Position numbers and translations under genes: made by a program
Source of the DNA: a virus
IMG/VR virus record: IMGVR_UViG_3300031963_000016
Span: 97,712-161,711 of that record
DNA: 64,000 nucleotides
Reading direction: 5' to 3' (one strand)
The notes under the pieces: model-generated
Seen by the model: the letters and a program-made list of their open reading frames with translations, nothing else
The model's database searches: none
Told to the model about the DNA's origin: nothing
Shown here: positions 1 to 64,000 of the stretch, one piece after another
Position numbering within the stretch: the first letter of the stretch is position 1
Layout of the letters: every line of letters starts with the position of its first letter

Positions 1-217
1 TACAACAACTTCTGGTGGTGGCGGTGGTTCTGGAGGTACTGCAGGTTCTCCAGGAATTTTTGCTGCTGGTGCTGGTGGTGCAGGTGGTGTATATGGTGGC
101 GGTGGTGGTGGGGCTGGCGATACTGGCGGTGCAAGTGGAGTTGGTGGAAAAGGTGGAGTACGTATTATTTGGGGTACTAATAGAGCATTCCCATCAACAA
201 ACACTGGCAATGTATAA
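1..217 (+). CDS. Glycine-rich virion protein, C-terminal end (partial)
   Basis: The reading frame enters from the left edge and stops at TAA 215-217. The visible 71 residues are dominated by Gly-Gly runs, followed by a short closing segment with GKGGVRIIWG and a Ser-Thr-Asn-rich tail. This ending is typical of large glycine-rich structural or tail-fibre-like proteins of marine T4-like phages, but only the C-terminus is visible and the exact role cannot be set. The +1 frame of the same stretch also stays open because of the GGT repeats; the frame chosen is the one giving the glycine-rich product. gp13 follows after 27 bases. Confidence 0.7.
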   Translation, partial: TTTSGGGGGSGGTAGSPGIFAAGAGGAGGVYGGGGGGAGDTGGASGVGGKGGVRIIWGTNRAFPSTNTGNV

Positions 218-224
218 TAAATAA
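218..224 (+). promoter_or_regulatory. Late-type promoter motif upstream of gp13
   Basis: TAAATAA lies about 20 bases before the gp13 start and overlaps the preceding stop region. It resembles the T4 late -10 element (TATAAATA) read by gp55-type sigma factors. The area is AT-rich, so a chance match is possible. Confidence 0.4.
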
Positions 225-244
225 TAAAATAAAAGGATTTTTAA

Positions 245-1204
245 ATGGCTGTTGCAACTAGAGAACAATTAAAACAATATTGCCTACGTGCTTTAGGTGC
301 ACCTGTAGTTGAAATTAACGTAGATGATGATCAGCTAGAAGATCGTATCGATGAAGCATTAGAACATTGGAGAAAATACCATTACGATGGTATCGAGCAG
401 ATTTATATGAAAGCAGCAATTCGTGCTTCAGAAATCGTTCTAACAACTTCAGTTGCAGCTAATTATCAACTTTCTGAAACTATTACTGGTGCAACATCTG
501 GCGCAAAAGCAACAGTAGTACGAGAAACTAATCGTTCTTCTGCTGGAACTTTATTGCTCGTAAAAAATATTGTAGGAACATTTACAGTTGGTGAAGTGGT
601 TACTGGTTCTATTTCTGGACAAGTCGCTACAACATCATCTATTACTAAAAGAGAATATGACAACAAATATATTGAAGTTAGTGATTTAGTTTATGGTGTT
701 ACAAAAGTACTAAGTATTGGACAAGCATCTTCTTCAAAAAATATTTTTGATCTTCAATATCAATTACGTCTAAACGACTTATATGATCTAACATCTACAT
801 CATTAATTTACTACAAAACAGTAATGAGTCATTTAGCTCTGTTAGATCTAGAGTTAAATGGACACACATCTTTCCGTTTTAATCGTAGAACAAATCGTGT
901 TTATCTAGATATTAACTGGGAAACAGATATTCCTCTTGGAGATTATGTTATCGTTCAAGGATATCGTGCTCTTGATCCAAACGAATTTACAAAAGTCTGG
1001 AATGAAGCATGGTTAAAACATTACGTTACTGCATTGTTTAAAAAACAATGGGCTACAAATATTAAAAAGTTTTCTGGTATCCAACTTCCAGGTGGCGTTA
1101 CTCTTGATGGAGATAAACTATATGATGAAGCAACTACTGAACTTAAAGAGTTAGAAGATTCTCTTCAAAATAAATCTGCTCCATTAGATTTTTTTATAGG
1201 TTAA
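245..1204 (+). CDS. gp13: Neck / head completion protein gp13
   Basis: 319 aa. The N-terminus (TREQLKQYCLRALGAP, then an INVDDDQLEDRIDEALEHW segment) is the conserved signature of T4 gp13, which seals the filled head together with gp14 and joins it to the tail. Residues about 70-135 form a Gly/Thr-rich beta-type insertion (GATSGAKATV, then VGTFTVGEVVTGSISG) that interrupts the conserved part. The conserved C-terminal region with the WNEAWLKHYVTALFKKQW segment follows. The start has an AAGGA ribosome site, and gp14 starts one base after the stop. Confidence 0.9.
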   Translation: MAVATREQLKQYCLRALGAPVVEINVDDDQLEDRIDEALEHWRKYHYDGIEQIYMKAAIRASEIVLTTSVAANYQLSETITGATSGAKATVVRETNRSSAGTLLLVKNIVGTFTVGEVVTGSISGQVATTSSITKREYDNKYIEVSDLVYGVTKVLSIGQASSSKNIFDLQYQLRLNDLYDLTSTSLIYYKTVMSHLALLDLELNGHTSFRFNRRTNRVYLDINWETDIPLGDYVIVQGYRALDPNEFTKVWNEAWLKHYVTALFKKQWATNIKKFSGIQLPGGVTLDGDKLYDEATTELKELEDSLQNKSAPLDFFIG

Positions 1205-1205
1205 T

Positions 1206-2120
1206 ATGCCAACTAATGTTTATTTTTCACATGGTACTAGAAATGAACAGTACCTTGTCGAAGACCTAATCATAGAATCTCTTAAGATCTATGGTCAGGA
1301 ATTTTTCTACATTCCAAGAACATTAGTTTCTAAAGATAATATTCTGGGTGAAGATCGTTTATCAGAGTTTAAGTCCTCATTTCCAATCGAAATGTATTTT
1401 GAAAATGTAGATTCATTTGCAGGACAAGGTGCGTTTATTCAAAAGTTTGGTTTAATGGTGGAACAATCTGCAACTTTAGTTGTTGCAAGACGTAGATGGG
1501 AACAGTTAGTCGGTAGATATGGACAAACAACAATTCCTACACGTCCAAATGAAGGCGATTTGATTTATTTTCCATTGTCTAAAGGATTGTTTGAAATTAA
1601 ATTTGTAACACATCAAGATCCATTTTATCAACTTGGTAAATTGTATGTTTATAAACTTCAAGTTGAACTATTCCAGTATGCTTCTGAGAGAATTGATACA
1701 GGAATTAAAGAAGTTGATGCGTTTGAATCTCTTAAAACATTTAGTACTAACTCAACAAGAAATCCAACATCACGTGTTTTAAAGGTTACAGTTACAAATC
1801 AGGGATCAGGTTATACTTCACCACCATCTGTAACATTTGTAAGTTCTACAGGATTTGGTGCTGCTGCAACAGCAGTTCTTGGTACTGGAATTAGTGCAGG
1901 GAAGGTTGTTGCTATCAATGTAACTGAAGATGGACAACAATATCAAGCACCTCCTGTAGTGCAATTTAATGGTGGAGGTGGAAATGGGGCTACAGCTGTA
2001 GCTACATTAGAAATCGATATAGATAAAGTTGATTCATACGGAGATAATAATTCTTTTAAATCTGAAGCTACTGATATTCTTTTTAGTGAAAGTAATCCGT
2101 TTGGAGAGGTTGGTGAATAA
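1206..2120 (+). CDS. gp14: Neck protein gp14
   Basis: 304 aa. It begins with PTNVYFSHGTRNEQYLVEDL and IYGQEFFYIPRTL, and has VVARRRWEQLVGRYG near residue 95; all are conserved in the gp14 neck protein family. Residues about 191-270 carry two copies of a beta-rich module (GSGYTSPPSVTF and QYQAPPVVQF, each followed by a GATAVATL-like strand). The same module occurs four times in the sheath protein gp18. Its stop overlaps the first base of gp15. It assembles with gp13 at the head-tail junction. Confidence 0.9.
   Translation: MPTNVYFSHGTRNEQYLVEDLIIESLKIYGQEFFYIPRTLVSKDNILGEDRLSEFKSSFPIEMYFENVDSFAGQGAFIQKFGLMVEQSATLVVARRRWEQLVGRYGQTTIPTRPNEGDLIYFPLSKGLFEIKFVTHQDPFYQLGKLYVYKLQVELFQYASERIDTGIKEVDAFESLKTFSTNSTRNPTSRVLKVTVTNQGSGYTSPPSVTFVSSTGFGAAATAVLGTGISAGKVVAINVTEDGQQYQAPPVVQFNGGGGNGATAVATLEIDIDKVDSYGDNNSFKSEATDILFSESNPFGEVGE
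1776..2015 (+). repeat. Two GxGYxxPP beta modules in gp14
   Basis: This stretch codes for gp14 residues about 191-270. Two units of roughly 40 residues each run as a hydrophobic strand, (Q/E)(G/D)(S/Q)(G/Q)Y, PPxVxF, then a Gly/Ala/Thr strand. The pattern matches the four units inside gp18, so the module has been shared between two virion proteins. Confidence 0.7.
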
Positions 2121-2866
2121 TGCTTAATAATAATATTTTTTATCACGGCATTATTCGTAAAAGTATTGTTGCTTTTGGAAGATTATTCAGTGATATCTAT
2201 ATTGATCGTAAACAGGGTGATTCTGTAACAGGCACAACTGTACAAAGATTACAAATACCATTGGCTTATGCACCAAAAGAAAAATGGTTAGTTCGAATTG
2301 AACAAGATCCAGATTTAGCAAACAATACCTATGTTTCTTTACCAAGAATGTCGTTTGAGATTGTTGGATATAATTATGATTCCTCACGCAAACTAAATCG
2401 TATGCAACAAATTAAATGTGGTGAGGGTGAAAATACAATGGGGACAATGTATACTCCAGTTCCATATAATATCGACATAGCATTATATGTTTTAACCAAA
2501 ACACAAGAAGATGCATTACAAATAATTGAACAAATACTACCAACATTTACTCCAGATTATACTTTAACTATTAATGCAATACCAGATATGAATGTTAAAT
2601 TAGATGTTCCTATCATATTAAATAGTGTTGCTGCTTCTGATGAATATGATGGAGATTTTCAAACTCGTAGATTTGTAACACATACATTAAATTTTACAAT
2701 GAAAACAAATCTATTTGGTGCTATATCTAATAAGAAAGTTATTCAAGAAGTTTATGCTAATGTTGGACAAAATGAAGATTTTACTAATCCAAACAGAATT
2801 TATACTGCTGAGGGAGATTTAACTACTTCTACAGTTAGTTCTGAAAGTTGGGAAGACAATTTTTAA
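2120..2866 (+). CDS. gp15: Tail sheath stabilisation / tail completion protein gp15
   Basis: 248 aa. The opening FYHGIIRKSIVAFGRLFSDI and the IPLAYAPKEKWLVRIEQDP segment are hallmarks of T4 gp15, the protein that caps the tail tube and sheath and joins them to the neck. The start overlaps the gp14 stop (TAATG). The next gene, gp17, begins two bases after the stop, so no gp16 (small terminase) gene lies between 15 and 17 as it does in T4. Confidence 0.9.
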   Translation: MLNNNIFYHGIIRKSIVAFGRLFSDIYIDRKQGDSVTGTTVQRLQIPLAYAPKEKWLVRIEQDPDLANNTYVSLPRMSFEIVGYNYDSSRKLNRMQQIKCGEGENTMGTMYTPVPYNIDIALYVLTKTQEDALQIIEQILPTFTPDYTLTINAIPDMNVKLDVPIILNSVAASDEYDGDFQTRRFVTHTLNFTMKTNLFGAISNKKVIQEVYANVGQNEDFTNPNRIYTAEGDLTTSTVSSESWEDNF

Positions 2867-2868
2867 AT

Positions 2869-4446
2869 ATGGCAGAAATTTATAATGCTAATGCGAATTT
2901 AAAAGCAGCTGGCGTCACAGTAGAGTTTACTCCTGATAACATCCAGGAATATATTAAATGCTCGCAAGATCCAATTTATTTCATTGAAAACTATTGCCAT
3001 ATTGTAACTCTAGACAATGGTTTACAGTTGTTTAAATTGTATGATTGTCAAAAGAAAAAGATTGATGTGATCCATAGTAATCGTCGTGTGATTCTTATGG
3101 AAGGTCGTCAGCAAGGTAAGACTACTACATCTGCTGCATATATTCTTTGGTATACTTTATTTCAGCCAAATAAAACTGTAGCGATTTTAGCTAATAAAGC
3201 AACTTCTGCTCGTGAGGTTCTAGATCGTTTACAAACAATGTATGAGTTATTGCCTAAATGGATGCAACAAGGTGTTATAGGTTGGAATAAGGGTGACATC
3301 GAACTAGAAAATGGTTCAAAAGTATTTACTGCAGCAACAGGAAAATCTGGTATTCGTGGACGATCTGTAAACTTATTATATGTTGATGAGGCAGCAATTA
3401 TTCCAAATAATATTGCTGAAGAGTTTTTTACTTCTGTCTATCCAACTATTTCTGCTGGTCAAACAACTAAGATTCTACTTTCATCTACACCATTAGGTTA
3501 TAATCATTTCTGGAAGTTTTGGAATGATGCTGAAAATGGTCGTAATGGATTTGTTCCGTTATTCATACCGTACTGGGAAATTCCTGGTCGTGATGAAGCA
3601 TGGGCACTTGAACAAAAGGCTATGCTCGGTGAGTTAAAATATAATCAAGAGGTTCTTTGTAACTTCTTAGGTTCTAGTTTAACTCTAATTAACTCTGATG
3701 TGATAGCAAAAATGTCTGTTGCAAATAGAGTTTTCACAAAAGATGGTCTAGACGTTTATGTTGAACCACAAGTGGGTCATACATATTGTTTAGTAGCCGA
3801 TGTAGCAAAAGGAGTTGGTGGAGATTACTCCGCATTCCAAGTAATTGATATCACAGAAACTCCTTACAAACTTGTAGCAAAATATAGAAATAATGAGATC
3901 AGTCCCCTATTATATCCAAATATTATTTACAAAGTAGGTAAAGACTATAATAATGCTTGGGTTTTATTAGAAATTAACATTTCTGAACAAGTAGCCCATA
4001 TCCTTTATTCGGAAATGGAATATGAAAATATACTATTTGTAACTCGTCATACACTAGGGCAGACTGTTTCGGGTGGTTTTGGAGGTGGTAAAACTCAACT
4101 TGGAGTCAATACCGATAAAAAAATTAAACGAATAGGATGTCATAATTTTAAAGCACTCGTTGAAGAAAATAAACTTCTTATAAACGATGCGGATACAATT
4201 TCTGAGATCTCTACTTTTATTGAAAAGAAGGGGTCTTATGAAGCAGACGAAGGCTATCACGACGACTTAGTCATGCCTTTGGTTTTGTTCGGTTGGCTAA
4301 CTACCAACTCTTATTTTAAAGACCTAAATAATGTAAATCTAAGAGAAGTTATGTATAAAAAACAAATGCAGGCGATTGAGGAAGAATTAACTCCGTTTGG
4401 TTTTTATGACGATGGTGGTCCAGAAAAACCTCCGCTAAACTTCTAG
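2869..4446 (+). CDS. gp17: Terminase large subunit gp17
   Basis: 525 aa from the ATG. A TTG further upstream (2848) is in frame, but it would cover the ribosome site GGAAGA at 2850 and overlap gp15. The protein is the packaging motor and headful nuclease. Visible motifs are Walker A GRQQGKT (residues 79-85), Walker B LLYVDEA (169-175), the coupling motif SSTP (about 206-209), and nuclease acidic residues in DVAKGVGGDYSA (D311, D319) and YHDDLVMP near residue 465. Length is close to the roughly 550-610 aa usual for the family. Confidence 0.95.
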   Translation: MAEIYNANANLKAAGVTVEFTPDNIQEYIKCSQDPIYFIENYCHIVTLDNGLQLFKLYDCQKKKIDVIHSNRRVILMEGRQQGKTTTSAAYILWYTLFQPNKTVAILANKATSAREVLDRLQTMYELLPKWMQQGVIGWNKGDIELENGSKVFTAATGKSGIRGRSVNLLYVDEAAIIPNNIAEEFFTSVYPTISAGQTTKILLSSTPLGYNHFWKFWNDAENGRNGFVPLFIPYWEIPGRDEAWALEQKAMLGELKYNQEVLCNFLGSSLTLINSDVIAKMSVANRVFTKDGLDVYVEPQVGHTYCLVADVAKGVGGDYSAFQVIDITETPYKLVAKYRNNEISPLLYPNIIYKVGKDYNNAWVLLEINISEQVAHILYSEMEYENILFVTRHTLGQTVSGGFGGGKTQLGVNTDKKIKRIGCHNFKALVEENKLLINDADTISEISTFIEKKGSYEADEGYHDDLVMPLVLFGWLTTNSYFKDLNNVNLREVMYKKQMQAIEEELTPFGFYDDGGPEKPPLNF

Positions 4447-4460
4447 AAATCGTGCAAAAA

Positions 4461-4469
4461 CTAAATAAA
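4461..4469 (+). promoter_or_regulatory. Late-type promoter motif upstream of gp18
   Basis: CTAAATAAA lies 52 bases before the gp18 start in a 74-base gap, a position suited to a gp55-type late promoter for the sheath gene. A clear AAGGAG ribosome site follows just before the ATG. Confidence 0.45.
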
Positions 4470-4520
4470 ATGTAGACATAAAGTTGTCTAAAGGTAAACT
4501 TATTAACAAGGAGAATTACA

Positions 4521-6737
4521 ATGCCGTTTCAATTATCTCCAGGCGTTGCAGTCGTAGAAAAAGATTTCACTTCTATCGTTCCAGCAGTTTCTAGCTCTAT
4601 TGGTGCTTTTGCTGGTGCGTTTGCATGGGGTCCAGTTATGGAACCTGTCACAGTTACCTCAGAAAACGAGTTAGTTCGTCGTTTTGGTAAACCTAATGAT
4701 AGTAATGCAAATTCTTTCTTCACAGCAGCTAACTTTTTATCATACACTAACAATTTATTATTAAATCGTGCAGATGCAGGACACTTAAATGCTGTTGCTA
4801 TTTTAACAGGTAGTTTAACTGGTATTGCAGTAAACAGTGCTGGAAGCGGCTATGTTTCTACTGCTTCTCCTCCAACTGTAACTATTGGTGCCCCAGATGC
4901 TGTCGGTGGTACTCAAGCTACTGCTACTGCTACTCTTTCTGGTGGTGGTGTTTCTGCAATTACTGTTAGTGGTGAGGGTAACACTGGTTACACAACTGCT
5001 ACTGTTACTATTACTCCTGCTACGGGTGATACTGGAACAGGTGCTACTGCCACTGCCAATATCTCAGGTGGTGTTATCACTAGTATTACTATTACAAATC
5101 CAGGCGAAGGCTACAAACTGTTGCCAGTAGTTAATGTTACTGGAGATGGTGGTGGTGTAACAACAACTGTAACACTTTCTACTTCTTCAATAACAGGAAT
5201 TACAATTACGAATGCTGGTTCTGGATATGACAATCCTCCTTCAGTAACTATCGGTGCACCACCAACTGGTACAGTTGCAACAGCTACTGCTACTATTAGT
5301 CAAAACTTAGGTGTAAAGATTATGAATGGAGAGCATTATCTTCAGTCATATTCTACTGGTGCTGCTATTGTTGGTGAATTTGCTGCAAAATATCCAGGTA
5401 CATTAGGTAACTCTCTTCATGTAACAATGGCTGATGCAAATACATACTCTGGTTGGACTACTGTATTAAATGGTGTAACTATTAACTGCGCTGCAGAATT
5501 TGAAGGTGCACCAGGAACATCTGACTATGCCGCATCAGTTAATGGAACTAATGATGAGCTACATATTTTAGTATTTGATGAAGATGGTTTAATTACTGGA
5601 ACAAAAGGAACTGTTTTAGAAAAATTTGCTTTCGTTTCAAAAGCCTCTGATGCTAAAAAATCAGATGGTACTAATAATTATTATAAAGATGTATTAAATT
5701 CTCGTTCAGAATACGTTTGGTGGATGGATCCACCAGCTGCAATCACTGGATTAGGAACTAACTGGGGTCAACCAGCACAAGGTGCATCATTTAAAAACTT
5801 ATCAGCTGCTGTTAAGCGTTCTCTTTCTGGTGGCACTGATGATTATGCATTAACAGATGGCGAACAACAATCTGCATATACTTTATTTGCTAATGCAGAA
5901 GTATATGATATTAGTTTAGTTCTTCTTGGCAAAGCAAAAGCATCTGTCGCACAATCTGTTATTAACAATGTCTGTGAAACAAGACTAGACTGCGTAGCAT
6001 TTATCTCTCCACAAAATGTATCAACACATGATATTATTATTGGATCTACTGATAATGAAGTTACGCAGATTAATGCATATAGAAATGCATTGTCAAGCAC
6101 ATCATACGCTGTTCTTGATTCTGGCTACAAATATCAGTATGATCGTTACAATGATAAGTATCGTTATATTCCATTAAATGGTGATGTAGCTGGTCTTTGC
6201 GCACGCACTGACTATACAAACGATCCATGGTTCTCTCCAGGTGGTCTAAATCGTGGACAGATCAAAAATGTTGTACGTCTTGCTGTACAACCTAATAAAA
6301 CAATGCGTGATAATCTTTACAAAAATGGTGTTAACCCTGTGGTTACATTCCCAGGTGAAGGTACTGTTCTGTTTGGAGATAAAACTCTACTTGCAAAACC
6401 AAGTGCATTCGATCGTATTAACGTGCGTCGTCTGTTTATCGTTCTTGAAAAAGCAATTGCAACTGCTGCTAAATTCCAGTTGTTTGAATTTAATGATAGT
6501 TTCACACGTGCTCAGTTTAAGAATCTAGTAGAGCCATTCCTCCGTGATGTTCAGGGTCGTCGTGGTATTACAGATTTCGTAGTTAAGTGCGATGAATCTA
6601 ACAATACTGGTGAAGTTATCGATCGTAACGAATTCGTTGCTGATATCTTTATTAAGCCAAATCGTTCAATCAACTTTATTACTCTGACATTTGTTGCTGC
6701 TCGTTCTGCGATTAACTTCTCAGAAATTGGTGCTTAA
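4521..6737 (+). CDS. gp18: Tail sheath protein gp18
   Basis: 738 aa, the contractile sheath subunit. The N-terminus (QLSPGVAVVEKDFTSIVPAV, then GAFAWGPV) and the C-terminal region (RGQIKNVVRLAVQPNK, FLRDVQGRRGI, NRSINFITLTFVA) match gp18. Residues about 97-257 are four repeats of a Gly/Thr/Ala-rich beta module with GSGY and PPxVTIGAP motifs, inserted between the conserved N-terminal part and the core. T4 gp18 (659 aa) has different surface domains at comparable places, so the insertion probably lies on the sheath surface. Confidence 0.95.
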   Translation: MPFQLSPGVAVVEKDFTSIVPAVSSSIGAFAGAFAWGPVMEPVTVTSENELVRRFGKPNDSNANSFFTAANFLSYTNNLLLNRADAGHLNAVAILTGSLTGIAVNSAGSGYVSTASPPTVTIGAPDAVGGTQATATATLSGGGVSAITVSGEGNTGYTTATVTITPATGDTGTGATATANISGGVITSITITNPGEGYKLLPVVNVTGDGGGVTTTVTLSTSSITGITITNAGSGYDNPPSVTIGAPPTGTVATATATISQNLGVKIMNGEHYLQSYSTGAAIVGEFAAKYPGTLGNSLHVTMADANTYSGWTTVLNGVTINCAAEFEGAPGTSDYAASVNGTNDELHILVFDEDGLITGTKGTVLEKFAFVSKASDAKKSDGTNNYYKDVLNSRSEYVWWMDPPAAITGLGTNWGQPAQGASFKNLSAAVKRSLSGGTDDYALTDGEQQSAYTLFANAEVYDISLVLLGKAKASVAQSVINNVCETRLDCVAFISPQNVSTHDIIIGSTDNEVTQINAYRNALSSTSYAVLDSGYKYQYDRYNDKYRYIPLNGDVAGLCARTDYTNDPWFSPGGLNRGQIKNVVRLAVQPNKTMRDNLYKNGVNPVVTFPGEGTVLFGDKTLLAKPSAFDRINVRRLFIVLEKAIATAAKFQLFEFNDSFTRAQFKNLVEPFLRDVQGRRGITDFVVKCDESNNTGEVIDRNEFVADIFIKPNRSINFITLTFVAARSAINFSEIGA
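4809..5291 (+). repeat. Four tandem GxGY/PPxVT beta modules in gp18
   Basis: Residues about 97-257 of the sheath protein contain four units of about 40 residues. Each has an I(A/T)(V/I)xxxGxGY turn, a PPxVTIG-like strand (degenerate in units 2 and 3), and an ATATATLSGG-like strand. Codon usage is strongly ACT/GGT, which keeps one other frame open as a leucine-rich false ORF. Confidence 0.75.
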
Positions 6738-6742
6738 TCAGG

Positions 6743-6752
6743 GATAAATAAG
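6743..6752 (+). promoter_or_regulatory. Late-type promoter motif upstream of gp19
   Basis: GATAAATAAG lies 22 bases upstream of the tail tube start, in a 36-base gap that also holds an AAAGGAG ribosome site. It is the closest match to the T4 late element TATAAATA among the head and tail genes here. Confidence 0.5.
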
Positions 6753-6773
6753 AAAGAACAAAAGGAGATTTAA

Positions 6774-7361
6774 ATGGCAAATATTGCTGATTTTAAAGCA
6801 CAAATGATTGGTGGCGGTGCTCGCCCTAATCAGTTTCGTGTCGAGTTAACATTCCCGTCTTATGTAACATTGGGTGTGGTAGCAGGACAGCGTGCTCAAT
6901 TCTTATGTAAAGCAGCACAACTACCTGCTTCTACTATTGAGACAATTCCTGTTTTATATCGTGGGCGTCCTGTGCAGTTTGCAGGAGAAAGAACTTTTGC
7001 TCCATGGACTGTTACGATTTACAATGATACAACATTTGGTATTCGTAATGCTTTAGAGCAGTGGCAATCTGGTATTCAAAACTATAACACAACTCTTGGA
7101 AGAACTAATCCTACTGATTATCAAGTTGACATGAGTGTTCATCAATTAGATCGTAATGGTGCAATTATTAAAAGTTACAAGTTTGTTGATGCTTTCCCAA
7201 CTAATGTTTCTGCTGTAGGACTAGATTACGAACAACAAAATGCTATTGAACAATTTGATGTAGAGTTTACATATAACTTCTTCACATCAAATACTGGGGC
7301 TGCTGCTGGATTTGGTGTCAATGTTTCTATTGATACACCAGTTGGTTCGTTCCCTCTATAA
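6774..7361 (+). CDS. gp19: Tail tube protein gp19
   Basis: 195 aa, the subunit of the inner tail tube inside the gp18 sheath. Typical features are the opening ANIADFKAQM, the GARPNQFRVELTFP strand, FLCKAAQLPAS, then GERTFAPWTVTIYNDTTF and the closing FDVEFTYNFF. The length is close to T4 gp19 (163 aa) with a slightly longer C-terminus. A more diverged protein with the same strand order lies at 13376-13906. Confidence 0.92.
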   Translation: MANIADFKAQMIGGGARPNQFRVELTFPSYVTLGVVAGQRAQFLCKAAQLPASTIETIPVLYRGRPVQFAGERTFAPWTVTIYNDTTFGIRNALEQWQSGIQNYNTTLGRTNPTDYQVDMSVHQLDRNGAIIKSYKFVDAFPTNVSAVGLDYEQQNAIEQFDVEFTYNFFTSNTGAAAGFGVNVSIDTPVGSFPL

Positions 7362-7384
7362 TATAACTAAAGGATTTTTACATT

Positions 7385-9034
7385 ATGCAAATTTTTGGCT
7401 TTGAGATAAAGCGTAAAAAAGAACAGGAGTTGCAATCTGTTGTAACTCCTAGTGCAGTTGATACAGGCGCAACCGTAATAAACACTGGTGTTAATGCTGG
7501 TGGTTATTACGGTATGGTCATGGATTTAGAAGGTGTTGTTAAAAATGAAAACGACCTTCTACGTAGATATCGTGAGGTTTCTCAATATTCAGATTGTGAT
7601 AATGCGATTGAAGATATTATAAATGAAGCAATTATCGCTGATGAACAAAAGAGACCAGTTGAATTAAACTTAGATGAGTTAAAACTATCTTCTTCTATTA
7701 AAACAAAAATAAAAGAAGAATTTGATAATGTACAAAGACTCTTAAAATTTGATGAAAGAGCACATGAAATCTTCCGCACTTGGTATATTGATGGAAGATT
7801 ATATTATCAAATTCTTATAGATGAAGAACGAATTAAAGAAGGTATTGTAGAACTTCGTTATATTGATCCTCGTAAAATTCGTCGCATTAAAAATATTAAA
7901 AAAGAAAGAACACCACAAGGTGTTGATGTAGTAAAACAAATTGAAGAATATTATCTTTATAACGATAAAGGTATTACAGAGCAGACTACACAAGGTGTTA
8001 AATTAGCAATAGATTCTGTTGTGTATTGTCCATCAGGATATGTAGACCAAAACACTGGGATGGCATTATCTTATTTACATAAAGCCATTAAGCCAGTTAA
8101 TCAATTAAAGATGATTGAAGATTCTTTGGTCATCTATCGTATTAGTCGAGCACCTGAGCGCAGAATATTTTACATTGATGTTGGTAATTTACCAAAGTTA
8201 AAAGCAGAGCAATATGTCTCTGACATTATGAACAAGTTTAGAAACAAAATTGTTTATGATGCAACTACTGGTGAAACTCGTGACGATCGTCGCCACTTGT
8301 CAATGATGGAAGATTTCTGGATGCCTCGTCGTGAAGGTGGTAAGGGAACTGAGATTACTACGCTTCCAGGTGGTCAAAACCTTGGCGAGATTCAAGATAT
8401 CGAGTATTTCCAGAACAAACTTTATCATGCATTGAATGTTCCAATCTCTCGTTTACAACCACAACAGGGATTTAGCATTGGACGTTCACAAGAAATTTCT
8501 CGTGACGAAGTTAAGTTTAATAAATTTATTGTTAGACTTCGTAAAAAGTTTTCAGTGTTGTTCTCTGAGGCACTTAGAGTTCAACTAATTGCAAAAGGTA
8601 TTATTCGTGCTGATGAGTGGGAAGATATTCGTCCATTCTTCAAATACGATTACATTGAAGACAATCACTTCTCTGAGTTAAAAGATGCAGAAATATTGAC
8701 TCAGAGATTACAAGCCTTGCAAACTATTGATCCATATGTTGGTAAATATTATAGCCAAACATGGGTCAAGAAAAACATTCTTCGACTTGATGAAGATCAA
8801 GTCGAACAGATTGAAAAAGAAATCGAGCAAGAAGCAGAATTGCAAATGGCTCAGGCTGAAAAAGAAGGAATGTTAACAGGTGTACAGAATACTGCTATGA
8901 ATAATTACGTTGCACAAAATTCTATGCAACAAGAACAACCAGCAGAAGATCAATCAGAAGTAAATGCTGAACAGACAAATGAAGAACAGCCAGCAAAAGT
9001 TACCAAACTAAAAACTGGTACTTGGCCAAATTAA
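7385..9034 (+). CDS. gp20: Portal protein gp20
   Basis: 549 aa. It forms the dodecameric portal vertex that starts prohead assembly and through which DNA is packaged. Characteristic segments are DLLRRYREVSQYSDCDNAIE, ELRYIDPRKIRRIKNI, RISRAPERRIFYIDVGNLPK, HLSMMEDFWMPRREGGKGTE, and QGFSIGRSQEISRDEVKF. The C-terminus is a Glu/Gln-rich tail (about residues 475-549) of low complexity. Length is close to T4 gp20 (524 aa). Confidence 0.95.
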   Translation: MQIFGFEIKRKKEQELQSVVTPSAVDTGATVINTGVNAGGYYGMVMDLEGVVKNENDLLRRYREVSQYSDCDNAIEDIINEAIIADEQKRPVELNLDELKLSSSIKTKIKEEFDNVQRLLKFDERAHEIFRTWYIDGRLYYQILIDEERIKEGIVELRYIDPRKIRRIKNIKKERTPQGVDVVKQIEEYYLYNDKGITEQTTQGVKLAIDSVVYCPSGYVDQNTGMALSYLHKAIKPVNQLKMIEDSLVIYRISRAPERRIFYIDVGNLPKLKAEQYVSDIMNKFRNKIVYDATTGETRDDRRHLSMMEDFWMPRREGGKGTEITTLPGGQNLGEIQDIEYFQNKLYHALNVPISRLQPQQGFSIGRSQEISRDEVKFNKFIVRLRKKFSVLFSEALRVQLIAKGIIRADEWEDIRPFFKYDYIEDNHFSELKDAEILTQRLQALQTIDPYVGKYYSQTWVKKNILRLDEDQVEQIEKEIEQEAELQMAQAEKEGMLTGVQNTAMNNYVAQNSMQQEQPAEDQSEVNAEQTNEEQPAKVTKLKTGTWPN

Positions 9035-9046
9035 TAGGAGACACAC

Positions 9047-9277
9047 ATGAAAGAATCAGTAGAAAATTTAATCCAAGCAATCGTTCAAGGTAATGCATTA
9101 GAAACAGAAAAAGCATTTGCAACTGCAATGGCAGAAAAACTAGCACCAATGTTAGATACACGTCGTCAAGAAGTTGCACAAAGTATGTTTGCTGTTCAAC
9201 AAGAAGAAGAAACTGTTTCTGCAGAAACAACTACTGACATTTCTAACAATGAAAGTTCAACTGAAACTGTTGAATAA
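9047..9277 (+). CDS. Small prohead core protein (gp67-like)
   Basis: 76 aa. It sits between portal and protease genes, where T4 has genes 67 and 68. The helical N-terminal half (LIQAIVQGNALETEKAFATA, then MLDTRRQEVAQSMF) and the acidic Glu/Thr-rich tail match the short gp67-type core proteins of marine T4-like phages, which form part of the scaffold and are degraded by gp21. The stop overlaps the next start (TAATG). Confidence 0.65.
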   Translation: MKESVENLIQAIVQGNALETEKAFATAMAEKLAPMLDTRRQEVAQSMFAVQQEEETVSAETTTDISNNESSTETVE

Positions 9278-9822
9278 TGTATTATTCTAGTTTTATTAAA
9301 TCTTTTAAAAGACCTAATGTAGTAGAAAGCATTAGATCTTATACTCATTTAATTGAAAAAACAGAAAATAATAAAATTTTAATAAATGGTATTGAAACAG
9401 AACATACAAGTATTGAGGAAGCGAGACAATACGTCAAACAAGAATATATTGCTAAAAAATTAGAAGAACAAATTTCTACTGAATTATACGAAGATATTTC
9501 TGAGAATAAAGTGGCTAGTATTATTAAAGAACATCACGATGTTAAAGTTACAGATACTCTTATAGAAAATTATATACAGCTCGCTTCCTCTCGTATTTTT
9601 AGTGTTGATCCAGTTGTACAAGAAATTCGTAAATTAAATAAGCTGGATAATATCGTAGAAGGTAAAATACATTATGTTCTTGAAGATGAATCAATTGTAG
9701 CAATTGATGAAGAGACTCAAGAGCAACTAAATAATTTGTTACAGAATCAATCAGATATTATTAAATACATGCGTGAAAATAAAGATCAGTTTATGTATGT
9801 AGTAGAAAAATTAGAGGAATAA
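9277..9822 (+). CDS. Hypothetical prohead-region protein
   Basis: 181 aa, not assigned to a known family. It is acidic and mainly helical, starting YYSSFIKSFKRP and ending with a Gln/Asn/Lys-rich helix. It lies in the 67-68 position between portal and protease genes and is translationally coupled to the gp67-like gene. A role in the prohead core is plausible from position only. Confidence 0.55.
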   Translation: MYYSSFIKSFKRPNVVESIRSYTHLIEKTENNKILINGIETEHTSIEEARQYVKQEYIAKKLEEQISTELYEDISENKVASIIKEHHDVKVTDTLIENYIQLASSRIFSVDPVVQEIRKLNKLDNIVEGKIHYVLEDESIVAIDEETQEQLNNLLQNQSDIIKYMRENKDQFMYVVEKLEE

Positions 9823-9823
9823 A

Positions 9824-10285
9824 ATGCCAGTCACTAAGACTATTCTTAAGAATACAAATAACGAAACAATCGTTAAGATTGCTGGTACTGCAGCATCTTC
9901 AACTATTGATCTACAGACTGACTGTTTAGCATCTACTCAAGCATTAGATGGTGCAACACAAACAGTTAATATCGTAGGTTTTCAATTTACAGGTATGCCA
10001 TCTTCAACTATTACTATTGCAAGAAACTCTGTTAACATTACTACAGTTTCATCTGAAGGACATGATGATGTTGAGTTTGCTGCAGGTATGGGATTTTCTG
10101 ATACAATTGAAAACACGAGTGACATCGTTGTTACTATTGCTGGCGCAGAAGCACAATTATATCTAACATTACGCAAAATTGGTGGTTATGCTACTAAAGT
10201 TGAAGAAGCTGTATATGGCGCATATGACGATCGTACTCGTGTTGGTGCTTCTACAACACTAAGTGGTTCACCAGATAAGGTATAA
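9824..10285 (+). CDS. Beta-rich virion protein, paralogue of the 56943 gene
   Basis: 153 aa with Thr/Ser/Ala-rich strands and no catalytic motif. The C-terminal segment KVEEAVYGAYDDRTRVGAS can be aligned with KVETAVFGPYDNESVVGS at the end of the protein encoded at 56943-57419, preceded in both by a hydrophobic strand and a Leu-Arg-Lys step (LTLRKIGG versus IIKLRKEG). Location inside the head operon suggests a head-associated structural protein. No defined function is recognised. Confidence 0.6.
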   Translation: MPVTKTILKNTNNETIVKIAGTAASSTIDLQTDCLASTQALDGATQTVNIVGFQFTGMPSSTITIARNSVNITTVSSEGHDDVEFAAGMGFSDTIENTSDIVVTIAGAEAQLYLTLRKIGGYATKVEEAVYGAYDDRTRVGASTTLSGSPDKV

Positions 10286-10287
10286 AA

Positions 10288-10941
10288 ATGAAACTTATTA
10301 AAGAAGTCACAGAGTCAGTCAAGTTAGTAACAGAATCTAAACTTGGCAAAGGTAAAGAATATTTCATTGAAGGAATCTTTCTTCAATCTGCTATTCAAAA
10401 TCGTAACAAGCGTATGTATCCAGAAGAAGTTATGGATAAAGAGGTTGCTCGTTACATGAAAGAACAGGTTGAAAATAATCGTGCATATGGTGAATTGGGT
10501 CATCCAGATAATCCACAGATTAATCTTGATCGTGTATCACACCTTATCGTCTCTCTACGTAAAGAGGGAACTAATTATATTGGTAAAGCAAAAATTTTAG
10601 AAACACCAATGGGACAAATTGCAAAAGGTCTTTTAGACGGAGGTGCAAATCTCGGAGTTTCTAGTAGAGCACTTGGTTCACTCGTTACAAATAACGAAGG
10701 TGTATCGATTGTTCAAGACGATTTTATGCTGTCTACAGCAGCAGACATCGTTGCTGACCCATCTGCTCCAGACGCTTATGTGCGTGGTATTATGGAGAAT
10801 AAAGAGTGGGTTTTTGTTGATGGAAAGTTTGTGGAAAAACATATCGAGGAAGTCAAACACACAATTCGTAAAACTTCCTCACGAAATCTAGGGGAAGCAC
10901 AGATTCGCGCTTTCCAAGATTTTCTGAGTAAAATCAGATAA
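10288..10941 (+). CDS. gp21: Prohead maturation protease gp21
   Basis: 217 aa serine protease of the T4 gp21 / herpesvirus assemblin-like fold. It cleaves scaffold, core and capsid proteins at Leu/Ile-x-Glu sites. Catalytic candidates are His72 in YGELGHPDNP and the serine in LGVSSRALG (residue 125 or 126), with RNKRMYP near residue 40 typical of the family. The N-terminus (KLIKEVTESVKLVTES) has its own x-x-Glu sites, as expected for a self-processing enzyme. Confidence 0.93.
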   Translation: MKLIKEVTESVKLVTESKLGKGKEYFIEGIFLQSAIQNRNKRMYPEEVMDKEVARYMKEQVENNRAYGELGHPDNPQINLDRVSHLIVSLRKEGTNYIGKAKILETPMGQIAKGLLDGGANLGVSSRALGSLVTNNEGVSIVQDDFMLSTAADIVADPSAPDAYVRGIMENKEWVFVDGKFVEKHIEEVKHTIRKTSSRNLGEAQIRAFQDFLSKIR

Positions 10942-10951
10942 ATAATAAATA
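10936..10951 (+). promoter_or_regulatory. Late-type promoter motifs upstream of gp22
   Basis: Two overlapping ATAAATAA copies span the gp21 stop codon, 35-50 bases before the scaffold start. A CAGGAG ribosome site follows. The position suits strong late expression of the scaffold and capsid genes. Confidence 0.5.
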
Positions 10952-10985
10952 ATTTAATAGAACTATCCAGTTACAGGAGAAAACG

Positions 10986-11969
10986 ATGTCAATCGAACAA
11001 AAAATCGCTGAAATCTTAGCAGAATCTAAAGCAGCTAAACTTGAAGATCAGGTTGCTGATACTGCTGAAGAGATCAAAGAAGAACAAGTTGAAGAGGAAG
11101 CTGTTAAACCTGCTGCTGAAACTCCAAATCCAGACAATGCTAAAAACAATGTTCAGGATGAAAAAGAAGCAGAAGGTGGCACTTCTAAGAAAGAAAACGC
11201 AGCTACTAAAGGTGCAGTTGCAGCAGAACCAAGTCATCTAAAAGGTGTCAAGGAAGATGTTGATGCACTTCTAAATGGCGAAGATCTTTCAGAAGAATTT
11301 AAACAAAAGGCAACTACTATTTTTGAAGCAGCTGTTATGACTCGTGTCAAAGCTGAAGTTGCTCGTTTGGAAGAAGAATTCGAAAGCAAACTTGCTGAGC
11401 AAGTTGCAAAGAATATAGAGGGACTTGTTGAGCAGGTTGATGGATACCTCGGCTACGTAGCCGAGCAGTGGATGACACAGAATGAAATTGCCCTTGAGCG
11501 TGGTATGAAGTCTGAAATTCTTGAGAGTTTCGTAGCTGGTATGAAAGATCTATTTGAAGAGCATTATATTGACGTTCCAGAAGAGCGTTATGATGTGCTT
11601 GGAGAAATGGAATCTAAAATCGAAGAATTAGAAGCAAAACTCAATGAGCAAGTTGCTAATAATATCGAGATGTCTAAAACAATCGCTGAGCAAAAGCGTT
11701 CAGAAATTGTTAAAACAGTTAGCGAAGGTTTGACTGATACAGAAACTGAAAAGTTTAATGCATTAGTTGAAGAGTTAACATACGAAGACGCAGAATCTTT
11801 TGAGACTAAAGTGAAGACTATCCGTGAAAATTATTTCACAAATAAATCAACCGCAGAAGTTAAATCTGTTGTTACTGACACTCCAGTTGAGCAATTAACT
11901 GAAGAGAAGAAAGAGCAAATCGATCCTCAGATGTCAGCATATTTAACAGCACTTAACAAACTTAAATAA
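10986..11969 (+). CDS. gp22: Prohead scaffold protein gp22
   Basis: 327 aa, very acidic and helical, with long Glu/Lys/Ala segments and predicted coiled coil. It is the major internal scaffold around which gp23 assembles and is later destroyed by gp21. It begins SIEQKIAEILAES and has several Leu-x-Glu or Ile-x-Glu sites (for example AEILAE, VARLEE, KIEELEAKLNE). It is placed directly between protease and capsid genes as in T4. Confidence 0.92.
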   Translation: MSIEQKIAEILAESKAAKLEDQVADTAEEIKEEQVEEEAVKPAAETPNPDNAKNNVQDEKEAEGGTSKKENAATKGAVAAEPSHLKGVKEDVDALLNGEDLSEEFKQKATTIFEAAVMTRVKAEVARLEEEFESKLAEQVAKNIEGLVEQVDGYLGYVAEQWMTQNEIALERGMKSEILESFVAGMKDLFEEHYIDVPEERYDVLGEMESKIEELEAKLNEQVANNIEMSKTIAEQKRSEIVKTVSEGLTDTETEKFNALVEELTYEDAESFETKVKTIRENYFTNKSTAEVKSVVTDTPVEQLTEEKKEQIDPQMSAYLTALNKLK

Positions 11970-11982
11970 AAGGAAAAAGAAA

Positions 11983-13281
11983 ATGACAACTCGTCAAGAT
12001 CTAGTTAAAAAATGGGCACCAATCCTCGAGCATGAGGGTGCTGCTCCAATCAAGGACACTTATCGTAAAGAAGTGACTGCAGTTCTCTTGGAAAACCAAG
12101 AGCGTGAAATGCAAAAACAGCGTGAAGCACTTTTCGAAGCTGCTCCAGCAAACGCTGTTGGTTCTTATGCTGACACTGGTGGTTTCGCTAAGTTCGATCC
12201 AGTTCTTATCAGCTTAGTCCGTCGTGCAATGCCACAACTCATTGCTTATGATGTTGCTGGTGTTCAGCCAATGACACAGCCAACTGGTTTAATCTTCGCA
12301 ATGAAGTCTCGTTACACTTCACAAGGTGGTACTGAGGCTCTCTTTAACGAAGCTGATACTGACTTCTCTGGTACTGGCACTCACAGTGGCGTTTATGACT
12401 TCGGTGGTTCTGAGACTACTGGTGCTGGTCTAGCAACTTCCGCAGCTGAGCGTCTTGGTCAAGGTGGTTCTGGTGATGGTTCTTTCAATCAGATGGCATT
12501 TAGCATCGAAAAGACTTCCGTTACTGCTAAGACTCGTGCTCTAAAAGCTGAGTACTCAATCGAATTAGCACAAGATATGAAATCTGTTCATGGTCTTGAT
12601 GCTGAAGGCGAACTAAGCAATATTCTCTCAACTGAGATTCTTGCTGAGATCAATCGTGAAGTTATCCGCACAATCTACAAGACTGCTAAGCCAGGTGCTG
12701 CAGTTGGTACTACTGCTGCTGGTACTTTCGACTTAGATACTGATTCTAATGGTCGTTGGTCTGTTGAGAAGTTTAAGGGTCTAATGTTCCAAATCGAGCG
12801 TGAAGCAAATGCGATTGGTCAGCAGACTCGTCGTGGTCGTGGTAACTTCATCATCACTTCTGCAGACGTTGCTTCTGCATTAGCGATGGCTGGCGTTCTT
12901 GACTACACTCCTGCTCTCCAGGGTAACAGCAGCTTGAACATTGATGACACAAGCACTACTTTTGCTGGTGTTCTAAATGGCAAGTACAAAGTTTATGTTG
13001 ATCCATATACTGCAAACGTATCTGCAACACAATTCTTCGTAGTTGGTTACAAAGGTAGTTCTGCATTTGATGCTGGCTTGTTCTACTGCCCATACGTTCC
13101 TCTACAAATGGTTCGTGCAGTTGATCCAAACAGCTTCCAGCCAAAGATTGGCTTCAAGACTCGTTACGGTCTAGTTGCTAACCCATTCGTCAATCTTGAC
13201 GATGGCACAGCTGGTCAGGACAACCTAACTGCTGATGTAAACTACTACTATCGTCGTGTTAAAGTTACTAACCTAATGTAA
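11983..13281 (+). CDS. gp23: Major capsid protein gp23
   Basis: 432 aa, HK97-fold capsid subunit. Family segments include AKFDPVLISLVRRAMPQLIA, GVQPMTQPTGLIFAMKSRY, TRALKAEYSIELAQDMKSVHG and GLMFQIEREANAIGQQTRRG. A gp21 cleavage site is visible as Leu-Phe-Glu/Ala at residues 50-53, comparable with the maturation site of T4 gp23 (E65/A66). Codons use C-ending forms (TTC, AAC, ATC) more than neighbouring genes do, as expected for a very highly expressed gene. A strong terminator follows. Confidence 0.97.
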   Translation: MTTRQDLVKKWAPILEHEGAAPIKDTYRKEVTAVLLENQEREMQKQREALFEAAPANAVGSYADTGGFAKFDPVLISLVRRAMPQLIAYDVAGVQPMTQPTGLIFAMKSRYTSQGGTEALFNEADTDFSGTGTHSGVYDFGGSETTGAGLATSAAERLGQGGSGDGSFNQMAFSIEKTSVTAKTRALKAEYSIELAQDMKSVHGLDAEGELSNILSTEILAEINREVIRTIYKTAKPGAAVGTTAAGTFDLDTDSNGRWSVEKFKGLMFQIEREANAIGQQTRRGRGNFIITSADVASALAMAGVLDYTPALQGNSSLNIDDTSTTFAGVLNGKYKVYVDPYTANVSATQFFVVGYKGSSAFDAGLFYCPYVPLQMVRAVDPNSFQPKIGFKTRYGLVANPFVNLDDGTAGQDNLTADVNYYYRRVKVTNLM

Positions 13282-13329
13282 TTATTAGGTTGGTTTCAAT
13301 AAGAAACTGACGATAAGAAGCAGTGTTTT

Positions 13330-13361
13330 GGGGGAGATGAAAATCTCCCCCATTTTATTTT
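13330..13361 (+). terminator. Rho-independent terminator after gp23
   Basis: A perfect 9-bp GC-rich stem (GGGGGAGAT 13330-13338, ATCTCCCCC 13343-13351) closes a GAAA tetraloop and is followed by ATTTTATTTT. It ends the head operon. Confidence 0.9.
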
Positions 13362-13362
13362 G

Positions 13363-13371
13363 AATAAATAA
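13363..13371 (+). promoter_or_regulatory. Late-type promoter motif for the second tube-like gene
   Basis: AATAAATAA lies just behind the gp23 terminator and only a few bases before the next ATG (13376). If used as a late -10, the transcript would be leaderless or nearly so. No clear Shine-Dalgarno sequence is visible before this ATG. Confidence 0.35.
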
Positions 13372-13375
13372 TCTT

Positions 13376-13906
13376 ATGGCTAATATACTTTCATGTCCCA
13401 TTCCATCTAACATTAATCCATTATCACCTAATGGATTCCTGTTTAACATTTTAAAATTACCTAATCTGTCATTCTTTTGTCAGAGCGTTAATCTTCCAGG
13501 TATTACACTTGGTGCACCAGAGTTTGGTAATCCATTTAATGTTGCTCCAATTCCAGGTGAGACATTAACATATGATCAACTATCTGTTCAATTTTTAGTT
13601 GATGAACAAATGGCTAATTATCAATCCATATATAACTGGATCGTTGCTCTTGGTTTTCCAGAATCATATCAACAGTATGTAACATTTGTATCAAACGATA
13701 CAAATAATTATAGTGAACTAGCAAAAAATTATTCTGATGGAACATTACAAATACTAGGTGCTGATAATCTAACAGTTAAAATTGTGCAATTTTATGATAT
13801 GTTTCCTGTGTCTTTAGATTCATTACAATTCGCAGGAACTAATAATGATGTTCAATATCTAATTGGAAACGCAACTTTTCGTTACGGTTACTACAAGTTC
13901 TTGTAA
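13376..13906 (+). CDS. Tail-tube-fold virion protein (gp19-like paralogue)
   Basis: 176 aa. The order of elements follows gp19: a Leu-Pro strand with FFCQSVNLPG near residue 34, GETLTYDQLSVQFLVDE around 65, an IYNWIVALGFP helix, FYDMFPVSL, and a closing NATFRYGYYKF strand. This suggests the tube/gp54-like fold, so it may be a tube initiator, terminator or baseplate-proximal tube protein. It stands alone between the gp23 terminator and the hairpin before uvsY. The exact T4 counterpart cannot be named. Confidence 0.6.
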   Translation: MANILSCPIPSNINPLSPNGFLFNILKLPNLSFFCQSVNLPGITLGAPEFGNPFNVAPIPGETLTYDQLSVQFLVDEQMANYQSIYNWIVALGFPESYQQYVTFVSNDTNNYSELAKNYSDGTLQILGADNLTVKIVQFYDMFPVSLDSLQFAGTNNDVQYLIGNATFRYGYYKFL

Positions 13907-13913
13907 GACAAAT

Positions 13914-13959
13914 TTGATTTTTTGTAATAGATGGGGTATACTTACCCCATAACATTTTT
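13914..13959 (+). promoter_or_regulatory. Sigma70-type promoter with -10 in a hairpin, before uvsY
   Basis: -35 TTGATT (13914-13919), a 17-base spacer, and -10 TATACT (13937-13942). The -10 straddles an 8-bp perfect stem-loop (ATGGGGTA 13931-13938, loop TACT, TACCCCAT 13943-13950) followed by a T run at 13955-13959. The hairpin may also terminate transcripts from the gene upstream. The uvsY start is 27 bases after the -10. Confidence 0.7.
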
Positions 13960-13968
13960 GAGGTTATT

Positions 13969-14406
13969 ATGAATATAGAACAATTGCAAGAAATGTGGGA
14001 CAAAGACTGTGAAATTGATGATAATTATCTCGGTGAAAATTCCACAACAACACCTAAGCTACATGCCAAGTATGTAAAAATACTTGTTCAAATTAAACTC
14101 AAGCATACAAAACTCCAATCTGATTATTTGCTTCTTCGTAAAAATAAATTTCGTTTATATCGTGGTGAACTATCTCGTGATGAATTAAAAGATCTTGGAT
14201 GGGAACAGTGGCAAGGAATTAAACCACTGAAAAATGAAATGGACGAATTTTTAAGTGGTGATATAGATTTAGTGAATATTAAAATGAAGATTGATTATCT
14301 TGAAACAATGATTTATTTTCTTGAATCAGTTCTGCAACAGATTAAAGCAAGAGACTGGCAAATTAAAACCGCAGTTGAATGGAAGAAATTTTTAGCAGGA
14401 ATGTAA
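13969..14406 (+). CDS. uvsY: UvsY recombination mediator
   Basis: 145 aa, almost the same length as T4 UvsY (137 aa). It has the family's helical layout: LQEMWDKDCEIDD at the start, KLHAKYVKILVQIKLKH, a YRGELSRDEL segment, and IKARDWQIKTAVEWKKFLAG at the end, comparable with the C-terminus of T4 UvsY. UvsY loads the recombinase UvsX on gp32-coated single strands. The stop overlaps the UvsW start (TAATG), so the two recombination proteins are coupled. Confidence 0.88.
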   Translation: MNIEQLQEMWDKDCEIDDNYLGENSTTTPKLHAKYVKILVQIKLKHTKLQSDYLLLRKNKFRLYRGELSRDELKDLGWEQWQGIKPLKNEMDEFLSGDIDLVNIKMKIDYLETMIYFLESVLQQIKARDWQIKTAVEWKKFLAGM

Positions 14407-15878
14407 TGGTTACAATTGAAAAGTTAGATGATGTTTATATTCGTATCTTTAGTGATCCTAGCATTGAGCAAGAGCTAGCTGATTTTTTTACATATGAATA
14501 TCCAGGAGCAAGATTTACACCACAATATCGTGCAAGATTGTGGGATGGTAAAGTTCGTTTATATGATCAAGTAAGAAAAACATTATACATTGGTCTAATT
14601 CAATATGTTGAACAATTCTGTGAACGTAATGATTACTTACTTACATGGAAAACGGATTTTCAACCAAACAATAATATCACACACGAACAAATTGAAAAAT
14701 ATGTTCTTGATCTAGATCTTCCAAGTAAAATCGAAACTCGTGATTATCAGATTGATGCTATACAAAAAGCAATTAATGACGAACGAACATTACTACTTTC
14801 TCCAACTGGTTCTGGTAAATCTTTTATTATTTACTCTGTAATGCGTTGGCATGTACAACAGGGTCGGAAATGTGTTCTTATCGTACCAACAACTTCTCTA
14901 GTTGAGCAGATGTATTCTGATTTTGAAGATTATTCTTCTGTTAATACTTGGTCGGTTAAAAATCACTGTCAAAAATTATATGCTGGATTCCCAAAAGAAT
15001 TCACTAAAGATGTTTTAATTACTACATGGCAATCTATCTACTTACAACCACGTGCTTGGTTTAAACAGTTTCAAGTTATTTTTGGAGATGAAGCACATCA
15101 GTTTAAGGCTAAATCTTTAACTACTGTTATGGAAAAGATGGATAGCATTCGTTATCGAATTGGAACTACAGGCACACTTGATAATAAAAAAGTACATCGT
15201 TTAGTTTTAGAGGGTATTTTTGGTCCAGTGCACAAAGTGACAACAACGAAAACCCTGATGGACTCTGGAAGATTGTCTAACCTAAATATAATGTGTATCA
15301 TTCTCAAGTACACGGAAGAGATACGCAAGGAACGTAAGAACAATACATATCAAGAGGAAATCGACTGGATCGTTAGTTGCGAAAAACGTAATAAATTTAT
15401 CCGCAACCTTGCAGTCAAATCATCAGGCAATACACTTGTTCTGTTCCAGTTTGTAGAGAAACACGGTAAAATTCTCTACGATATGATTAAAGAAAAGGCA
15501 CATGATACCAGAAAAATTTTCTTTGTGTACGGAGGAACAGAAACTTCTGATCGTGAGTCAATTAGACATATCACAGAGGGAGAAGAAGATGCTATCATCA
15601 TTGCTTCTTTCGGGACATTCTCAACGGGTATCAATATACCTTCGATACAGAATGTTATTTTCGCAAGCCCTTCAAAAAGTAAAATCCGTAATTTACAAAG
15701 TATTGGGCGTGGATTAAGATTAAAAGATGGCAAAACACATTGCAATCTTTTTGATATTGCCGATGATTTACATTGGAAATCTTGGAAAAATCATACATTA
15801 AATCATGCTGCCGAGCGTTACAAAATTTATGCAGAAGAAGAATTTAAAACAAAAATCGTAGAGGTGGATTTATGTTAG
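14406..15878 (+). CDS. uvsW: UvsW recombination helicase
   Basis: 490 aa from the ATG that overlaps the uvsY stop; an ATG 27 bases upstream is also in frame but lies inside uvsY. The N-terminal domain has RFTPQYRARLWDGKVRLYD as in T4 UvsW. SF2 motifs are Walker A SPTGSGKS (132-139), DEAH (228-231), TGT (motif III) and a QSIGRGLR-type motif VI. It ends with KTKIVEVDLC, close to the T4 C-terminus. UvsW unwinds R-loops and branched DNA and drives the switch from origin-dependent to recombination-dependent replication. Confidence 0.95.
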   Translation: MVTIEKLDDVYIRIFSDPSIEQELADFFTYEYPGARFTPQYRARLWDGKVRLYDQVRKTLYIGLIQYVEQFCERNDYLLTWKTDFQPNNNITHEQIEKYVLDLDLPSKIETRDYQIDAIQKAINDERTLLLSPTGSGKSFIIYSVMRWHVQQGRKCVLIVPTTSLVEQMYSDFEDYSSVNTWSVKNHCQKLYAGFPKEFTKDVLITTWQSIYLQPRAWFKQFQVIFGDEAHQFKAKSLTTVMEKMDSIRYRIGTTGTLDNKKVHRLVLEGIFGPVHKVTTTKTLMDSGRLSNLNIMCIILKYTEEIRKERKNNTYQEEIDWIVSCEKRNKFIRNLAVKSSGNTLVLFQFVEKHGKILYDMIKEKAHDTRKIFFVYGGTETSDRESIRHITEGEEDAIIIASFGTFSTGINIPSIQNVIFASPSKSKIRNLQSIGRGLRLKDGKTHCNLFDIADDLHWKSWKNHTLNHAAERYKIYAEEEFKTKIVEVDLC

Positions 15879-16345
15879 ATGGCTCAGAATTTTTTGTAGT
15901 ACTAAAACTCTGTTCAGGTGAACAACTAATGGCTGTCTTAAGACAAGAAGATGAAGATAGGATCTTGTTAGAAACACCTATGGTTATGCGAACAATACCA
16001 GTGTTACATACTGGTAAGGAGCATATTACTGCACATCCATTCTGTCAATTTTCTGATGATAAGATGTTTGTTATTCTTAAAAAAGATGTCATGTTTTGTA
16101 AAAAATTGCATCATCTTTTTATTCCCCATTATATGAGAATTGTAAAAGAACATGAGGAACAGACATCATTTTCTCCAAAACAAAATACAGAAGAACTTCT
16201 TTGGGACGATGAAGAAAACATTACACCAGAAGAAGCAAAAAAGAGAATAGAAATGCTTGCCTCTCTCGTTAACAGCGATGCAGAAGATGAGAAAAAAGAA
16301 GAGAGAAGACAAAACCTTGTGAAAGGTAATGACACAGTACATTAA
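15872..16345 (+). CDS. Sm-like (Lsm) domain protein with acidic tail
   Basis: 157 aa. Residues about 7-95 contain the strand pattern VVLKLCSGEQLMAVL and RILLETPMVM seen in Sm-like proteins of cyanophage origin, followed by a Glu/Lys-rich helical tail (about 100-157). A second protein with the same opening strand (FKLISGEELIGE) is encoded at 32358-32651. Sm rings normally bind RNA. It overlaps uvsW by 7 bases and precedes gp55. The Sm assignment is a pattern match; the function in the phage is unknown. Confidence 0.6.
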   Translation: MLDGSEFFVVLKLCSGEQLMAVLRQEDEDRILLETPMVMRTIPVLHTGKEHITAHPFCQFSDDKMFVILKKDVMFCKKLHHLFIPHYMRIVKEHEEQTSFSPKQNTEELLWDDEENITPEEAKKRIEMLASLVNSDAEDEKKEERRQNLVKGNDTVH

Positions 16346-16388
16346 TCTCTTCAAACCCCAACACCCTGGATTATGCCCCAAGACAAAT

Positions 16389-16451
16389 AAAAAGACAAAT
16401 GTATTTTGTAATAAATTAATATTTGTCTTTTTTATTATAATGATGTAGAAT
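16389..16451 (+). promoter_or_regulatory. Long hairpin and sigma70-type promoter before gp55
   Basis: A 12-bp perfect inverted repeat (AAAAAGACAAAT 16389-16400, ATTTGTCTTTTT 16421-16432) with a T run forms a terminator in either direction. Its right arm contains -35 TTGTCT (16423-16428), followed after 17 bases by -10 TAGAAT (16446-16451). The -35 thus lies inside the terminator stem. Confidence 0.6.
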
Positions 16452-16486
16452 TATAACATGTTCAATTGTATGAGGAATTTTTATGT

Positions 16487-17035
16487 ATGGCTCATTATGT
16501 TAATAACGCTGACTTTCTGCAGGCACTAATAGAATATAGAAAAAAGTGTAAAGATGCAGAATCAGAAGGTAATTCAAAACCCATTGTCAGCAACTATATC
16601 GGTGAATGTATTCTTAAGATTGCAACTCATCTTTCTTACAAACCAAATTTTATAAACTATTCTTATCGAGATGATATGATTCTCGATGGAGTGGAAAATT
16701 GCATTCAATACATAGATAATTTCGATCCAAGTAAGTCTAATAATCCTTTTTCTTATTTCACACAGATTATCTACTATGCATTCTTAAGAAGAATTGCTAA
16801 AGAAAAGAAACAATCTTATATCAAAGGCAAGTTAATACAAGATATGCCATTTGATTCTTTTGAATTACAAGATAGCGATGACGACAATGAGTTTCGTAAC
16901 GCATACTTAGATTTTATGCAACAGAATCATACATTTGATGATACATTTATGGAACGTAAAAAAGCCAAACGTAAAAAGAAACAAGTTGATTTAGATGATT
17001 TTTTAGGTGATAATAATGGCGAACTCGATAACTGA
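16487..17035 (+). CDS. gp55: Late-transcription sigma factor gp55
   Basis: 182 aa from ATG 16487, which has a GAGGAA ribosome site; an in-frame TTG lies 21 bases upstream. It is a short sigma70-family factor: region 2-like helices with YRDDMILDGVENCIQYIDNFD and FSYFTQIIYYAFLRRIAKEKK. It recognises the TAAATA-type late promoters. Near the C-terminus is VDLDDFLG, a hydrophobic-acidic motif like the sliding-clamp-binding end of T4 gp55 and gp33, which couples late transcription to the gp45 clamp. It overlaps the next gene by 20 bases. Confidence 0.92.
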   Translation: MAHYVNNADFLQALIEYRKKCKDAESEGNSKPIVSNYIGECILKIATHLSYKPNFINYSYRDDMILDGVENCIQYIDNFDPSKSNNPFSYFTQIIYYAFLRRIAKEKKQSYIKGKLIQDMPFDSFELQDSDDDNEFRNAYLDFMQQNHTFDDTFMERKKAKRKKKQVDLDDFLGDNNGELDN

Positions 17036-18206
17036 TCTTATTAATAGATTGGGCATTTCTGAAGATGATGTTTCATATAAAAAAGCAAGACGCAAAGCAA
17101 GAGCATTAAGGATAAGAAGAGATAAAAGATTTATTAAACGCTGGACTTGGCAAATTGAAGATGGATTTCCAGCAGAACAATTGTTAAAAGGTAATGAGAT
17201 GAGTGATAAGATATTTCTTGGTGTGAGTGATTTTGATGATTTAATTTCATCAGAGGTGCTTCGCCGTAGAACTGAAAATGGATTGACAACTGTACAACGT
17301 GAGACTACTGTTCTTTGTAATCGTGAGACATGGAAGCACTGGGCTGAAGATTATTTCCAGGATTACCTTTACACACAAACATCTTCTTCTGCTGGATTCG
17401 TTATCCAAGAAGAATCTATGCAACTAATTAAATTTGATGTTAATAGCAACTCAACAACTGTTCGTTGTTTTGGTGATGTTGAATGGGCTGAATCTGTTAT
17501 TGATTCTATTGAAAGTAAATTTTCAGTGGTGACATCTTATATCGAATGGATTTATGGTGGTGATGGTAATTCCGTCAATGTTCCATTAAATCGTGATCGT
17601 CTTCCTGTTGAAGAAATGTATCCATTCCTTAAAGGCGAATCTCTTAACGATTATTACGATCGTTACATGGAATCTTCTGCCAACATTCTCCTTCTAATTG
17701 GACCTCCAGGAACTGGTAAGACTACATTTATTCGTGGTTTGTTGGCACATCGTTCATGTTCTGCAATCGTAACATACGATGCAGGTATTCTTGAGAAAGA
17801 TGGTTTCTTCGCTCGCTTTATTGAAGACGATGCAGAAGTTATGGTACTTGAAGATAGCGATGCATTTTTGAAATCTCGTACTGATGGCAATACAATGATG
17901 CATCGTTTCCTTAATGTGGGTGATGGTCTTGTGACAACTAAAGGTAAGAAGATGATTTTCTCTACTAATCTTCCAAGTATTCGTGACATTGACTCTGCTC
18001 TTATTCGTCCAGGAAGATGCTTTGATATTGTTGAATTTAAACCATTGTCTATTAACGACGCTAATAAATTAGCAAACAAACTTAACACTACTATTCCTGA
18101 GAAGAAGGCAGGTGAGGTTGTTGAATATTCTATTGCTGAGATCTTCAATCAGCAAAGTGAACACGCACATACTGCCAAAACAAATAGAAAGGTAGGATTT
18201 ATTTGA
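17016..18206 (+). CDS. AAA+ ATPase of unknown role
   Basis: 396 aa. The N-terminal 200 residues are a unique region with a basic RRKARALRIRRDKRF helix. The C-terminal AAA core has Walker A LIGPPGTGKTT (about 229-237), a Walker B variant VMVLEDSDAF (Glu-Asp rather than Asp-Glu), sensor-like FSTNLPSI and the RPGRCFDIVEF arginine-finger region, resembling the BCS1/proteasomal AAA type. It overlaps gp55 and gp47, so it is expressed with them. I do not recognise a T4 counterpart; remodelling of a transcription or recombination complex is one possibility. Confidence 0.75.
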   Translation: MANSITDLINRLGISEDDVSYKKARRKARALRIRRDKRFIKRWTWQIEDGFPAEQLLKGNEMSDKIFLGVSDFDDLISSEVLRRRTENGLTTVQRETTVLCNRETWKHWAEDYFQDYLYTQTSSSAGFVIQEESMQLIKFDVNSNSTTVRCFGDVEWAESVIDSIESKFSVVTSYIEWIYGGDGNSVNVPLNRDRLPVEEMYPFLKGESLNDYYDRYMESSANILLLIGPPGTGKTTFIRGLLAHRSCSAIVTYDAGILEKDGFFARFIEDDAEVMVLEDSDAFLKSRTDGNTMMHRFLNVGDGLVTTKGKKMIFSTNLPSIRDIDSALIRPGRCFDIVEFKPLSINDANKLANKLNTTIPEKKAGEVVEYSIAEIFNQQSEHAHTAKTNRKVGFI

Positions 18207-19258
18207 AAATAGCAATCATAACTGATCAACACTTTGGTGCACGAAATGATAGTATTGCATTTCTAGATTTCTTTCAAAAATTCTATGATAATACTTTCTT
18301 TCCTACACTTGATCATCACAGTATTGACACTGTTCTTATTCTTGGCGATACTTTTGATCGTAGGAAATATGTTAATTTCTATGCGCTCCAACGATCAAAA
18401 GAAATGTTCTTCAACAAACTTTCTGATCGAGGCATTTCTGTTTATATGCTTGCTGGTAATCATGACACTTACTATAAGAATACTAATGATGTAAATTCAC
18501 CAGACCTTCTGTTAAGAGAATATAAAAACATTAAGGTTATAGACAAACCCACAACCATTGATGTTGGTGGGTTTAACATTTGTATGATGCCTTGGATCTG
18601 TCCAGAAAATTATCAAGCATCATTGGATGAATTAGAAACTACAACTGCCGAAATTTGCATGGGACATTTCGAGATCGCAGGATTTGCCATGTATAGAGGA
18701 ATGCAATCTAATGAAGGACTTTCTAAAGAAATATTTGATAAGTTTGATTTGGTTTTTTCTGGTCATTATCATCATAAGTCAGACGATAGTCATATTTACT
18801 ATCTCGGCAATCCCTATGAACTTACTTGGCAAGATTACAAAGACCCTCGAGGATTCCACTTGTTTGATCTCAACAGTCGAGAACTCGGATTCATTAGAAA
18901 TCCGTATACTATGTTTGAAAGAGTCGAATACAACGACAAAGAGCAAGAACCCATCGACCTCGACACAATCGATTTAAATCAAAAATTTGTAAAACTTGTA
19001 GTCGTCAATAAAACTGATTTTTATAAGTTTGATAAATTTATACAAAAGTTGTATAATAAAGGCTCATATGAAATCAAAATTATTGAAGATCTATCAGAGT
19101 TTGAAGATGGTGAGGTCGGTGAAGAGATTAACCTTGAAGATACGTTATCTGTGCTTGCTCATTACATTGACTCGATTGAAACGGATATTGATAAAGAACA
19201 AGTTAAAACATTCATGCGAACACTCTACACAGAAGCAGTAAATGTTGAGGTTGTTTAA
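18203..19258 (+). CDS. gp47: Recombination endonuclease subunit gp47 (SbcD/Mre11-like)
   Basis: 351 aa, with a TTG start overlapping the upstream stop and a GGTAGGA ribosome site. Metallophosphoesterase motifs are ITDQHFG (residues 6-12), LGDTFDRR, AGNHD and SGHYHH. With gp46 it forms the Mre11/Rad50-type complex that degrades host DNA and resects ends for recombination. In T4, gp47 and gp46 are close; here four genes, including an HNH endonuclease, separate or follow them before gp46. Confidence 0.95.
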   Translation: MKIAIITDQHFGARNDSIAFLDFFQKFYDNTFFPTLDHHSIDTVLILGDTFDRRKYVNFYALQRSKEMFFNKLSDRGISVYMLAGNHDTYYKNTNDVNSPDLLLREYKNIKVIDKPTTIDVGGFNICMMPWICPENYQASLDELETTTAEICMGHFEIAGFAMYRGMQSNEGLSKEIFDKFDLVFSGHYHHKSDDSHIYYLGNPYELTWQDYKDPRGFHLFDLNSRELGFIRNPYTMFERVEYNDKEQEPIDLDTIDLNQKFVKLVVVNKTDFYKFDKFIQKLYNKGSYEIKIIEDLSEFEDGEVGEEINLEDTLSVLAHYIDSIETDIDKEQVKTFMRTLYTEAVNVEVV

Positions 19259-19872
19259 TGATAGATCAAACTACATACACTGTTTACGAAAGTGCAGTTA
19301 GAGATTATATTGATAAACATTGTATAGTTAGAAAAAATATGCCAGGAAAATATCCTGGACAAAAATACACTTGGATGTTTTATCTAAGAAATGGATTGTT
19401 TAATCCAGTGTTTCTACATTATGTTAGTGAAATGATGTTATATAAATTGCATCAAGAATTAAAAACTTTCCACTTTCAGATTTGTGGAGCTGAGACAGCA
19501 GGAACACCACTTGCTGCCTCAATACCTTTAATAGCATATTCTCATAAAATAGAAATGTCTGGATTTGTTGTCAGAAAAGATCAGAAAACTTATGGTCTAA
19601 AAAATTGGCATGAAGGTATGGCATTTAAAGATGTTCCGTATGTATTAGTAGATGATCTCTGTAATTCTTCAAAATCTTTAAAACATTCTGATACTGTTTG
19701 CAAAGCACTTGGTTTGACACCAACAAACATTGCTATTGTTGTAGTTAATAAAGTAAATAAAAATGTTCATGAAGAAAAACGTGCTAAAACAGATATGTAT
19801 CTACCAAAGGAATATAAGGTTATTTCTTTATTCGACTTAGATTCTTTTAATCTATCTAACCCATCGCATTAA
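19258..19872 (+). CDS. Phosphoribosyltransferase-like protein
   Basis: 204 aa. Residues 128-141 (YVLVDDLCNSSKSL) form a PRPP-binding loop of the type I phosphoribosyltransferase fold: hydrophobic strand, two Asp, then a small polar loop. CGAETAGTPLAASI near 77-90 matches the preceding substrate loop of orotate phosphoribosyltransferases. A nucleotide-salvage or pyrimidine-synthesis role is likely, but the acceptor is not clear. It starts at the gp47 stop (TAATG). Confidence 0.7.
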   Translation: MIDQTTYTVYESAVRDYIDKHCIVRKNMPGKYPGQKYTWMFYLRNGLFNPVFLHYVSEMMLYKLHQELKTFHFQICGAETAGTPLAASIPLIAYSHKIEMSGFVVRKDQKTYGLKNWHEGMAFKDVPYVLVDDLCNSSKSLKHSDTVCKALGLTPTNIAIVVVNKVNKNVHEEKRAKTDMYLPKEYKVISLFDLDSFNLSNPSH

Positions 19873-19890
19873 TGTGAAATGGAAGGCTAA

Positions 19891-20403
19891 ATGAATAATT
19901 ATGAAAAACACGCTCGTGAAGAATTCCGAGCAGCAGGTTGGGTAAACGAAAACGGAGAATTCACTGATGAGATGCAGGGGATGATTTGTGAACATGTTCT
20001 GAAATTGTTGGAAGTTTTTGAAGGTGAGGGGCACTCTGGCTCTTCTGCACCATATGCTATTAATCTATTCTCAAGACTAGCGAAGTTTGAACCGATCGCT
20101 CCATTAACTGGTGAAGACTGGGAGTGGAGCGATACTGGGCATGATGTTTATCAGAACAAGCGAGCATCCCATGTATTCAAGGATAAAGCCACTGGTGAAT
20201 GCTACGACATCGATGGTAAAGTGTTTTGGGAGTGGGCTAAGTCCTATGATACAGGTGAACCATTCAAGTCATACTATACCTGTAGAGAATCACGAGTACC
20301 AGTGACTTTCCCATACACTGTACCGAAAGAACCAGAGTATGTATATCGCTACTCTGATGCCGAGCCACCAGCACCTCCACAAACTGAAGCTGGGTTTATT
20401 TAA
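19891..20403 (+). CDS. Hypothetical protein
   Basis: 170 aa, acidic and rich in Trp and Tyr (EDWEWSDTGHDVYQNKR, KVFWEWAKSYDTGEPFKS) with a proline-rich C-terminus. Proteins of this pattern are frequent in T4-like phages, but no function is recognised. It has a clear start in frame with the recombination genes and lies directly upstream of the HNH gene. Confidence 0.6.
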   Translation: MNNYEKHAREEFRAAGWVNENGEFTDEMQGMICEHVLKLLEVFEGEGHSGSSAPYAINLFSRLAKFEPIAPLTGEDWEWSDTGHDVYQNKRASHVFKDKATGECYDIDGKVFWEWAKSYDTGEPFKSYYTCRESRVPVTFPYTVPKEPEYVYRYSDAEPPAPPQTEAGFI

Positions 20404-20440
20404 TGATTGTATTTAATAACCCACAATAGAAAAATGAAAA

Positions 20441-20461
20441 CTCCTAAATAAAATTAGGAGG
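20441..20461 (+). promoter_or_regulatory. Ribosome-site hairpin with internal late-type motif, before the HNH gene
   Basis: A 7-bp perfect stem (CTCCTAA 20441-20447, TTAGGAG 20454-20460) closes the loop ATAAAA. The right arm is the Shine-Dalgarno sequence of the HNH gene (ATG 20466), and the stem-loop contains the late-type motif CTAAATAAA (20444-20452). A transcript read from upstream would hide the ribosome site. A transcript starting just downstream of the late motif would lack the left arm. Confidence 0.7.
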
Positions 20462-20465
20462 ATTT

Positions 20466-21050
20466 ATGAAATTCCATAAACTAACAGAAGAACAACTTTT
20501 GATTTTAACTAATCCATCTAAGACTTTAGTAGAAATATCTAAAGTTCTTGGTATAGGAACTGCTACTGCCCAACGATGGAGATCCAAACTTGGGGTCACT
20601 GTTCCAAAAGGCAGCAAGAAAGGGAAAGAAAGACCATGGCAGGTTAAACAAGAAGAACGAAGTTGCTTGTATTGTGGAGCATCTTTTATGGTCACTCCAT
20701 CTGACACTAAAAGATATTGTTCTCAGAGTTGCGGTAGTAAGAACATTGATAAATCTTATATGCAAACTGAAGAATATAGAAATACCTTGAAAAAGGAAAG
20801 CACTCCAGAATATCGTAGATACTCAAATAGAGTGCATGTTTTAACTAGAAAAATATACGAAGAGCATCACACAGAGATTAACCCAAACAATTATCCAAGA
20901 GGGTTAGCTGGTCAAGCTGGAATCTACCACTTAGATCATATTGTCTCTATTCGATATGGATTTGATAATAACATTCCACCAGAAGAAATTGCTGTTAAAG
21001 AAAATCTTCAGATGTTACCGTGGAAAGAAAACATTAGTAAAGGTAAGTGA
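20466..21050 (+). CDS. Free-standing HNH homing-type endonuclease
   Basis: 194 aa. It has an N-terminal helix-turn-helix (about 20-43), then a zinc-ribbon with cysteines 67, 70, 85 and 89, and a C-terminal HNH nuclease with HLDH at 155-158, DNNIPPEEIAVKENLQML and Asn180. The combination is typical of phage-borne free-standing homing endonucleases that cut cognate phage genomes and spread their own locus. It is inserted just before gp46 and stops one base before its start. It appears intact. Confidence 0.9.
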   Translation: MKFHKLTEEQLLILTNPSKTLVEISKVLGIGTATAQRWRSKLGVTVPKGSKKGKERPWQVKQEERSCLYCGASFMVTPSDTKRYCSQSCGSKNIDKSYMQTEEYRNTLKKESTPEYRRYSNRVHVLTRKIYEEHHTEINPNNYPRGLAGQAGIYHLDHIVSIRYGFDNNIPPEEIAVKENLQMLPWKENISKGK

Positions 21051-22769
21051 ATGATAACCTTCCGCTCAATCGCTTGGCAGAATTTCCTATCAACTGGCAA
21101 CTCACCGAATAAAGTTCTATTAAACAAATCACCCACAACTCTTATTATTGGTAAGAATGGTGAAGGTAAAAGCACAATTTTAGATGCATTGTGCTTCTCA
21201 TTGTTTGGAAAACCATTTCGTAACATTAATAAAAATCAGCTGATTAATAGTATCAATGGTAAGAAATGTATTGTTGAGATTGAATTTTCTATTGGTGCAA
21301 AAGATTATAAAATTGTTCGTGGCATCAAACCAAATATCTTTGAGATTTGGCAAAATGGCGAACTATTAAATCAAGATGCAGCATCAAGAGATTATCAAAA
21401 GATTTTAGAACAGCAGATCCTTAAACTTAACTATAAGACATTCACACAGGTAGTAATTCTTGGTAGTGCATCGTTTGTTCCATTTATGCAATTACCTCCA
21501 AGCCAACGCAGAGAAGTGATCGAAGATATTCTTGATATTCGCATATTTTCTACAATGAACCAGTTATTAAAGGAAAAGGCACAAGAAACTAAGGATGAAA
21601 TTATTAGAGTTGAGTCTGACATCAAAAGTGCAAAGGATAAAGTCGAAGCGCAACAAGTTCTCATTAAAACTCTCTCCAATGCAAAGGATGAGAGCATTAA
21701 AGCAGTCCAAGCGAAGATTGATGCTAACAATGCTCAAATTTCTACTACGGAGAGCGAGATCATCACCATCGTGGAAGAGATCAATACTCTTAAAGCAAGC
21801 ATCACAGGTAAGGAAAGATTATCTGAAGATATTGAGAAAGCCAAACAGTTAAAAACCAAACTCAATGAAAAGGTAGAAACCTGTGAACATGATGCAGAGT
21901 TTTTCAACGAACACGATGTATGCCCATCATGTGCACAAGACATTCCTGAAGATCATAAGCAAAAGATTATTCATGACTTGCATAATAAGATGCAAGAGAA
22001 TAATAAAAAGATCACTGATTTGGAAGATGCCCTTACTAATCTGACAAACAAATTAACAGACATCAATAAGATCATTGATGAGATTACTACAAAGAATATC
22101 GAACTCTCTACAAAGAACTCAACTATCACTTTATTAAATAAACAAATTAAAGAGTTTGAAACTGAGATTGAAACAAATAAAGCAGACACTACGAATCTTG
22201 ATGAAGAAAAGGCAAAGTTAAAACAACTAGCCAAGGATGCTCTCGACAAGATTACTCTGAAGAATTCTCTACAAGAAACTCGAAATCTTGAAGAGGTTGC
22301 ATCCATTCTTCTGAAAGATACTGGTATTAAAACTGCGATCATTCGTGAGTATCTACCTGTGATGAACAAACTTATCAATAAGTATCTAAATGCGATGGAT
22401 GCTTATATCCATTTTGAACTTGATGAAGCATTCAATGAAATTGTAAAATCTCGTCATCGTGATGATTTTACATACGCCAGTTTCTCTGAAGGCGAGAAGA
22501 TGCGTATTGACCTTGCAATCCTTTTCACTTGGAGACAGATTGCAAAGATGAAGAACTCAGTCAATACAAACCTACTCATTCTTGACGAGATCTTTGATTC
22601 TTCTCTGGATACTGCAGGAACAGATTACTTCCTCACATTGATGAACTCATTCGGTGAAAACTCCAACATCTTCGTTATTTCTCACAAAGGTGACCAGCTA
22701 TTCGATAAGTTTAGGTCAGTGATTAAATTTGAAAAACGCAACGATTTTAGTGTAATTGTAAAAACGTAA
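21051..22769 (+). CDS. gp46: Recombination endonuclease subunit gp46 (SbcC/Rad50-like)
   Basis: 572 aa, an ABC-type ATPase with a long coiled coil. Walker A is IGKNGEGKST (about 33-42). The zinc-hook CPSC lies near residue 287 in the middle of the coiled coil. The signature SEGEKMRIDLA is at about 477 and Walker B LLILDEIFDSS at about 506. It partners gp47 in end resection. Length is close to T4 gp46 (560 aa). Confidence 0.95.
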   Translation: MITFRSIAWQNFLSTGNSPNKVLLNKSPTTLIIGKNGEGKSTILDALCFSLFGKPFRNINKNQLINSINGKKCIVEIEFSIGAKDYKIVRGIKPNIFEIWQNGELLNQDAASRDYQKILEQQILKLNYKTFTQVVILGSASFVPFMQLPPSQRREVIEDILDIRIFSTMNQLLKEKAQETKDEIIRVESDIKSAKDKVEAQQVLIKTLSNAKDESIKAVQAKIDANNAQISTTESEIITIVEEINTLKASITGKERLSEDIEKAKQLKTKLNEKVETCEHDAEFFNEHDVCPSCAQDIPEDHKQKIIHDLHNKMQENNKKITDLEDALTNLTNKLTDINKIIDEITTKNIELSTKNSTITLLNKQIKEFETEIETNKADTTNLDEEKAKLKQLAKDALDKITLKNSLQETRNLEEVASILLKDTGIKTAIIREYLPVMNKLINKYLNAMDAYIHFELDEAFNEIVKSRHRDDFTYASFSEGEKMRIDLAILFTWRQIAKMKNSVNTNLLILDEIFDSSLDTAGTDYFLTLMNSFGENSNIFVISHKGDQLFDKFRSVIKFEKRNDFSVIVKT

Positions 22770-22785
22770 GTATCTACTTACCTGC

Positions 22786-22809
22786 AAACCCTTATCTACA
22801 CAGGGTTTT
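22786..22809 (+). terminator. Terminator hairpin after gp46
   Basis: Stem AAACCCT (22786-22792) with AGGGTTT (22802-22808), a 9-base loop and a short T run. A smaller GTAAGTA/TACTTAC hairpin lies just upstream, overlapping the gp46 stop. A promoter follows within 20 bases. Confidence 0.65.
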
Positions 22810-22827
22810 AGTCCTCCAAAAAAGTGC

Positions 22828-22856
22828 TTGTCTTTTATTCATTTTTAGGGAATAAT
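22828..22856 (+). promoter_or_regulatory. Sigma70-type promoter, TTGTCT class
   Basis: -35 TTGTCT (22828-22833), 17 bases, -10 AATAAT (22851-22856). It drives the small gene at 22883 and the VWA-protein gene. It has the same 29-base frame as the promoters at 25302, 26556, 32749, 33383 and 50940. Confidence 0.75.
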
Positions 22857-22882
22857 TACGGTATAACTCATGGAGAAATGTG

Positions 22883-23047
22883 ATGGAAAGTATGTGGTCT
22901 GATTTTAGTGATTACTCCCTTGTGATGCTTGCACTAAGATATGGCATTGCAGATGAACTTGAATTTGATGGTCTTGGACTATTGAATCGTGAACACGTTG
23001 AGCGTGTTCTTACTGATGTTGAGCATGATATGGCATTTGGAGAATAA
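22883..23047 (+). CDS. Small hypothetical protein
   Basis: 54 aa. It is acidic, with MWSDFSDYSLVMLALRYG followed by an EFDGLGLLNREHVERVL helix. It has a GGAG ribosome site and its own promoter, and ends three bases before the VWA gene. No family is recognised; the codon pattern and tight spacing support it as real. Confidence 0.6.
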   Translation: MESMWSDFSDYSLVMLALRYGIADELEFDGLGLLNREHVERVLTDVEHDMAFGE

Positions 23048-23050
23048 ATA

Positions 23051-25255
23051 ATGGAAATGAAATCGACTGATCTCTCCGCACGACTTCTTGCAACTGAAAA
23101 CCTATCGGTGATTCGTGCACGCACTCGTACTGCATCTTTTGACATTAAGTCACGTGTGTTGACTCTTCCGATGTGGAAAGACATGACTCCTGAAATTGAA
23201 GATATGCTTATCGGACACGAAGTCGGTCATGCTTTGTATACTGGCGAACCATATATGGAACCCATCAAGGAAAATCCTAAGATGATGGGCTATCTGAACA
23301 TTATCGAAGATGTTCGAATCGAAAAACTTATCAAACGCAAGTATCCTGGTCTGCGCAAACGCATGAACGAAGGATACAAGCAACTCAACGATCGTGACTT
23401 TTTTGGCATCAAGCAAGTGCCGAGTCTCGACAATCTTCTTCTTATCGACAAAATCAATTTGTATTTCAAAGCTGGATTCCAATGCGGTGTCAAGTTTGAT
23501 GCAGACGAAAAAGAATTTGTCAATCGTGCTGAACGTACCGAAACTATCGAAGATGTGATTGCTCTTGCAAAAGACATTTATGCTTTTTCAAAACAGAAAG
23601 CAGAAGAACGCAAGGAGCGTATGAAACAAGAGAATCCTCTAGACCTAGAAGACGATGAGGAAGATGATCCAGTCTATGGAGACTTTGATGTTGATATGGA
23701 TGGTGACTGGAGTGAAGAAGACGATGAAGATTCTGATCTTGACCCACTTGGTAACACACCTAAACATCAGAACGATGAGCGTGCAGAAAAAGAAGAGGAT
23801 CTAGAGTCTCAAACTGAACGCATTTTTCGCAACAAACTTGAAGATCTGGCTGACGAAAATACAGAGTACAAGTATTGGAAATTTGATACCGAGTATGAAT
23901 ATGATCCGATCATTCCGTACAAAAGAATTCTAAACGAAACTAAAAGTCCAGAACAGTGGACTATGGAACAGAACGAACAGTATGACTGGACTCTGCGTCA
24001 CATGAGTGATGAGCAAAAGGCTAAATTTTATGAAAGTCTTGGGAAAGATTTCTTGCAGTTTAAGAATGAGTCTAGTCGTACGGTAAACTATCTTGTAAAA
24101 GAATTCGAGATGAGGAAGTCCGCTACACTTTACAAACGTGCATCTGTTTCTAAGATTGGCTCTCTTGATATGCGTAAAATTTATGCATACAAGTTGAAGG
24201 ACGATCTTTTCAAGCGTGTGACTACTTTTCCTAATGGTAAGAATCACGGCATGATTATGCTTGTGGATTGGTCTGGTTCGATGAATGATGTGATTCGTGA
24301 TACGTTGAAACAGGTTATCAATCTTGCCATGTTCTGTAATAGAATTCAAGTACCGTATCGTGTTCTTGCTTTTACATCTGCATATGAGGAAACTAGTAGG
24401 CAAGAGCGTAATTCTAATATGACTCCAGAAGAATATAGAAAGTATGTAGATATTCAACGTGAAAAACATAGGATCAAATCAGAACAAAATGAACTGATAA
24501 ATTGCGTTGATGGTTTTCATCTAATGGAGTTGTTCAGCAACAAGATGACTACTAGCGAATTTAATATTATGGCTAAACGTGTGCTAGATCATCGTTTCTT
24601 TTGGAACAAAGGGTATGCCACTGGTGGCACTCCCCTTAATGAAGGACTGGTATGGATGTATCATAAACTCGGAGAATACATTAAGAACAATTCCATCGAG
24701 AAAATGACATTCATCACTCTAACTGATGGTGAAGGTGGTTCTTTGACAACTTATAATCGTAGTATTGAAGACTCACGTACTGAGATTAATGGTCATGAAT
24801 ATAAACGCATCAAAATTAAAAATCTAATTCGTGATGAGATCACACAAAAAACTTATGAGATTGATCGTTACTCTAACAGTCAAACAAACACCATTTTGCG
24901 TATGATTAAGGATCGTTACAATGTCTCACTTGTTGGATTTCATATCTGTGAGAATCGTAAAGGTGATCTTAGAAACTTCTTGCAAGCGTCGTTGCCGAGT
25001 TTCCGTGGCGATTTTCACTCAGTGATTGAAGACTGGCGTAAAGATTTTCGCACTAAGGGATTTGCTTCTATTGCAAATAGTGGTCGTGATGAACTGTTTT
25101 TGATCCCCCAATCATCAACTGTGATTCAAGAGGGTGAGTTGGATGTCAATGCAGATGCTAATGCTAAATCGATTGCAAAGAACTTCGGTAAATTCCTCAA
25201 TGTGAAAAAGACTAGTCGAATCTTATTGAATCGCTTCGTAACCCTTGTAGCATAA
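23051..25255 (+). CDS. CobT-like VWA protein with an HExxH metallopeptidase motif
   Basis: 734 aa. It has an N-terminal zincin-like segment with HEVGH at 56-60 and a downstream Glu in NIIEDVRIE (about 86-91). A long acidic Asp/Glu region follows (about 195-260). The C-terminal VWA domain has the MIDAS motif DWSGS near 405-409 and LTDGEGG near 560. CobT-like and other VWA proteins work with MoxR/CobS AAA ATPases, and a CobS-like gene follows directly. No other cobalamin genes are seen, so cofactor synthesis is unlikely. A chaperone or protease pair acting on phage or host complexes is the better guess. Confidence 0.8.
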   Translation: MEMKSTDLSARLLATENLSVIRARTRTASFDIKSRVLTLPMWKDMTPEIEDMLIGHEVGHALYTGEPYMEPIKENPKMMGYLNIIEDVRIEKLIKRKYPGLRKRMNEGYKQLNDRDFFGIKQVPSLDNLLLIDKINLYFKAGFQCGVKFDADEKEFVNRAERTETIEDVIALAKDIYAFSKQKAEERKERMKQENPLDLEDDEEDDPVYGDFDVDMDGDWSEEDDEDSDLDPLGNTPKHQNDERAEKEEDLESQTERIFRNKLEDLADENTEYKYWKFDTEYEYDPIIPYKRILNETKSPEQWTMEQNEQYDWTLRHMSDEQKAKFYESLGKDFLQFKNESSRTVNYLVKEFEMRKSATLYKRASVSKIGSLDMRKIYAYKLKDDLFKRVTTFPNGKNHGMIMLVDWSGSMNDVIRDTLKQVINLAMFCNRIQVPYRVLAFTSAYEETSRQERNSNMTPEEYRKYVDIQREKHRIKSEQNELINCVDGFHLMELFSNKMTTSEFNIMAKRVLDHRFFWNKGYATGGTPLNEGLVWMYHKLGEYIKNNSIEKMTFITLTDGEGGSLTTYNRSIEDSRTEINGHEYKRIKIKNLIRDEITQKTYEIDRYSNSQTNTILRMIKDRYNVSLVGFHICENRKGDLRNFLQASLPSFRGDFHSVIEDWRKDFRTKGFASIANSGRDELFLIPQSSTVIQEGELDVNADANAKSIAKNFGKFLNVKKTSRILLNRFVTLVA

Positions 25256-25290
25256 GGGGTTGCAATAACCCCACTAAGTGTAGGGTTATT
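25256..25290 (+). terminator. Two mutually exclusive hairpins after the VWA gene
   Basis: Stem 1 is GGGGTT (25256-25261) with AACCCC (25267-25272). Stem 2 is AATAACCC (25264-25271) with GGGTTATT (25283-25290). The arms overlap, so only one can form. The element TAGGGTTATT (25281-25290) recurs just before other TTGTCT-class promoters. There is no long T run. Confidence 0.5.
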
Positions 25291-25301
25291 GTAGAAAAGA
25301 C

Positions 25302-25330
25302 TTGTCTTTTATTAGATTTTGAGTAATAAT
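25302..25330 (+). promoter_or_regulatory. Sigma70-type promoter, TTGTCT class, for the CobS-like gene
   Basis: -35 TTGTCT (25302-25307), 17 bases, -10 AATAAT (25325-25330), placed 32 bases before the CobS-like ATG. Confidence 0.75.
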
Positions 25331-25361
25331 TATACCTGTAACTTTATTATGGAGATTTGTG

Positions 25362-26531
25362 ATGGCAAAAGTTGATGAAATTTTTAGGCGTGAGTTTGAG
25401 ATTAAACTCTTTGAGATGTATCCTGATGTGCAATCTAAGGGAACAGTGAGTCGTCCCCAGTTGCTTGATGTTATGTCTAAACTCAAGACTGAGAAATATC
25501 CCCTGTGGCTTATGAAAGATAAAGTTGGTCGTGGTTTGTATGCCATTAATGGTGGTACCAATCGTGCTGCTGTTGTTGGTAATACTGCTTTGAAAGATAA
25601 TCCTGTGAAACAAGAATCCTTTGTTGTCGACTATACCAACACTTCAGCATTGATTCCCCGAAAAGATCCTAATTTTGTGCCATTTGGCAACTATGGTGAT
25701 TTGGAAAACATCATTAAGTCTGGAATCTTTTATCCTGCATATATCAGTGGACCAACTGGTAATGGTAAGTCCACGATGGTTGAGCAGATTTGCGCTAAAC
25801 ACAAGAAACCTCTCATTCGTGTTAACCTCAACATGATGACTGATGAGGAACAACTCATCGGATCGAAGACTCTCGAGGATGGTAACGTGCAAATTGTAGA
25901 AGGTCCAGTGCTTATTGCAATGCGCAATGGTACAACTCTGCTTCTTGACGAGATCGATGCTGGATCTGCAAATACTCTGTTGTGTTTGCAACCGATTCTT
26001 GAGGGTAAACCTTATTACTTTAAACTCAAGAATGAGATGATTGTTCCAGCTGCTGGATTCAATGTCATTGCGACTGCGAATACTAAGGGTAAGGGTTCAG
26101 ACGATGGTCGTTACATCGGTACGAATATTTTGAACGAAGCATTCTTGGAGCGATTTGCCGTAACATTCGAGCAGGATTATCCCAATGCAAAAGTAGAAGT
26201 TAAGATTGTAAAGAATCTCATGGAAACTTATTCATGTGTCGATGAAGAGTTTGCAGAGACACTCGTAAAGTGGGCTGATGCAATTCGCCGAACTTTCGAG
26301 GATGGTGGTGTGGATGAAACGATTACAACTCGTCGTATGATTCACATTGTTCGTGCCTTTGCGATTTTTAAAGATCGTGCTAAGGCAGTGCAACTCTGTT
26401 GCAATCGTTTTGACTCTGCAACAAAGACTGCATTTATCGATTTGTTCGATAAAGTTGCAAATCCACAGCCTGAACCTGAAGTAGTTGCAGAGGAACCCAA
26501 GAAACCTGAGTCAGATGAAATCCCCTTCTGA
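25362..26531 (+). CDS. cobS: CobS-like MoxR-type AAA+ ATPase
   Basis: 389 aa from ATG 25362 with GGAG seven bases upstream; a GTG lies one codon earlier. Walker A GPTGNGKST (130-138), Walker B LLLDEID (193-199), and FNVIATANTKGKG and LNEAFLERFAV as in CobS/MoxR ATPases. The N-terminal 60 residues form a small domain ending in YPLWLMKDKVGRGLY, which is also found in the protein at 26616-27101. Marine T4-like phages often carry this gene under the name cobS. Here its partner is probably the VWA protein upstream. Confidence 0.88.
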   Translation: MAKVDEIFRREFEIKLFEMYPDVQSKGTVSRPQLLDVMSKLKTEKYPLWLMKDKVGRGLYAINGGTNRAAVVGNTALKDNPVKQESFVVDYTNTSALIPRKDPNFVPFGNYGDLENIIKSGIFYPAYISGPTGNGKSTMVEQICAKHKKPLIRVNLNMMTDEEQLIGSKTLEDGNVQIVEGPVLIAMRNGTTLLLDEIDAGSANTLLCLQPILEGKPYYFKLKNEMIVPAAGFNVIATANTKGKGSDDGRYIGTNILNEAFLERFAVTFEQDYPNAKVEVKIVKNLMETYSCVDEEFAETLVKWADAIRRTFEDGGVDETITTRRMIHIVRAFAIFKDRAKAVQLCCNRFDSATKTAFIDLFDKVANPQPEPEVVAEEPKKPESDEIPF

Positions 26532-26555
26532 TAGTAGGGTTATTACAAAAAGAAC

Positions 26556-26584
26556 TTGTCTTTTAATTGCACTTGTAGTATAAT
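26556..26584 (+). promoter_or_regulatory. Sigma70-type promoter, TTGTCT class
   Basis: -35 TTGTCT (26556-26561), 17-base spacer containing AATTGCA, -10 TATAAT (26579-26584). TAGGGTTATT lies upstream at about 26534. It drives the winged-helix-like protein at 26616. Confidence 0.8.
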
Positions 26585-26615
26585 TATTTCTCAAAACTTG
26601 AAAAGGAACTTTATT

Positions 26616-27101
26616 ATGTTGAAATTTGCAAACCTGTCACTTTCCCAAAAGCGTTTTGTTGTTGCTGTTCTTGAGCAGAACAAGCAATACAAAAAGGATG
26701 GTCGCATTACTCTGAAAGAGTGTGCTGCAATCTATTATTCATTGCGTGACCAACGCACTGGTGCTAAGGGTGAGAAGATCGGTTATCCTAACTGGTTGTT
26801 CAATAAGAACAAGATCGAGCGTGGTGTGTATCAGCTACCACTACCCACTGATGCAGAAATGACTGCATATCAGAAAGAACTTGCTGAAAAGCAGACTCCC
26901 AAAGTCGCTAAGGCTAAGGCTAAAGTTGCGAAACTTCAGAAAGCCAAGACTGTTAAAGTCAAGAAGCAAGATGTAGTTGCAGAAAAGAAAGAAGCGATTG
27001 AGACTTCTCGTCTGCAGAAAATTATTGATGATTCTGTTGAAGTCGATCAAGATGTAGAAGACTTCAATCAGATTCTGAAAGAAAATGGTATCGAAGTCTA
27101 A
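26616..27101 (+). CDS. Basic protein sharing the CobS N-terminal domain
   Basis: 161 aa from ATG 26616, which lies 31 bases after the -10; an earlier in-frame start would sit on the promoter. Residues 1-75 end in YPNWLFNKNKIERGVYQLPLP, matching YPLWLMKDKVGRGLY of the CobS-like ATPase in both spacing and residues. Residues 85-125 are an Ala/Lys-rich basic stretch, and the C-terminus is acidic. The shared domain could be a small DNA- or protein-binding fold. It may compete with or guide the ATPase. No known function. Confidence 0.6.
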   Translation: MLKFANLSLSQKRFVVAVLEQNKQYKKDGRITLKECAAIYYSLRDQRTGAKGEKIGYPNWLFNKNKIERGVYQLPLPTDAEMTAYQKELAEKQTPKVAKAKAKVAKLQKAKTVKVKKQDVVAEKKEAIETSRLQKIIDDSVEVDQDVEDFNQILKENGIEV

Positions 27102-27119
27102 TACTTAGACTTTACTTGT

Positions 27120-27158
27120 CGCAGGGAGATACGCCATCGTCTCCCTGCGATTCTTTTC
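27120..27158 (+). terminator. Rho-independent terminator
   Basis: A 10-bp perfect stem (CGCAGGGAGA 27120-27129, TCTCCCTGCG 27140-27149) with a 10-base loop, followed by ATTCTTTTC. It is a strong stop for the CobS-region transcript. Confidence 0.85.
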
Positions 27159-27185
27159 GTTTGATGGTTATATAATGGAGATAAT

Positions 27186-27440
27186 ATGTCTAAACAAGAT
27201 CTACTTTTGAAACACTTGAGGAATGGTAAGGTATTTACTGCCAAACAGATTTCTGCTTCTTTTGGTATCGCTCATCCTGCCAGCACTATCCGTAATCTTC
27301 GTGAGCAAGGTTATTGCGTTTATGCAAACGACGCAGTTGTGAACGGAACTAAGGTTGTTAAGTATCGTCTTGGCCAACCTACTCGTTCTATGGTTGCAAT
27401 TGCCAATCGTGTTGCAGGTGCTTCTGTGTTTACTCGTTAA
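27186..27440 (+). CDS. Small winged-helix DNA-binding protein
   Basis: 84 aa. KQDLLLKHLRNGKVFTAKQI, then a SFGIAHPASTIRNLREQG recognition-helix pattern and a VVKYRLG wing strand, fit a compact winged-helix domain covering residues 2-60. It lies between two strong hairpins, so it forms its own transcription unit, with a possible weak -10 TATAAT at 27171-27176. It is probably a transcription regulator; the target is unknown. Confidence 0.7.
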   Translation: MSKQDLLLKHLRNGKVFTAKQISASFGIAHPASTIRNLREQGYCVYANDAVVNGTKVVKYRLGQPTRSMVAIANRVAGASVFTR

Positions 27441-27452
27441 ACAGTGAACTGC

Positions 27453-27480
27453 ATATGGACACTTGAAAGAGTGTCCATAT
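27453..27480 (+). terminator. Hairpin terminator
   Basis: An 11-bp perfect stem (ATATGGACACT 27453-27463, AGTGTCCATAT 27470-27480) with a 6-base loop. It is followed by TTGGTTTC rather than a full T run, so termination may be partial. Confidence 0.65.
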
Positions 27481-27501
27481 TTGGTTTCATTGGAGATGAA
27501 T

Positions 27502-27843
27502 ATGGCAAGCAAAGAAGAAGTTAAAAAATCTCAAAACGCAACGACAGGTGGTCGTAAATTTGATGGCGGTAAACTGCAATACGGTTTACTGCCACCACTT
27601 GCATTAAAAGCAACTGTAGAAATTCTAACATTTGGTGCAGAGAAATACGAACCAGATAATTGGAAACATGTTCCAGATTCTAAGCGCAGATACTTTGATG
27701 CAATGCAACGACATCTATGGGCATGGAAAGAGGGAGAGCAAAACGATCCTGAGTCTGGTAAGAATCACTTGGCGCATGCAATGTGTTGCTTGATGTTTCT
27801 TTATGAGCATGATGTGAAATACTCTAAAGATTCCACAAAGTGA
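27502..27843 (+). CDS. dATP/dGTP diphosphohydrolase-like protein (DUF5664 type)
   Basis: 113 aa from ATG 27502, six bases after GGAG. The conserved run GGRKFDGGKLQYGLLPPLAL, then FGAEKYEPDNWKHVP, RRYFDAMQRHLWAWKEGE and NHLAHAMCCLMFLYE matches the phage family annotated as dATP/dGTP pyrophosphohydrolase N-terminal domain, an all-alpha MazG-related fold. It probably trims or sanitises deoxynucleotide pools. The metal-binding acidic residues lie in the helices named above. Confidence 0.7.
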   Translation: MASKEEVKKSQNATTGGRKFDGGKLQYGLLPPLALKATVEILTFGAEKYEPDNWKHVPDSKRRYFDAMQRHLWAWKEGEQNDPESGKNHLAHAMCCLMFLYEHDVKYSKDSTK

Positions 27844-27858
27844 AAACGGCAAATATAT

Positions 27859-27896
27859 TTGTCGGATTATCGGTTTTTGAGGTATAATGTTTATAC
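27859..27896 (+). promoter_or_regulatory. Sigma70-type promoter with -10 in a small palindrome, before gp45
   Basis: -35 TTGTCG (27859-27864), 18 bases, -10 TATAAT (27883-27888). The -10 overlaps the palindrome GTATAA (27882-27887), TGT, TTATAC (27891-27896). It is 42 bases before the clamp gene. Confidence 0.6.
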
Positions 27897-27929
27897 ATAG
27901 TAATGTAGTTTTATTTGACAGGAGAAAGT

Positions 27930-28589
27930 ATGAAACTTAGTAAAGAAACAGTTGCTCTTTTTAAGAACTTTGCGGGAATTAACAGCAATCTTCTTTTAAA
28001 GAATGGCAACAAACTCGCAACAATCTCTGGTCAGAAGAATGTGATGGCAGATGCAACTGTAACAGAAACATTCCCTGACTTTGGAATTTATGATCTAAAC
28101 GAATTCCTAGGTGCGATGTCTTTGTTCGATGACCCCGAACTCACCTTCCAAGACAAGTATGTATCAATCAGTCAAGGCAACATGAAGATTAAATTCTTCG
28201 CTGCAGAACCATCTGTTTTGACTGCACCTCAGAAAGCAATCACATTCCCTGAAGCAGAAATTTCTTTTAATATGTCAGCATCGATGCTGAACATGATCCA
28301 TAAGACTGCCTCTGTTCTTCGTGCAGCAGATGTGTCAATTGTTGGTGATGGAACTACTATTACTGCAGTTGTTGGAGACAAAAAGAATGCTACTGGGAAC
28401 TCTTTCAGTGAAGCAATTGGTACCACTGATAAAGCATTCAAAGTTAATCTGAAGGTAGAAAATCTAAAGATGCTTCCAGGTGATTATGAAGTATCTATTT
28501 CCAGCAAGAAAATTTCTCGTTTTAAATCTCCAAGCAGCGATTTGGTTTATTATGTTGCTGTGGAAGCTGATTCCACTTTTGATTTCTAA
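27930..28589 (+). CDS. gp45: Sliding clamp gp45
   Basis: 219 aa from ATG 27930 with an AGGAG ribosome site; the T4 clamp is 228 aa. The opening KLSKETVALFKNFAGINSNL, ETFPDFGIYDLNEFLGAM and closing SDLVYYVAVEADSTF match gp45. The trimeric ring holds polymerase gp43 on DNA and also activates late transcription through gp55. Several proteins in this window carry C-terminal motifs that could dock on it. Confidence 0.94.
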   Translation: MKLSKETVALFKNFAGINSNLLLKNGNKLATISGQKNVMADATVTETFPDFGIYDLNEFLGAMSLFDDPELTFQDKYVSISQGNMKIKFFAAEPSVLTAPQKAITFPEAEISFNMSASMLNMIHKTASVLRAADVSIVGDGTTITAVVGDKKNATGNSFSEAIGTTDKAFKVNLKVENLKMLPGDYEVSISSKKISRFKSPSSDLVYYVAVEADSTFDF

Positions 28590-28614
28590 ATGACGAGAGG
28601 GTATAATCCCTCTC
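28579..28614 (+). promoter_or_regulatory. Sigma70-type promoter with -10 as a hairpin loop, before gp44
   Basis: -35 TTGATT (28579-28584, inside the end of gene 45), 17 bases, -10 TATAAT (28602-28607). The -10 is exactly the loop of a 7-bp stem (GAGAGGG 28595-28601, CCCTCTC 28608-28614). The same hairpin may attenuate read-through from gene 45. Confidence 0.75.
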
Positions 28615-28639
28615 TATTCTTTGTTATGTGGAGATTTAT

Positions 28640-29593
28640 ATGATTGAAAGTCGTGATGAACAGTTTTTGTGGGTTGAGAAATATCGTCCACAAAAGATTG
28701 ATGATTGTATTCTTCCTGAGTCTTTAAAAAAGACATTCAAGGATTATGTCGCACAAGGTGAGTTGCCTCACTTTTTATTGTGTGGCACTGCAGGTGTAGG
28801 TAAAACTACCATTGCCAAAGCACTGTGTAATGAAATTGGTGCAGAGTATGTAATTCTTAATGGTTCAGATACTGGTGGTCATATCGACACACTCCGTACT
28901 ACCATTAAGGGTTTTGCTACATCTGTATCATTGACTGATGCTAAGAAAGTTATTATCTTAGACGAAGCAGATTATCTACAGGCAAACTCCACTCAACCAG
29001 CACTCCGTAATTACATGGAAGAATTCTCTGCTAATTGCAGATTTATCTTCACTGCTAACTACAAGAATCGCATCATTGAACCGATTCATTCTCGCTGTGC
29101 TGTCATTGAATTCAAGATCGACTCAAAAGAAAAACAAGAAATCGCTGCTGCGTTTTTCAAAAGAGCCATTACGATTCTTAAACAAGAGGGTGTGGAATTC
29201 GATCCTAAAGTTGTAGCTGAACTTGTAACAAAACACTTTCCTGACTATCGTCGTATCCTAAACGAACTTCAGCGTTATTCCGTATCTGGTAAGATTGATT
29301 CTGGTATTCTTCTAAACATGTCAGAAGAATCTTTCAAGAGTCTTATCAAATTGATGAAGGAAAAAGACTTCACTGAAGTGCGTAAGTGGGTTGCTAAAAA
29401 CTCTGATGCTGATACAACTTCTTTGTTTAGAGAATTGTATGATACTGCTTCTCAAAATTTAGAACCAAATAGTGTTCCTCAACTTGTATTAGTGTTGGCT
29501 GACTATCAATATAAAGCAGCATTTGTAGCTGATCATGAACTAAATATAATGGCGGCACTGACTGAGATTATGGCTCAGTGCAAATTTAAATGA
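28640..29593 (+). CDS. gp44: Clamp loader large subunit gp44
   Basis: 317 aa from ATG 28640, six bases after GGAG; T4 gp44 is 319 aa. It has the opening LWVEKYRPQKIDDCILPE, Walker A GTAGVGKTT, Walker B VIILDEADYL, the SRC motif in HSRCAVIEF, and a PALRNYMEEFS segment. With gp62 it opens the gp45 ring and loads it at primer junctions. Confidence 0.96.
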   Translation: MIESRDEQFLWVEKYRPQKIDDCILPESLKKTFKDYVAQGELPHFLLCGTAGVGKTTIAKALCNEIGAEYVILNGSDTGGHIDTLRTTIKGFATSVSLTDAKKVIILDEADYLQANSTQPALRNYMEEFSANCRFIFTANYKNRIIEPIHSRCAVIEFKIDSKEKQEIAAAFFKRAITILKQEGVEFDPKVVAELVTKHFPDYRRILNELQRYSVSGKIDSGILLNMSEESFKSLIKLMKEKDFTEVRKWVAKNSDADTTSLFRELYDTASQNLEPNSVPQLVLVLADYQYKAAFVADHELNIMAALTEIMAQCKFK

Positions 29594-29600
29594 GGAACTT

Positions 29601-29921
29601 ATGGAATTTCTTATTCTAATTTTTGTTGCAATTATTTCTTTTTGCTGGGGTTGGAACCTTAGAGAAAGAGTTGTGATCAAACAAACTAATAAAATGTTTG
29701 AGAGTCTTGCTAAAGAGTTGCAAGATGAAGAACGTAATCTTATTAAAATAAAAATAGAAAAGCACAATGATATGCTTTTAGCGTATCATTATGAAGATTC
29801 GTTATTTATTGCTCAGGCTAATAATAGAAAAGAATTAGAAGACAGATTGAGCGAAAAATATCCTGGTAAAAGATTTGGTTGTACAGAGGATAACCTAAAA
29901 GAAATAGGATTTAGAACATGA
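29601..29921 (+). CDS. Small single-pass membrane protein
   Basis: 106 aa. Residues 2-18 (EFLILIFVAIISFCWGW) form one membrane segment followed by a basic residue pair, then a helical cytoplasmic part and a C-terminal ELEDRLSEKYPGKRFGCTEDNL segment. It lies between the two clamp-loader genes and overlaps the next gene by four bases. No function is recognised. Confidence 0.6.
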   Translation: MEFLILIFVAIISFCWGWNLRERVVIKQTNKMFESLAKELQDEERNLIKIKIEKHNDMLLAYHYEDSLFIAQANNRKELEDRLSEKYPGKRFGCTEDNLKEIGFRT

Positions 29922-30106
29922 GTTTGCTACCGATTATTAGTAATCACCAATATGGAAGTAGGAATGCAAAGGTTTACAAAGACTCACTGGGAAATTTTGG
30001 TGTTTTAGTATACGATTCTGTTGATGATTATAATGGATATGAGTCTTTTGCAGAATTGGAAAGTGCCAAGACATTTGCTGAGGATTGGATTTTGAGGGTA
30101 ACATGA
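29918..30106 (+). CDS. Small hypothetical protein
   Basis: 62 aa. GNFGVLVYDSVDDYNGYESF and AKTFAEDWILR suggest a small beta-beta-alpha fold. It overlaps its neighbours at both ends by ATGA junctions, so it belongs to the clamp-loader operon. No family is recognised. Confidence 0.55.
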   Translation: MSLLPIISNHQYGSRNAKVYKDSLGNFGVLVYDSVDDYNGYESFAELESAKTFAEDWILRVT

Positions 30107-30480
30107 CACCTTTTGACTTTATTAATGCAATAAATTTCACTAAACAAAATCTATTCGAAGATCCTCTTGCCCCTAAAGATTATGTTCCCTTTATTGTTAA
30201 TAGAGGGTTGTCATATTTTCCAGATACTGTTCTCTATGCGAATGAGATGAATCGTATTTCTGGGACTCCACCAGAATGGCAGTTTTCCTTTTTCCTAAAT
30301 ACTATTACAAAGAAAAAAAGATTCAGTAAATGGGCTAAGAAAGAAGCCGAAACTGAGTCTTTATTGTTTGTGAAAGAGTATTTTGGGTATTCCTCTGAGA
30401 AGGCTAAGGAAGCACTAAATATCCTTAGCGAGGAACAATTGGCCATTATAAAAGAAAAATTATATAAAGGTGGAAAATGA
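30103..30480 (+). CDS. gp62: Clamp loader small subunit gp62
   Basis: 125 aa from the ATG overlapping the upstream stop. TPFDFINAINFTKQNLFED, DYVPFIVNRGLSYFPDTV, YANEMNR and KKRFSKWAKKEAE match gp62 of marine T4-like phages, which is shorter than T4 gp62 (187 aa). One subunit joins four gp44 subunits in the loader. It overlaps regA by four bases, as expected for co-regulated genes. Confidence 0.9.
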   Translation: MTPFDFINAINFTKQNLFEDPLAPKDYVPFIVNRGLSYFPDTVLYANEMNRISGTPPEWQFSFFLNTITKKKRFSKWAKKEAETESLLFVKEYFGYSSEKAKEALNILSEEQLAIIKEKLYKGGK

Positions 30481-30902
30481 CTGTTGAGATGATTTATTAT
30501 GACTGGACGCCTGAGTCAATGCTTGAAGTGAGTCTGCCCGAGCCAGATAACTTCCTAAAAGTTAGAGAAACACTAACACGCATCGGCATCGCCTCCAGAA
30601 AAGAAAACAAATTATATCAATCCTGTCACATTTTACATAAACAGGGTAGATACTTTATTGTCCATTTTAAAGAACTCTTTGCTCTAGATGGGAAAGAGTC
30701 TAATATTACAAATGGAGATATCGAGAGAAGAAACGCTATTGCTGGATTGCTACAAGACTGGGAATTGTTAAAAATCCTTAGTCCATCCCAAGCAGAACAG
30801 AAAGCGTCTTTGTCTCAGATTAAGGTGGTCTCATATAAAGAAAAAGACCAGTGGGAATTAGTTCCAAAATATAATATAGGAAAAAAGGTGAAAAATGATT
30901 AA
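30477..30902 (+). CDS. regA: Translational repressor RegA
   Basis: 141 aa. From residue 15 it follows T4 RegA (122 aa) closely: LEVSLPEPDNFLKVRETLTR, SCHILHKQGRYFIVHFKE, and WELVPKYNIG near the end. The roughly 14-residue N-terminal extension (VEMIYYDWTPES) is absent from T4 RegA. An internal ATG at residue 15 could be the true start, but the first ATG overlaps the gp62 stop. RegA binds ribosome sites of early mRNAs, including those of the clamp and clamp loader. Confidence 0.92.
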   Translation: MTVEMIYYDWTPESMLEVSLPEPDNFLKVRETLTRIGIASRKENKLYQSCHILHKQGRYFIVHFKELFALDGKESNITNGDIERRNAIAGLLQDWELLKILSPSQAEQKASLSQIKVVSYKEKDQWELVPKYNIGKKVKND

Positions 30903-31074
30903 ACTTGAATTGTCTGTTGAAGAGATTAATATGATTCTTCGTACACTTGGTAAACACCCATTTGAAGAAGTTGTACTGCTTATTAATAAAATTAAGCAGC
31001 AAGGCGAACCACAAGTTGCGGAAATGGTAAAGCAACAGCAAAGCCAAGAAGCAGAGAAGACCCCTGCAGCATAA
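30895..31074 (+). CDS. Small hypothetical protein after RegA
   Basis: 59 aa. IKLELSVEEINMILRTLGKH, then a KHPFEEVVLLINKIKQQGE helix and a Gln/Glu/Ala tail. It overlaps regA by eight bases and ends at a late-type motif. Short helical proteins with this pattern commonly follow regA in marine T4-like phages; function unknown. Confidence 0.65.
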   Translation: MIKLELSVEEINMILRTLGKHPFEEVVLLINKIKQQGEPQVAEMVKQQQSQEAEKTPAA

Positions 31075-31078
31075 ATAG
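31071..31078 (+). promoter_or_regulatory. Late-type promoter motif before the structured leader
   Basis: ATAAATAG overlaps the stop of the small gene upstream. A late transcript from here would begin at about the first base of the hairpin series described next. Confidence 0.4.
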
Positions 31079-31080
31079 AT

Positions 31081-31174
31081 TAGTCCCATTCGGGATGGGA
31101 AATGGCTCGGTGGAGCCAAACCGAGTATTCTGGTAAATCCACCAACTAACCCTCTATCGCCATCTGGGATAGAG
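31081..31174 (+). ncRNA. Structured 5' leader before the 31208/Hsp20 operon
   Basis: Four stems can be drawn. P1 is TCCCAT (31084-31089) with ATGGGA (31095-31100). P2 is CTCGGT (31106-31111) with ACCGAG (31120-31125), or alternatively GGCTC/GAGCC (31104-31117). P3 is GGTGGA (31109-31114) with TCCACC (31138-31143), sharing bases with P2. P4 is CTCTATC (31152-31158) with GATAGAG (31168-31174). P2 and P3 exclude each other or would form a pseudoknot. No known riboswitch core is recognised. Confidence 0.5.
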
Positions 31175-31207
31175 AATTACAATTATCTCGCTTAATAGGA
31201 GAACTAT

Positions 31208-31432
31208 ATGTTACAAGCAATCAACACAACTATTGACACCATTCAAGGTGCAAAATCTTCTTTCGTCAAGACATTCGTTCAAGACAAAGATATCGCTAAA
31301 TCTCTTCAAGACTTCGTTGACGCACAAACTACATTCGCAAAGACTGTAGCAAAAAGTACTTTCGATATCGGAACTAAAGTTGCTGAAGAAGCAGTTAAGT
31401 TCGATGTAAAGAAAGTATTCGCAACCAAGTAA
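31208..31432 (+). CDS. Small helical phasin-like protein
   Basis: 74 aa, fully helical and amphipathic: FVDAQTTFAKTVAKSTFDIG, then KVAEEAVKFDVKKVF. The heptad-like pattern and alternating Ala/Lys resemble phasin-type or surface-coating helices, but similarity is weak. It has its own AGGAG site behind the structured leader and is followed eight bases later by Hsp20, so the two may act together in protein stabilisation. Confidence 0.55.
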   Translation: MLQAINTTIDTIQGAKSSFVKTFVQDKDIAKSLQDFVDAQTTFAKTVAKSTFDIGTKVAEEAVKFDVKKVFATK

Positions 31433-31442
31433 GGAGATAGCC

Positions 31443-31964
31443 ATGACTTTAATTCCAACAGTCTTCAAAGACTTCGACAAACTATTTGTTGGTTTCGATG
31501 ATCAGTGGAATCGCATGGCAAAACTCCATGACGAGATCACAAAAAATATTCCAAACTATCCACCATACAATATCTACAAGTCTGACGAAAACAAGTATGT
31601 CATTGAATTGGCAGTCGCTGGTTTCGGTAAACAAGATGTAGAGATTACACTTGATGGCGACAAACTAATTGTCAAAGGTGAAACGAAAGATGACACCCAA
31701 GCATTTCTATACAAAGGAATTGCAACTCGTGCATTTACTCGTAGTTTCGTAGTTGATGATCAAGTAGTTGTTAATGGTGCTCAGATGATTAATGGTATGC
31801 TTAAAATCTTTTTGGAGCGTTTAGTTCCAACGCATAAGCAGCCGAAGAAAATCGACATCTCTGATGAAGGTATTTCTGTCTCTGAATTTGCAGCTAATAA
31901 TCTTACGCCAGTTGAACCAGAATTGTTATTGGAAAAGAAAGCAGCAAAGAAGAAATCATCATGA
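31443..31964 (+). CDS. hsp20: Small heat shock protein Hsp20
   Basis: 173 aa. The alpha-crystallin domain runs from about residue 35 (YPPYNIYKSDENKYVIELAV) through GFGKQDVEITLDGDKLIVKG and GIATRAFTRSFVVDD to NGMLKIFLERLVP (about 125). It lacks the canonical I-x-I tail, and the C-terminus is a Lys-rich helix. Hsp20 is common in marine T4-like phages and may keep virion proteins soluble during assembly. It overlaps the next small gene by four bases. Confidence 0.9.
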   Translation: MTLIPTVFKDFDKLFVGFDDQWNRMAKLHDEITKNIPNYPPYNIYKSDENKYVIELAVAGFGKQDVEITLDGDKLIVKGETKDDTQAFLYKGIATRAFTRSFVVDDQVVVNGAQMINGMLKIFLERLVPTHKQPKKIDISDEGISVSEFAANNLTPVEPELLLEKKAAKKKSS

Positions 31965-32095
31965 AGAAAATTTTAAGAGGAGTCTATATTTTCTTCAAAG
32001 GTATTGGTTACGCTAGAGCAGCATCTGTTCAAGCAAGAATGGGAAACCATAAGAAGGCAGTAGAACTTATGGAAGAATTTTCTAAGTGTAAGTAA
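31961..32095 (+). CDS. Very small basic protein
   Basis: 44 aa, starting in the Hsp20 stop (ATGA). FFKGIGYARAASVQARMGNH followed by KKAVELMEEFSKCK is a pattern met in other marine phage small proteins (YARAAxxxARMG). Function unknown. Confidence 0.6.
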   Translation: MKKILRGVYIFFKGIGYARAASVQARMGNHKKAVELMEEFSKCK

Positions 32096-32114
32096 CCTTA
32101 CTACGTCGTAATAG

Positions 32115-32140
32115 TTAGGGAGAGTTTCGGCTCTCCCTAA
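32115..32140 (+). terminator. Hairpin after the Hsp20 operon, with late-type motif at its foot
   Basis: A 10-bp perfect stem (TTAGGGAGAG 32115-32124, CTCTCCCTAA 32131-32140) with loop TTTCGG. There is no T run; instead the right arm runs into CTAAATACT (32137-32145), a late-type motif directly before the next ATG pair. Confidence 0.6.
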
Positions 32141-32148
32141 ATACTATT

Positions 32149-32355
32149 ATGATGAAAGCAAAGATATCTCCAAACCTTATCTCATTCGTCACTGTTCGTC
32201 GTGGTGAGTGGATATTAAAAGTTTCTGTCTTTAAAGCCAGAACTATCATGGTTGTTGCACATCATTGTTATGATCTAGAAACTTTAATGATTCGTTATTT
32301 CACTGATCAACATGAAGCAGCAGATTTTATTGAAAATTTAGTCACTCAGGAATAA
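32149..32355 (+). CDS. Small hypothetical protein
   Basis: 68 aa, starting with two Met codons. SFVTVRRGEWILKVSVFKAR, IMVVAHHCYDLETLMIRYF and DQHEAADFIENLV suggest an alternating beta-alpha small fold. It is two bases before the Sm-like gene, so both are likely translated together. No family is recognised. Confidence 0.55.
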   Translation: MMKAKISPNLISFVTVRRGEWILKVSVFKARTIMVVAHHCYDLETLMIRYFTDQHEAADFIENLVTQE

Positions 32356-32357
32356 TT

Positions 32358-32651
32358 ATGGCAAACATTCGTGTATTTAAATTGATTAGTGGTGAAGAAC
32401 TTATTGGAGAAATTTTTAACTCATACGAAACATCTTTAGAGTTAAAAGCACCAGCAACAATTATGATGCAGCAAACTCAAACTGGAGTCGGGCTGGCTCT
32501 TATTCCTTACATGCCATATTCGGTCGGCAATATCACTTTATCTCGATCTGCAATTGCAGCTGAAGCAAAGGCTGACATTAAAATGGTGAATGAGTACAAT
32601 CGTATTTTTGGGTCGGGAATCGAAATCGTCCCTGCATCTGCTCTTAAGTAA
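32358..32651 (+). CDS. Sm-like (Lsm) protein, short form
   Basis: 97 aa. The opening IRVFKLISGEELIGEIFNSY and LELKAPATIMM match the first strands of the Sm-like fold described for a protein of putative cyanophage origin; the closing segment is EYNRIFGSGIEIVP. It is the second Sm-like protein here, the other being at 15872-16345. Ring formation and RNA binding are expected for the fold but not shown. Confidence 0.65.
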   Translation: MANIRVFKLISGEELIGEIFNSYETSLELKAPATIMMQQTQTGVGLALIPYMPYSVGNITLSRSAIAAEAKADIKMVNEYNRIFGSGIEIVPASALK

Positions 32652-32671
32652 GTAAGTACTAACTTACTTAC
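32648..32671 (+). repeat. Inverted repeat over the stop of the Sm-like gene
   Basis: GTAAGTAAGT (32648-32657) and ACTTACTTAC (32662-32671) form a perfect 10-bp stem with loop ACTA. It overlaps the stop codon and may protect the 3' end or act as a protein-binding site. Confidence 0.6.
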
Positions 32672-32712
32672 GAGAATCCTCCCTCCAAACCCTCTAGACT
32701 AGCCGCAATAAT

Positions 32713-32737
32713 AACCCTACCATCGGTAGGGTTTTTT
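32713..32737 (+). terminator. Rho-independent terminator
   Basis: A 9-bp stem (AACCCTACC 32713-32721, GGTAGGGTT 32725-32733) with a 3-base loop, and six consecutive T residues. It is a classical terminator immediately upstream of the next promoter. Confidence 0.9.
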
Positions 32738-32748
32738 GCATTTAGTTG

Positions 32749-32777
32749 TTGTCTTTAATTGCAATTTAAGGAATAAT
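32749..32777 (+). promoter_or_regulatory. Sigma70-type promoter, TTGTCT class
   Basis: -35 TTGTCT (32749-32754), 17-base spacer containing AATTGCAA, -10 AATAAT (32772-32777). It starts the transcript for the small early-type genes at 32809 and 33129. Confidence 0.8.
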
Positions 32778-32808
32778 AGACTCTATTATGATGAAGAAAG
32801 GAAATGAA

Positions 32809-33129
32809 ATGAGCAAGATGTCTACTTACCTAGTTTATCAACTCCCCTTTGAAAATGAAAACAGTCGTGATCTGTATTTCATGAACGAAATTCAGATCGA
32901 AGAAATTTCTGATCAATTCGAATTGGTGGCTCGTGTTGATGCTCGATCGATGGATGAAGTTTTCCGAATCGCTAACTTTGTTTGCGAAGAAGATGCAAGT
33001 CTGATCGAAGTTGTTGGTAAGATGCATAGTCTTAGTGTTGGTGACATTGTCTGTAATCTAGACACTGATGAGTCTTTTGTTTGTGCCAGCTTTGGTTGGA
33101 AGAAAATTAACATGAAGGAGTCTGTATAA
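32809..33129 (+). CDS. Hypothetical early-type protein
   Basis: 106 aa from ATG 32809, which has an AAGGAAA site; two further upstream ATGs are in frame but lack one. It opens with SKMSTYLVYQLPFENE, continues with an acidic middle (FELVARVDARSMDEVFRIAN), and closes with MHSLSVGDIVCNLDTDESFV. This kind of protein, with a closing SVGDIV(C) segment and Trp, is common in marine T4-like phages. Function unknown. Confidence 0.6.
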   Translation: MSKMSTYLVYQLPFENENSRDLYFMNEIQIEEISDQFELVARVDARSMDEVFRIANFVCEEDASLIEVVGKMHSLSVGDIVCNLDTDESFVCASFGWKKINMKESV

Positions 33130-33377
33130 TGAAACTGAGTCAAAAGAAACAGGTGAAAGTTGCGACTATTTACAATCGTTCTGTGCAAACTAAGGCAGAG
33201 ATCCGTGAAGAATCTGAGAAGGCATTGAAGGCATTCTTGAAGAAGGGTGGAGTTATCGAAACTGGTAAACCTGCTCGTGTTCGCAAGTCTAAGATGGCTG
33301 CAAAGTCTTCTCGTGGATTTGTTTCTGGCACAAATGGGTTTGCAACTGGATATCCACGTCGTACGATAGGTGCATAA
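33129..33377 (+). CDS. Small basic hypothetical protein
   Basis: 82 aa, strongly basic (KLSQKKQVKVATIYNRSVQT, PARVRKSKMAAKSSRG). Its start overlaps the preceding stop (TAATG). The charge suggests nucleic-acid binding, but no fold is recognised. The downstream promoter begins six bases after its stop. Confidence 0.55.
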   Translation: MKLSQKKQVKVATIYNRSVQTKAEIREESEKALKAFLKKGGVIETGKPARVRKSKMAAKSSRGFVSGTNGFATGYPRRTIGA

Positions 33378-33382
33378 AAGAC

Positions 33383-33411
33383 TTGTCTTTAATTGCAACT
33401 TAGTGTATAAT
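33383..33411 (+). promoter_or_regulatory. Sigma70-type promoter, TTGTCT class
   Basis: -35 TTGTCT (33383-33388), 17-base spacer containing AATTGCAACTT, -10 TATAAT (33406-33411). It drives the genes from 33436 onward. Confidence 0.85.
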
Positions 33412-33435
33412 AATCTTATTATGATGGAGAATGTG

Positions 33436-33801
33436 ATGAAAACTTGGGAAGAATTGAGTCGTAAAGAACAGTTGGCTGCAACTCACTATGACTTCTACAA
33501 AGATGTTCATGGTGTTCGTCCTCGCTGGATGAATTACGAATCAATGACTGAGCAAGAACTCGAGCAAGAGTTGGATGCACTCAGCAAGCAAGCTGAGATC
33601 GTCTTCGCTGAAGAGAAGAAGATGCAGGAAGAATCCATCGCCAAATTCGAACAGCATGTCACCAATACCATCTGCATGGGGGCGAAAGATCGTGCCACTG
33701 CACTTCGCTGGATCATGGATGCCAGTCAAGCTGATGGCGACTGGGAATACTTCTGTTTTCTCAATGGTCTGCCCTATGGTTACTTTAAGGACGCAGCATG
33801 A
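33436..33801 (+). CDS. Hypothetical acidic protein
   Basis: 121 aa from ATG 33436; starts further upstream would overlap the promoter. KTWEELSRKEQLAATHYDFY and DVHGVRPRWMNYESMTEQEL occur in many tailed-phage proteins of unknown function. The middle is a Glu/Gln/Lys helix and the C-terminus has DWEYFCFLNGLPYGYF. It is coupled by ATGA to the SWIM protein. Confidence 0.65.
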   Translation: MKTWEELSRKEQLAATHYDFYKDVHGVRPRWMNYESMTEQELEQELDALSKQAEIVFAEEKKMQEESIAKFEQHVTNTICMGAKDRATALRWIMDASQADGDWEYFCFLNGLPYGYFKDAA

Positions 33802-34145
33802 TCCTCGCTAAAGAGATCACTGTATGGCAGGTTGATTATCGTCAACCGAATCATACATACCTCATGAATGATTCAATGGATAAAATCATTGGATACTTTA
33901 AGTGGAACAATCCACAAGACTTCATGAAGTTTAAGAAACCACTTATGTTTGATACACGCTATCGTAAATTCAAAATTCTTCAGCGTTATGAAGACAAATC
34001 AAATACTAAACGATGGAAGATTAATGGAAGTAAAGACCACGTGTATTATGTCGAAGAAACAGATAATGGTATGACATGCACATGTATCGGTTTTAAATAT
34101 CATGGCAAATGTAAACACATTGAACAGGTAAACAATGAACATTAA
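33798..34145 (+). CDS. SWIM zinc-finger protein
   Basis: 115 aa. The C-terminal CTCIGFKYHGKCKHIEQV (about 94-111) is a SWIM motif: Cys-x-Cys, then Cys-Lys-His. The N-terminal part has basic and aromatic segments (FKWNNPQDFMKFKKPLMFD, RYRKFKILQRYED). SWIM fingers bind DNA or proteins, often in recombination factors. The gene overlaps the DNA ligase gene by 11 bases, so a repair or recombination role with ligase is plausible. Confidence 0.7.
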   Translation: MILAKEITVWQVDYRQPNHTYLMNDSMDKIIGYFKWNNPQDFMKFKKPLMFDTRYRKFKILQRYEDKSNTKRWKINGSKDHVYYVEETDNGMTCTCIGFKYHGKCKHIEQVNNEH

Positions 34146-35439
34146 TTCTTTTCTCGATAGCCTAGCAAGCAACAATTCCCGCAACTTCAAGATCGAGCAA
34201 CTAAACGCACACAGCGATAACGAAGTGCTACGAGATGTTGTTCGCTTGGCTCTCGATCCCTTTACGCAATTCTATCAGCGTAAGATCCCGCAGTATGTTA
34301 CTGACAAACAACAAACTTCTTTGGAGAATGCACTTGGAGCACTTTATGATCTATCTTCTCGCACTGTTACAGGTAATGCAGCAATCGAATATCTACGCAT
34401 GTTGCTCTCATCTCTATCACCAGATGATGCTAAAGTTATCGAACGAATCATTCAGAAAGATCTGAAGTGTGGTGTTGATGTATCCACTGCCAATAAAGTT
34501 TGGAGTGGATTGATTGCTGAGTACCCATGCATGTTGTGTAGCCCATTTGAACAGAAGCTGGTTGATAAGATTAAATTCCCAGCCTATGCTCAAATGAAGA
34601 TGGATGGTATGCGATTCAATGCTATCGTCAGAGATGGTAAAGTAGAATTCCGTAGCCGAAATGGTAAACAGATTCATCTACTGGGTAATCTGGAGAAAGA
34701 GTTTGCTGCATTGGCAGGTAGTATCGATTGTGTATTTGATGGTGAGTTATTGGTTATGTTTGATGGTGACCATCAGTTTGCAGATCGTCAGACTGGCAAT
34801 GGCATTCTCAATAAAGCAAACAAAGGAACAATCTCTGCCAAAGAAGCATCATTGGTTCATGCATCTGTTTGGGATCTAATTCCCTATGTTATGTTTGAAA
34901 CAGGACATTGTTCAACTCCATACTCAAAAAGATTTTCTACTTTGGAACAAATTGTAAACAAGCAGAAGTCTGGGGGTAAAAAGATTTGGACTGTGTCATC
35001 TACAATTGTAGAAACACTAGATCAAGCACAGGAGATCTTTCAAGAATATCTGTCTCTTGGTTATGAGGGCATCATTCTTAAAGATGGTAGTGGTGTTTGG
35101 GAAGATAAACGAAGCAAGACTCAGATCAAATTTAAAGGTGAATTGGAATGTGACTTGAAAATTGTTGCAGTTGAAGAGGGTAAAGGTAAAGCTGCAGGAA
35201 TGCTTGGTGCAATTATCTGCGAGTCAGCAGATGGAATTGTAAAAGTAAATGTTGGATCTGGATTTACAGATTCTCACAGAAAGCAATATTGGAAAGAAGA
35301 TTTAATTGACAAAATTGTCGCAGTGAAGTATAATAGTAGAATCAAAAACAAAAATGGAGAAGAGTCTTTGTTTCTTCCTGTGTTCATCGAACTGCGAGAT
35401 GACAAGGATGTTGCAGATAACTCTAAGGTGATCAAATGA
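34135..35439 (+). CDS. gp30: ATP-dependent DNA ligase gp30
   Basis: 434 aa. Ligase motif I is MKMDGMRF (the Lys of KMDG is the AMP-binding residue, about 155). Motif III is FDGELLVMFDGD, motif IV GYEGIILKDGSG and motif V KTQIKFKG. It resembles T4 gp30 (487 aa) in layout but is shorter at the N-terminus. It seals nicks at Okazaki fragments and in recombination. A full-consensus promoter lies inside its 3' end. Confidence 0.94.
   Translation: MNINSFLDSLASNNSRNFKIEQLNAHSDNEVLRDVVRLALDPFTQFYQRKIPQYVTDKQQTSLENALGALYDLSSRTVTGNAAIEYLRMLLSSLSPDDAKVIERIIQKDLKCGVDVSTANKVWSGLIAEYPCMLCSPFEQKLVDKIKFPAYAQMKMDGMRFNAIVRDGKVEFRSRNGKQIHLLGNLEKEFAALAGSIDCVFDGELLVMFDGDHQFADRQTGNGILNKANKGTISAKEASLVHASVWDLIPYVMFETGHCSTPYSKRFSTLEQIVNKQKSGGKKIWTVSSTIVETLDQAQEIFQEYLSLGYEGIILKDGSGVWEDKRSKTQIKFKGELECDLKIVAVEEGKGKAAGMLGAIICESADGIVKVNVGSGFTDSHRKQYWKEDLIDKIVAVKYNSRIKNKNGEESLFLPVFIELRDDKDVADNSKVIK
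35306..35334 (+). promoter_or_regulatory. Full-consensus sigma70 promoter inside the ligase gene
   Basis: TTGACA (35306-35311), 17 bases, TATAAT (35329-35334): both hexamers are exact and the spacing optimal. It lies in the coding sequence about 100 bases before gene 35436 and would drive the cluster of small genes downstream. Confidence 0.8.
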
Positions 35440-35663
35440 TTCTTGAAAGTAGATTAAGTCAGAAAAGATTTTTCAATCCGAAATCTAAAGAAGATATGAA
35501 ACTTGTAAAGTATTTCTTTAAGAACCACTCTTGGGGAAAACAAGCATGTCCTTTTTTCTTGGAATTTCCATATAGTAGTATTCCTGATATGTTAAAGGAT
35601 AAGATTATTCACGAAACATTTGGGATTAGTTTTGATAGATTCCACCACGTTTGGGGAGATTGA
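35436..35663 (+). CDS. Small hypothetical protein
   Basis: 75 aa. SRLSQKRFFNPKSKEDMKLV, FFKNHSWGKQACPFFLEFPY and SIPDMLKDKI are seen in many phage small proteins. It overlaps the ligase stop by four bases. Function unknown. Confidence 0.65.
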   Translation: MILESRLSQKRFFNPKSKEDMKLVKYFFKNHSWGKQACPFFLEFPYSSIPDMLKDKIIHETFGISFDRFHHVWGD

Positions 35664-35664
35664 A

Positions 35665-36015
35665 ATGAAAGTTGTTATTAATCGTTGTTATGGTGGTTTC
35701 GGTCTTTCGCACGAAGGTGTTCTGCGATATGCTGAACTTAAAGGTATGAATCTTGTTGTTGAAGAGAAAGAATCTTCATTTAACAGATACGACTATTATG
35801 TCGATGAAGTTAAGAAAGAAAACTTCTGGTATGATAGCATGATCGAAGATCGTTCTGACTCTGCTCTTGTTCAAGTTGTTGAAGAACTTGGAGAGAAAGC
35901 AAATGGCTGGGCTGCAGAATTGGCAGTGGTAGATATTCCTGATGATGTAGAATGGTATGTTGAGGAATATGATGGTATTGAATGGGTGGCAGAAGTACAT
36001 CGTACTTGGAGGTAG
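35665..36015 (+). CDS. Hypothetical protein, MKVVINRCYGGF family
   Basis: 116 aa from ATG 35665, one base after the upstream stop. It opens with KVVINRCYGGFGLSHEGVLRY and closes with DIPDDVEWYVEEYDGIEWVA, a pattern widespread in unrelated tailed phages and some bacteria. The fold is probably small alpha/beta. No role is established to my knowledge. Confidence 0.7.
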   Translation: MKVVINRCYGGFGLSHEGVLRYAELKGMNLVVEEKESSFNRYDYYVDEVKKENFWYDSMIEDRSDSALVQVVEELGEKANGWAAELAVVDIPDDVEWYVEEYDGIEWVAEVHRTWR

Positions 36016-36017
36016 TT

Positions 36018-36545
36018 GTGCGTAAAGAACTTGATGAAGCACTCTGTGCAAAGTATCCACTGATCTTTTCAGATCGAAACAAACCTATGACTGAAACAGC
36101 CATGTGCTGGGGTTTCAGTTGTGGGGATGGTTGGTATAATATCATTGACACTCTTTGTGCTCTTTTGACTAGCGATTATCGTCAAGCACAAGATCGTTAT
36201 GAATCTATTAAAGATAAAGTTGGACAACCACAGTGGCAAGGTAGTACGAAAATCATCACTCAAGAAATGATTGATGTAGCCAAAACTAAACTCGATGAAG
36301 AAACCAAGAAAGTGCCTGTCGCTGTCCAAGTTAAAGAGAAGTTTGGTGGTCTACGATTTTATGTGCATGCTGCTACAGATAAACACTACAACTACATTAA
36401 CTTTGCAGAGAGTATGAGTTATCGTACATGCGAGGAATGTGGTGCTCCAGGAAAACGATACACTGATGGTTGGCATCGTGTCCTGTGTGATGTGCATGCA
36501 GACATGGAAGGACGCAGTGATCAAATTGAAGAGGATGACGAATAA
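36018..36545 (+). CDS. Hypothetical protein with a putative zinc-binding end
   Basis: 175 aa from GTG 36018, with GGAGG at 36009-36013; an ATG at 35982 is in frame but lies inside the previous gene without a ribosome site. A segment around residue 30 has AMCWGFSCGDGWYNIIDTL. The C-terminal YRTCEECGAPGKRYTDGW followed by CDVH has two Cys pairs or Cys-His positions that could bind zinc. Such proteins are frequent in phages; function unknown. Confidence 0.6.
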   Translation: MRKELDEALCAKYPLIFSDRNKPMTETAMCWGFSCGDGWYNIIDTLCALLTSDYRQAQDRYESIKDKVGQPQWQGSTKIITQEMIDVAKTKLDEETKKVPVAVQVKEKFGGLRFYVHAATDKHYNYINFAESMSYRTCEECGAPGKRYTDGWHRVLCDVHADMEGRSDQIEEDDE

Positions 36546-36904
36546 TGTTTTACGGCAGAGAATCAATTAGCGATCGTGTTGAATATATCCGTGGACTGAT
36601 GACTGGTGTAGTAACTATTCCTGCTCCAAACTATATTCATGGTCGAAACTGGACTGATGAGTTGCGTGTTAAAAATGGATACACGAAACTCGAAGATGAT
36701 TCTTGGGCGACTGTGATTGACTGTCAGGAATATCTTAACAAGATGGAAAAAGATATGCTTGAAGTCTATGACAACTACCAAGATTCTTTGAGTAAGAATT
36801 CACTACTCGTACAAAAGAATCGTGAAATGGAATATGGTCTGCGTGTCGCAGGAAAAGCGTTAGAGAAGTCACTTGCTATTACTAAGGAGATGATCGATGA
36901 GTAA
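36545..36904 (+). CDS. Hypothetical protein
   Basis: 119 aa. The N-terminal half has YIHGRNWTDELRVKNGYTKL. The C-terminal half is a helix that could form coiled coil (NKMEKDMLEVYDNYQDSLSK onward). Both ends overlap neighbours (TAATG and an 8-base overlap). No family is recognised. Confidence 0.55.
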   Translation: MFYGRESISDRVEYIRGLMTGVVTIPAPNYIHGRNWTDELRVKNGYTKLEDDSWATVIDCQEYLNKMEKDMLEVYDNYQDSLSKNSLLVQKNREMEYGLRVAGKALEKSLAITKEMIDE

Positions 36905-37220
36905 GTTTGTTTTGGTTGAAACTATCTCTCAATATCGCATGCGTTATGTTATTGAAGTACCTGATGATCATAATGATCGTGAGGTTCCATGCACTGCTAT
37001 TCAGTGGGCAGAAGACACTGTTACAATGGAAGAGATGAAAGAGTTTTCTCAGAAGTGGCTTGGTGAAGTTATCGCAACTTCTCGTGAAGTTGATCGTGAT
37101 GAGATTCTTCGAATGGTGAACGAAGACAATGATTACTGTAATGGTAAGTATGGAACACCATGGTCAGATGAACAAAAGATAGAAACTTTCGTTACACCAA
37201 TCGGATATAAAGGTGATTGA
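36897..37220 (+). CDS. Hypothetical protein
   Basis: 107 aa, acidic. FVLVETISQYRMRYVIEVPD and AIQWAEDTVTMEEMKEFSQK resemble small phage proteins with the pattern of a strand pair, then DTVTMEE. Coupled to the exonuclease gene by a TGATG overlap. Function unknown. Confidence 0.6.
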   Translation: MSKFVLVETISQYRMRYVIEVPDDHNDREVPCTAIQWAEDTVTMEEMKEFSQKWLGEVIATSREVDRDEILRMVNEDNDYCNGKYGTPWSDEQKIETFVTPIGYKGD

Positions 37221-37789
37221 TGTTTATTTTTGATGTAGAAACTCTTGGTGTAGAATCTAATGCTGTCGTTCTATCGGCAGCATTGATTCATTTTGACCCA
37301 GAGAAACGACCAACATATCAAGACTTGCTTGATGACGCATGCTTTGTTAAGTTCAATGTACAACATCAAGTTGATGCTGGAAGAACTATGAGTAAATCTA
37401 CTCTTGACTGGTGGAAGGAACAGCATCGTTATGTTAAAGAAGTTAGTCTGCATCCTTCCAGAGATGATGTGAGTATGAAAACTGGAATTAAAATATTGCA
37501 TGAATATATGGCAAAGTTTCCAAATGCAGAAAAGCAAACTATGTGGGCGAGGGGTTCATTGGATCAATTAGCAATAGACTCACTAGCAGTGCAAGTTGGC
37601 ATGCAAGAAATTACAGGGTATAATATGTGGCGTGATGTTCGAACTGCAGTCGATATTCTCTACGGTACTACTAATGGCTATGTAGATATAGACCATCCTC
37701 TCTTCAAACGACATGAAGTTATCAAGCACCATCCTGTTCACGACTGCGCACTGGACGCAATGCAACTAATGTATGGAAAAGCAACTTAA
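37220..37789 (+). CDS. dexA: DexA-like 3'-5' exonuclease
   Basis: 189 aa. DEDD-type motifs are FDVETLG (Exo I, Asp and Glu near residue 5), MSKSTLDWWKEQ, WARGSLDQLAI (Exo II region), WRDVRTAVD and HHPVHDCALDAMQ (Exo III). The order matches T4 DexA (227 aa), which degrades single-stranded DNA. It directly precedes the DNA polymerase gene and holds that gene's likely promoter. Confidence 0.82.
   Translation: MFIFDVETLGVESNAVVLSAALIHFDPEKRPTYQDLLDDACFVKFNVQHQVDAGRTMSKSTLDWWKEQHRYVKEVSLHPSRDDVSMKTGIKILHEYMAKFPNAEKQTMWARGSLDQLAIDSLAVQVGMQEITGYNMWRDVRTAVDILYGTTNGYVDIDHPLFKRHEVIKHHPVHDCALDAMQLMYGKAT
37596..37624 (+). promoter_or_regulatory. Sigma70-type promoter inside dexA, for gp43
   Basis: TTGGCA (37596-37601), 17 bases, TATAAT (37619-37624), within coding sequence 165 bases before the DNA polymerase start. 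Confidence 0.55.
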
Positions 37790-40278
37790 TGGAATTTTAT
37801 ACTAATGTAGCACCATATGGCGACAAGATGTTCGTCATTGGTTATGATAAAGGAAGACGATATATGCGTAAGATAGATTTCTATCCTACGCTTTTTGTCA
37901 CTTCTAAGTCCAAGTCTAAGTGGCAGACTTTGGAAGGAACATATGTCGATGAAATGAAACCTGGAAGTATTAAAGAAACTCGTGACTTCGTTAAGAAGTA
38001 TGAGGATGTTTCTGGTTTCGCAATCTATGGTAACACTAACTACGCATATCAATACATTAGCGATACATATGACAGTGATGTCAATTGGGACATGGAACAG
38101 ATTCGTGTGTTCTCTCTTGACATTGAAACTGCGACTGAGTCTGGGTTTCCAGACATTCGTAGTGCTAATGAAGAAATTCTTCTTATCACTATTAAAGATA
38201 TTCATTCCAAAAAGATTGTCACATGGGGTGTGAATCCATACGAAACCAAACGAGAAGATGTCACATACTATCGCTGCATAGACGAACATCAATTACTAAA
38301 AGAGTTTATCATCTGGTGGCAACAAAACTATCCAGATGTTATCACTGGCTGGAACACCGACTTCTTCGATGTACCATATCTTATTAAACGAATCTCTAGA
38401 GAACTCGGTGAGACATTCGCAAAGAAGTTAAGTCCATGGGGTCTTATTAATGAGAGAAATACATATATCAAAGGCAATGAAGAACTTCATTATGATATTT
38501 CTGGCATTAGTCAGCTTGACTATCTTGAGTTGTACAAAAAGTATACATACACCAAACAAGAATCCTATCGACTTGACTATATTGCACAAGAGGAACTAGG
38601 TGAACGAAAGAAAGAGAATCCTGGAACTGACTTCCGAGATTTCTATACTAATCACTGGGATAAGTTTGTTGAATATAACATTCACGATGTGGAACTTGTA
38701 GAAAAACTCGAAGACAAGATGCGTCTAATCGAACTACATATCACCATGGCATACAATGCTAAGATTAACTTCGAAGATGTCTACTCACAGGTTCGTATGT
38801 GGGATACAATTATCTACAATCACCTGCGTAAGAAAGGTATTGTCATTCCCATGAAAGTATCCAATGGTGGTAAAGATGCTCAATTTGAGGGTGCATATGT
38901 AAAAGACCCACTCATTGGTCAGCATAAATGGATGGCATCATTTGACTTGAACAGTTTGTATCCTCATCTGATTATGCAATACAATATCAGCCCAGAAACT
39001 CTTACGCATGAGAAACTATCTGTGACAGTTGATAAACTTCTCAACAAAGAGGTTGACACTGACTATTGTAAGCGTAGAGATCTAGCATTGACTGCGAATG
39101 GTTGGTGTTATCGTAAAGATATTAAAGGTTTCATGCCTGAACTGATGGAACAGATGTATGTCAATCGCTCCAAATTTAAGAAACAGATGTTGAAGATTCA
39201 ACAAGAGTATGAAAAAGATAAGTCACAGAAACATCTGTTGAAAGATATTTCTCGTCTTAACAATCTGCAGATGGCAATGAAGATTGCTCTCAACTCTGCT
39301 TATGGTGCGATGGGTAATCAGTACTTCCGTTACTTTGATATTCGTATGGCTGAAGGTATTACCACAAGTGGTCAGTTGTCGATTCGTTGGATGGCAAATG
39401 AGTTTAATCGCTATATGAATCGTTTGATGAAAACTACAGATGAAGACTATGTTATTGCCATTGACACAGACTCAATCTATCTAACGATGGAAAACCTTGT
39501 AGAGAAAGTTGCTGCTGATAAAGATACCGTAGGAAAGATTAAATATATGGACAAAGTCTGTGAAGAAATCTTTCAACCATTTATTGATCAAACATATCAG
39601 AAATTAGCAGATTACATGAACGCATATGCGCAGAAGATGCAGATGAAGCGAGAAGTTCTTGCTGACAAAGCAATCTGGACTGCCAAGAAACGATACGTAA
39701 TCAATGTACACAACTCTGAGGGTGTACAATATGCCAAACCTAAAATTAAAGTCATGGGTTTGGAAATGGTCAAATCATCTACTCCTGCTGTCATTCGTGA
39801 TAAACTAAAAGATTCTTTAGATGTAATTCTAAAAGGTAATGAATCTGATTTGCATACATATGTGAGAGAATTTAAAAAAGAGTTTGATAAGATGGCTGTT
39901 GAAGATATTGCTTTCCCTCGTTCTTGTAATGGTGTTAAACAGTATGCAGGATCGCCGATCTACATTAAGGGAACACCAATTCAAGTTCGTGGTGCATTGC
40001 TTTACAATCATCATCTGAGAAGACTTGGATTAGATAAAAAGTATCAGGCTATTCGAGATGGAGACAAAATCAAGTTTGTTTATCTACGAACTCCAAATCC
40101 GATTCAGGAAGATGTGATTGCTTTTAGCCAACATCTACCAAAAGAACTAAAATTGGAAACATACATAGATTATGACAAACAATTTGAAAAAGTTTTTCTT
40201 GATGCCTTACAAATTGTAATCGAACCTTTGAAATGGAAAACACAGGAGGAATCTTCATTGGAAGACTTCTTTGGATAA
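37789..40278 (+). CDS. gp43: DNA polymerase gp43 (family B)
   Basis: 829 aa, complete and unsplit. Exonuclease motif I is FSLDIET. Polymerase motif A is FDLNSLYPHLIMQYN, motif B IALNSAYGAMGNQYF and motif C AIDTDSIYL. The C-terminus EESSLEDFFG is the clamp-binding tail that docks on gp45 in T4-type polymerases. Slightly shorter than T4 gp43 (898 aa). The start overlaps the dexA stop (TAATG). The same tail reappears on DNA-modification enzymes downstream. Confidence 0.97.
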   Translation: MEFYTNVAPYGDKMFVIGYDKGRRYMRKIDFYPTLFVTSKSKSKWQTLEGTYVDEMKPGSIKETRDFVKKYEDVSGFAIYGNTNYAYQYISDTYDSDVNWDMEQIRVFSLDIETATESGFPDIRSANEEILLITIKDIHSKKIVTWGVNPYETKREDVTYYRCIDEHQLLKEFIIWWQQNYPDVITGWNTDFFDVPYLIKRISRELGETFAKKLSPWGLINERNTYIKGNEELHYDISGISQLDYLELYKKYTYTKQESYRLDYIAQEELGERKKENPGTDFRDFYTNHWDKFVEYNIHDVELVEKLEDKMRLIELHITMAYNAKINFEDVYSQVRMWDTIIYNHLRKKGIVIPMKVSNGGKDAQFEGAYVKDPLIGQHKWMASFDLNSLYPHLIMQYNISPETLTHEKLSVTVDKLLNKEVDTDYCKRRDLALTANGWCYRKDIKGFMPELMEQMYVNRSKFKKQMLKIQQEYEKDKSQKHLLKDISRLNNLQMAMKIALNSAYGAMGNQYFRYFDIRMAEGITTSGQLSIRWMANEFNRYMNRLMKTTDEDYVIAIDTDSIYLTMENLVEKVAADKDTVGKIKYMDKVCEEIFQPFIDQTYQKLADYMNAYAQKMQMKREVLADKAIWTAKKRYVINVHNSEGVQYAKPKIKVMGLEMVKSSTPAVIRDKLKDSLDVILKGNESDLHTYVREFKKEFDKMAVEDIAFPRSCNGVKQYAGSPIYIKGTPIQVRGALLYNHHLRRLGLDKKYQAIRDGDKIKFVYLRTPNPIQEDVIAFSQHLPKELKLETYIDYDKQFEKVFLDALQIVIEPLKWKTQEESSLEDFFG

Positions 40279-40280
40279 AT

Positions 40281-40309
40281 TTGTCTTACAAATAAAGATA
40301 TTGTATAAT
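40281..40309 (+). promoter_or_regulatory. Sigma70-type promoter, TTGTCT class, before thioredoxin/uvsX
   Basis: -35 TTGTCT (40281-40286), 17 bases, -10 TATAAT (40304-40309), only 12 bases before the thioredoxin ATG. The short leader overlaps the GGAG site. Confidence 0.75.
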
Positions 40310-40320
40310 AGGAGATATAA

Positions 40321-40572
40321 ATGAAAGCATTAAAATTTTATGCTGATTGGTGTGGACCATGCAAGGGGTTGAGTCAAGTCATTAAAAATGCTGGTGATAA
40401 AGTCACCATGGAAATTGAAAGTGTTAACATTGACGAAAACATTTTCATTGCACAAGATTACAAAGTTCGTTCTGTTCCAACTATGGTCATAGTAGATGAT
40501 AGTGGAAGTGAGATTCGTAGAAAAGTTGGAAGCATGAATGAAGAACAGTTACTAGAATTTCTGAAAGGTTAA
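40321..40572 (+). CDS. Thioredoxin
   Basis: 83 aa, a minimal thioredoxin fold. The redox motif WCGPC is at residues 10-14, the cis-Pro is in VRSVPTMVIVDD, and GSMNEEQLLEFL closes the last helix. It is shorter than bacterial thioredoxin (about 108 aa). The likely role is electron donor to the phage ribonucleotide reductase encoded near the right edge; polymerase binding as in T7 is an alternative. Confidence 0.88.
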   Translation: MKALKFYADWCGPCKGLSQVIKNAGDKVTMEIESVNIDENIFIAQDYKVRSVPTMVIVDDSGSEIRRKVGSMNEEQLLEFLKG

Positions 40573-40574
40573 TT

Positions 40575-41627
40575 ATGAGCATCTTAGATAAAATTAAAAA
40601 GAATAGCACCATTAAAGAATCTGCGATTCTTTCTGAATCTAAATTCTTCACTAAGAAGGATATGATTCCAACTAGCATTCCAGTTATTAACGTAGCACTT
40701 TCTGGTCGTCTTGATGGCGGTCTTACTCCAGGATTGACTATGTGGGCTGGTCCATCAAAACATTTTAAGACTGCTTTCAGCTTATTGATGGCAAAATCTT
40801 ATTTGGACAAATACGAAGATGCAGCACTTCTTTTTTATGATTCTGAGTTTGGTACTCCGCAGTCTTATTTCGATTCCTTTGGTATTGATACTGATAGGGT
40901 TGTTCATACTCCAATTACTGATATCGAGCAATTAAAGTTTGATATTATGCAACAATTACAAAATGTTGATCGTGGTGATAAACTTATGATCGTTATTGAT
41001 TCGATCGGCAATCTTGCATCTAAGAAAGAAGTTGAGGATGCATTGGAACAAAAGGCAGTTGCTGATATGAGTCGAGCAAAACAACTCAAGTCTTTATTCC
41101 GTATGGTAACGCCACATTTGACGATGAAGGATGTTCCTATGGTTGTAGTAAATCATACATATAAAGAGATCGGTATGTTCCCCAAAGATATTGTTGGTGG
41201 TGGAACTGGATCTTATTATTCAGCTGATAACATCTTTATCTTGGGTCGCCAGCAAGAGAAAGATGGAACCGAAGTTACTGGTTATAACTTTATCATTAAC
41301 GTAGAGAAATCAAGATATGTCAAAGAAAAATCTAAGATACCTGTTAGCGTATCTTTCGATGGTGGTATTAGCAAGTGGTCTGGCTTACTCGATCTCGCTC
41401 TTGAGTCTGGGCATGTAATCAAACCAAAGAATGGGTGGTATTGTAAGGCAGGTGAAGAAAAGAATTACAGAGAAAAGGATACAGAAACCAAAGATTTTTG
41501 GATGCCTATTCTTATGGACAAATCCTTTTATGATTTTGTAAAAAACAAATACTCAATCGGGGTTGGTGATATGGTAAAGGCAGATGACTTGGATAAAGTT
41601 CTTGAAGAATTAGAATTTGATGAGTAA
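40575..41627 (+). CDS. uvsX: UvsX recombinase (RecA-like)
   Basis: 350 aa. The P-loop WAGPSKHFKT is the UvsX form of Walker A. Further segments are ALLFYDSEFGTPQSYFDSFG and LMIVIDSIGNLASKKEVEDA, VVVNHTYKEIG and GGGTGSYYSADNIFILGRQQ. The C-terminus is acidic. It forms filaments on single strands with UvsY help and drives recombination-dependent replication. T4 UvsX is 391 aa. Confidence 0.96.
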   Translation: MSILDKIKKNSTIKESAILSESKFFTKKDMIPTSIPVINVALSGRLDGGLTPGLTMWAGPSKHFKTAFSLLMAKSYLDKYEDAALLFYDSEFGTPQSYFDSFGIDTDRVVHTPITDIEQLKFDIMQQLQNVDRGDKLMIVIDSIGNLASKKEVEDALEQKAVADMSRAKQLKSLFRMVTPHLTMKDVPMVVVNHTYKEIGMFPKDIVGGGTGSYYSADNIFILGRQQEKDGTEVTGYNFIINVEKSRYVKEKSKIPVSVSFDGGISKWSGLLDLALESGHVIKPKNGWYCKAGEEKNYREKDTETKDFWMPILMDKSFYDFVKNKYSIGVGDMVKADDLDKVLEELEFDE

Positions 41628-41952
41628 ATATTCAGACTTGCCCATACTTGTAAAAGAGAATAATGGGTTACAAGAAGTAGAATTGACAGAAGGAGAATTC
41701 TCAGGTATAATCTATACCTATGGGAAAGTAGAGTTCGTTGAAGACAATTCAAATGAACACGTGAAACTTTCCTTTGAGTATGACATTGTAAATCTTAATA
41801 ACAAAGTTATTAAAGACACCAAACAATTTGAAACATACATAGGTAAAATACTTGAGAATTTAATTCAAATCGGTATTGAAAATAATAGCATTACATATAC
41901 AGGCGGAGTTGATGAGAATAGAGCAAAAGATTCTGGCAAGTCTGATTTATGA
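41620..41952 (+). CDS. Hypothetical protein between uvsX and 41
   Basis: 110 aa from ATG 41620, overlapping the uvsX stop. KYSDLPILVKENNGLQEVEL and YTYGKVEFVEDNS are followed by NSITYTGGVDENR. It is conserved in marine T4-like phages at this place. T4 has gene 40 at the same position, but I see no clear sequence likeness. A full-consensus promoter is embedded in its coding sequence. Confidence 0.6.
   Translation: MSKYSDLPILVKENNGLQEVELTEGEFSGIIYTYGKVEFVEDNSNEHVKLSFEYDIVNLNNKVIKDTKQFETYIGKILENLIQIGIENNSITYTGGVDENRAKDSGKSDL
41683..41719 (+). promoter_or_regulatory. Full-consensus sigma70 promoter with -10 in a hairpin, for gp41
   Basis: TTGACA (41683-41688), 17 bases, TATAAT (41706-41711). 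The -10 straddles a 7-bp stem (AGGTATA 41703-41709, loop ATC, TATACCT 41713-41719). It lies in coding sequence about 200 bases before the helicase start. Confidence 0.78.
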
Positions 41953-43300
41953 TGAGCAATATTGTCGCAAAGTAATTCCATTTATTAAAAGAGAGTATTT
42001 CGCAGATCGCAAAGAATCAATCTTAGCATATGAAATTGTTGAATTCTTTAATAAGTACAACAAACCTGCAAGTAAAGAAGTTCTCTCAATCGAAGTTTCG
42101 AATAGAAAAGATCTAAACGACAAAGAGTTAGCTGAACTAACTGATTACATTGGTAAGTTACAGCATGAGTCATCTAATGAAGATTGGGTATTAGAAAATA
42201 CAGAAAAGTTTTGTAAAGATAGAGCAGTTTATAATGCGATTCTTGCTTCAATCAAAATCATTGAGGGGAATGACAAGGTACATACGAAAGATGCTATTCC
42301 TAGTATTCTTTCTGATGCTCTTGCCGTTTCATTTGATAATCACATTGGTCATGATTACTTGGATGATCATGATGCGAGGTTTGATTTTTATCACAGGGTT
42401 GAAGAGAAGATTCCTTTCGACTTGGAGATGTTCAACAAAATCACCAAAGGTGGATTGAGTAAGAAAACTCTAAACATTGCACTGGCTGGTACTGGTGTTG
42501 GTAAGTCGCTGTTTATGTGTCACGTTGCTGGTTCTTGTTTGAATCAGGGCAAAAATGTTTTATACATAACAATGGAAATGGCAGAAGAAAGAATCGCTGA
42601 ACGTATTGATGCGAATCTTTTAAATCTGACAATGGATGAACTCAAAGTTATTGACAGAGATATTTTTGATAATCGTATTGATAAAATCTCTAAAAAGACT
42701 CAGGGTAAGTTAATTATCAAAGAGTATCCTACTGCTGGTGCACATGCTGGTCATTTCCGAGCATTATTGGAAGAACTTAAACTTAAAAGAGAGTTTAAGC
42801 CAGATATTATCTTTATTGATTATCTAAACATTTGCGCAAGTCAAAGACTGAAGCAGGGATCAAATATCAATTCTTATACATATGTAAAGGCAATCGCAGA
42901 AGAGTTGAGAGGGTTGGCAGTAGAGTATAATGTTCCAATTGTATCAGCTACACAAACTACTCGATCTGGTTTCACAAACAGTGATCCAGGACTAGAAGAT
43001 ACTTCTGAATCTTTTGGACTACCTGCAACTGCTGACTTTATGTTTGCTCTGGTGAGTAATGAAGAATTAGAGGCGTTGAATCAGATTATTGTGAAACAGC
43101 TGAAGAATCGTTACAATGATCCTAGTTTTTATAAACGATTTGTGATTGGTATTGATAGAGCAAAGATGAAACTATATGACACTGAGGCATCTGCCCAAGA
43201 AGGGTTGTCTGATGCTGGCCAGGATGATGAACCAGTGTTTGATAAATCATCGTTTGGTAAACGACAAAGAGCAGAATCGTTCGATGGATTTAAGTTTTAG
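41912..43300 (+). CDS. gp41: Replicative DNA helicase gp41 (DnaB-like)
   Basis: 462 aa from ATG 41912 with a GGCGGAG site. Walker A is LAGTGVGKSL, followed by VLYITMEMAEERIAERIDAN, Walker B DIIFIDYLNIC and SATQTTRSG of the RecA-type core. The N-terminal domain (RIEQKILASLIYDEQYCRK) is the primase-binding part. With gp61 it forms the primosome. The stop is ten bases before the dioxygenase gene. Confidence 0.96.
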   Translation: MRIEQKILASLIYDEQYCRKVIPFIKREYFADRKESILAYEIVEFFNKYNKPASKEVLSIEVSNRKDLNDKELAELTDYIGKLQHESSNEDWVLENTEKFCKDRAVYNAILASIKIIEGNDKVHTKDAIPSILSDALAVSFDNHIGHDYLDDHDARFDFYHRVEEKIPFDLEMFNKITKGGLSKKTLNIALAGTGVGKSLFMCHVAGSCLNQGKNVLYITMEMAEERIAERIDANLLNLTMDELKVIDRDIFDNRIDKISKKTQGKLIIKEYPTAGAHAGHFRALLEELKLKREFKPDIIFIDYLNICASQRLKQGSNINSYTYVKAIAEELRGLAVEYNVPIVSATQTTRSGFTNSDPGLEDTSESFGLPATADFMFALVSNEELEALNQIIVKQLKNRYNDPSFYKRFVIGIDRAKMKLYDTEASAQEGLSDAGQDDEPVFDKSSFGKRQRAESFDGFKF

Positions 43301-43310
43301 GAGAAAAGAT

Positions 43311-44636
43311 ATGGCAGTAAAAGTTATTATCGCTGACAGAAAATATGATTGTTCTCACCTTCAGGGACAGTTTGTAGATGAACAACATTATGATATATTG
43401 GTTGAAGAAGATTGCGATGTTTATGCTCCAGCTGGAAGTTTTGGAGATGAAACTAATGATGAACAGAGAATTATCTTTAAGTTTCGCAAAAATTATTTTA
43501 CTGAAGAAGAACAACGACAGGCATATCTTGGTCTAAGAGAAGCAGCAACTGAGACACAGAATCGTGGAATGGCTGCTGGTCCGAGAGAAGGTAAACTAGG
43601 TAATCGTGAATGGGTTACAGACTATGAGTTTGATGTCATTGACTATTTCAGCAATCCGAAATCTAATCTATTTGGTAGTGATCCTATTGAAGAAATCAAA
43701 GCACAGCACGCAAACAAACCACCACAACCATCTAATAAAAATAATGTATGGTCAATTCTGGCAGTCAAGCAAGACGAATTTGACTTTGAACGCTGGGTAG
43801 AAAAAACTAAGTTGTTGACACCAGATCAGCAACGAGATGAAACTCGTCGTATGGTTCAGAAATATATTTGTCAAACTACCTATGCCAATGGAGTGATGTC
43901 TGGTATCGCTGGGTGGTTTGATCGTTATCCTCGCATTCCTTATGGTCGTGCAACATCTTATACTGCTAATAATCTAGAAAAATTTAAGATGTCATATCCT
44001 TTTTTACAGCATCTGGCAAAAGGATTTAAAGATTTACTCCCATGGCGTTATTCTAATCAGATGAAAGCAGCAAATAAATTGGATCCAGAATTTCTAGTTC
44101 CTGGAACACCATTTACTACAATTACTGTTAATAAAACCTTTCGCACTGCTGCACATTACGATGCAGGTGATTTAAATGAGGGACTGTCAAATCTTCTAGT
44201 TCTTTCTAATGATGGTAGATTTACTGGGGGATATTTAATTGCACCAGAATATCGTGTTGCAGTTAATGTTCGTCCAGGAGATTTGTTACTCATTAACAAT
44301 CATGAAGTTATGCATGGCAATACTCCTATCGTTTGCGAAGAGGGTTCAGAGCGTGTTAGTTTGGTAGTATATTTCCGTGAGAAAATGCTAGAGTTGGGTA
44401 GTAAAGCATACGAAGATTGTCGTAGAGAATATGTAGAATCACGCAGACTTAATAAAAATCATCCTGGACACAAACATGATGATGGAACAGATCGTCATCT
44501 TTGGAATGGTGTCAGCCCTGGAATGTGGGAAGAGCAAGAATGGTATGACTATTGTGAATCAAAAGTTGGTCGTGAAGAACTAATTAAGATGCATCCACAA
44601 GCAGCAAATACTTCACTAGAGGAATTCTTCGGATAA
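43311..44636 (+). CDS. TET/JBP-type 2-oxoglutarate/Fe(II) dioxygenase
   Basis: 441 aa from ATG 43311 with an AGGAG site. The C-terminal double-stranded beta-helix has the iron facial triad His282-x-Asp284 (AAHYDAGD) and His335 (VMHGNTP), and the 2-oxoglutarate Arg348 (ERVSLVVYFRE). FTGGYLIAP and VRPGDLLLINN between them fit the TET/JBP family. The N-terminal domain has FKFRKNYFTEEEQRQAYLGL and TQNRGMAAGPR. TET/JBP enzymes hydroxylate the methyl group of thymine or 5-methylcytosine in DNA. The C-terminus TSLEEFFG copies the DNA polymerase clamp-binding tail. It is the first gene of a coupled cassette. Confidence 0.82.
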   Translation: MAVKVIIADRKYDCSHLQGQFVDEQHYDILVEEDCDVYAPAGSFGDETNDEQRIIFKFRKNYFTEEEQRQAYLGLREAATETQNRGMAAGPREGKLGNREWVTDYEFDVIDYFSNPKSNLFGSDPIEEIKAQHANKPPQPSNKNNVWSILAVKQDEFDFERWVEKTKLLTPDQQRDETRRMVQKYICQTTYANGVMSGIAGWFDRYPRIPYGRATSYTANNLEKFKMSYPFLQHLAKGFKDLLPWRYSNQMKAANKLDPEFLVPGTPFTTITVNKTFRTAAHYDAGDLNEGLSNLLVLSNDGRFTGGYLIAPEYRVAVNVRPGDLLLINNHEVMHGNTPIVCEEGSERVSLVVYFREKMLELGSKAYEDCRREYVESRRLNKNHPGHKHDDGTDRHLWNGVSPGMWEEQEWYDYCESKVGREELIKMHPQAANTSLEEFFG

Positions 44637-45343
44637 TGTGCGCAGTTATTGGTACTATCCTGCAGCAACCAACAAAGCAGGACTTCTCTATGATTCGTCG
44701 TGTATTCCAGGAATCTAAAATTCGTGGAATGCACGCTACTGGTATTTCGTTCTTACCAAAGTGGAGCGACAAAATTGAGACAATTCAAGAGCCAATCCCA
44801 GCAGACAAATTTGTAGAGAAGTATTTACATAATGATAATTTATCAGATATGATTGCTGACGATGGCAATCTTTATATGATTGGTCATTGCCGTTATTCAA
44901 CCAGTGATTTGGAATTTAACCAGCCATTGTATTACAACGAAAAGTCTATTGTACACAATGGTGTCATTACGCAAGAACTACCAGAAAACTGGAAAGAACT
45001 TTATGGGTATGATTGCATTACAAAGAATGATAGTGAGTTAATATTACATTCAAGAGATCCTTTAAGAGAGTTTTCTCACATGTCTATGGGTGCAGTGGAA
45101 CTATATGTATACAAAAAGATGCGATTCTATCGCAATGGTAAGCGACCATTATATTTGTCTTGTATCTCAAACGGATGTATAGTTACATCTACAGCTAACA
45201 TTGCACTTCGTGCAGAAGTTCCTGGAAGACCAGTTGAGTCATTAATGAATCATTATATTACATTTGACGATCAACTTGCAATGATGATTGAGAAAGTTGA
45301 TGTTATGAACTCGGTAGATTTACAACATTATGAATTTCGTTAA
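44636..45343 (+). CDS. Class II glutamine amidotransferase-like protein
   Basis: 235 aa, start overlapping the dioxygenase stop (TAATG). The second residue is Cys (MCAVIG), as needed for an N-terminal nucleophile after Met removal. HCRYST (84-89), HNG (107-109) and KNDSELIL follow the Ntn-type amidotransferase pattern. No synthetase domain is attached, so ammonia would be passed to a partner. In predicted phage base-modification operons such stand-alone domains accompany amino acid:DNA transferases. A role in amidating the modified base is inferred. Confidence 0.78.
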   Translation: MCAVIGTILQQPTKQDFSMIRRVFQESKIRGMHATGISFLPKWSDKIETIQEPIPADKFVEKYLHNDNLSDMIADDGNLYMIGHCRYSTSDLEFNQPLYYNEKSIVHNGVITQELPENWKELYGYDCITKNDSELILHSRDPLREFSHMSMGAVELYVYKKMRFYRNGKRPLYLSCISNGCIVTSTANIALRAEVPGRPVESLMNHYITFDDQLAMMIEKVDVMNSVDLQHYEFR

Positions 45344-45971
45344 TTCTACAAAAGTAGAAGAGTTAATTAAAAATAGTCCAGCTGGTAAGAATACTAAGTT
45401 CTTATCTGCTGCACACTCATTATGGTATCGTTTTCATAATTATGATAAAGCACCGCCAATGGCATTAGAAGATAATGGTGAAGTTGTTTCATTAATCTTC
45501 GCAACGCATAACAGAGATGGATATGCTAATCTATATGAGATAGTAACACTTGAGGGAAAAGAAGGAAATGGATACGCATCAAAATGTTGGGAAGAGTGGA
45601 TCCGTTACGCTACCGAAGATCGTGGTTCTAAAAGACTTAAAATATCTTGTACCCCATCTTCAGTCACTTGGCATTACCGAAATGGTCTCATCTTCTGGGC
45701 AGTTGACCCCACAGGCTCGCTCCGCTCTGATCAACCTCTTTTTGCCACTCGTGCTGAACAACTCGCATTTAGATCTTCTGCTATTATCAGTCCAACATCG
45801 GCTCTACCGCCATATAAAGCAAGAGAGCAATTCCGAGCAGAAGGATTAGAAACCTATAAATGGGGTGATAAGAAGAAAGCAAAAACACAAGCTGCAATTG
45901 ATGCAGTTGGATCTGCTTGGTTAAGAGAAGCATTAATGGAACAGCCATCTTTAGAAGAATTTTTAGTATAA
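45330..45971 (+). CDS. GNAT-like acetyltransferase
   Basis: 213 aa, overlapping the amidotransferase gene by 14 bases. The central part has GNAT features: a YEIVTLEGKEGNGYASKCWE segment resembling the acetyl-CoA loop, KRLKISCTPSSVTWHYRNGL, and FWAVDPTGSLRSDQPLF near the fold's end. The C-terminal 60 residues are a helical extension ending EQPSLEEFLV, close to the SLEDFFG clamp-binding tail of gp43. It could acetylate an amine attached to a modified base. The fold call is by pattern only. Confidence 0.62.
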   Translation: MNFVNSTKVEELIKNSPAGKNTKFLSAAHSLWYRFHNYDKAPPMALEDNGEVVSLIFATHNRDGYANLYEIVTLEGKEGNGYASKCWEEWIRYATEDRGSKRLKISCTPSSVTWHYRNGLIFWAVDPTGSLRSDQPLFATRAEQLAFRSSAIISPTSALPPYKAREQFRAEGLETYKWGDKKKAKTQAAIDAVGSAWLREALMEQPSLEEFLV

Positions 45972-46990
45972 TGGATTATCGTTTAACAGAAAATCGTAGA
46001 GAAGCATTTATTCGCTGGTGGGTTTGGTCATTAAAATATGATGACTGTGATCCAGCAGTATGGTGCACCAATTATCTACATAAAAGATACGAACATAATG
46101 ACGAACAACGTCTTTGGTTAGCGTGGCTGTATGGTAATACTTACTATCTACCAACTGCATGGATTCTTATGAATGAGTTTCCTGATTTTGAATTAGCCAC
46201 AGTAGATCGTATGGAACAATGGAACACTGCGAACTATAAACGTCTACGTTATCAAACTGACACAAAATGGAATAAAGGACATCTTCCTTCCATGTTTGCG
46301 TCATATCAAAAGTTTATTGGAGATAGAACACAACGAGAGGCATTGGAGAATTATTATGGAAATACTGAAGAAGAGAACTTTGATTCTCTGTGGAAAGTCA
46401 TTAAGTCTGGGTTGTATAAGTTTGGTCGCTATTCCACTTGGTTTTATCTTCAGCATCTTAAGCATACTGCTGATATCCGTATTTCTCCTACTAGTCTCAT
46501 GCTGGATGATTTTGATGGCTCTCGCTCTCATCGTAATGGACTTCTTCTTTCCATTGGCAGAGATAACGATTATGATAGAAAACTCACTGCAGGAGACTAT
46601 GCGAATCTTGAGTCACAAGCGAAAGAGATACTTTGTGAGACCCAAGCAAGATATCCAGAACTTGCATCGCAGATAGATTATTTTACGATGGAAACTTGTT
46701 TGTGTTCATTTAAGAAAATCTTTCGTGAGAATCATGGTCGCTATCTTGGATATTATCTTGATCGACAGGCAGAAGAAATTATGCAATGTGAAAAAGATGG
46801 ATGGTATGGAATTGACTGGGATGTTCTCTGGCAGTCAAGAGAAGAAACGATTGATTTAAGATTAGACCATAAACGTGGTATTGATAAAGAAAGATATAGT
46901 TCATTTTTAAGAACTGGCAAAATTGAAAATTTAGAATGGATGTTTGATGATGAAGAACCTATACTTAGTGGATTGGAGGCATTTGTATGA
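45971..46990 (+). CDS. Amino acid:DNA transferase family protein (aGPT-Pplase type)
   Basis: 339 aa, coupled by TAATG. The segments RRWLAWLYGNTYYLPTAW-like (EQRLWLAWLYGNTYYLPTAW), NEFPDFELATVDRMEQWN, YKRLRYQTDTKWNKGHLPSM and CSFKKIFRENHGRYLGYYLD match the family first named alpha-glutamyl/putrescinyl thymidine pyrophosphorylase. Its members join an amino acid or amine to phosphorylated 5-hydroxymethyl-pyrimidine in phage DNA. The C-terminus SGLEAFV is a weaker form of the clamp tail. It is the strongest pointer to base hypermodification. Confidence 0.78.
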   Translation: MDYRLTENRREAFIRWWVWSLKYDDCDPAVWCTNYLHKRYEHNDEQRLWLAWLYGNTYYLPTAWILMNEFPDFELATVDRMEQWNTANYKRLRYQTDTKWNKGHLPSMFASYQKFIGDRTQREALENYYGNTEEENFDSLWKVIKSGLYKFGRYSTWFYLQHLKHTADIRISPTSLMLDDFDGSRSHRNGLLLSIGRDNDYDRKLTAGDYANLESQAKEILCETQARYPELASQIDYFTMETCLCSFKKIFRENHGRYLGYYLDRQAEEIMQCEKDGWYGIDWDVLWQSREETIDLRLDHKRGIDKERYSSFLRTGKIENLEWMFDDEEPILSGLEAFV

Positions 46991-47406
46991 GTACCGATAG
47001 TGATAATATGAATAATATTATAGATGTATCTTCTGGTATAACTTCTACCATGTCAATGGGACATAGTGATACTATTACAATTACATCAGGGCTACCTTCT
47101 AATTACGGAACTATTGCAATTGGAATTGTTACAGAAGATATTTTAGATCGTTATTCATTTAATCGTTTCACTGTCGATCATAAAGTACAGGAACATGAGT
47201 TGATGAAACTCAAGGAGACTGTTCCAACGTATGCCGATGAAATCAAAGAAAATTTGGCTAAGAATATGGCTCGAGATATAATGAAGAAAATGACATTTAC
47301 CAAAAGGAAAGATTTAGATGCTGATGTGCATCATTTCTTGGGAAGAGTCTGGGTATTTACAGAGGATGAATTGAAAAAACTTATTGAGGAAGTGAAAAAT
47401 GCTTAA
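46987..47406 (+). CDS. Unknown protein in the modification cassette
   Basis: 139 aa. The N-terminal third is Ser/Thr-rich beta (SSGITSTMSMGHSDTITITS). The middle and end are helical and charged (KVQEHELMKLKETVPTYADE, MARDIMKKMTFTKRKDLDAD, VHHFLGRVWVFTEDELKK). It overlaps both neighbours by four and eight bases. No family or catalytic motif is recognised, and its retention in the cassette suggests a linked role. Confidence 0.6.
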   Translation: MSTDSDNMNNIIDVSSGITSTMSMGHSDTITITSGLPSNYGTIAIGIVTEDILDRYSFNRFTVDHKVQEHELMKLKETVPTYADEIKENLAKNMARDIMKKMTFTKRKDLDADVHHFLGRVWVFTEDELKKLIEEVKNA

Positions 47407-48007
47407 TGAACGTGTTGGTGTGATGGATAGTATTTCGATCCAAGTCACTCGTGCAGAACCAAAGAAACGAAAATTGATAGCTGTTGGTGGTTCTCCAGGA
47501 ACAGGTAAGACTACTCTTTTCCGTAAGTTTATGGAAGGTAAGACTTGGGAATCAGTCGAACCAAAGAAAATGCTCCCTGCAATGTATTGTAAAGAACTAG
47601 ATTTGTACGTTCTAGGTAAATACGAGGAAGGTGAGACTTTCGCTGGAACAGATCGTCTTTCTATGGCTGTCCAGCCTATCGCTCAGTGTTTCGTCACCGA
47701 ATGTACCTCAAATATTCTCTTCGAGGGAGACAGAATCTTTAATCAGTCTTTCTTAGAGTTCGCTATGGGGCTACCTAATACAGACCTCCAGGTGGTCTTC
47801 CTAAAAGTCCCTAAAACAGTCCTCGAATCCCGATACAAGGATAGAGGATCCGACCAGTCCGAGCAATTCCTAAAAGGTCGGGAAACTAAATATAGTAATC
47901 TATTGTCAAATTTTGAACTGATGCCCTATATTACTGAGTTTAATAACACCAACTTAGAGGAGCAGGGGAAGGTTCTTGCATTCCTGGAGAAGCAGTTAGT
48001 CCAGTGA
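47399..48007 (+). CDS. P-loop kinase, candidate 5-hydroxymethyl-pyrimidine DNA kinase
   Basis: 202 aa. Walker A is GGSPGTGKTT (30-39), ILFEGDRIFNQSFLEFA is the acceptor-side strand and helix, and a lid region KDRGSDQSEQFLKGRETKYSN is rich in Arg/Lys. This is the layout of small P-loop base kinases that phosphorylate 5-hydroxymethyluracil in DNA in thymidine hypermodification pathways. Its codons, especially from 47,770 to 47,890, use GTC, CTC, TCC and GAC far more than neighbouring genes, hinting at separate origin. It is the last gene of the coupled cassette. Confidence 0.75.
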   Translation: MLNERVGVMDSISIQVTRAEPKKRKLIAVGGSPGTGKTTLFRKFMEGKTWESVEPKKMLPAMYCKELDLYVLGKYEEGETFAGTDRLSMAVQPIAQCFVTECTSNILFEGDRIFNQSFLEFAMGLPNTDLQVVFLKVPKTVLESRYKDRGSDQSEQFLKGRETKYSNLLSNFELMPYITEFNNTNLEEQGKVLAFLEKQLVQ

Positions 48008-48031
48008 TGCGAGGATTTTCTGGGATGTAAA

Positions 48032-48748
48032 ATGTCTTTCCTAGAAAATACTAACTTCGACTGGATGGAAATGCTTAACTTTTATGAGCGTCCATTTAGA
48101 GCTACATTTGTACCTTCAAAAGTTTGGCTAGACCTAGACAAATATGTAAATGACGAAGAAGGTCTTGCAAACTATTTTAAGAAATGGCGCACCAAGATTA
48201 AATGGGTAAAAGAAAAGTCTAAAGCCATAAAATATAATCGATACATAGCAATCGGTGGAGAGTATGACGCTGAGACAAGACAATGTATCATTATAATCTA
48301 TACAGATAAGTTTAGAACATATAAGTTCGACAAAGAAAACTGGGATCGTTTTAAGTTTAAACTAATTCAAGTTGAGATGCATGAATTAATACACTTCATG
48401 CAGTATGATAGAAGAGGAGACGAATCTTCCAGATATGTTCTCCCATATAAAAAAGTTAAACATACTAAGAAAGATGCTGAGCGTAGATATCTTTCTGAGT
48501 TTGACGAGATCCAAGCATATGCACACTGTGTTCTTTTAGATTTTAAAGATAAAAGACCAACTATTCCAACACAATCTCTTATCTCTCGTGCAAGAACATA
48601 TAGAGATTCAAAAACCCTCCACTATATCCTTCGAACCTTTAATTACGACTTTCGAAATAATCATGCAATTCCTAAGTTAATGCAGCAGATTATGAAGTGG
48701 GATCGTAAGTATCAAAGGTTTATCCGAGCATCCAGAAGACCTAAATAA
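48032..48748 (+). CDS. Zincin-like metalloprotease
   Basis: 238 aa. EMHELIHFMQYD contains HELIH (117-121), and LSEFDEIQAYAH about 35 residues later offers the third, glutamate ligand, as in gluzincins. The N-terminal 100 residues have many aromatic and basic residues. The C-terminus is very basic (RFIRASRRPK). No signal peptide is visible, so it acts inside the cell or in the head. No known phage counterpart is named; the substrate is unknown. Confidence 0.65.
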   Translation: MSFLENTNFDWMEMLNFYERPFRATFVPSKVWLDLDKYVNDEEGLANYFKKWRTKIKWVKEKSKAIKYNRYIAIGGEYDAETRQCIIIIYTDKFRTYKFDKENWDRFKFKLIQVEMHELIHFMQYDRRGDESSRYVLPYKKVKHTKKDAERRYLSEFDEIQAYAHCVLLDFKDKRPTIPTQSLISRARTYRDSKTLHYILRTFNYDFRNNHAIPKLMQQIMKWDRKYQRFIRASRRPK

Positions 48749-48773
48749 TCCTTATTAGGATTTAGGTGCATCT

Positions 48774-49685
48774 GTGACTGCAAATACCGTATTATCTGAC
48801 ATTAATGAAATCTATACTGGATTTGTCTTAGCTGGAGACAAATGGTTTGACCCATCTGCTAAGTTTCAGTATGAGCAGCGTGTTAAACAAGCCAAACCAG
48901 AAGAGGTCGCTGATGCTGAAGGTAAAGCAAGAGCAATGGCTACTGAGTTTATTAAGTGGGCAAAAGAAAATGGATATAAAGGATTTGTAAACAAAGTTTG
49001 GTGGACTGCTCGACCAAATTCTATGACCTCTGCAGTTGGAGAATTTGTTGATCAAAAGAAAAATCCTACTGATATATTGGTAAAATTTAATGATGGACCA
49101 GCAAGAGGATTTTTAGGATTATCTGCGAAAGCAACACAAGGTAAAGGTGACATTGGTTTTAAAAATCCAGGTATCGGAACTGTCGATAATTCTCTTGGAT
49201 TAACATTTGCGAATCAGTATAAATTATTACTTGAAGATACAATTGAGAAGTATAAACTGCCAAATTCAGCAGGTGAACGAAAGATCTTTATCAGAACAAA
49301 TCCTGATACAAAAAAAGAAACTGAAGAGATCGGTGTGAATATGATGGCAGATATGAGAGATAAATTATTACAAAGATTACTACAATTTAATCAACAAGAA
49401 TTATTTAAGTATCTTTTAAAAGATTGGATGGATGCAGAAGTTTTGTTTCCACCATATATTAAAGTAACAGGGCAAGGTAAAAAACCACCCTATGCGGCAA
49501 CAGTGATGGATCCAGTGAAGAACGACAAATTAGATGCGTTATCAAAATATCCAATCACTCTAGAAAAAATAGGCAACGAATCGATTGGCGTGAAAGCAGG
49601 AGAAAAAAAGATTATGAAGATTCGTTTTAAGTTTGAGTCAGAAAAGATGGCATCATCTTTAAAACTCTCTGGGGATCCATGGTAA
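48774..49685 (+). CDS. Nuclease-like protein with D...SAK motif
   Basis: 303 aa from GTG 48774 (an AGGTG site lies 7 bases upstream). The segment PTDILVKFNDGPARGFLGLS followed by AKATQGKGDIGFKNPG has an Asp strand, hairpin and Ser-Ala-Lys pattern that resembles a PD-(D/E)xK core with Ser in place of Asp/Glu. The next protein has a similar stretch. Fold inferred from pattern only; a structural head-linked protein is the alternative. The late-type motif CTAAATAAT at 48741 overlaps the upstream stop. Confidence 0.5.
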   Translation: MTANTVLSDINEIYTGFVLAGDKWFDPSAKFQYEQRVKQAKPEEVADAEGKARAMATEFIKWAKENGYKGFVNKVWWTARPNSMTSAVGEFVDQKKNPTDILVKFNDGPARGFLGLSAKATQGKGDIGFKNPGIGTVDNSLGLTFANQYKLLLEDTIEKYKLPNSAGERKIFIRTNPDTKKETEEIGVNMMADMRDKLLQRLLQFNQQELFKYLLKDWMDAEVLFPPYIKVTGQGKKPPYAATVMDPVKNDKLDALSKYPITLEKIGNESIGVKAGEKKIMKIRFKFESEKMASSLKLSGDPW

Positions 49686-49686
49686 A

Positions 49687-50904
49687 ATGTTAAAATTTAA
49701 ATCTTTTCTAATAGAAACTTTGCTTGTAGAAAAAGCATTAAGTAGTTCTGTATCTTCTGATGACAAAGGTAAACTACATGAGTTGCTTTTGTCAAAACAT
49801 CTTCATCCAAATAATACTTTACCTGAACATCATCGTTCAGAATCTGAAAACGAAGACCATGCTGGTACTCCCCAACAGGTTCACGATCGTCTAAAGAAAA
49901 AGATTGGAGATGCAGCATACAACGAGATTGATTCACATTCTAAATCTACTGCTGACGCATTAAAGAAACATTTAGTAGATTCAGGACATCTGAAACCTGG
50001 ACATACAATTGGTAATGTTCATTGGACTTCCAATGCTGATAAAGAAAACAAAGCAGGTGATCATGAGAAGACAACTGGCATTAAAGACGTCAACTCTAAT
50101 GCAGACTTGATTATAACTATGCACGATAAGGATGGTAAAGTTGTTGGGCATCATGGAGTTTCAGCTAAGTATGGTACAAACAAAGAGCCAAACTATCGCA
50201 ATCCAGGATTAGATTCTCTAGAGAAAACTGCAAATCTTCCATCTGGTTCTCTTAACGCTCATATGAAAACACATCATGCAGGTATGGAGAAACTAGGATA
50301 TAATGGATCTGCAGAAGACCGCCACGCACAATACAAAGCAGACTCTGCAGATATTGAAGATGTAAGAAAGGAGCATGGTCGTCTTTCTGGGATTCTTTCT
50401 GCAGGTAAAAAATTATCTGCCAAAGAGAAAACTACTCACAAACATTTTGAGATGTTTTTAAATGCGCATGATAAACATAAAAACCCAGATCAATTTTTAC
50501 AAGCAGCAAAATCAAGAGCAGCTGCTGCAGAAGAATCTGCACGTATCGGTAAACAAGCACTTGCTAAAAAATTTGCTGAAGGGTTATCAAAATATGATGA
50601 TGCTAAACTACGTAATGTAGTTAGAGATCATGTATCTGCTCCAACAAAAATTCCTCATACTGTCGCACACTCTCATGTACAAGATGATGGATCTTCTAAA
50701 CCAATTATTAAACCAGCAAGCGAAATTGCTGATAAACATTTAGAAGATTACGAGAATCTTCATGTTGTTCATAGTGGCGGTATTGCTGTTTATATTAAAG
50801 GTACACATAAGAAGACAGGTAAGGTTATGAATGTGGGTACAATGACTATGAAGGGTTCTTCTGGTCCACACAAGGGTGTTGTAGGTGCATTCAGCCTTAA
50901 ATAA
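49687..50904 (+). CDS. Predicted internal head protein with nuclease-like core
   Basis: 405 aa, one base after the previous stop. The N-terminus KFKSFLIETLLVEKAL resembles a T4 capsid-targeting sequence and holds LIE and LVE sites for gp21. Residues about 135-165 have SNADLIITMHDKDGKVVGHH then GVSAKYGTNKEPNYRNPG, related to the SAK motif of the preceding protein. The rest is His/Lys-rich and helical, with a C-terminal beta segment (HVVHSGGIAVYIKGTHKKTG). Possible nuclease packaged in the capsid; no experimental relative is known to me. Confidence 0.55.
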   Translation: MLKFKSFLIETLLVEKALSSSVSSDDKGKLHELLLSKHLHPNNTLPEHHRSESENEDHAGTPQQVHDRLKKKIGDAAYNEIDSHSKSTADALKKHLVDSGHLKPGHTIGNVHWTSNADKENKAGDHEKTTGIKDVNSNADLIITMHDKDGKVVGHHGVSAKYGTNKEPNYRNPGLDSLEKTANLPSGSLNAHMKTHHAGMEKLGYNGSAEDRHAQYKADSADIEDVRKEHGRLSGILSAGKKLSAKEKTTHKHFEMFLNAHDKHKNPDQFLQAAKSRAAAAEESARIGKQALAKKFAEGLSKYDDAKLRNVVRDHVSAPTKIPHTVAHSHVQDDGSSKPIIKPASEIADKHLEDYENLHVVHSGGIAVYIKGTHKKTGKVMNVGTMTMKGSSGPHKGVVGAFSLK

Positions 50905-50939
50905 TCCCCTCAACTCTGTAGGGTTATTATAGAGAGGTG

Positions 50940-50968
50940 TTGTCTTTAATTGCAACTTGCGGTATAAT
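50940..50968 (+). promoter_or_regulatory. Sigma70-type promoter, TTGTCT class, at the HAD gene
   Basis: -35 TTGTCT (50940-50945), 17-base spacer containing AATTGCAACTT, -10 TATAAT (50963-50968). TAGGGTTATT lies upstream at about 50919. Transcription would begin about 7 bases after the -10, at the ATG (50975), giving a leaderless message. Confidence 0.8.
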
Positions 50969-50974
50969 AGAGGT

Positions 50975-51595
50975 ATGAAAAGGTTTAGAGAATACATAGA
51001 AGAAGCGGTGGTAGAGCCGACTGGAAGTTTAACGATATTTGATATCGATGACACTCTATTCCATACCACTGCTCAAATCGCAGTTGTGAAAGATGGTAAG
51101 ACTATCGCCAAACTTACCAATCAAGAATTCAACAACTACAAATTAGGTGATGGGGAGTCGTTTGACTTCTCTGAGTTTAGAGATGCGCATAAGTTCTATC
51201 ACGAAAGTAAACCTATTGGTAGAATGCTAGCAAAAGCCAAAGCAATCTTGGCTAACTCTGTTAAGAATCCGTTAAGTAAAGTTATCATTATTACTGCTCG
51301 TGCAAACTTTGATGATAGAGATAAATTCCTATCAACATTTCGTAAGTATGGTTTCGACATTGACAAGGTTCGTGTTGAAAGAGCAGGTGAGTTAGTTGGT
51401 AATGAGATTCCAGCTATTAAGAAAGTAGTCATCGTTAGAAAATATCTACAAAGCAATCAATATGCTAAAGTAAGATTGTTTGATGACTCAATGAGCAATT
51501 TACGAGAGTTCTTAAAGTTAAGAACAGAGTTTAAGAATATTAAGTTCGAAGCATTCTTCGCAAATCCAGATGGTTCAGTAAAGGTTATTAAGTGA
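50975..51595 (+). CDS. HAD-family phosphatase with capsid-targeting-like N-terminus
   Basis: 206 aa. It starts KRFREYIEEAVVEPTG, like T4 internal-protein leaders, with an IEE/A site. HAD motif I is FDIDDTLF (about 22-29), motif II IIITARANFDDRD, a Lys in a conserved loop, and motif IV VRLFDDSMSN. The layout resembles polynucleotide 3'-phosphatases and nucleotidases. The gene after it is ligase-like, which suggests nucleic-acid end processing. Confidence 0.72.
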   Translation: MKRFREYIEEAVVEPTGSLTIFDIDDTLFHTTAQIAVVKDGKTIAKLTNQEFNNYKLGDGESFDFSEFRDAHKFYHESKPIGRMLAKAKAILANSVKNPLSKVIIITARANFDDRDKFLSTFRKYGFDIDKVRVERAGELVGNEIPAIKKVVIVRKYLQSNQYAKVRLFDDSMSNLREFLKLRTEFKNIKFEAFFANPDGSVKVIK

Positions 51596-52821
51596 AAACA
51601 TTAAAGAATTACATCGTTGAACAAAAGAACACTCACATGACTCATGTGGAAGATCTGGTATTTGATGGCGGTGTAGATGGAACCCGACAAGCGATTAAAT
51701 TTCTACAAGATCTTCGTGATATGCTCGCTGGTCACACTAAAAATAAAGTAACAGCTACTGTTAAATGGGATGGCGCACCAGCAGTATTTGCTGGTATTGA
51801 TCCACGTGACAAAAAATTCTTTGTTGCTAAAAAAGGAGTATTTAACAAAGATCCAAAAGTCTACAAGACAAATGCTGACATTGATGCAGACACGCAAGGT
51901 GATCTGGCTGCTAAATTGAAAGTTGCTTTAGCAGAGTTTAAGAAACTAGGAATCAAGTCAGGTGTTTATCAGGGTGATCTTATGTTCACTGACGATAAAC
52001 AGATCGTTACAATCGAAGGAAAGAAGTATATTACTTTTCACCCAAACACGATCGTGTATGCTGTTCCTGTTGGTACAGAGTTAGCCAATAAAATTATGAA
52101 AGCCAAGATTGGTGTTGTCTGGCATACAACTTATACAGGTTCATCATTTGAGTCAATGACAGCATCTTTTGGTAAATCAATCGTATCAAAAATGTCCTCT
52201 GTATCTTCTGTATGGATGGATGACGCAAACTATAAAGATTACTCTGGAATCGCAACATTTACTCAGGCAGAAACCGCAGAATTAACTGCGATCCTTTCTC
52301 AAGCAGGCAAAGTATTCAATGAGATTCCTGCACAAACTCTTAATGCTATTAGAGATAATGAAGATCTAAACATGGCTGTTAATACTTACAATAATTCAAA
52401 AGTTCGTGCTGGAGAACAAATAACTGATACTCATGCGCATGTGGTTGGATTGTTCAATTATATTCATGATAAGTATCAAAAAGAAATTGATACAAAGAAA
52501 ACTGAAAAGGGTAAACAAGCACAAGAAACAAAACGTAGTGCTGTTCTGTCTTTCTTTGCGAATCACGACAAAGCAGACATTGTTAAGATATTTGACTTAG
52601 TTAATTTACTTGCAAAAGCCAAATTAATGATTGTTAATAAGATGAATGAAGCAGGACATATTAATACATTTCTTAAAACTGCAAACGGATATAAAGTCAC
52701 TGGGGTGGAAGGTTTCGTTGCTATTGATCATTTAACTGGTGGTGCTGTTAAAATTGTAGATCGTTTAGAGTTTAGTAAATCAAATTTTTCACCAGATATT
52801 ATCAAAGGATGGCAACGATGA
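51592..52821 (+). CDS. Nucleotidyltransferase/ligase-like protein with capsid-targeting-like N-terminus
   Basis: 409 aa, GTG start overlapping the HAD stop (GTGA). The leader is KTLKNYIVEQ. Lys58 in TVKWDGAPAVFAGID fits ligase motif I (KxDG). FFVAKKGVFNKDPKVY, SGVYQGDLMFTDDKQ and IGVVWHTTYTG could be motifs III to IV of the RNA/DNA ligase superfamily. T4 internal Alt proteins also reach the host with the DNA, so an ejected ligase or nucleotidyltransferase is possible. It is a common but uncharacterised marine T4-like phage protein. Confidence 0.6.
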   Translation: MKTLKNYIVEQKNTHMTHVEDLVFDGGVDGTRQAIKFLQDLRDMLAGHTKNKVTATVKWDGAPAVFAGIDPRDKKFFVAKKGVFNKDPKVYKTNADIDADTQGDLAAKLKVALAEFKKLGIKSGVYQGDLMFTDDKQIVTIEGKKYITFHPNTIVYAVPVGTELANKIMKAKIGVVWHTTYTGSSFESMTASFGKSIVSKMSSVSSVWMDDANYKDYSGIATFTQAETAELTAILSQAGKVFNEIPAQTLNAIRDNEDLNMAVNTYNNSKVRAGEQITDTHAHVVGLFNYIHDKYQKEIDTKKTEKGKQAQETKRSAVLSFFANHDKADIVKIFDLVNLLAKAKLMIVNKMNEAGHINTFLKTANGYKVTGVEGFVAIDHLTGGAVKIVDRLEFSKSNFSPDIIKGWQR

Positions 52822-53186
52822 AAAGATTACTATTACTATCACCAGTATTTCTTTTAACTGGATGTACTTTACTATTATTGGCTGGATGTTCTTTTGTTTT
52901 ACCAAGACCTCATGATTCAGCGATGTTTAATAATCTTGTTGAGGTTAAAATAGCAGTAGATAAATTAGATTGTAAAAATAAAGAGTGGAGTGACACTTTT
53001 ATTAAAATTGAAAGATTAAAGGTTTACACTTCCTTAAGAAAGGATCCTCAGGCAAAGGCTGTAGAAGATCTAGAATCTGCTCTTAAGAAAGCACACTTAT
53101 CAAATAATGAGAAATTCTGTGAGTCAGTAGTTAAGATTAACAAGGCTAGAGTAGATGTTATAACAGACGCATGGAGAGGAAGATGA
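52818..53186 (+). CDS. Lipoprotein
   Basis: 122 aa from ATG 52818, with AAAGG nine bases upstream; an in-frame ATG at 52809 has no room for a ribosome site. The signal peptide KRLLLLSPVFLLTGC has a lipobox (LLTGC), and a second hydrophobic run ends LLAGC eight residues later, so either Cys could be lipidated. The mature part is a charged helix with two further Cys. It may alter the host envelope. Confidence 0.7.
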   Translation: MKRLLLLSPVFLLTGCTLLLLAGCSFVLPRPHDSAMFNNLVEVKIAVDKLDCKNKEWSDTFIKIERLKVYTSLRKDPQAKAVEDLESALKKAHLSNNEKFCESVVKINKARVDVITDAWRGR

Positions 53187-53419
53187 GTTTATTCAACGAA
53201 CTAAGACAGCAAGCAGACATGGGTGGTCCAGCAGGAGCACTTGCACGAGAACTAATTAATATTCATGATGAGTATTCTAGCGGTCATTTAAGTCGAGAAG
53301 AATATGATTTTCTTTTGTCAGAAATTGCAACAGTTAGAGCACAACAGGAACTCGCATCTGATGAGATCGCCTGTCGTTGGATTTGTGCTGCTGCTGAGGC
53401 TATGTTGAGTTTAGCATAA
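53183..53419 (+). CDS. Small conserved structural-region protein
   Basis: 78 aa from ATG 53183 overlapping the lipoprotein stop (ATGA). SLFNELRQQADMGGPAGALA, IHDEYSSGHLSREEYDFLLS and RAQQELASDEIACRWI form a helical protein found next to structural genes in marine T4-like phages. No function is known. Confidence 0.6.
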   Translation: MSLFNELRQQADMGGPAGALARELINIHDEYSSGHLSREEYDFLLSEIATVRAQQELASDEIACRWICAAAEAMLSLA

Positions 53420-53421
53420 GA

Positions 53422-53430
53422 CTAAATAAT
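53422..53430 (+). promoter_or_regulatory. Late-type promoter motif before the composite virion protein
   Basis: CTAAATAAT lies 30 bases upstream of the start at 53460, directly after the preceding stop. Confidence 0.45.
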
Positions 53431-53459
53431 AACAGTAACATATTTTATAGATGGATTAA

Positions 53460-56400
53460 ATGAAAGATTACCGACAACTAATCAAAGAACTGCCGTCTAA
53501 AACGGTAGTTATGGCTTTTGGGCGATTCAACCCTCCGACTATCGGACATGAATTGCTTGTAAAAGCAGTCAAGAAACTGGCTCAGCAAAAGAAGGCTGAC
53601 CACGTAATCTATGCATCTCGTTCTCAAGATGCAAAAAAGAATCCACTATCCGTCGATAAAAAAGTTAAATACTTGAACCTTATGTTCAAGAATACTCATT
53701 TCGTTGGTGCCAGCGATACTGTCCGCACCTTTATTGAGGCAGCGAAAGAGCTGAACAAAAGATATAAAAATCTAGTTATGGTCGCTGGTAGCGATCGTGT
53801 TCCAGAGTTTAATAGATTGTTAAATACATATAATGGTAAAGAGTTTAAATTTGACACAATTGAAGTTATTTCGGCAGGTGAACGTGATCCAGACGCTGAT
53901 GATGCTACAGGGATGTCTGCTTCTAAAATGAGAGCGATTGCTGTAAAAGGTAATTATGCAGAATTTAAAAGAGGATTACCATCTTCTGTTCGTGAAATAG
54001 ATGGTCGTCGTTTAATGAATGATATTCGTGATGGTATGGGACTCGATGCTGTTAAAGAACAGATTATCCTCGTTAAAGATGAATTACGTGAGAAATATTT
54101 TCGTGGAGAGATTTTTAACGAAGGTGATATTGTAGAATGTGGTGATGAAAAATATACAATAGTAAAACGTGGTTCAAATCATCTATTATTAAGAGAGGGA
54201 AGTGGTGCATTAGTTTCCAAATGGATTCATGATGTTCAACCGACGGAAGAGAAAGATATGAATGAATCTTTAACAGATAAAACTTTACGACCAACTGATA
54301 AAATTAAAGTTGCTCGCATTATTGCAACTATGTTGGGTGTAGAAAATGCAGAAACATCTTCAAACCCAGAAAACCTTATTAATCAGGCATTACGTAGAGT
54401 TAGAACAAAAGCACTTAATCCAGAGGCACTTAACATATTAGATAAAATGTTAAATCTTGCAACTGAGCAAGGCATTCAATATGATGCTACATTAAAACCA
54501 ACAAAGTTAAAAGAAGATAAAGTTAATAGAAATAGTAATTACAACATAGCAAAAGATGTTCTTCGCTTTAGTGACTTTAAAAGACTAAAGAAAATTCAAG
54601 AACATGAAGAATCAGATAATGACGATAAAAAAGATAATGAGTCTGACCACGATCATGAACATAATGATAATGAAATAGATCATTCAGAGGTTGGACATAC
54701 TTTAGTTGGTCCAGGTAAACAAGATAATCTACGTCGTCGTAAAATAGCATATCATCTGGGTGAACAACATAAGATTCCTCATATCGATATGTCTGCATAT
54801 GAAGATGAAGCAGGGCACGAGAATACTGCTCAACATATTATTACTAGTCCAGAACATACTGCTAAACAAAAGAAACTTGCTAAATCATTTATTGACAAAA
54901 TGAGTGGTTCTGTTGCAGAAGCAGTTTCTGCTCGTTTAAAACTTGCTGATGCATTGCGTCGTGAAGGAGAAAAACGTAAAGCATCTGAAGAACGTGCTAA
55001 ACTGATGATGCAACAAAGCAAAGAAAAACAAGCACTTGCTGACCAACATAAAAAAGAAAAAGAAAATTTAACTAAGGAAGAGACTGAAATTGAAGAGTCA
55101 ACTCCATATTACAACAAACCATCTTTCTTAAAGAGAATGTCACATGTTGCTAAACAAGAACGTCAAGCACGTGAGAAAAAAGAACAAGAACAAAAGAAAC
55201 AAGTTAAAGAAGAAATAATTGAAGAAGGATCTACTTCTGTTTATGATACTCATGTGAGAGGTAGTTCAGATTATCATGCAATAGTTAAAAAGCATGGTAC
55301 AGAAAAAACAAAAGAACTTATTCGTCATTTAAAAACGGAAAGAGATAGTCTTAGAAAGCACAGTTCAGATTGGGCTGGTCCAGCACACTTAAAGAAACAT
55401 GATTTTGCTATTAAAGGATTGACACGTGCTCTTGGAGAAGATTTAGTAAGAGAAGAAGAAGTAGAAATATGCGAAACAGCAGACGCTGGTCTTGCTGCAA
55501 AAGCAGCTAAGTCTGGTATTTCTATCGGAACATTACGCAAAGTTTATCGTCGTGGTGTAGCAGCATGGAACTCTGGACATCGTCCTGGAACAACACCACA
55601 ACAGTGGGGTATGGCTCGTGTAAATTCTTATATCACAAAAGGTAAAGGCACATATCATGGTGCTGACAAAGATCTTCGTGAGCAAGAAGAATTAGAAGAG
55701 AACAATTTACCAGAAGTGCCAAAGGATAAAGAGTCTGGTCTTCCAAAGAAATATGTGGCAGGTTTGTCTGCGTCTACTGCAAAGGCAAGAGCAGCACACT
55801 GGGACAGGATGGATAAAAAGAGCGACAGTGATCCATCTGCATATGCACCAGCACCTGGAGATGCAACTGCCGAAACTAAACCAAGCAAGCATACATTAAA
55901 GTATCGTGCAATGTTCGGTGAAGATATGGACGAAGAGTTATACGAGGCATGCTGGGATACTCACAAACAAGTTGGTATGAAAAAGAAAGGTGACCGCATG
56001 GTTCCTGACTGTGTGCCAAAGAATGAAGAGATTGAATTCAAAGACGATGTTTGCGATGTTTGTGGTAAGTCTCCATGTGAATGTGAAAATGAGGGACAAG
56101 ATCAAACACAAATGAAACCTAACTTCGATCCTTTCTTTAAAGAAGACGAAGATGAGATTGATTTTGCAGAACCATCTGATGATGAAATCGAAAAGATGGC
56201 AGACGAGTTAACAGACGATGATTATCTTGATGCATACGATGAAGATGAGTTGGGTGTTATTGATGATGAAACTGGTGAGGAATTAGAAGCAGATGAAGAA
56301 GAAGAAAAGAAACTTAAAGAGTCTGCTTTAATGGAAGTTCTTTCTCGTATAGAAAGAATGAAAGCAGTCGCAAGAATTCGTCGCACAAAGGCAAAACGTG

Positions 56401-56684
56401 AACGTGCAACTAAAATTGCATTAAAGCGTTATTCAAATACCGCTACAATTAACAAACGTGCACGTAGATTAGCAATTAAGTTAATGAAGAAGCGTCTAAC
56501 TCGTGGTCGTGATCCAAGCAAACTTTCTGTCGGAGAGAAAGAACGCATTGAACGTATCATTGAAAGAAGAAAAGCAGTGATTGGTCGTATCGCTATGCGT
56601 TTAGCACCACGTGTTCGTAAAGTAGAAAAAGCAAGACTATCACATTCTAAATACACTCAGGGATCTCCAAATGTTACATTTTAA
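53460..56684 (+). CDS. Large composite head-associated protein with N-terminal nucleotidyltransferase
   Basis: 1074 aa. The leader is KDYRQLIKELPSK. Residues 13-170 are an adenylyltransferase-like (NMNAT/CoaD) domain with GRFNPPTIGHELL (TIGH motif, 27-30), VAGSDRVPEFNRLL and GMSASKMRAIA. Then follow several separate modules joined by Glu-rich linkers: a KYTIVKRGSNHLLLREGSGA domain, an LRPTDKIKVARI helical domain, DUF5824-like segments (GTLRKVYRRGVAAWNSGHRP, LPKKYVAGLSASTAKARAAH), a CWDTHKQVGMKKKGDRMVP motif, a CDVCGKSPCECE cluster and a very basic C-terminus. Many Leu/Ile-x-Glu sites suggest gp21 processing. Confidence 0.75.
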   Translation: MKDYRQLIKELPSKTVVMAFGRFNPPTIGHELLVKAVKKLAQQKKADHVIYASRSQDAKKNPLSVDKKVKYLNLMFKNTHFVGASDTVRTFIEAAKELNKRYKNLVMVAGSDRVPEFNRLLNTYNGKEFKFDTIEVISAGERDPDADDATGMSASKMRAIAVKGNYAEFKRGLPSSVREIDGRRLMNDIRDGMGLDAVKEQIILVKDELREKYFRGEIFNEGDIVECGDEKYTIVKRGSNHLLLREGSGALVSKWIHDVQPTEEKDMNESLTDKTLRPTDKIKVARIIATMLGVENAETSSNPENLINQALRRVRTKALNPEALNILDKMLNLATEQGIQYDATLKPTKLKEDKVNRNSNYNIAKDVLRFSDFKRLKKIQEHEESDNDDKKDNESDHDHEHNDNEIDHSEVGHTLVGPGKQDNLRRRKIAYHLGEQHKIPHIDMSAYEDEAGHENTAQHIITSPEHTAKQKKLAKSFIDKMSGSVAEAVSARLKLADALRREGEKRKASEERAKLMMQQSKEKQALADQHKKEKENLTKEETEIEESTPYYNKPSFLKRMSHVAKQERQAREKKEQEQKKQVKEEIIEEGSTSVYDTHVRGSSDYHAIVKKHGTEKTKELIRHLKTERDSLRKHSSDWAGPAHLKKHDFAIKGLTRALGEDLVREEEVEICETADAGLAAKAAKSGISIGTLRKVYRRGVAAWNSGHRPGTTPQQWGMARVNSYITKGKGTYHGADKDLREQEELEENNLPEVPKDKESGLPKKYVAGLSASTAKARAAHWDRMDKKSDSDPSAYAPAPGDATAETKPSKHTLKYRAMFGEDMDEELYEACWDTHKQVGMKKKGDRMVPDCVPKNEEIEFKDDVCDVCGKSPCECENEGQDQTQMKPNFDPFFKEDEDEIDFAEPSDDEIEKMADELTDDDYLDAYDEDELGVIDDETGEELEADEEEEKKLKESALMEVLSRIERMKAVARIRRTKAKRERATKIALKRYSNTATINKRARRLAIKLMKKRLTRGRDPSKLSVGEKERIERIIERRKAVIGRIAMRLAPRVRKVEKARLSHSKYTQGSPNVTF

Positions 56685-56937
56685 AGAGTGGCTCACTGAA
56701 GCAGAATATCAGGGAAGAGATGTTCCTCTTAACAAACCTATGGCTGGTGATGTGAAAAAGTCTAAAGTCTTTGTTAAGAATGAAAAAGGTAATGTTGTCA
56801 AAGTAAACTTTGGTGACAAAAATATGACCATTAAGAAACATATTCCTGGTCGTCGTAAGTCATTCCGTGCTCGTCATAATTGCGATAATCCTGGTCCAAA
56901 AACAAAAGCAAGATATTGGTCTTGCAAGGCATGGTGA
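56671..56937 (+). CDS. Small basic virion protein (DUF5872-like) with capsid-targeting-like N-terminus
   Basis: 88 aa. LHFKEWLTEAEYQGRDVPLN holds an LTE/A site at residues 8-11. The rest is basic: KVFVKNEKGNVVKVNFGDKN, then HIPGRRKSFRARHNCDNPG and RYWSCKAW with conserved Cys, as in a family of small phage proteins (DUF5872 pattern). It overlaps the large composite gene by 14 bases. It is likely packaged in the head and DNA-associated. Confidence 0.72.
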   Translation: MLHFKEWLTEAEYQGRDVPLNKPMAGDVKKSKVFVKNEKGNVVKVNFGDKNMTIKKHIPGRRKSFRARHNCDNPGPKTKARYWSCKAW

Positions 56938-56942
56938 TATAA

Positions 56943-57419
56943 ATGGCTGGCAAACACATTATCTCTCATACAGAAACTGAAATAGTTTTTAAGTGTTATA
57001 TCACTGATTCAAATGGTGGAACGATTGATCTAAGTTTACAGAATGATATGACAAAATCTACTCAGGTATATGTCACACCAACATCTATTCCAGATGAGAC
57101 GAGTGGTGCTTTCGTTCAATACACTGGTTCAAGAGTTTATATCACTGAACTTTGGTGGGGATGCAAACACAATAAACATTGGGATGTTGCTAGATTACTA
57201 GATGCTACTCCTACTCTACACAATCATTACTATTTGGTTAATGCTGGCTATTATGATTACACTGGATTTGCTGATAGAATTTACGCTAATAAAGATCTTA
57301 GATTAACATCAGATGGTCCAGCACATTTAATTATTAAATTAAGAAAAGAAGGCTGGAATCCAAAAGTTGAGACCGCAGTATTTGGTCCATACGATAATGA
57401 ATCAGTTGTTGGAAGTTAA
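56943..57419 (+). CDS. Virion beta protein, paralogue of the 9824 gene
   Basis: 158 aa. It has polar beta strands (TEIVFKCYITDSNGGTIDLS), a Trp/His-rich middle (ITELWWGCKHNKHWDVARLL), and the C-terminal KVETAVFGPYDNESVVGS that matches the 9824 protein. It lies in the block of head-associated genes. A head or decoration role is inferred from position and paralogy. Confidence 0.58.
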   Translation: MAGKHIISHTETEIVFKCYITDSNGGTIDLSLQNDMTKSTQVYVTPTSIPDETSGAFVQYTGSRVYITELWWGCKHNKHWDVARLLDATPTLHNHYYLVNAGYYDYTGFADRIYANKDLRLTSDGPAHLIIKLRKEGWNPKVETAVFGPYDNESVVGS

Positions 57420-57428
57420 GGATAAACT

Positions 57429-57869
57429 ATGGAACATGTTGCTGCTTTACAAGTGAGTCTAGGAAATACTTTTGTTATGTATTTCAAAGCACACTCATAT
57501 CATTGGAATGTCGAGGGTTCTGACTTTGCTCAGTATCACGACTTCTTAGGTAAACTATATGAAGAATTGTATGGTGCAGTAGATCCTATGGCAGAAGAAC
57601 TTCGTGCTTTAGATGTATATGCACCACAAAGTTTAGACGCTATGGTTAGACTTTCTACAATTGAAGAGGATTCTGAAAGACCAACTAAACCAGCAGAAAT
57701 GTTTGGTAAGTTATTGGCTGCAAATAACGAGGTCATTGAATCCCTAAATAAATTATTCAAGGCAGCTGATGCTGCAAACGAACAGGGGCTAGCAGATTTT
57801 GCTGCTGGAAGAATAGATATTCACAAGAAACACGGATGGATGTTAAGATCCTTCATGAGAGGCGAATAA
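57429..57869 (+). CDS. Dps/ferritin-like protein
   Basis: 146 aa four-helix pattern. FKAHSYHWNVEGSDFAQYHD near residue 20 matches the Dps ferroxidase/first-helix signature (HWNV-G--F---H), followed by FLGKLYEELYGAVDPMAEEL. The last helix is RIDIHKKHGWMLRSFM. Dps proteins bind and shield DNA and oxidise iron. No capsid-targeting-like leader is visible, but its neighbours have one. Slightly shorter than bacterial Dps (about 160 aa). Confidence 0.72.
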   Translation: MEHVAALQVSLGNTFVMYFKAHSYHWNVEGSDFAQYHDFLGKLYEELYGAVDPMAEELRALDVYAPQSLDAMVRLSTIEEDSERPTKPAEMFGKLLAANNEVIESLNKLFKAADAANEQGLADFAAGRIDIHKKHGWMLRSFMRGE

Positions 57870-59230
57870 TGAAATCTTATAAAGAAATCGCAGAAGCATT
57901 AAAAGGTAAACAACACAAGATCGATAAGAACAAAAATGGTCAGATCGATGCTCACGACTTCAAACTTCTTCGTAAAGAAGAATCAGAACAAGTTGAACTA
58001 GATGAAATCTCTTCTCAGCTAGCTGGTCGTTACTACCAGAAAGCAGCACAAGACCAAATCAATAAGAAAGGTCTTAAGGGTGCTCTAAAAGATACAAAGA
58101 GTAAAAGAGCCGAAGGTATGAATCGTGCATTAGATCGTGTGCTTAAGAAAGAAGAAGTAAAAGAATCAGAAGAGCGTATGGCTCGTTCAGATTATAAAGT
58201 TTCTCCATCTGGTCGTAAATCTCATAAAGAAATCGTTTTTAGCACTGGTACTGAAAAGGAAGACGATGAAAAGGAAGGAATGAAAGAAGCAGCACCGCCA
58301 GGATTTGAAGGTACTGTTAAAGCAATGAAGAAGAAAAAAGAGATCGACAATCCTTACGCATTGGCATGGTCAATGTACAAGAAAGGATACAAAAGTCATA
58401 AGAATGCAGACGGCACAATGAAAGAAGAAGAAAAGAAACAAACTCCTCCACCATTTGATGGTCCATACAAAAAAGTTTCTGGAACAGTTACTGATAAATC
58501 TGGTGCAAAACATACACCAATGTCAAATGTTCGTCATCTTGCTCGCATGGCAATGAAGAAACAGATGAAGGAAGAAGCAGAACAGATTGATGAGACAATT
58601 AAAACTACTCATGAAGATCCTTTAGTTACAGTTCATGATAAAGATGGTCTTCATACTCATGCAAATCTATCAGTAGCTAATAACATCTTTGGAACCAAAG
58701 TGAAACATACTGAAGTGCATGCTGGCGCAGTTAATACAAAAAATCGTGAAGGTAAACCTCTGAAGTTTGCTATCTCTAAGCATCACGCACAAGCAGTGAA
58801 AGACGAAGAAAAATTTAAAAAACAATTTGGTGAACAGGCACCAGTTGCTCCAGTTCCAGGAGACAAATGGAAGTCTCATGCAGTTATGGTTAATGGCAAA
58901 CAGCGTGTTGTTGTTGATCGCAAAAACGTAAAAAATTATCCAGAACATGAAGGATGGAAAGAAGTCTCTCCAGGTATGAAATTAAAAGAGGATGAAGATG
59001 TTAAATTTTCATACGCAGAAATAATGCTGATGCTCGAAGTAGAATTTGATAAGAGTGGTCGTTATGTTCACAGGGGAACATATGGTTCTGAATTTGCAAA
59101 AAGAGAACGTGAAAAAGATGAAAAGGGTTTTGACGCAGATGATAAACCTTTAACAGTTTCAACACAAAAACGAGGTCGTGGTAGACCAGCAGGATCTAAG
59201 TCTGGTGCTCGTGGACCTAGAATCAAGTAA
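57869..59230 (+). CDS. Head-associated protein with EF-hand loop and AT-hook-like tail
   Basis: 453 aa from ATG 57869 overlapping the Dps-like stop (TAATG). The leader is KSYKEIAEALKGK with an IAE/A site. Residues about 20-31 (DKNKNGQIDAHDF) form a canonical EF-hand calcium loop. APPGFEGTVKAMKKKKEIDN and the following SMYKKGYKSHK are a motif found in many phage head proteins. The C-terminus has KRGRGRPAGSKSGARGP, an AT-hook-like minor-groove binder. Linkers are Glu/Lys-rich. Probably DNA-associated inside the capsid. Confidence 0.7.
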   Translation: MKSYKEIAEALKGKQHKIDKNKNGQIDAHDFKLLRKEESEQVELDEISSQLAGRYYQKAAQDQINKKGLKGALKDTKSKRAEGMNRALDRVLKKEEVKESEERMARSDYKVSPSGRKSHKEIVFSTGTEKEDDEKEGMKEAAPPGFEGTVKAMKKKKEIDNPYALAWSMYKKGYKSHKNADGTMKEEEKKQTPPPFDGPYKKVSGTVTDKSGAKHTPMSNVRHLARMAMKKQMKEEAEQIDETIKTTHEDPLVTVHDKDGLHTHANLSVANNIFGTKVKHTEVHAGAVNTKNREGKPLKFAISKHHAQAVKDEEKFKKQFGEQAPVAPVPGDKWKSHAVMVNGKQRVVVDRKNVKNYPEHEGWKEVSPGMKLKEDEDVKFSYAEIMLMLEVEFDKSGRYVHRGTYGSEFAKREREKDEKGFDADDKPLTVSTQKRGRGRPAGSKSGARGPRIK

Positions 59231-59247
59231 TTTAAAGGAGAAAACAA

Positions 59248-59775
59248 ATGGCACTATGGACAAATGTTGATGAAGAAGCAGGTAAACCAAAATACCTATC
59301 TTCAGGTGATCTAGCAAACACAGTTGGTATTAATGCTGAAGAAGCGACTGCTAACGGACTTACTGCTGGTTGGAATTTAAAATCAACTGGCTCTGGTGGT
59401 CGCAGCGGTCGTGTATTCCACGAAGTATTAGTTGCGATGGGTTCAATGACTGGTGACAATGATACTATTGCACCAGAAATCACTATCACTGTACAACCAG
59501 CTAATCAATCTGTTACTGCACCAGCAACTGCTACATTTAGCGTAACTGCTACTCGTACTGGTACTGGTTCATTAACTTATCAGTGGCAGATTCAGCAAGA
59601 AGGTGCTGGTGCATGGGTTGACATCTCTGGCGCAACTTCTGCATCATACACTACTGGCGCAACAGCGACTGGTGATGGCGCAGGTGCAACAGATGGTGAC
59701 AAGTATCGTGTTCTAGTATCTCTAGCTGGCGCTGACACTAAGACTTCTAACGCAGCAACTCTAACAGTAGCGTAA
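59248..59775 (+). CDS. Ig-like decoration protein (Hoc-like)
   Basis: 175 aa with an AAAGGAG site. The N-terminal part (ALWTNVDEEAGKPKYLSSGD to about 80) is a capsid- or virion-associated domain. Residues about 85-175 form an immunoglobulin-like domain (VQPANQSVTAPATATFSVTA, LTYQWQIQQ, GDKYRVLVSLAGADTKTSNA). Ig domains on phage heads, such as T4 Hoc, bind surfaces weakly. Codons are C-ending more often than in neighbours, as in gp23, suggesting high expression. Confidence 0.75.
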   Translation: MALWTNVDEEAGKPKYLSSGDLANTVGINAEEATANGLTAGWNLKSTGSGGRSGRVFHEVLVAMGSMTGDNDTIAPEITITVQPANQSVTAPATATFSVTATRTGTGSLTYQWQIQQEGAGAWVDISGATSASYTTGATATGDGAGATDGDKYRVLVSLAGADTKTSNAATLTVA

Positions 59776-59782
59776 TAAATAC
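59775..59782 (+). promoter_or_regulatory. Late-type promoter motif after the Ig-like gene
   Basis: ATAAATAC overlaps the region just after the stop codon and precedes the gene at 59829 by about 47 bases, with a terminator hairpin between. Confidence 0.35.
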
Positions 59783-59789
59783 ATTATGA

Positions 59790-59812
59790 GAGGGGATGGA
59801 TGGCATCCCCTC
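59790..59812 (+). terminator. Hairpin terminator after the Ig-like gene
   Basis: An 8-bp stem (GAGGGGAT 59790-59797, ATCCCCTC 59805-59812) with a 7-base loop, followed by ATTTATG. The T run is short, so termination may be partial. Confidence 0.7.
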
Positions 59813-59828
59813 ATTTATGTGAGATGTT

Positions 59829-60209
59829 ATGGTTAGTGAAAAACTGAACGAAGGTAATTTTCTTGTCTATGCAATGCATCACTATGATAACCCACAGTGT
59901 CATAGTCTTGCAGAATTTGAAGAAGATATAAAAAGATTTTTGTATCTAAAGAAACTTTTATCTAGATACAAAAACAATGGTGAATTAAGGGAGCGTTTAA
60001 TCCTTAATCATATCATTGTTCTTTACAATATCTTTGGAGAAGCAGCGACAAAAATGTTATTTTATAAGATAGAAAAAGATTGTTGGAATATATTAGTAAC
60101 ATTCCTAGTCTATCTTAATAGAATGCCAGAAGTTGTTACAGAGTACGGAATCACATTATCAGATATTGTTCTTGACGAACATATTATATCGATACTAAGG
60201 AAGATATGA
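59829..60209 (+). CDS. Conserved phage protein of unknown function
   Basis: 126 aa, helical. FLVYAMHHYDNPQCHSLAEF, EEDIKRFLYLKKLLSRYKNN and LILNHIIVLYNIFGEAATKM, KMLFYKIEKDCW are widely conserved in T4-like marine phages and other large myoviruses. It overlaps the next gene by four bases. Proteins of this type are found next to virion genes; function is not known. Confidence 0.65.
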   Translation: MVSEKLNEGNFLVYAMHHYDNPQCHSLAEFEEDIKRFLYLKKLLSRYKNNGELRERLILNHIIVLYNIFGEAATKMLFYKIEKDCWNILVTFLVYLNRMPEVVTEYGITLSDIVLDEHIISILRKI

Positions 60210-60715
60210 GTCGCATTGTAGACAATCTATTAGCCTATAAAGTTCTCTCAATGTTAGTAACTAACTTTGAAGATACAAAGGCATTTAAATTAGGTATTAT
60301 CGACAAAAACGGTAAGAACCTAAAGAAAGTTAGCACTCTTAAAACTTCTGAAGAGAAAGATTCTTACACCTATTTGCATCGTCTTGTTTTTAATATGAAA
60401 AAAATTATTAATAAGATTGGTGGCGAAAATAAACTTAAATCTTTAGTTGCAGCACTGTGGTTGGTAAAAGAATATTATGAGTCTGGCAGTCGCTCAACAG
60501 CATTAATGGAAGAAAAATTTGACAAGGTTATGAAACTATTGGATAATAGAGTGTCCCTTGTTGAAGAAGAGATTATCGTTACAAAATTCCTTAAAGAAGA
60601 AGCACCAGTTAATTCTACTGCTGGTGTTAGTGTGAATGAACCTGTTATAAAGAAAAAAGAGATAAAGAAATATCAGGTTATGGCTAGGAGAAAACCTGTA
60701 AATGTTTCTGCTTAG
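60206..60715 (+). CDS. Conserved virion-region protein
   Basis: 169 aa. RIVDNLLAYKVLSMLVTNFE, TKAFKLGIIDKNGKNLKKVS and a C-terminal VTKFLKEEAPVNSTAGVSVN followed by a basic end. The family is common in marine T4-like phages beside structural genes. It overlaps the following membrane protein by 14 bases. A structural role is likely but unproven. Confidence 0.65.
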   Translation: MSRIVDNLLAYKVLSMLVTNFEDTKAFKLGIIDKNGKNLKKVSTLKTSEEKDSYTYLHRLVFNMKKIINKIGGENKLKSLVAALWLVKEYYESGSRSTALMEEKFDKVMKLLDNRVSLVEEEIIVTKFLKEEAPVNSTAGVSVNEPVIKKKEIKKYQVMARRKPVNVSA

Positions 60716-61163
60716 TTTTGTACCTGATGCATTAATACAATTAGTAGTTAATGGTGTCTTAATTGCAGGCATCATTGGTTGTGTTGTATCTTTCTTTTTT
60801 GGTTTCTTTGTGAGATGGATGCCATGGATTATTCCATACCGAATGCTTCTTCAAATTGTAGGTTTAGTCCTACTAATCGTTGGAGTTTATTTCAAAGGTG
60901 GTGTTGGTGTTGAACTAGAATGGCGTGAGCGAGTTCGTATTGCAGAAGAAAAAGTTAGAATAGCTGAAGAAAAATCTAAAGAAGTTAATACAGTTATACA
61001 AAAAGTATATGTAGATAAAATTAAAACTGTAAAAGATACACAAATTGTAGTACAAGAAAAAATTGTAGAAAAAGAAAAAATTATTGATGCTGAATGTAAA
61101 GTAACAAAGGATGTTATAGACATTCATAATCAAGCAGCAAAGAATCCTGGAGATAAAAAGTGA
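60702..61163 (+). CDS. Membrane protein with coiled coil, candidate inner-membrane spanin
   Basis: 153 aa. Two hydrophobic segments (about 8-33 and 44-63) are followed by a charged coiled coil (ERVRIAEEKVRIAEEKSKEV onward) reaching the C-terminus. The gene overlaps a lipoprotein gene at 61160 with a GTG start, the layout of Rz/Rz1 spanin pairs that fuse the inner and outer membranes at lysis. Most i-spanins have one membrane segment, so the second is unusual. Confidence 0.6.
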   Translation: MFLLSFVPDALIQLVVNGVLIAGIIGCVVSFFFGFFVRWMPWIIPYRMLLQIVGLVLLIVGVYFKGGVGVELEWRERVRIAEEKVRIAEEKSKEVNTVIQKVYVDKIKTVKDTQIVVQEKIVEKEKIIDAECKVTKDVIDIHNQAAKNPGDKK

Positions 61164-61426
61164 AAAAACTTCTTATCATTTTTCCAGCAATCTTATTAAG
61201 TGGATGTATAACATTTGGTTCTACACCTGTTCGTCAAAAATTTCCAGATGTTCCACCTGAATTATTAAAAAGTTGCCCAGATCTCCAAAATGTTGGAGAA
61301 ACAGATAAACTTTCTGAAGTTCTTAAAATTGTAAATGAAAACTATTCGAAATATCATGAGTGTCGTGTTGCTGTTGAGACATGGATTGAATGGTATAAAA
61401 CACAAAAACAACTTTTTAATAAGTAA
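61160..61426 (+). CDS. Lipoprotein, candidate outer-membrane spanin (Rz1-like)
   Basis: 88 aa, GTG start with GGAG upstream. The signal peptide KKLLIIFPAILLSGC has a clear lipobox (LLSGC, Cys15). The mature part contains Pro-rich FPDVPPELLKSCPDLQNV, a pattern seen in Rz1-like proteins of marine phages, and ends in a helix. Its overlap with the coiled-coil membrane protein supports a two-component spanin. Confidence 0.68.
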   Translation: MKKLLIIFPAILLSGCITFGSTPVRQKFPDVPPELLKSCPDLQNVGETDKLSEVLKIVNENYSKYHECRVAVETWIEWYKTQKQLFNK

Positions 61427-61794
61427 TGGAATCGAATATGCTAGATGTAGAAAGAATTGTGCGAATGGAGACACAAGTAGAAACAATCAAAGAAGATTTA
61501 CACGAAGTTAAGAATGATATTAAAGAACTTCATTCTCGTATTACAACTGGCAATAGAGAGATTGTAGACAAAATGGATGATATGCAAACTAGACTAGAGC
61601 ATAAGATGAATGCTCAAGCAGAAGTTGCAAAACAACAACACGAATCAATTAGTGAAGAAATTAAAAAAGATCTTGAACAAATAGATGGGCGTGTATCATC
61701 ATTAGAGCAGTGGAAATGGTATGTAGTTGGTGGGGCTGTCGTTGTTGGGTTTCTTCTTGCAACTGTTGTAGATTTATCTAAGATACTAAATTAA
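61426..61794 (+). CDS. Coiled-coil protein with C-terminal membrane segment (XhlA-like)
   Basis: 122 aa. A long coiled coil (about 8-95) is followed by one membrane helix, WYVVGGAVVVGFLLATVVDL, at the C-terminus, as in XhlA/hemolysin-type phage lysis proteins. It starts in the lipoprotein stop (TAATG); an internal ATG four codons later is possible. No endolysin or clear holin is seen in this window. Confidence 0.62.
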   Translation: MESNMLDVERIVRMETQVETIKEDLHEVKNDIKELHSRITTGNREIVDKMDDMQTRLEHKMNAQAEVAKQQHESISEEIKKDLEQIDGRVSSLEQWKWYVVGGAVVVGFLLATVVDLSKILN

Positions 61795-61797
61795 AAT

Positions 61798-61836
61798 TTG
61801 CTTTGTAATGTGTTATGAGGTAAACTTATTACCTCA
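61798..61836 (+). promoter_or_regulatory. Sigma70-type promoter with -10 in a hairpin, before gp61
   Basis: -35 TTGCTT (61798-61803), 17 bases, -10 TAAACT (61821-61826). The -10 lies in an 8-bp stem-loop (TGAGGTAA 61816-61823, loop ACTTA, TTACCTCA 61829-61836), closely similar in build to the hairpin before uvsY. Confidence 0.6.
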
Positions 61837-61848
61837 GGTGGAGTTATT

Positions 61849-62877
61849 ATGCTATACATTGATGCAAAGTATGCCCAAATTCTGGGCAGTCGCTTGCGAA
61901 ATTTCAAACAAAAGAAAGATTATCTCTGGAACTATTCGTGTCCAGTGTGCGGTGACTCATCTAAAAATAAGTTAAAGGCACGAGGCTATATCTATCGTGC
62001 AAAAACTGATTTGTTTGTGAAATGCCACAATTGTAGTTACGGCACAAATCTTGGTAACCTTATTAAGTATGTTGATCCAATTCTTTACGATGAATATGTA
62101 TTAGAAAGATATAAAGCAGGTGCAACAAAATATAATGATCATAAAAATATAGAAGATACATCTGTTGTAATAGAACAAAAGCCTAATTTACTCACGGATT
62201 CTATTCTCGAATCATTAAAAGCATTAAATGAATTACCAGTATCTCATCCTGCTGTTCAGTATGTAATAAAAAGAAAGATTCCAAAAGACAAGTGGAATCT
62301 TTTGTATTTTGCACCGAAGTTTAAAGCATTCACCAATTCGGTGACACCTAAGTTTGTAGAGCCAATTGAAGGTGAACATCCACGGATGATAATTCCATTT
62401 TTTACTCCTGCTGGTAAATGTTTTGCGTTTCAAGCAAGAGCATATGGGGATGAAGAGCCTAAGTATTATACCATCAAGGTGGATGAGACTCAGGAAAAGA
62501 TTTATGGACTTGAAAGGATAGATTATGGCAAACGTATACTTGTGGTTGAAGGACCAATTGATTCGTTGTTTCTACCAAATGCAGTGGCTGTATCAGGAGC
62601 AAGTTTTGACACCCCTACTATTCGTAGCATTCTTACTAATGCTACGATTGTGATGGATAATGAGCCAAGAAATAAAGATATTGTTAAACAATTAGAGAAG
62701 TATATTGAGTTAGGTTATTCTGTTTGTATGTTTCCAGATTTTATTATGCAAAAAGATATCAATGAAATGATTTTACATGGTGGAATGACTGCTGATGAAA
62801 TCACGAATCTCATAAATACAAACACCTATACTGGTATGGAAGCGAAGTTAAAATTTAGTACATGGAGAAAAATGTGA
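61849..62877 (+). CDS. gp61: DNA primase gp61
   Basis: 342 aa, exactly the length of T4 gp61. The N-terminal zinc finger is CPVCGDSS and CHNC (about 30-58). The TOPRIM domain has KRILVVEGPIDSLFLPNAVA and IVMDNEPRNKD. Further conserved parts are PRMIIPFFTPAGKCFAFQAR and CMFPDFIMQKDINEMILHG. It makes primers at the fork together with gp41. The 3' end overlaps thyX. Confidence 0.94.
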   Translation: MLYIDAKYAQILGSRLRNFKQKKDYLWNYSCPVCGDSSKNKLKARGYIYRAKTDLFVKCHNCSYGTNLGNLIKYVDPILYDEYVLERYKAGATKYNDHKNIEDTSVVIEQKPNLLTDSILESLKALNELPVSHPAVQYVIKRKIPKDKWNLLYFAPKFKAFTNSVTPKFVEPIEGEHPRMIIPFFTPAGKCFAFQARAYGDEEPKYYTIKVDETQEKIYGLERIDYGKRILVVEGPIDSLFLPNAVAVSGASFDTPTIRSILTNATIVMDNEPRNKDIVKQLEKYIELGYSVCMFPDFIMQKDINEMILHGGMTADEITNLINTNTYTGMEAKLKFSTWRKM

Positions 62878-63554
62878 AAGTACAATTGATTAGTTATTCA
62901 GAACCTGCTAGCACTATGCCAGCAGACATTGATAATGTGCAAGACCTAATTGCGTTTTGCGCCAGAGTCTCAAATCCTTCCAACCAAACAAACACAGAAA
63001 CATCAGAGAAGTTAATTCGTTATCTTATCAAACACAAACATTGGTCACCACTTGAAATGGTTAGTGTTTGTTTAGAAATTGAAACAACTCGTGATATTGC
63101 TCGCCAAATATTACGACATCGCTCTTTTTCGTTTCAAGAATTTTCCCAGCGTTATGCAGACCCAACTAAAGATTTAGATTTTGTCATTCGTGACGCACGA
63201 CTACAAGATACAAAAAACAGACAAAACTCTGTTGAGATGGATATACATAATGATGAACATCGACAAATTGCTTATCAGTGGGAAAATCTTCAACGTGATC
63301 TGATTCAAAGAACGAGAGATGTATATGCTTGGGCAATCACCAAAGGTATTGCTAAAGAACAAGCAAGAGCAGTTCTACCAGAAGGACTAACTGTTTCTCG
63401 TTTATACATGAATGGCACACTTAGAAGTTGGGTGCACTTTATTGAGTTGCGCAGTGGCAATGGTACACAGAAAGAACACATGTTGGTTGCACAAGAGTGC
63501 GCAAAGGTTATCGCCAAAGTATTTCCGATGGCGAATGAATTCGTAAATCAATAA
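62874..63554 (+). CDS. thyX: Flavin-dependent thymidylate synthase ThyX
   Basis: 226 aa from GTG 62874 with GGAG (62864-62867); an in-frame ATG at 62862 would cover that site. The ThyX motif RHRSFSFQEFSQRYA, LIKHKHWSPLEMVSVCLEIE, and EQARAVLPEGLTVSRLYMNG and LRSWVHFIELR are clear. It makes dTMP from dUMP and so supplies thymine for replication. It overlaps gp61 by four bases and precedes ribonucleotide reductase. Confidence 0.95.
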   Translation: MKVQLISYSEPASTMPADIDNVQDLIAFCARVSNPSNQTNTETSEKLIRYLIKHKHWSPLEMVSVCLEIETTRDIARQILRHRSFSFQEFSQRYADPTKDLDFVIRDARLQDTKNRQNSVEMDIHNDEHRQIAYQWENLQRDLIQRTRDVYAWAITKGIAKEQARAVLPEGLTVSRLYMNGTLRSWVHFIELRSGNGTQKEHMLVAQECAKVIAKVFPMANEFVNQ

Positions 63555-63575
63555 TAATAAAATTCGGAGTAGCAT

Positions 63576-64000
63576 ATGGAAAGTGTCGTGCATGGCATTA
63601 AGGTCGATTATTCTCGTGATGAGTTGTTCGATGAATTGGGTAAAACAAGATTAAAAGAAAGTTACATGAGAGAAGAGGAAACTTCTCCACAAGAAAGATT
63701 CGCATATGTTTCGTCTAAATTTGGTAGTAATGCTGCTCATGCTCAACGCTTGTACGACTATTCCTCCAAGCACTGGTTGTCGTATTCAACTCCAATCCTC
63801 TCGTTCGGTAGAAGCAAACGTGGATTGCCAATTAGTTGTTTTTTAAATTATATTGAAGATACTGCGGAGGGTTTAGTTGATAATCTTAGTGAAACTAATT
63901 GGCTTAGTATGCTTGGTGGCGGTGTTGGCATTGGTTTTGGTATTCGTTCGGCAGATGATAAATCAACTGGAGTTATGCCTCACCTCAAGATTTACGATGC
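63576..64000 (+). CDS. nrdA: Ribonucleotide reductase large subunit NrdA (partial, N-terminal)
   Basis: It starts at ATG 63576 with CGGAG upstream and runs off the right edge after 141 codons. RFAYVSSKFGSNAAHAQRLY, LSYSTPILSFGRSKRGLPIS and CFLNYIEDTAEGLVDNL match the class I alpha subunit, including the redox Cys in ISCFLNY and the MLGGGVGIGFGIRS loop. With thioredoxin at 40321 and ThyX it forms the phage deoxynucleotide supply. Confidence 0.9.
   Translation, partial: MESVVHGIKVDYSRDELFDELGKTRLKESYMREEETSPQERFAYVSSKFGSNAAHAQRLYDYSSKHWLSYSTPILSFGRSKRGLPISCFLNYIEDTAEGLVDNLSETNWLSMLGGGVGIGFGIRSADDKSTGVMPHLKIYD

Follow-up and report, generated by a model that had tools for sequence, protein, structure and literature searches.

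The internal proteins IPI, IPII and IPIII of phage T4, together with Alt, carry an N-terminal capsid-targeting sequence (CTS) that is cut by the prohead protease gp21. The ejection proteins of phiKZ and SPN3US are also head proteins that are injected and that a gp21-related protease trims after x-x-E, although the SPN3US motif is A-x-E and goes with propeptide removal; the passages found on them report no multi-enzyme polyprotein diced in this way. Phages and conjugative elements also have polyvalent proteins, DarA and DdrB of P1 among them, which are effectors with several domains that accompany DNA in packaging or transfer; in one case processing by an embedded metallopeptidase has been proposed (PMC5512222). 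The virion cargo of T4-like phages beyond coliphages is little known, and we found no description, in the literature searched, of a head protease acting as a polyprotein processor of phage cargo.

We analysed a window of 64,000 nucleotides from a 161.7-kb viral contig (IMG/VR record IMGVR_UViG_3300031963_000016, positions 97,712 to 161,711), which has no near-identical record in the phage collection searched. Judging from sequence, a block of 14 genes in this window probably specifies CTS-tagged internal proteins of a T4-like phage head, some of them polyproteins that gp21 dices there. The locus resembles the T4 system in its 10-residue register, with positions 4, 7, 8 and 10 and the LxE site, and in having gp21 and gp22. 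Unlike the T4 internal proteins and Alt, the predicted cargo consists of enzymes, combines several domains and has predicted sites at joints inside the chain; in Pfam and PHROG scans none of the six proteins concerned showed homology to IPI, IPII, IPIII or Alt, the leader being shared and the body not. The same scans listed no peptidase domain for the six, and here gp21 and a CTS-type leader, rather than an embedded metallopeptidase, are predicted to operate. Several domains per polypeptide, a polyvalent-type trait, are present in the proteins starting at 53460 and 57869.

Leader peptides and head proteins

The preliminary description had assigned a common leader to six proteins, all of which proved to be real open reading frames at their coordinates (a slash marks the predicted cut):

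49687..49731, + strand: leader MLKFKSFLIE and spacer TLLVE, predicted targeting sequence with predicted cleavage at LIE/T (residue 10) and LVE/K (residue 15)
50975..51004, + strand: leader MKRFREYIEE, IEE/A (register match)
51592..51621, + strand: leader VKTLKNYIVE, IVE/Q, GTG start (register match, DUF6267 leader conservation)
53460..53489, + strand: leader MKDYRQLIKE, IKE/L (register match)
56671..56700, + strand: leader MLHFKEWLTE, LTE/A (register match, joint statistics)
57869..57895, + strand: leader MKSYKEIAE, IAE/A, 9 residues (same joint in EF-hand relatives)

The common leader is confirmed: five of them keep strictly to the T4 IPIII register (hydrophobic or aromatic residues at 4 and 7, I or L at 8, E at 10), and 57869 has a 9-residue variant that is off the strict register. 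The Leu/Ile-x-Glu site placed near residues 7-11 was found in every case, its Glu being residue 10 in the five and residue 9 in 57869, and both the register and the choice of conserved residues agree with the T4 capsid-targeting sequence. When gene starts of the whole contig were scanned with the pattern M..[FYWLIMH]..[FYWLI][ILV].E, six matched, five of them in the block; internal positions give an expectation of 0.22 per genome, and shuffling of N-termini with alternative starts permitted gave a mean of 0.98, six being reached in 1 of 2000 shuffles. Leaders in 5 of 14 block genes correspond to a binomial P of about 3e-9 at this conservative shuffle rate; 8 of the 14, including the ferritin/Dps-like 57429, have none. 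A strict match at contig base 2130 (MKLFKEYIKE) was rejected because it is internal to a longer reading frame. A register match at contig position 53991 (41 aa) sits outside the block.

In T4, our positive control, the pattern picks out IPII, IPIII, gp24 and gp61.1. In cyanophage S-SM1 it picks out the cytidylyltransferase T4-GC190 (MKKFSAFLNE/A), which is present in virions by mass spectrometry (PMC3037559). This leader-bearing protein is orthologous to the N-terminal domain of 53460; it differs in its length of 387 aa and in having no DUF5824, CW or basic modules, and we found no mention of its leader in the literature searched. Conservation follows the same positions: among 66 distinct 10-residue leaders of DUF6267 proteins E10 is invariant, position 8 is I or L with one M, position 7 is Y, F or H in 63 and position 4 is L or F in 65, while positions 3, 6 and 9 vary. 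The 32 relatives of 49687 have invariant L13 and E15 and a spacer of variable length, and the EF-hand relatives of 57869 have the same E/ALKG joint as the end of its leader. Both leaders that were modelled with AlphaFold2 are disordered (residues 1-14 of 49687, 1-15 of 51592), which we count in favour of a tag. Counted against CTS-tagged cargo are the Q, L or E found at P1' after some leaders, where T4 usually has A, the S-SM1 ortholog of DUF6267 without a clear leader, and the few leaderless HAD relatives of 50975, whose leader most relatives retain with changes and a few divergent relatives lack or have replaced.

The predicted docking and cutting partners are encoded in the same window:

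10288..10941, + strand: gp21 prohead protease (peptidase S77), predicted cutter (PF03420, E 5.5e-39)
10986..11969, + strand: gp22 scaffold, predicted docking partner (PF25623, E 7e-73)
11983..13281, + strand: gp23 major capsid protein (PF07068, E 7e-142), with LFE/AA aligned with the T4 LTE/A cleavage site

Loading into the head by way of a T4-like leader, as first proposed, is thus supported by the CTS register, the presence of gp21, the LxE site of gp23 and the virion-found ortholog of 53460. The leader of 9-10 residues (M-x-x-hydrophobic/aromatic-K-x-aromatic-I/L-x-E) would dock each protein onto the scaffold core, and gp21 would then cleave after its Glu.

Bodies of the leader-bearing proteins

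What this analysis shows is the leaders with their register and conservation, the joints, and gp21 with its pattern of presence and absence, to which the literature adds the virion occurrence of one ortholog; that this phage packages, cuts and ejects the proteins, and what the enzymes do, is inferred. Behind the leaders lie the following features:

49732..50904, + strand: body of 49687, PD-(D/E)XK restriction-endonuclease-like, D140 ... S159-x-K161 (AlphaFold2 model, Foldseek, conserved residues)
51005..51595, + strand: HAD-family phosphatase (FDIDDTL), related to the polynucleotide-kinase phosphatase family (phrog_415, E 3.7e-5)
51622..52821, + strand: DUF6267 body (PF19782, E 2e-104) with invariant ligase-like motifs K58-W-D-G, E373-G-F-V, K387-x-V-D-R
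53490..54330, + strand: HIGH-superfamily nucleotidyltransferase, cytidylyltransferase/NMN adenylyltransferase-like (phrog_3041, E 1e-86; PF01467, E 3e-6)
55089..55097, + strand: predicted internal cleavage site IEE/STPYY ahead of a small module (only four contexts, some non-conforming)
55467..55475, + strand: predicted internal cleavage site ICE/TADA ahead of the DUF5824 module (joint statistics)
55476..55690, + strand: DUF5824 module (PF19141, E 3e-16)
55938..55946, + strand: predicted internal cleavage site LYE/ACWD ahead of the CW module (sequence of joint)
56328..56336, + strand: predicted internal cleavage site LME/VLSR ahead of the basic module (joint statistics)
56337..56684, + strand: basic C-terminal module, net charge about +30, after an acidic linker (-33) (charge count)
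56701..56937, + strand: Hva1-like (TUDOR-type) basic domain, predicted mature start AEYQG (phrog_7595, E 3e-12; joint statistics, gp21-less control)
57896..59230, + strand: multi-module body of 57869, EF-hand-like segment and further modules (Pfam scan, joint comparison)
58006 and 58594, + strand: predicted sites LDE/I and IDE/T in 57869 (sequence of joints)

The model of 49687 (pLDDT 88) found MspI and HinP1I as its best Foldseek matches (probability 0.93-0.98, E 0.009-0.03), and D140 and S159-x-K161 are invariant among its relatives, which suggests, at the level of fold, a restriction-nuclease-like enzyme; the protein 48774 has only a weak local match to it (E 0.007). The motifs of 51592 suggest a ligase-like enzyme, as the ligase-type KxDG, EGxV and K motifs of DUF6267 include invariant K58, D60, G61, E373, G374 and K387, and DNA/RNA ligases are its top five Foldseek matches, but with E of at least 0.09 and low TM. 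The 53460 protein also matches TIGR00482 weakly, and a GenBank relative of 56671 carries the name HVA1 family protein. PDB sequence searches with 51592, 53460, 50975 and 49687 returned nothing significant, and PADLOC gave no match.

Glutamate sites at domain joints

The (L/I/V)-x-E site also occurs inside the long proteins, where it is located at domain joints. At the joint of the Hva1-like domain, P1 is Glu in 104 of 114 distinct upstream contexts and [LIVM]xE is found in 88 of the 114, against an average of 4% at other registers; the joint of the basic module conforms in 44 of 48 distinct contexts and that of DUF5824 in 26 of 36. Together with the EF-hand module, in which E/ALKG appears both after leaders and in fusions, this makes four unrelated modules with a Glu joint and a free P2. 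Modules exchange between leader-bearing stand-alone proteins and polyprotein slots: in C48C1 both DUF5824 and the basic module are separate proteins with their own leaders (MLSFKQFVSE/VLD for the small basic protein), and the latter is also separate, with its own leader, in Melnitz. Isolates that have this block include Methylophilales phage Melnitz, for which the passages found in the published paper name no internal head proteins, and Pelagibacter phage HTVC008M. In gp21-less phages the Hva1 protein begins with Met exactly at the position of the P1 Glu. The joint test omitted some modules of 57869 that have too few relatives, and the module starting GLPKKYVAGL, which follows a conserved linker of non-LxE type, was left out of the joint evidence. 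Because the total of [LI]xE sites in the long protein of 1074 aa shows no clear excess over chance (19 against 13.7 expected, P 0.08), only their placement at joints is argued to be special.

Since the same sites recur at internal joints, the long proteins look like polyproteins. gp21 would cut between their small domains and so release individual enzymes and basic DNA-binding fragments within the head, which would exit through the tail with the DNA. On balance, we favour the view that, in T4-like phages of this group, packaged polyproteins are diced in the capsid by the prohead protease, yielding basic DNA-binding pieces as well as separate enzymes for injection (nuclease, ligase-like, phosphatase, nucleotidyltransferase), with domains shuffling freely between tagged stand-alone proteins and polyprotein slots while the LxE joint is kept. 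Rather unlikely, in our estimate, is that leaders direct packaging and are clipped as in T4 while the internal joints stay uncut and the long proteins are packaged whole. The near-chance number of sites would fit this, as would the T4 precedent, in which injected proteins are documented only with N-terminal leader cleavage and one C-terminal cut in Alt (PMC9026906, PMC5694885); against it, P1 and P3 are conserved across unrelated upstream sequences, the same joint follows leaders and fusions, and the predicted mature start of Hva1 is the natural start in gp21-less phages.

Gene context and wider meaning

The block is flanked by helicase and primase genes, and a sigma70-like promoter lies within it:

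50941..50971, + strand: TTGTCTT-N-TATAATA, immediately upstream of the HAD gene (1 of 8 such sites on the same contig strand)

The block contains no late ATAAATA motif, and this, like the promoter, counts against CTS-tagged cargo. Both observations, and the flanking genes, would suit ordinary early enzymes of nucleic-acid metabolism that remain in the cell, their shared N-terminus being a helix for docking to the replication machinery and no packaging signal. We regard this as improbable in view of the T4 packaging register, the conservation of P3 and P1 with P2 free, the correlation with gp21, the leader-bearing ortholog detected in virions, and late-type TATAAATA motifs near the corresponding blocks of relatives. 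It is very improbable that the Glu-Ala joint is part of each domain's fold and unrelated to any protease, for although Glu-rich linkers easily yield [LI]xE by chance, the joint is missing in close homologs from gp21-less phages, its P2 is free, four unrelated modules have it in common, and the Hva1 contexts depart widely from other registers.

If the joints of these predicted polyproteins are cut, the head protease would be a polyprotein processor. The logos of leader and joint offer a sequence-only means to spot cargo proteins now called hypothetical and to predict mature fragments. Loading by such a tag predicts that, in marine T4-like phages, many 'hypothetical' proteins travel in the virion and are delivered together with the DNA. 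The same logic marks a short protein of the most studied phage, T4 gp61.1, whose function is unknown, as possible cargo.

Leaders at the gene starts

A viral contig of 161.7 kb, whose final 64 kb make up the window, carries genes of T4 type for the neck, sheath, portal, S77 prohead protease (gp21), scaffold and major capsid protein. Phage C48C1, Methylophilales phage Melnitz and Pelagibacter phage HTVC008M, classed under Kyanoviridae, are the best-matching records, and a DNA-level search of phage records found none close to the contig. A block of 14 genes, flanked by genes for a DnaB-like helicase (41876) and a DNA primase (61849), had been described as holding six starts with a T4-like targeting leader; five of them share the 10-residue register of T4 IPIII (MKTYQEFIAE), and the sixth, at 57869, proved to be a 9-residue version. 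Residues 4 and 7 of IPIII serve mainly in targeting, and 8 and 10 in processing (PMC9026906). The strict pattern M..[FYWLIMH]..[FYWLI][ILV].E matches 5 of the 14 genes, the expectation per genome being 0.22 from internal positions and about 1 from shuffled N-termini, allowing alternative starts. The same scan recovered IPII, IPIII, gp24 and gp61.1 in T4. In C48C1 its matches were four proteins encoded in the corresponding block, another encoded a few kb upstream of it, and a short, unrelated ORF. HTVC008M gave a single, unrelated match, so the strict form is not kept by every relative.

Conservation was followed in relatives of the DUF6267 protein (51592), where the leader is exactly 10 residues long in 117 of the 147 with a readable start. 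Among 66 distinct leaders of this length E10 is invariant, position 8 is I/L (one M), position 7 is Y/F/H in 63 and position 4 is L/F in 65, with positions 3, 6 and 9 variable; of the leaders that are shorter or longer (9 to 15), most terminate in [LI]xE or 1-2 residues past it. A clear leader was not found in the S-SM1 ortholog. The 49687 family has a second site, L13-x-E15, preceded by a variable-length spacer, and AlphaFold2 confidence is low at residues 1-15 and 1-14 of the two modelled proteins, 51592 and 49687 respectively.

T4 gene 61.1 (NC_000866 18966-19130) encodes 54 aa annotated as hypothetical; its N-terminus, MKTFKEFIKED, nearly duplicates the IPIII targeting sequence. gp61.1 is a possible internal protein of T4 that has gone unnoticed. 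Gene 61.1 adjoins gene 61 (primase), and the contig's block likewise lies just before its primase gene.

Domain joints and phages lacking gp21

Predicted cleavage sites (↓) also occur between domains. Using the Hva1-like domain of 56671 as query against viral and genome contigs and other phages, we collected 114 distinct contexts upstream of it, ranging from a short leader to hundreds of unrelated residues in fusion proteins. At this joint P1 is E in 104 of 114 and P1' is A in 107, P3 is L/I/V/M in 80%, and the entropy of P2 is close to background; [LIVM]xE at other upstream registers averages 4%. This is the cleanest of the joint sets. The basic C-terminal module of 53460 conforms in 44/48 contexts, which are not independent, since another upstream register also scores highly (67%) and the linker itself is therefore conserved. 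DUF5824 conforms in 26/36, several others being shifted by one residue, and ICE↓T is common to most; the EF-hand-like module shows E↓ALKG behind leaders and fusions alike. The phage Hva1 module also occurs in contigs assigned to Lokiarchaeota, Flavobacterium and Halobacteroidaceae MAGs, possibly through misbinning of phage DNA.

The Hva1 domain is free-standing in CRP-901 (MATYKG), HTVC202P (MAKYKG), HTVC111P (MAKYKG) and Kolga (MAKYQG), and the initiator Met thus occupies the place of the P1 Glu in T4-like relatives; in CRP-2 the N-terminus differs and the site is absent. An S77 protease was not detectable in any of these five phages and was present in 11 of the 12 remaining records of the same search; the twelfth is a possibly incomplete contig of 114 kb. 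Flavobacterium phage immuto has gp21 and the joint LDE↓GEYRG. In the contig's own major capsid protein (gp23), LFE↓AA aligns with the T4 gp23 site, and several predicted sites carry a P1' other than T4's usual Ala. We infer that the block's proteins are packaged and cleaved in the contig's phage.

Virion detection of an ortholog and predicted cargo functions

The cyanophage-core putative citidylyltransferase T4-GC190 was detected in S-SM1 virions (Sullivan et al. 2010, PMC3037559). SSM1_190, labelled T4-GC190 in the S-SM1 record, encodes a product that begins MKKFSAFLNE↓AERS, is among four strict-pattern matches in that genome and matches phrog_395, as does the N-terminus of 53460. This is literature evidence for the S-SM1 ortholog, not for the contig's phage.

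Family-level matches support a HIGH-type nucleotidyltransferase and a polynucleotide kinase-related HAD phosphatase among the predicted cargo; from fold or motif, 49687 is a putative restriction-endonuclease-like nuclease and DUF6267 a putative ligase-like protein. Injected together, the four predicted enzymes would act as a nucleic-acid processing kit, possibly one that attacks host DNA or repairs damage from host defences.

Neighbouring genes and promoters

Other genes in or beside the block are:
48032-48748, immediately preceding the cargo genes: product bears a HELIH (HExxH) motif and may be a zinc peptidase
52809-53186, within the block: small predicted lipoprotein (lipobox LLAGCS), perhaps a lysis protein
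57429-57869, mid-block: ferritin/Dps-like protein with neither a leader nor an LxE site nearby
59248-59775, adjoining the block: Ig-like protein, with matches to families of Hoc-like head decoration proteins

A late-type motif was not found in the cargo block, where a sigma70-like promoter is present; relatives carry TATAAATA motifs near their blocks, in Melnitz about 45 bases ahead of the first leader-bearing gene.
Window 50941-50971; contig sites 25493, 51694, 131095 and 137993: sigma70-like promoter family TTGTCTT...TATAATA

This family is distinct from the ATAAATA motif, which is strongly strand-biased (24 on the + strand versus 5) and precedes several structural genes.
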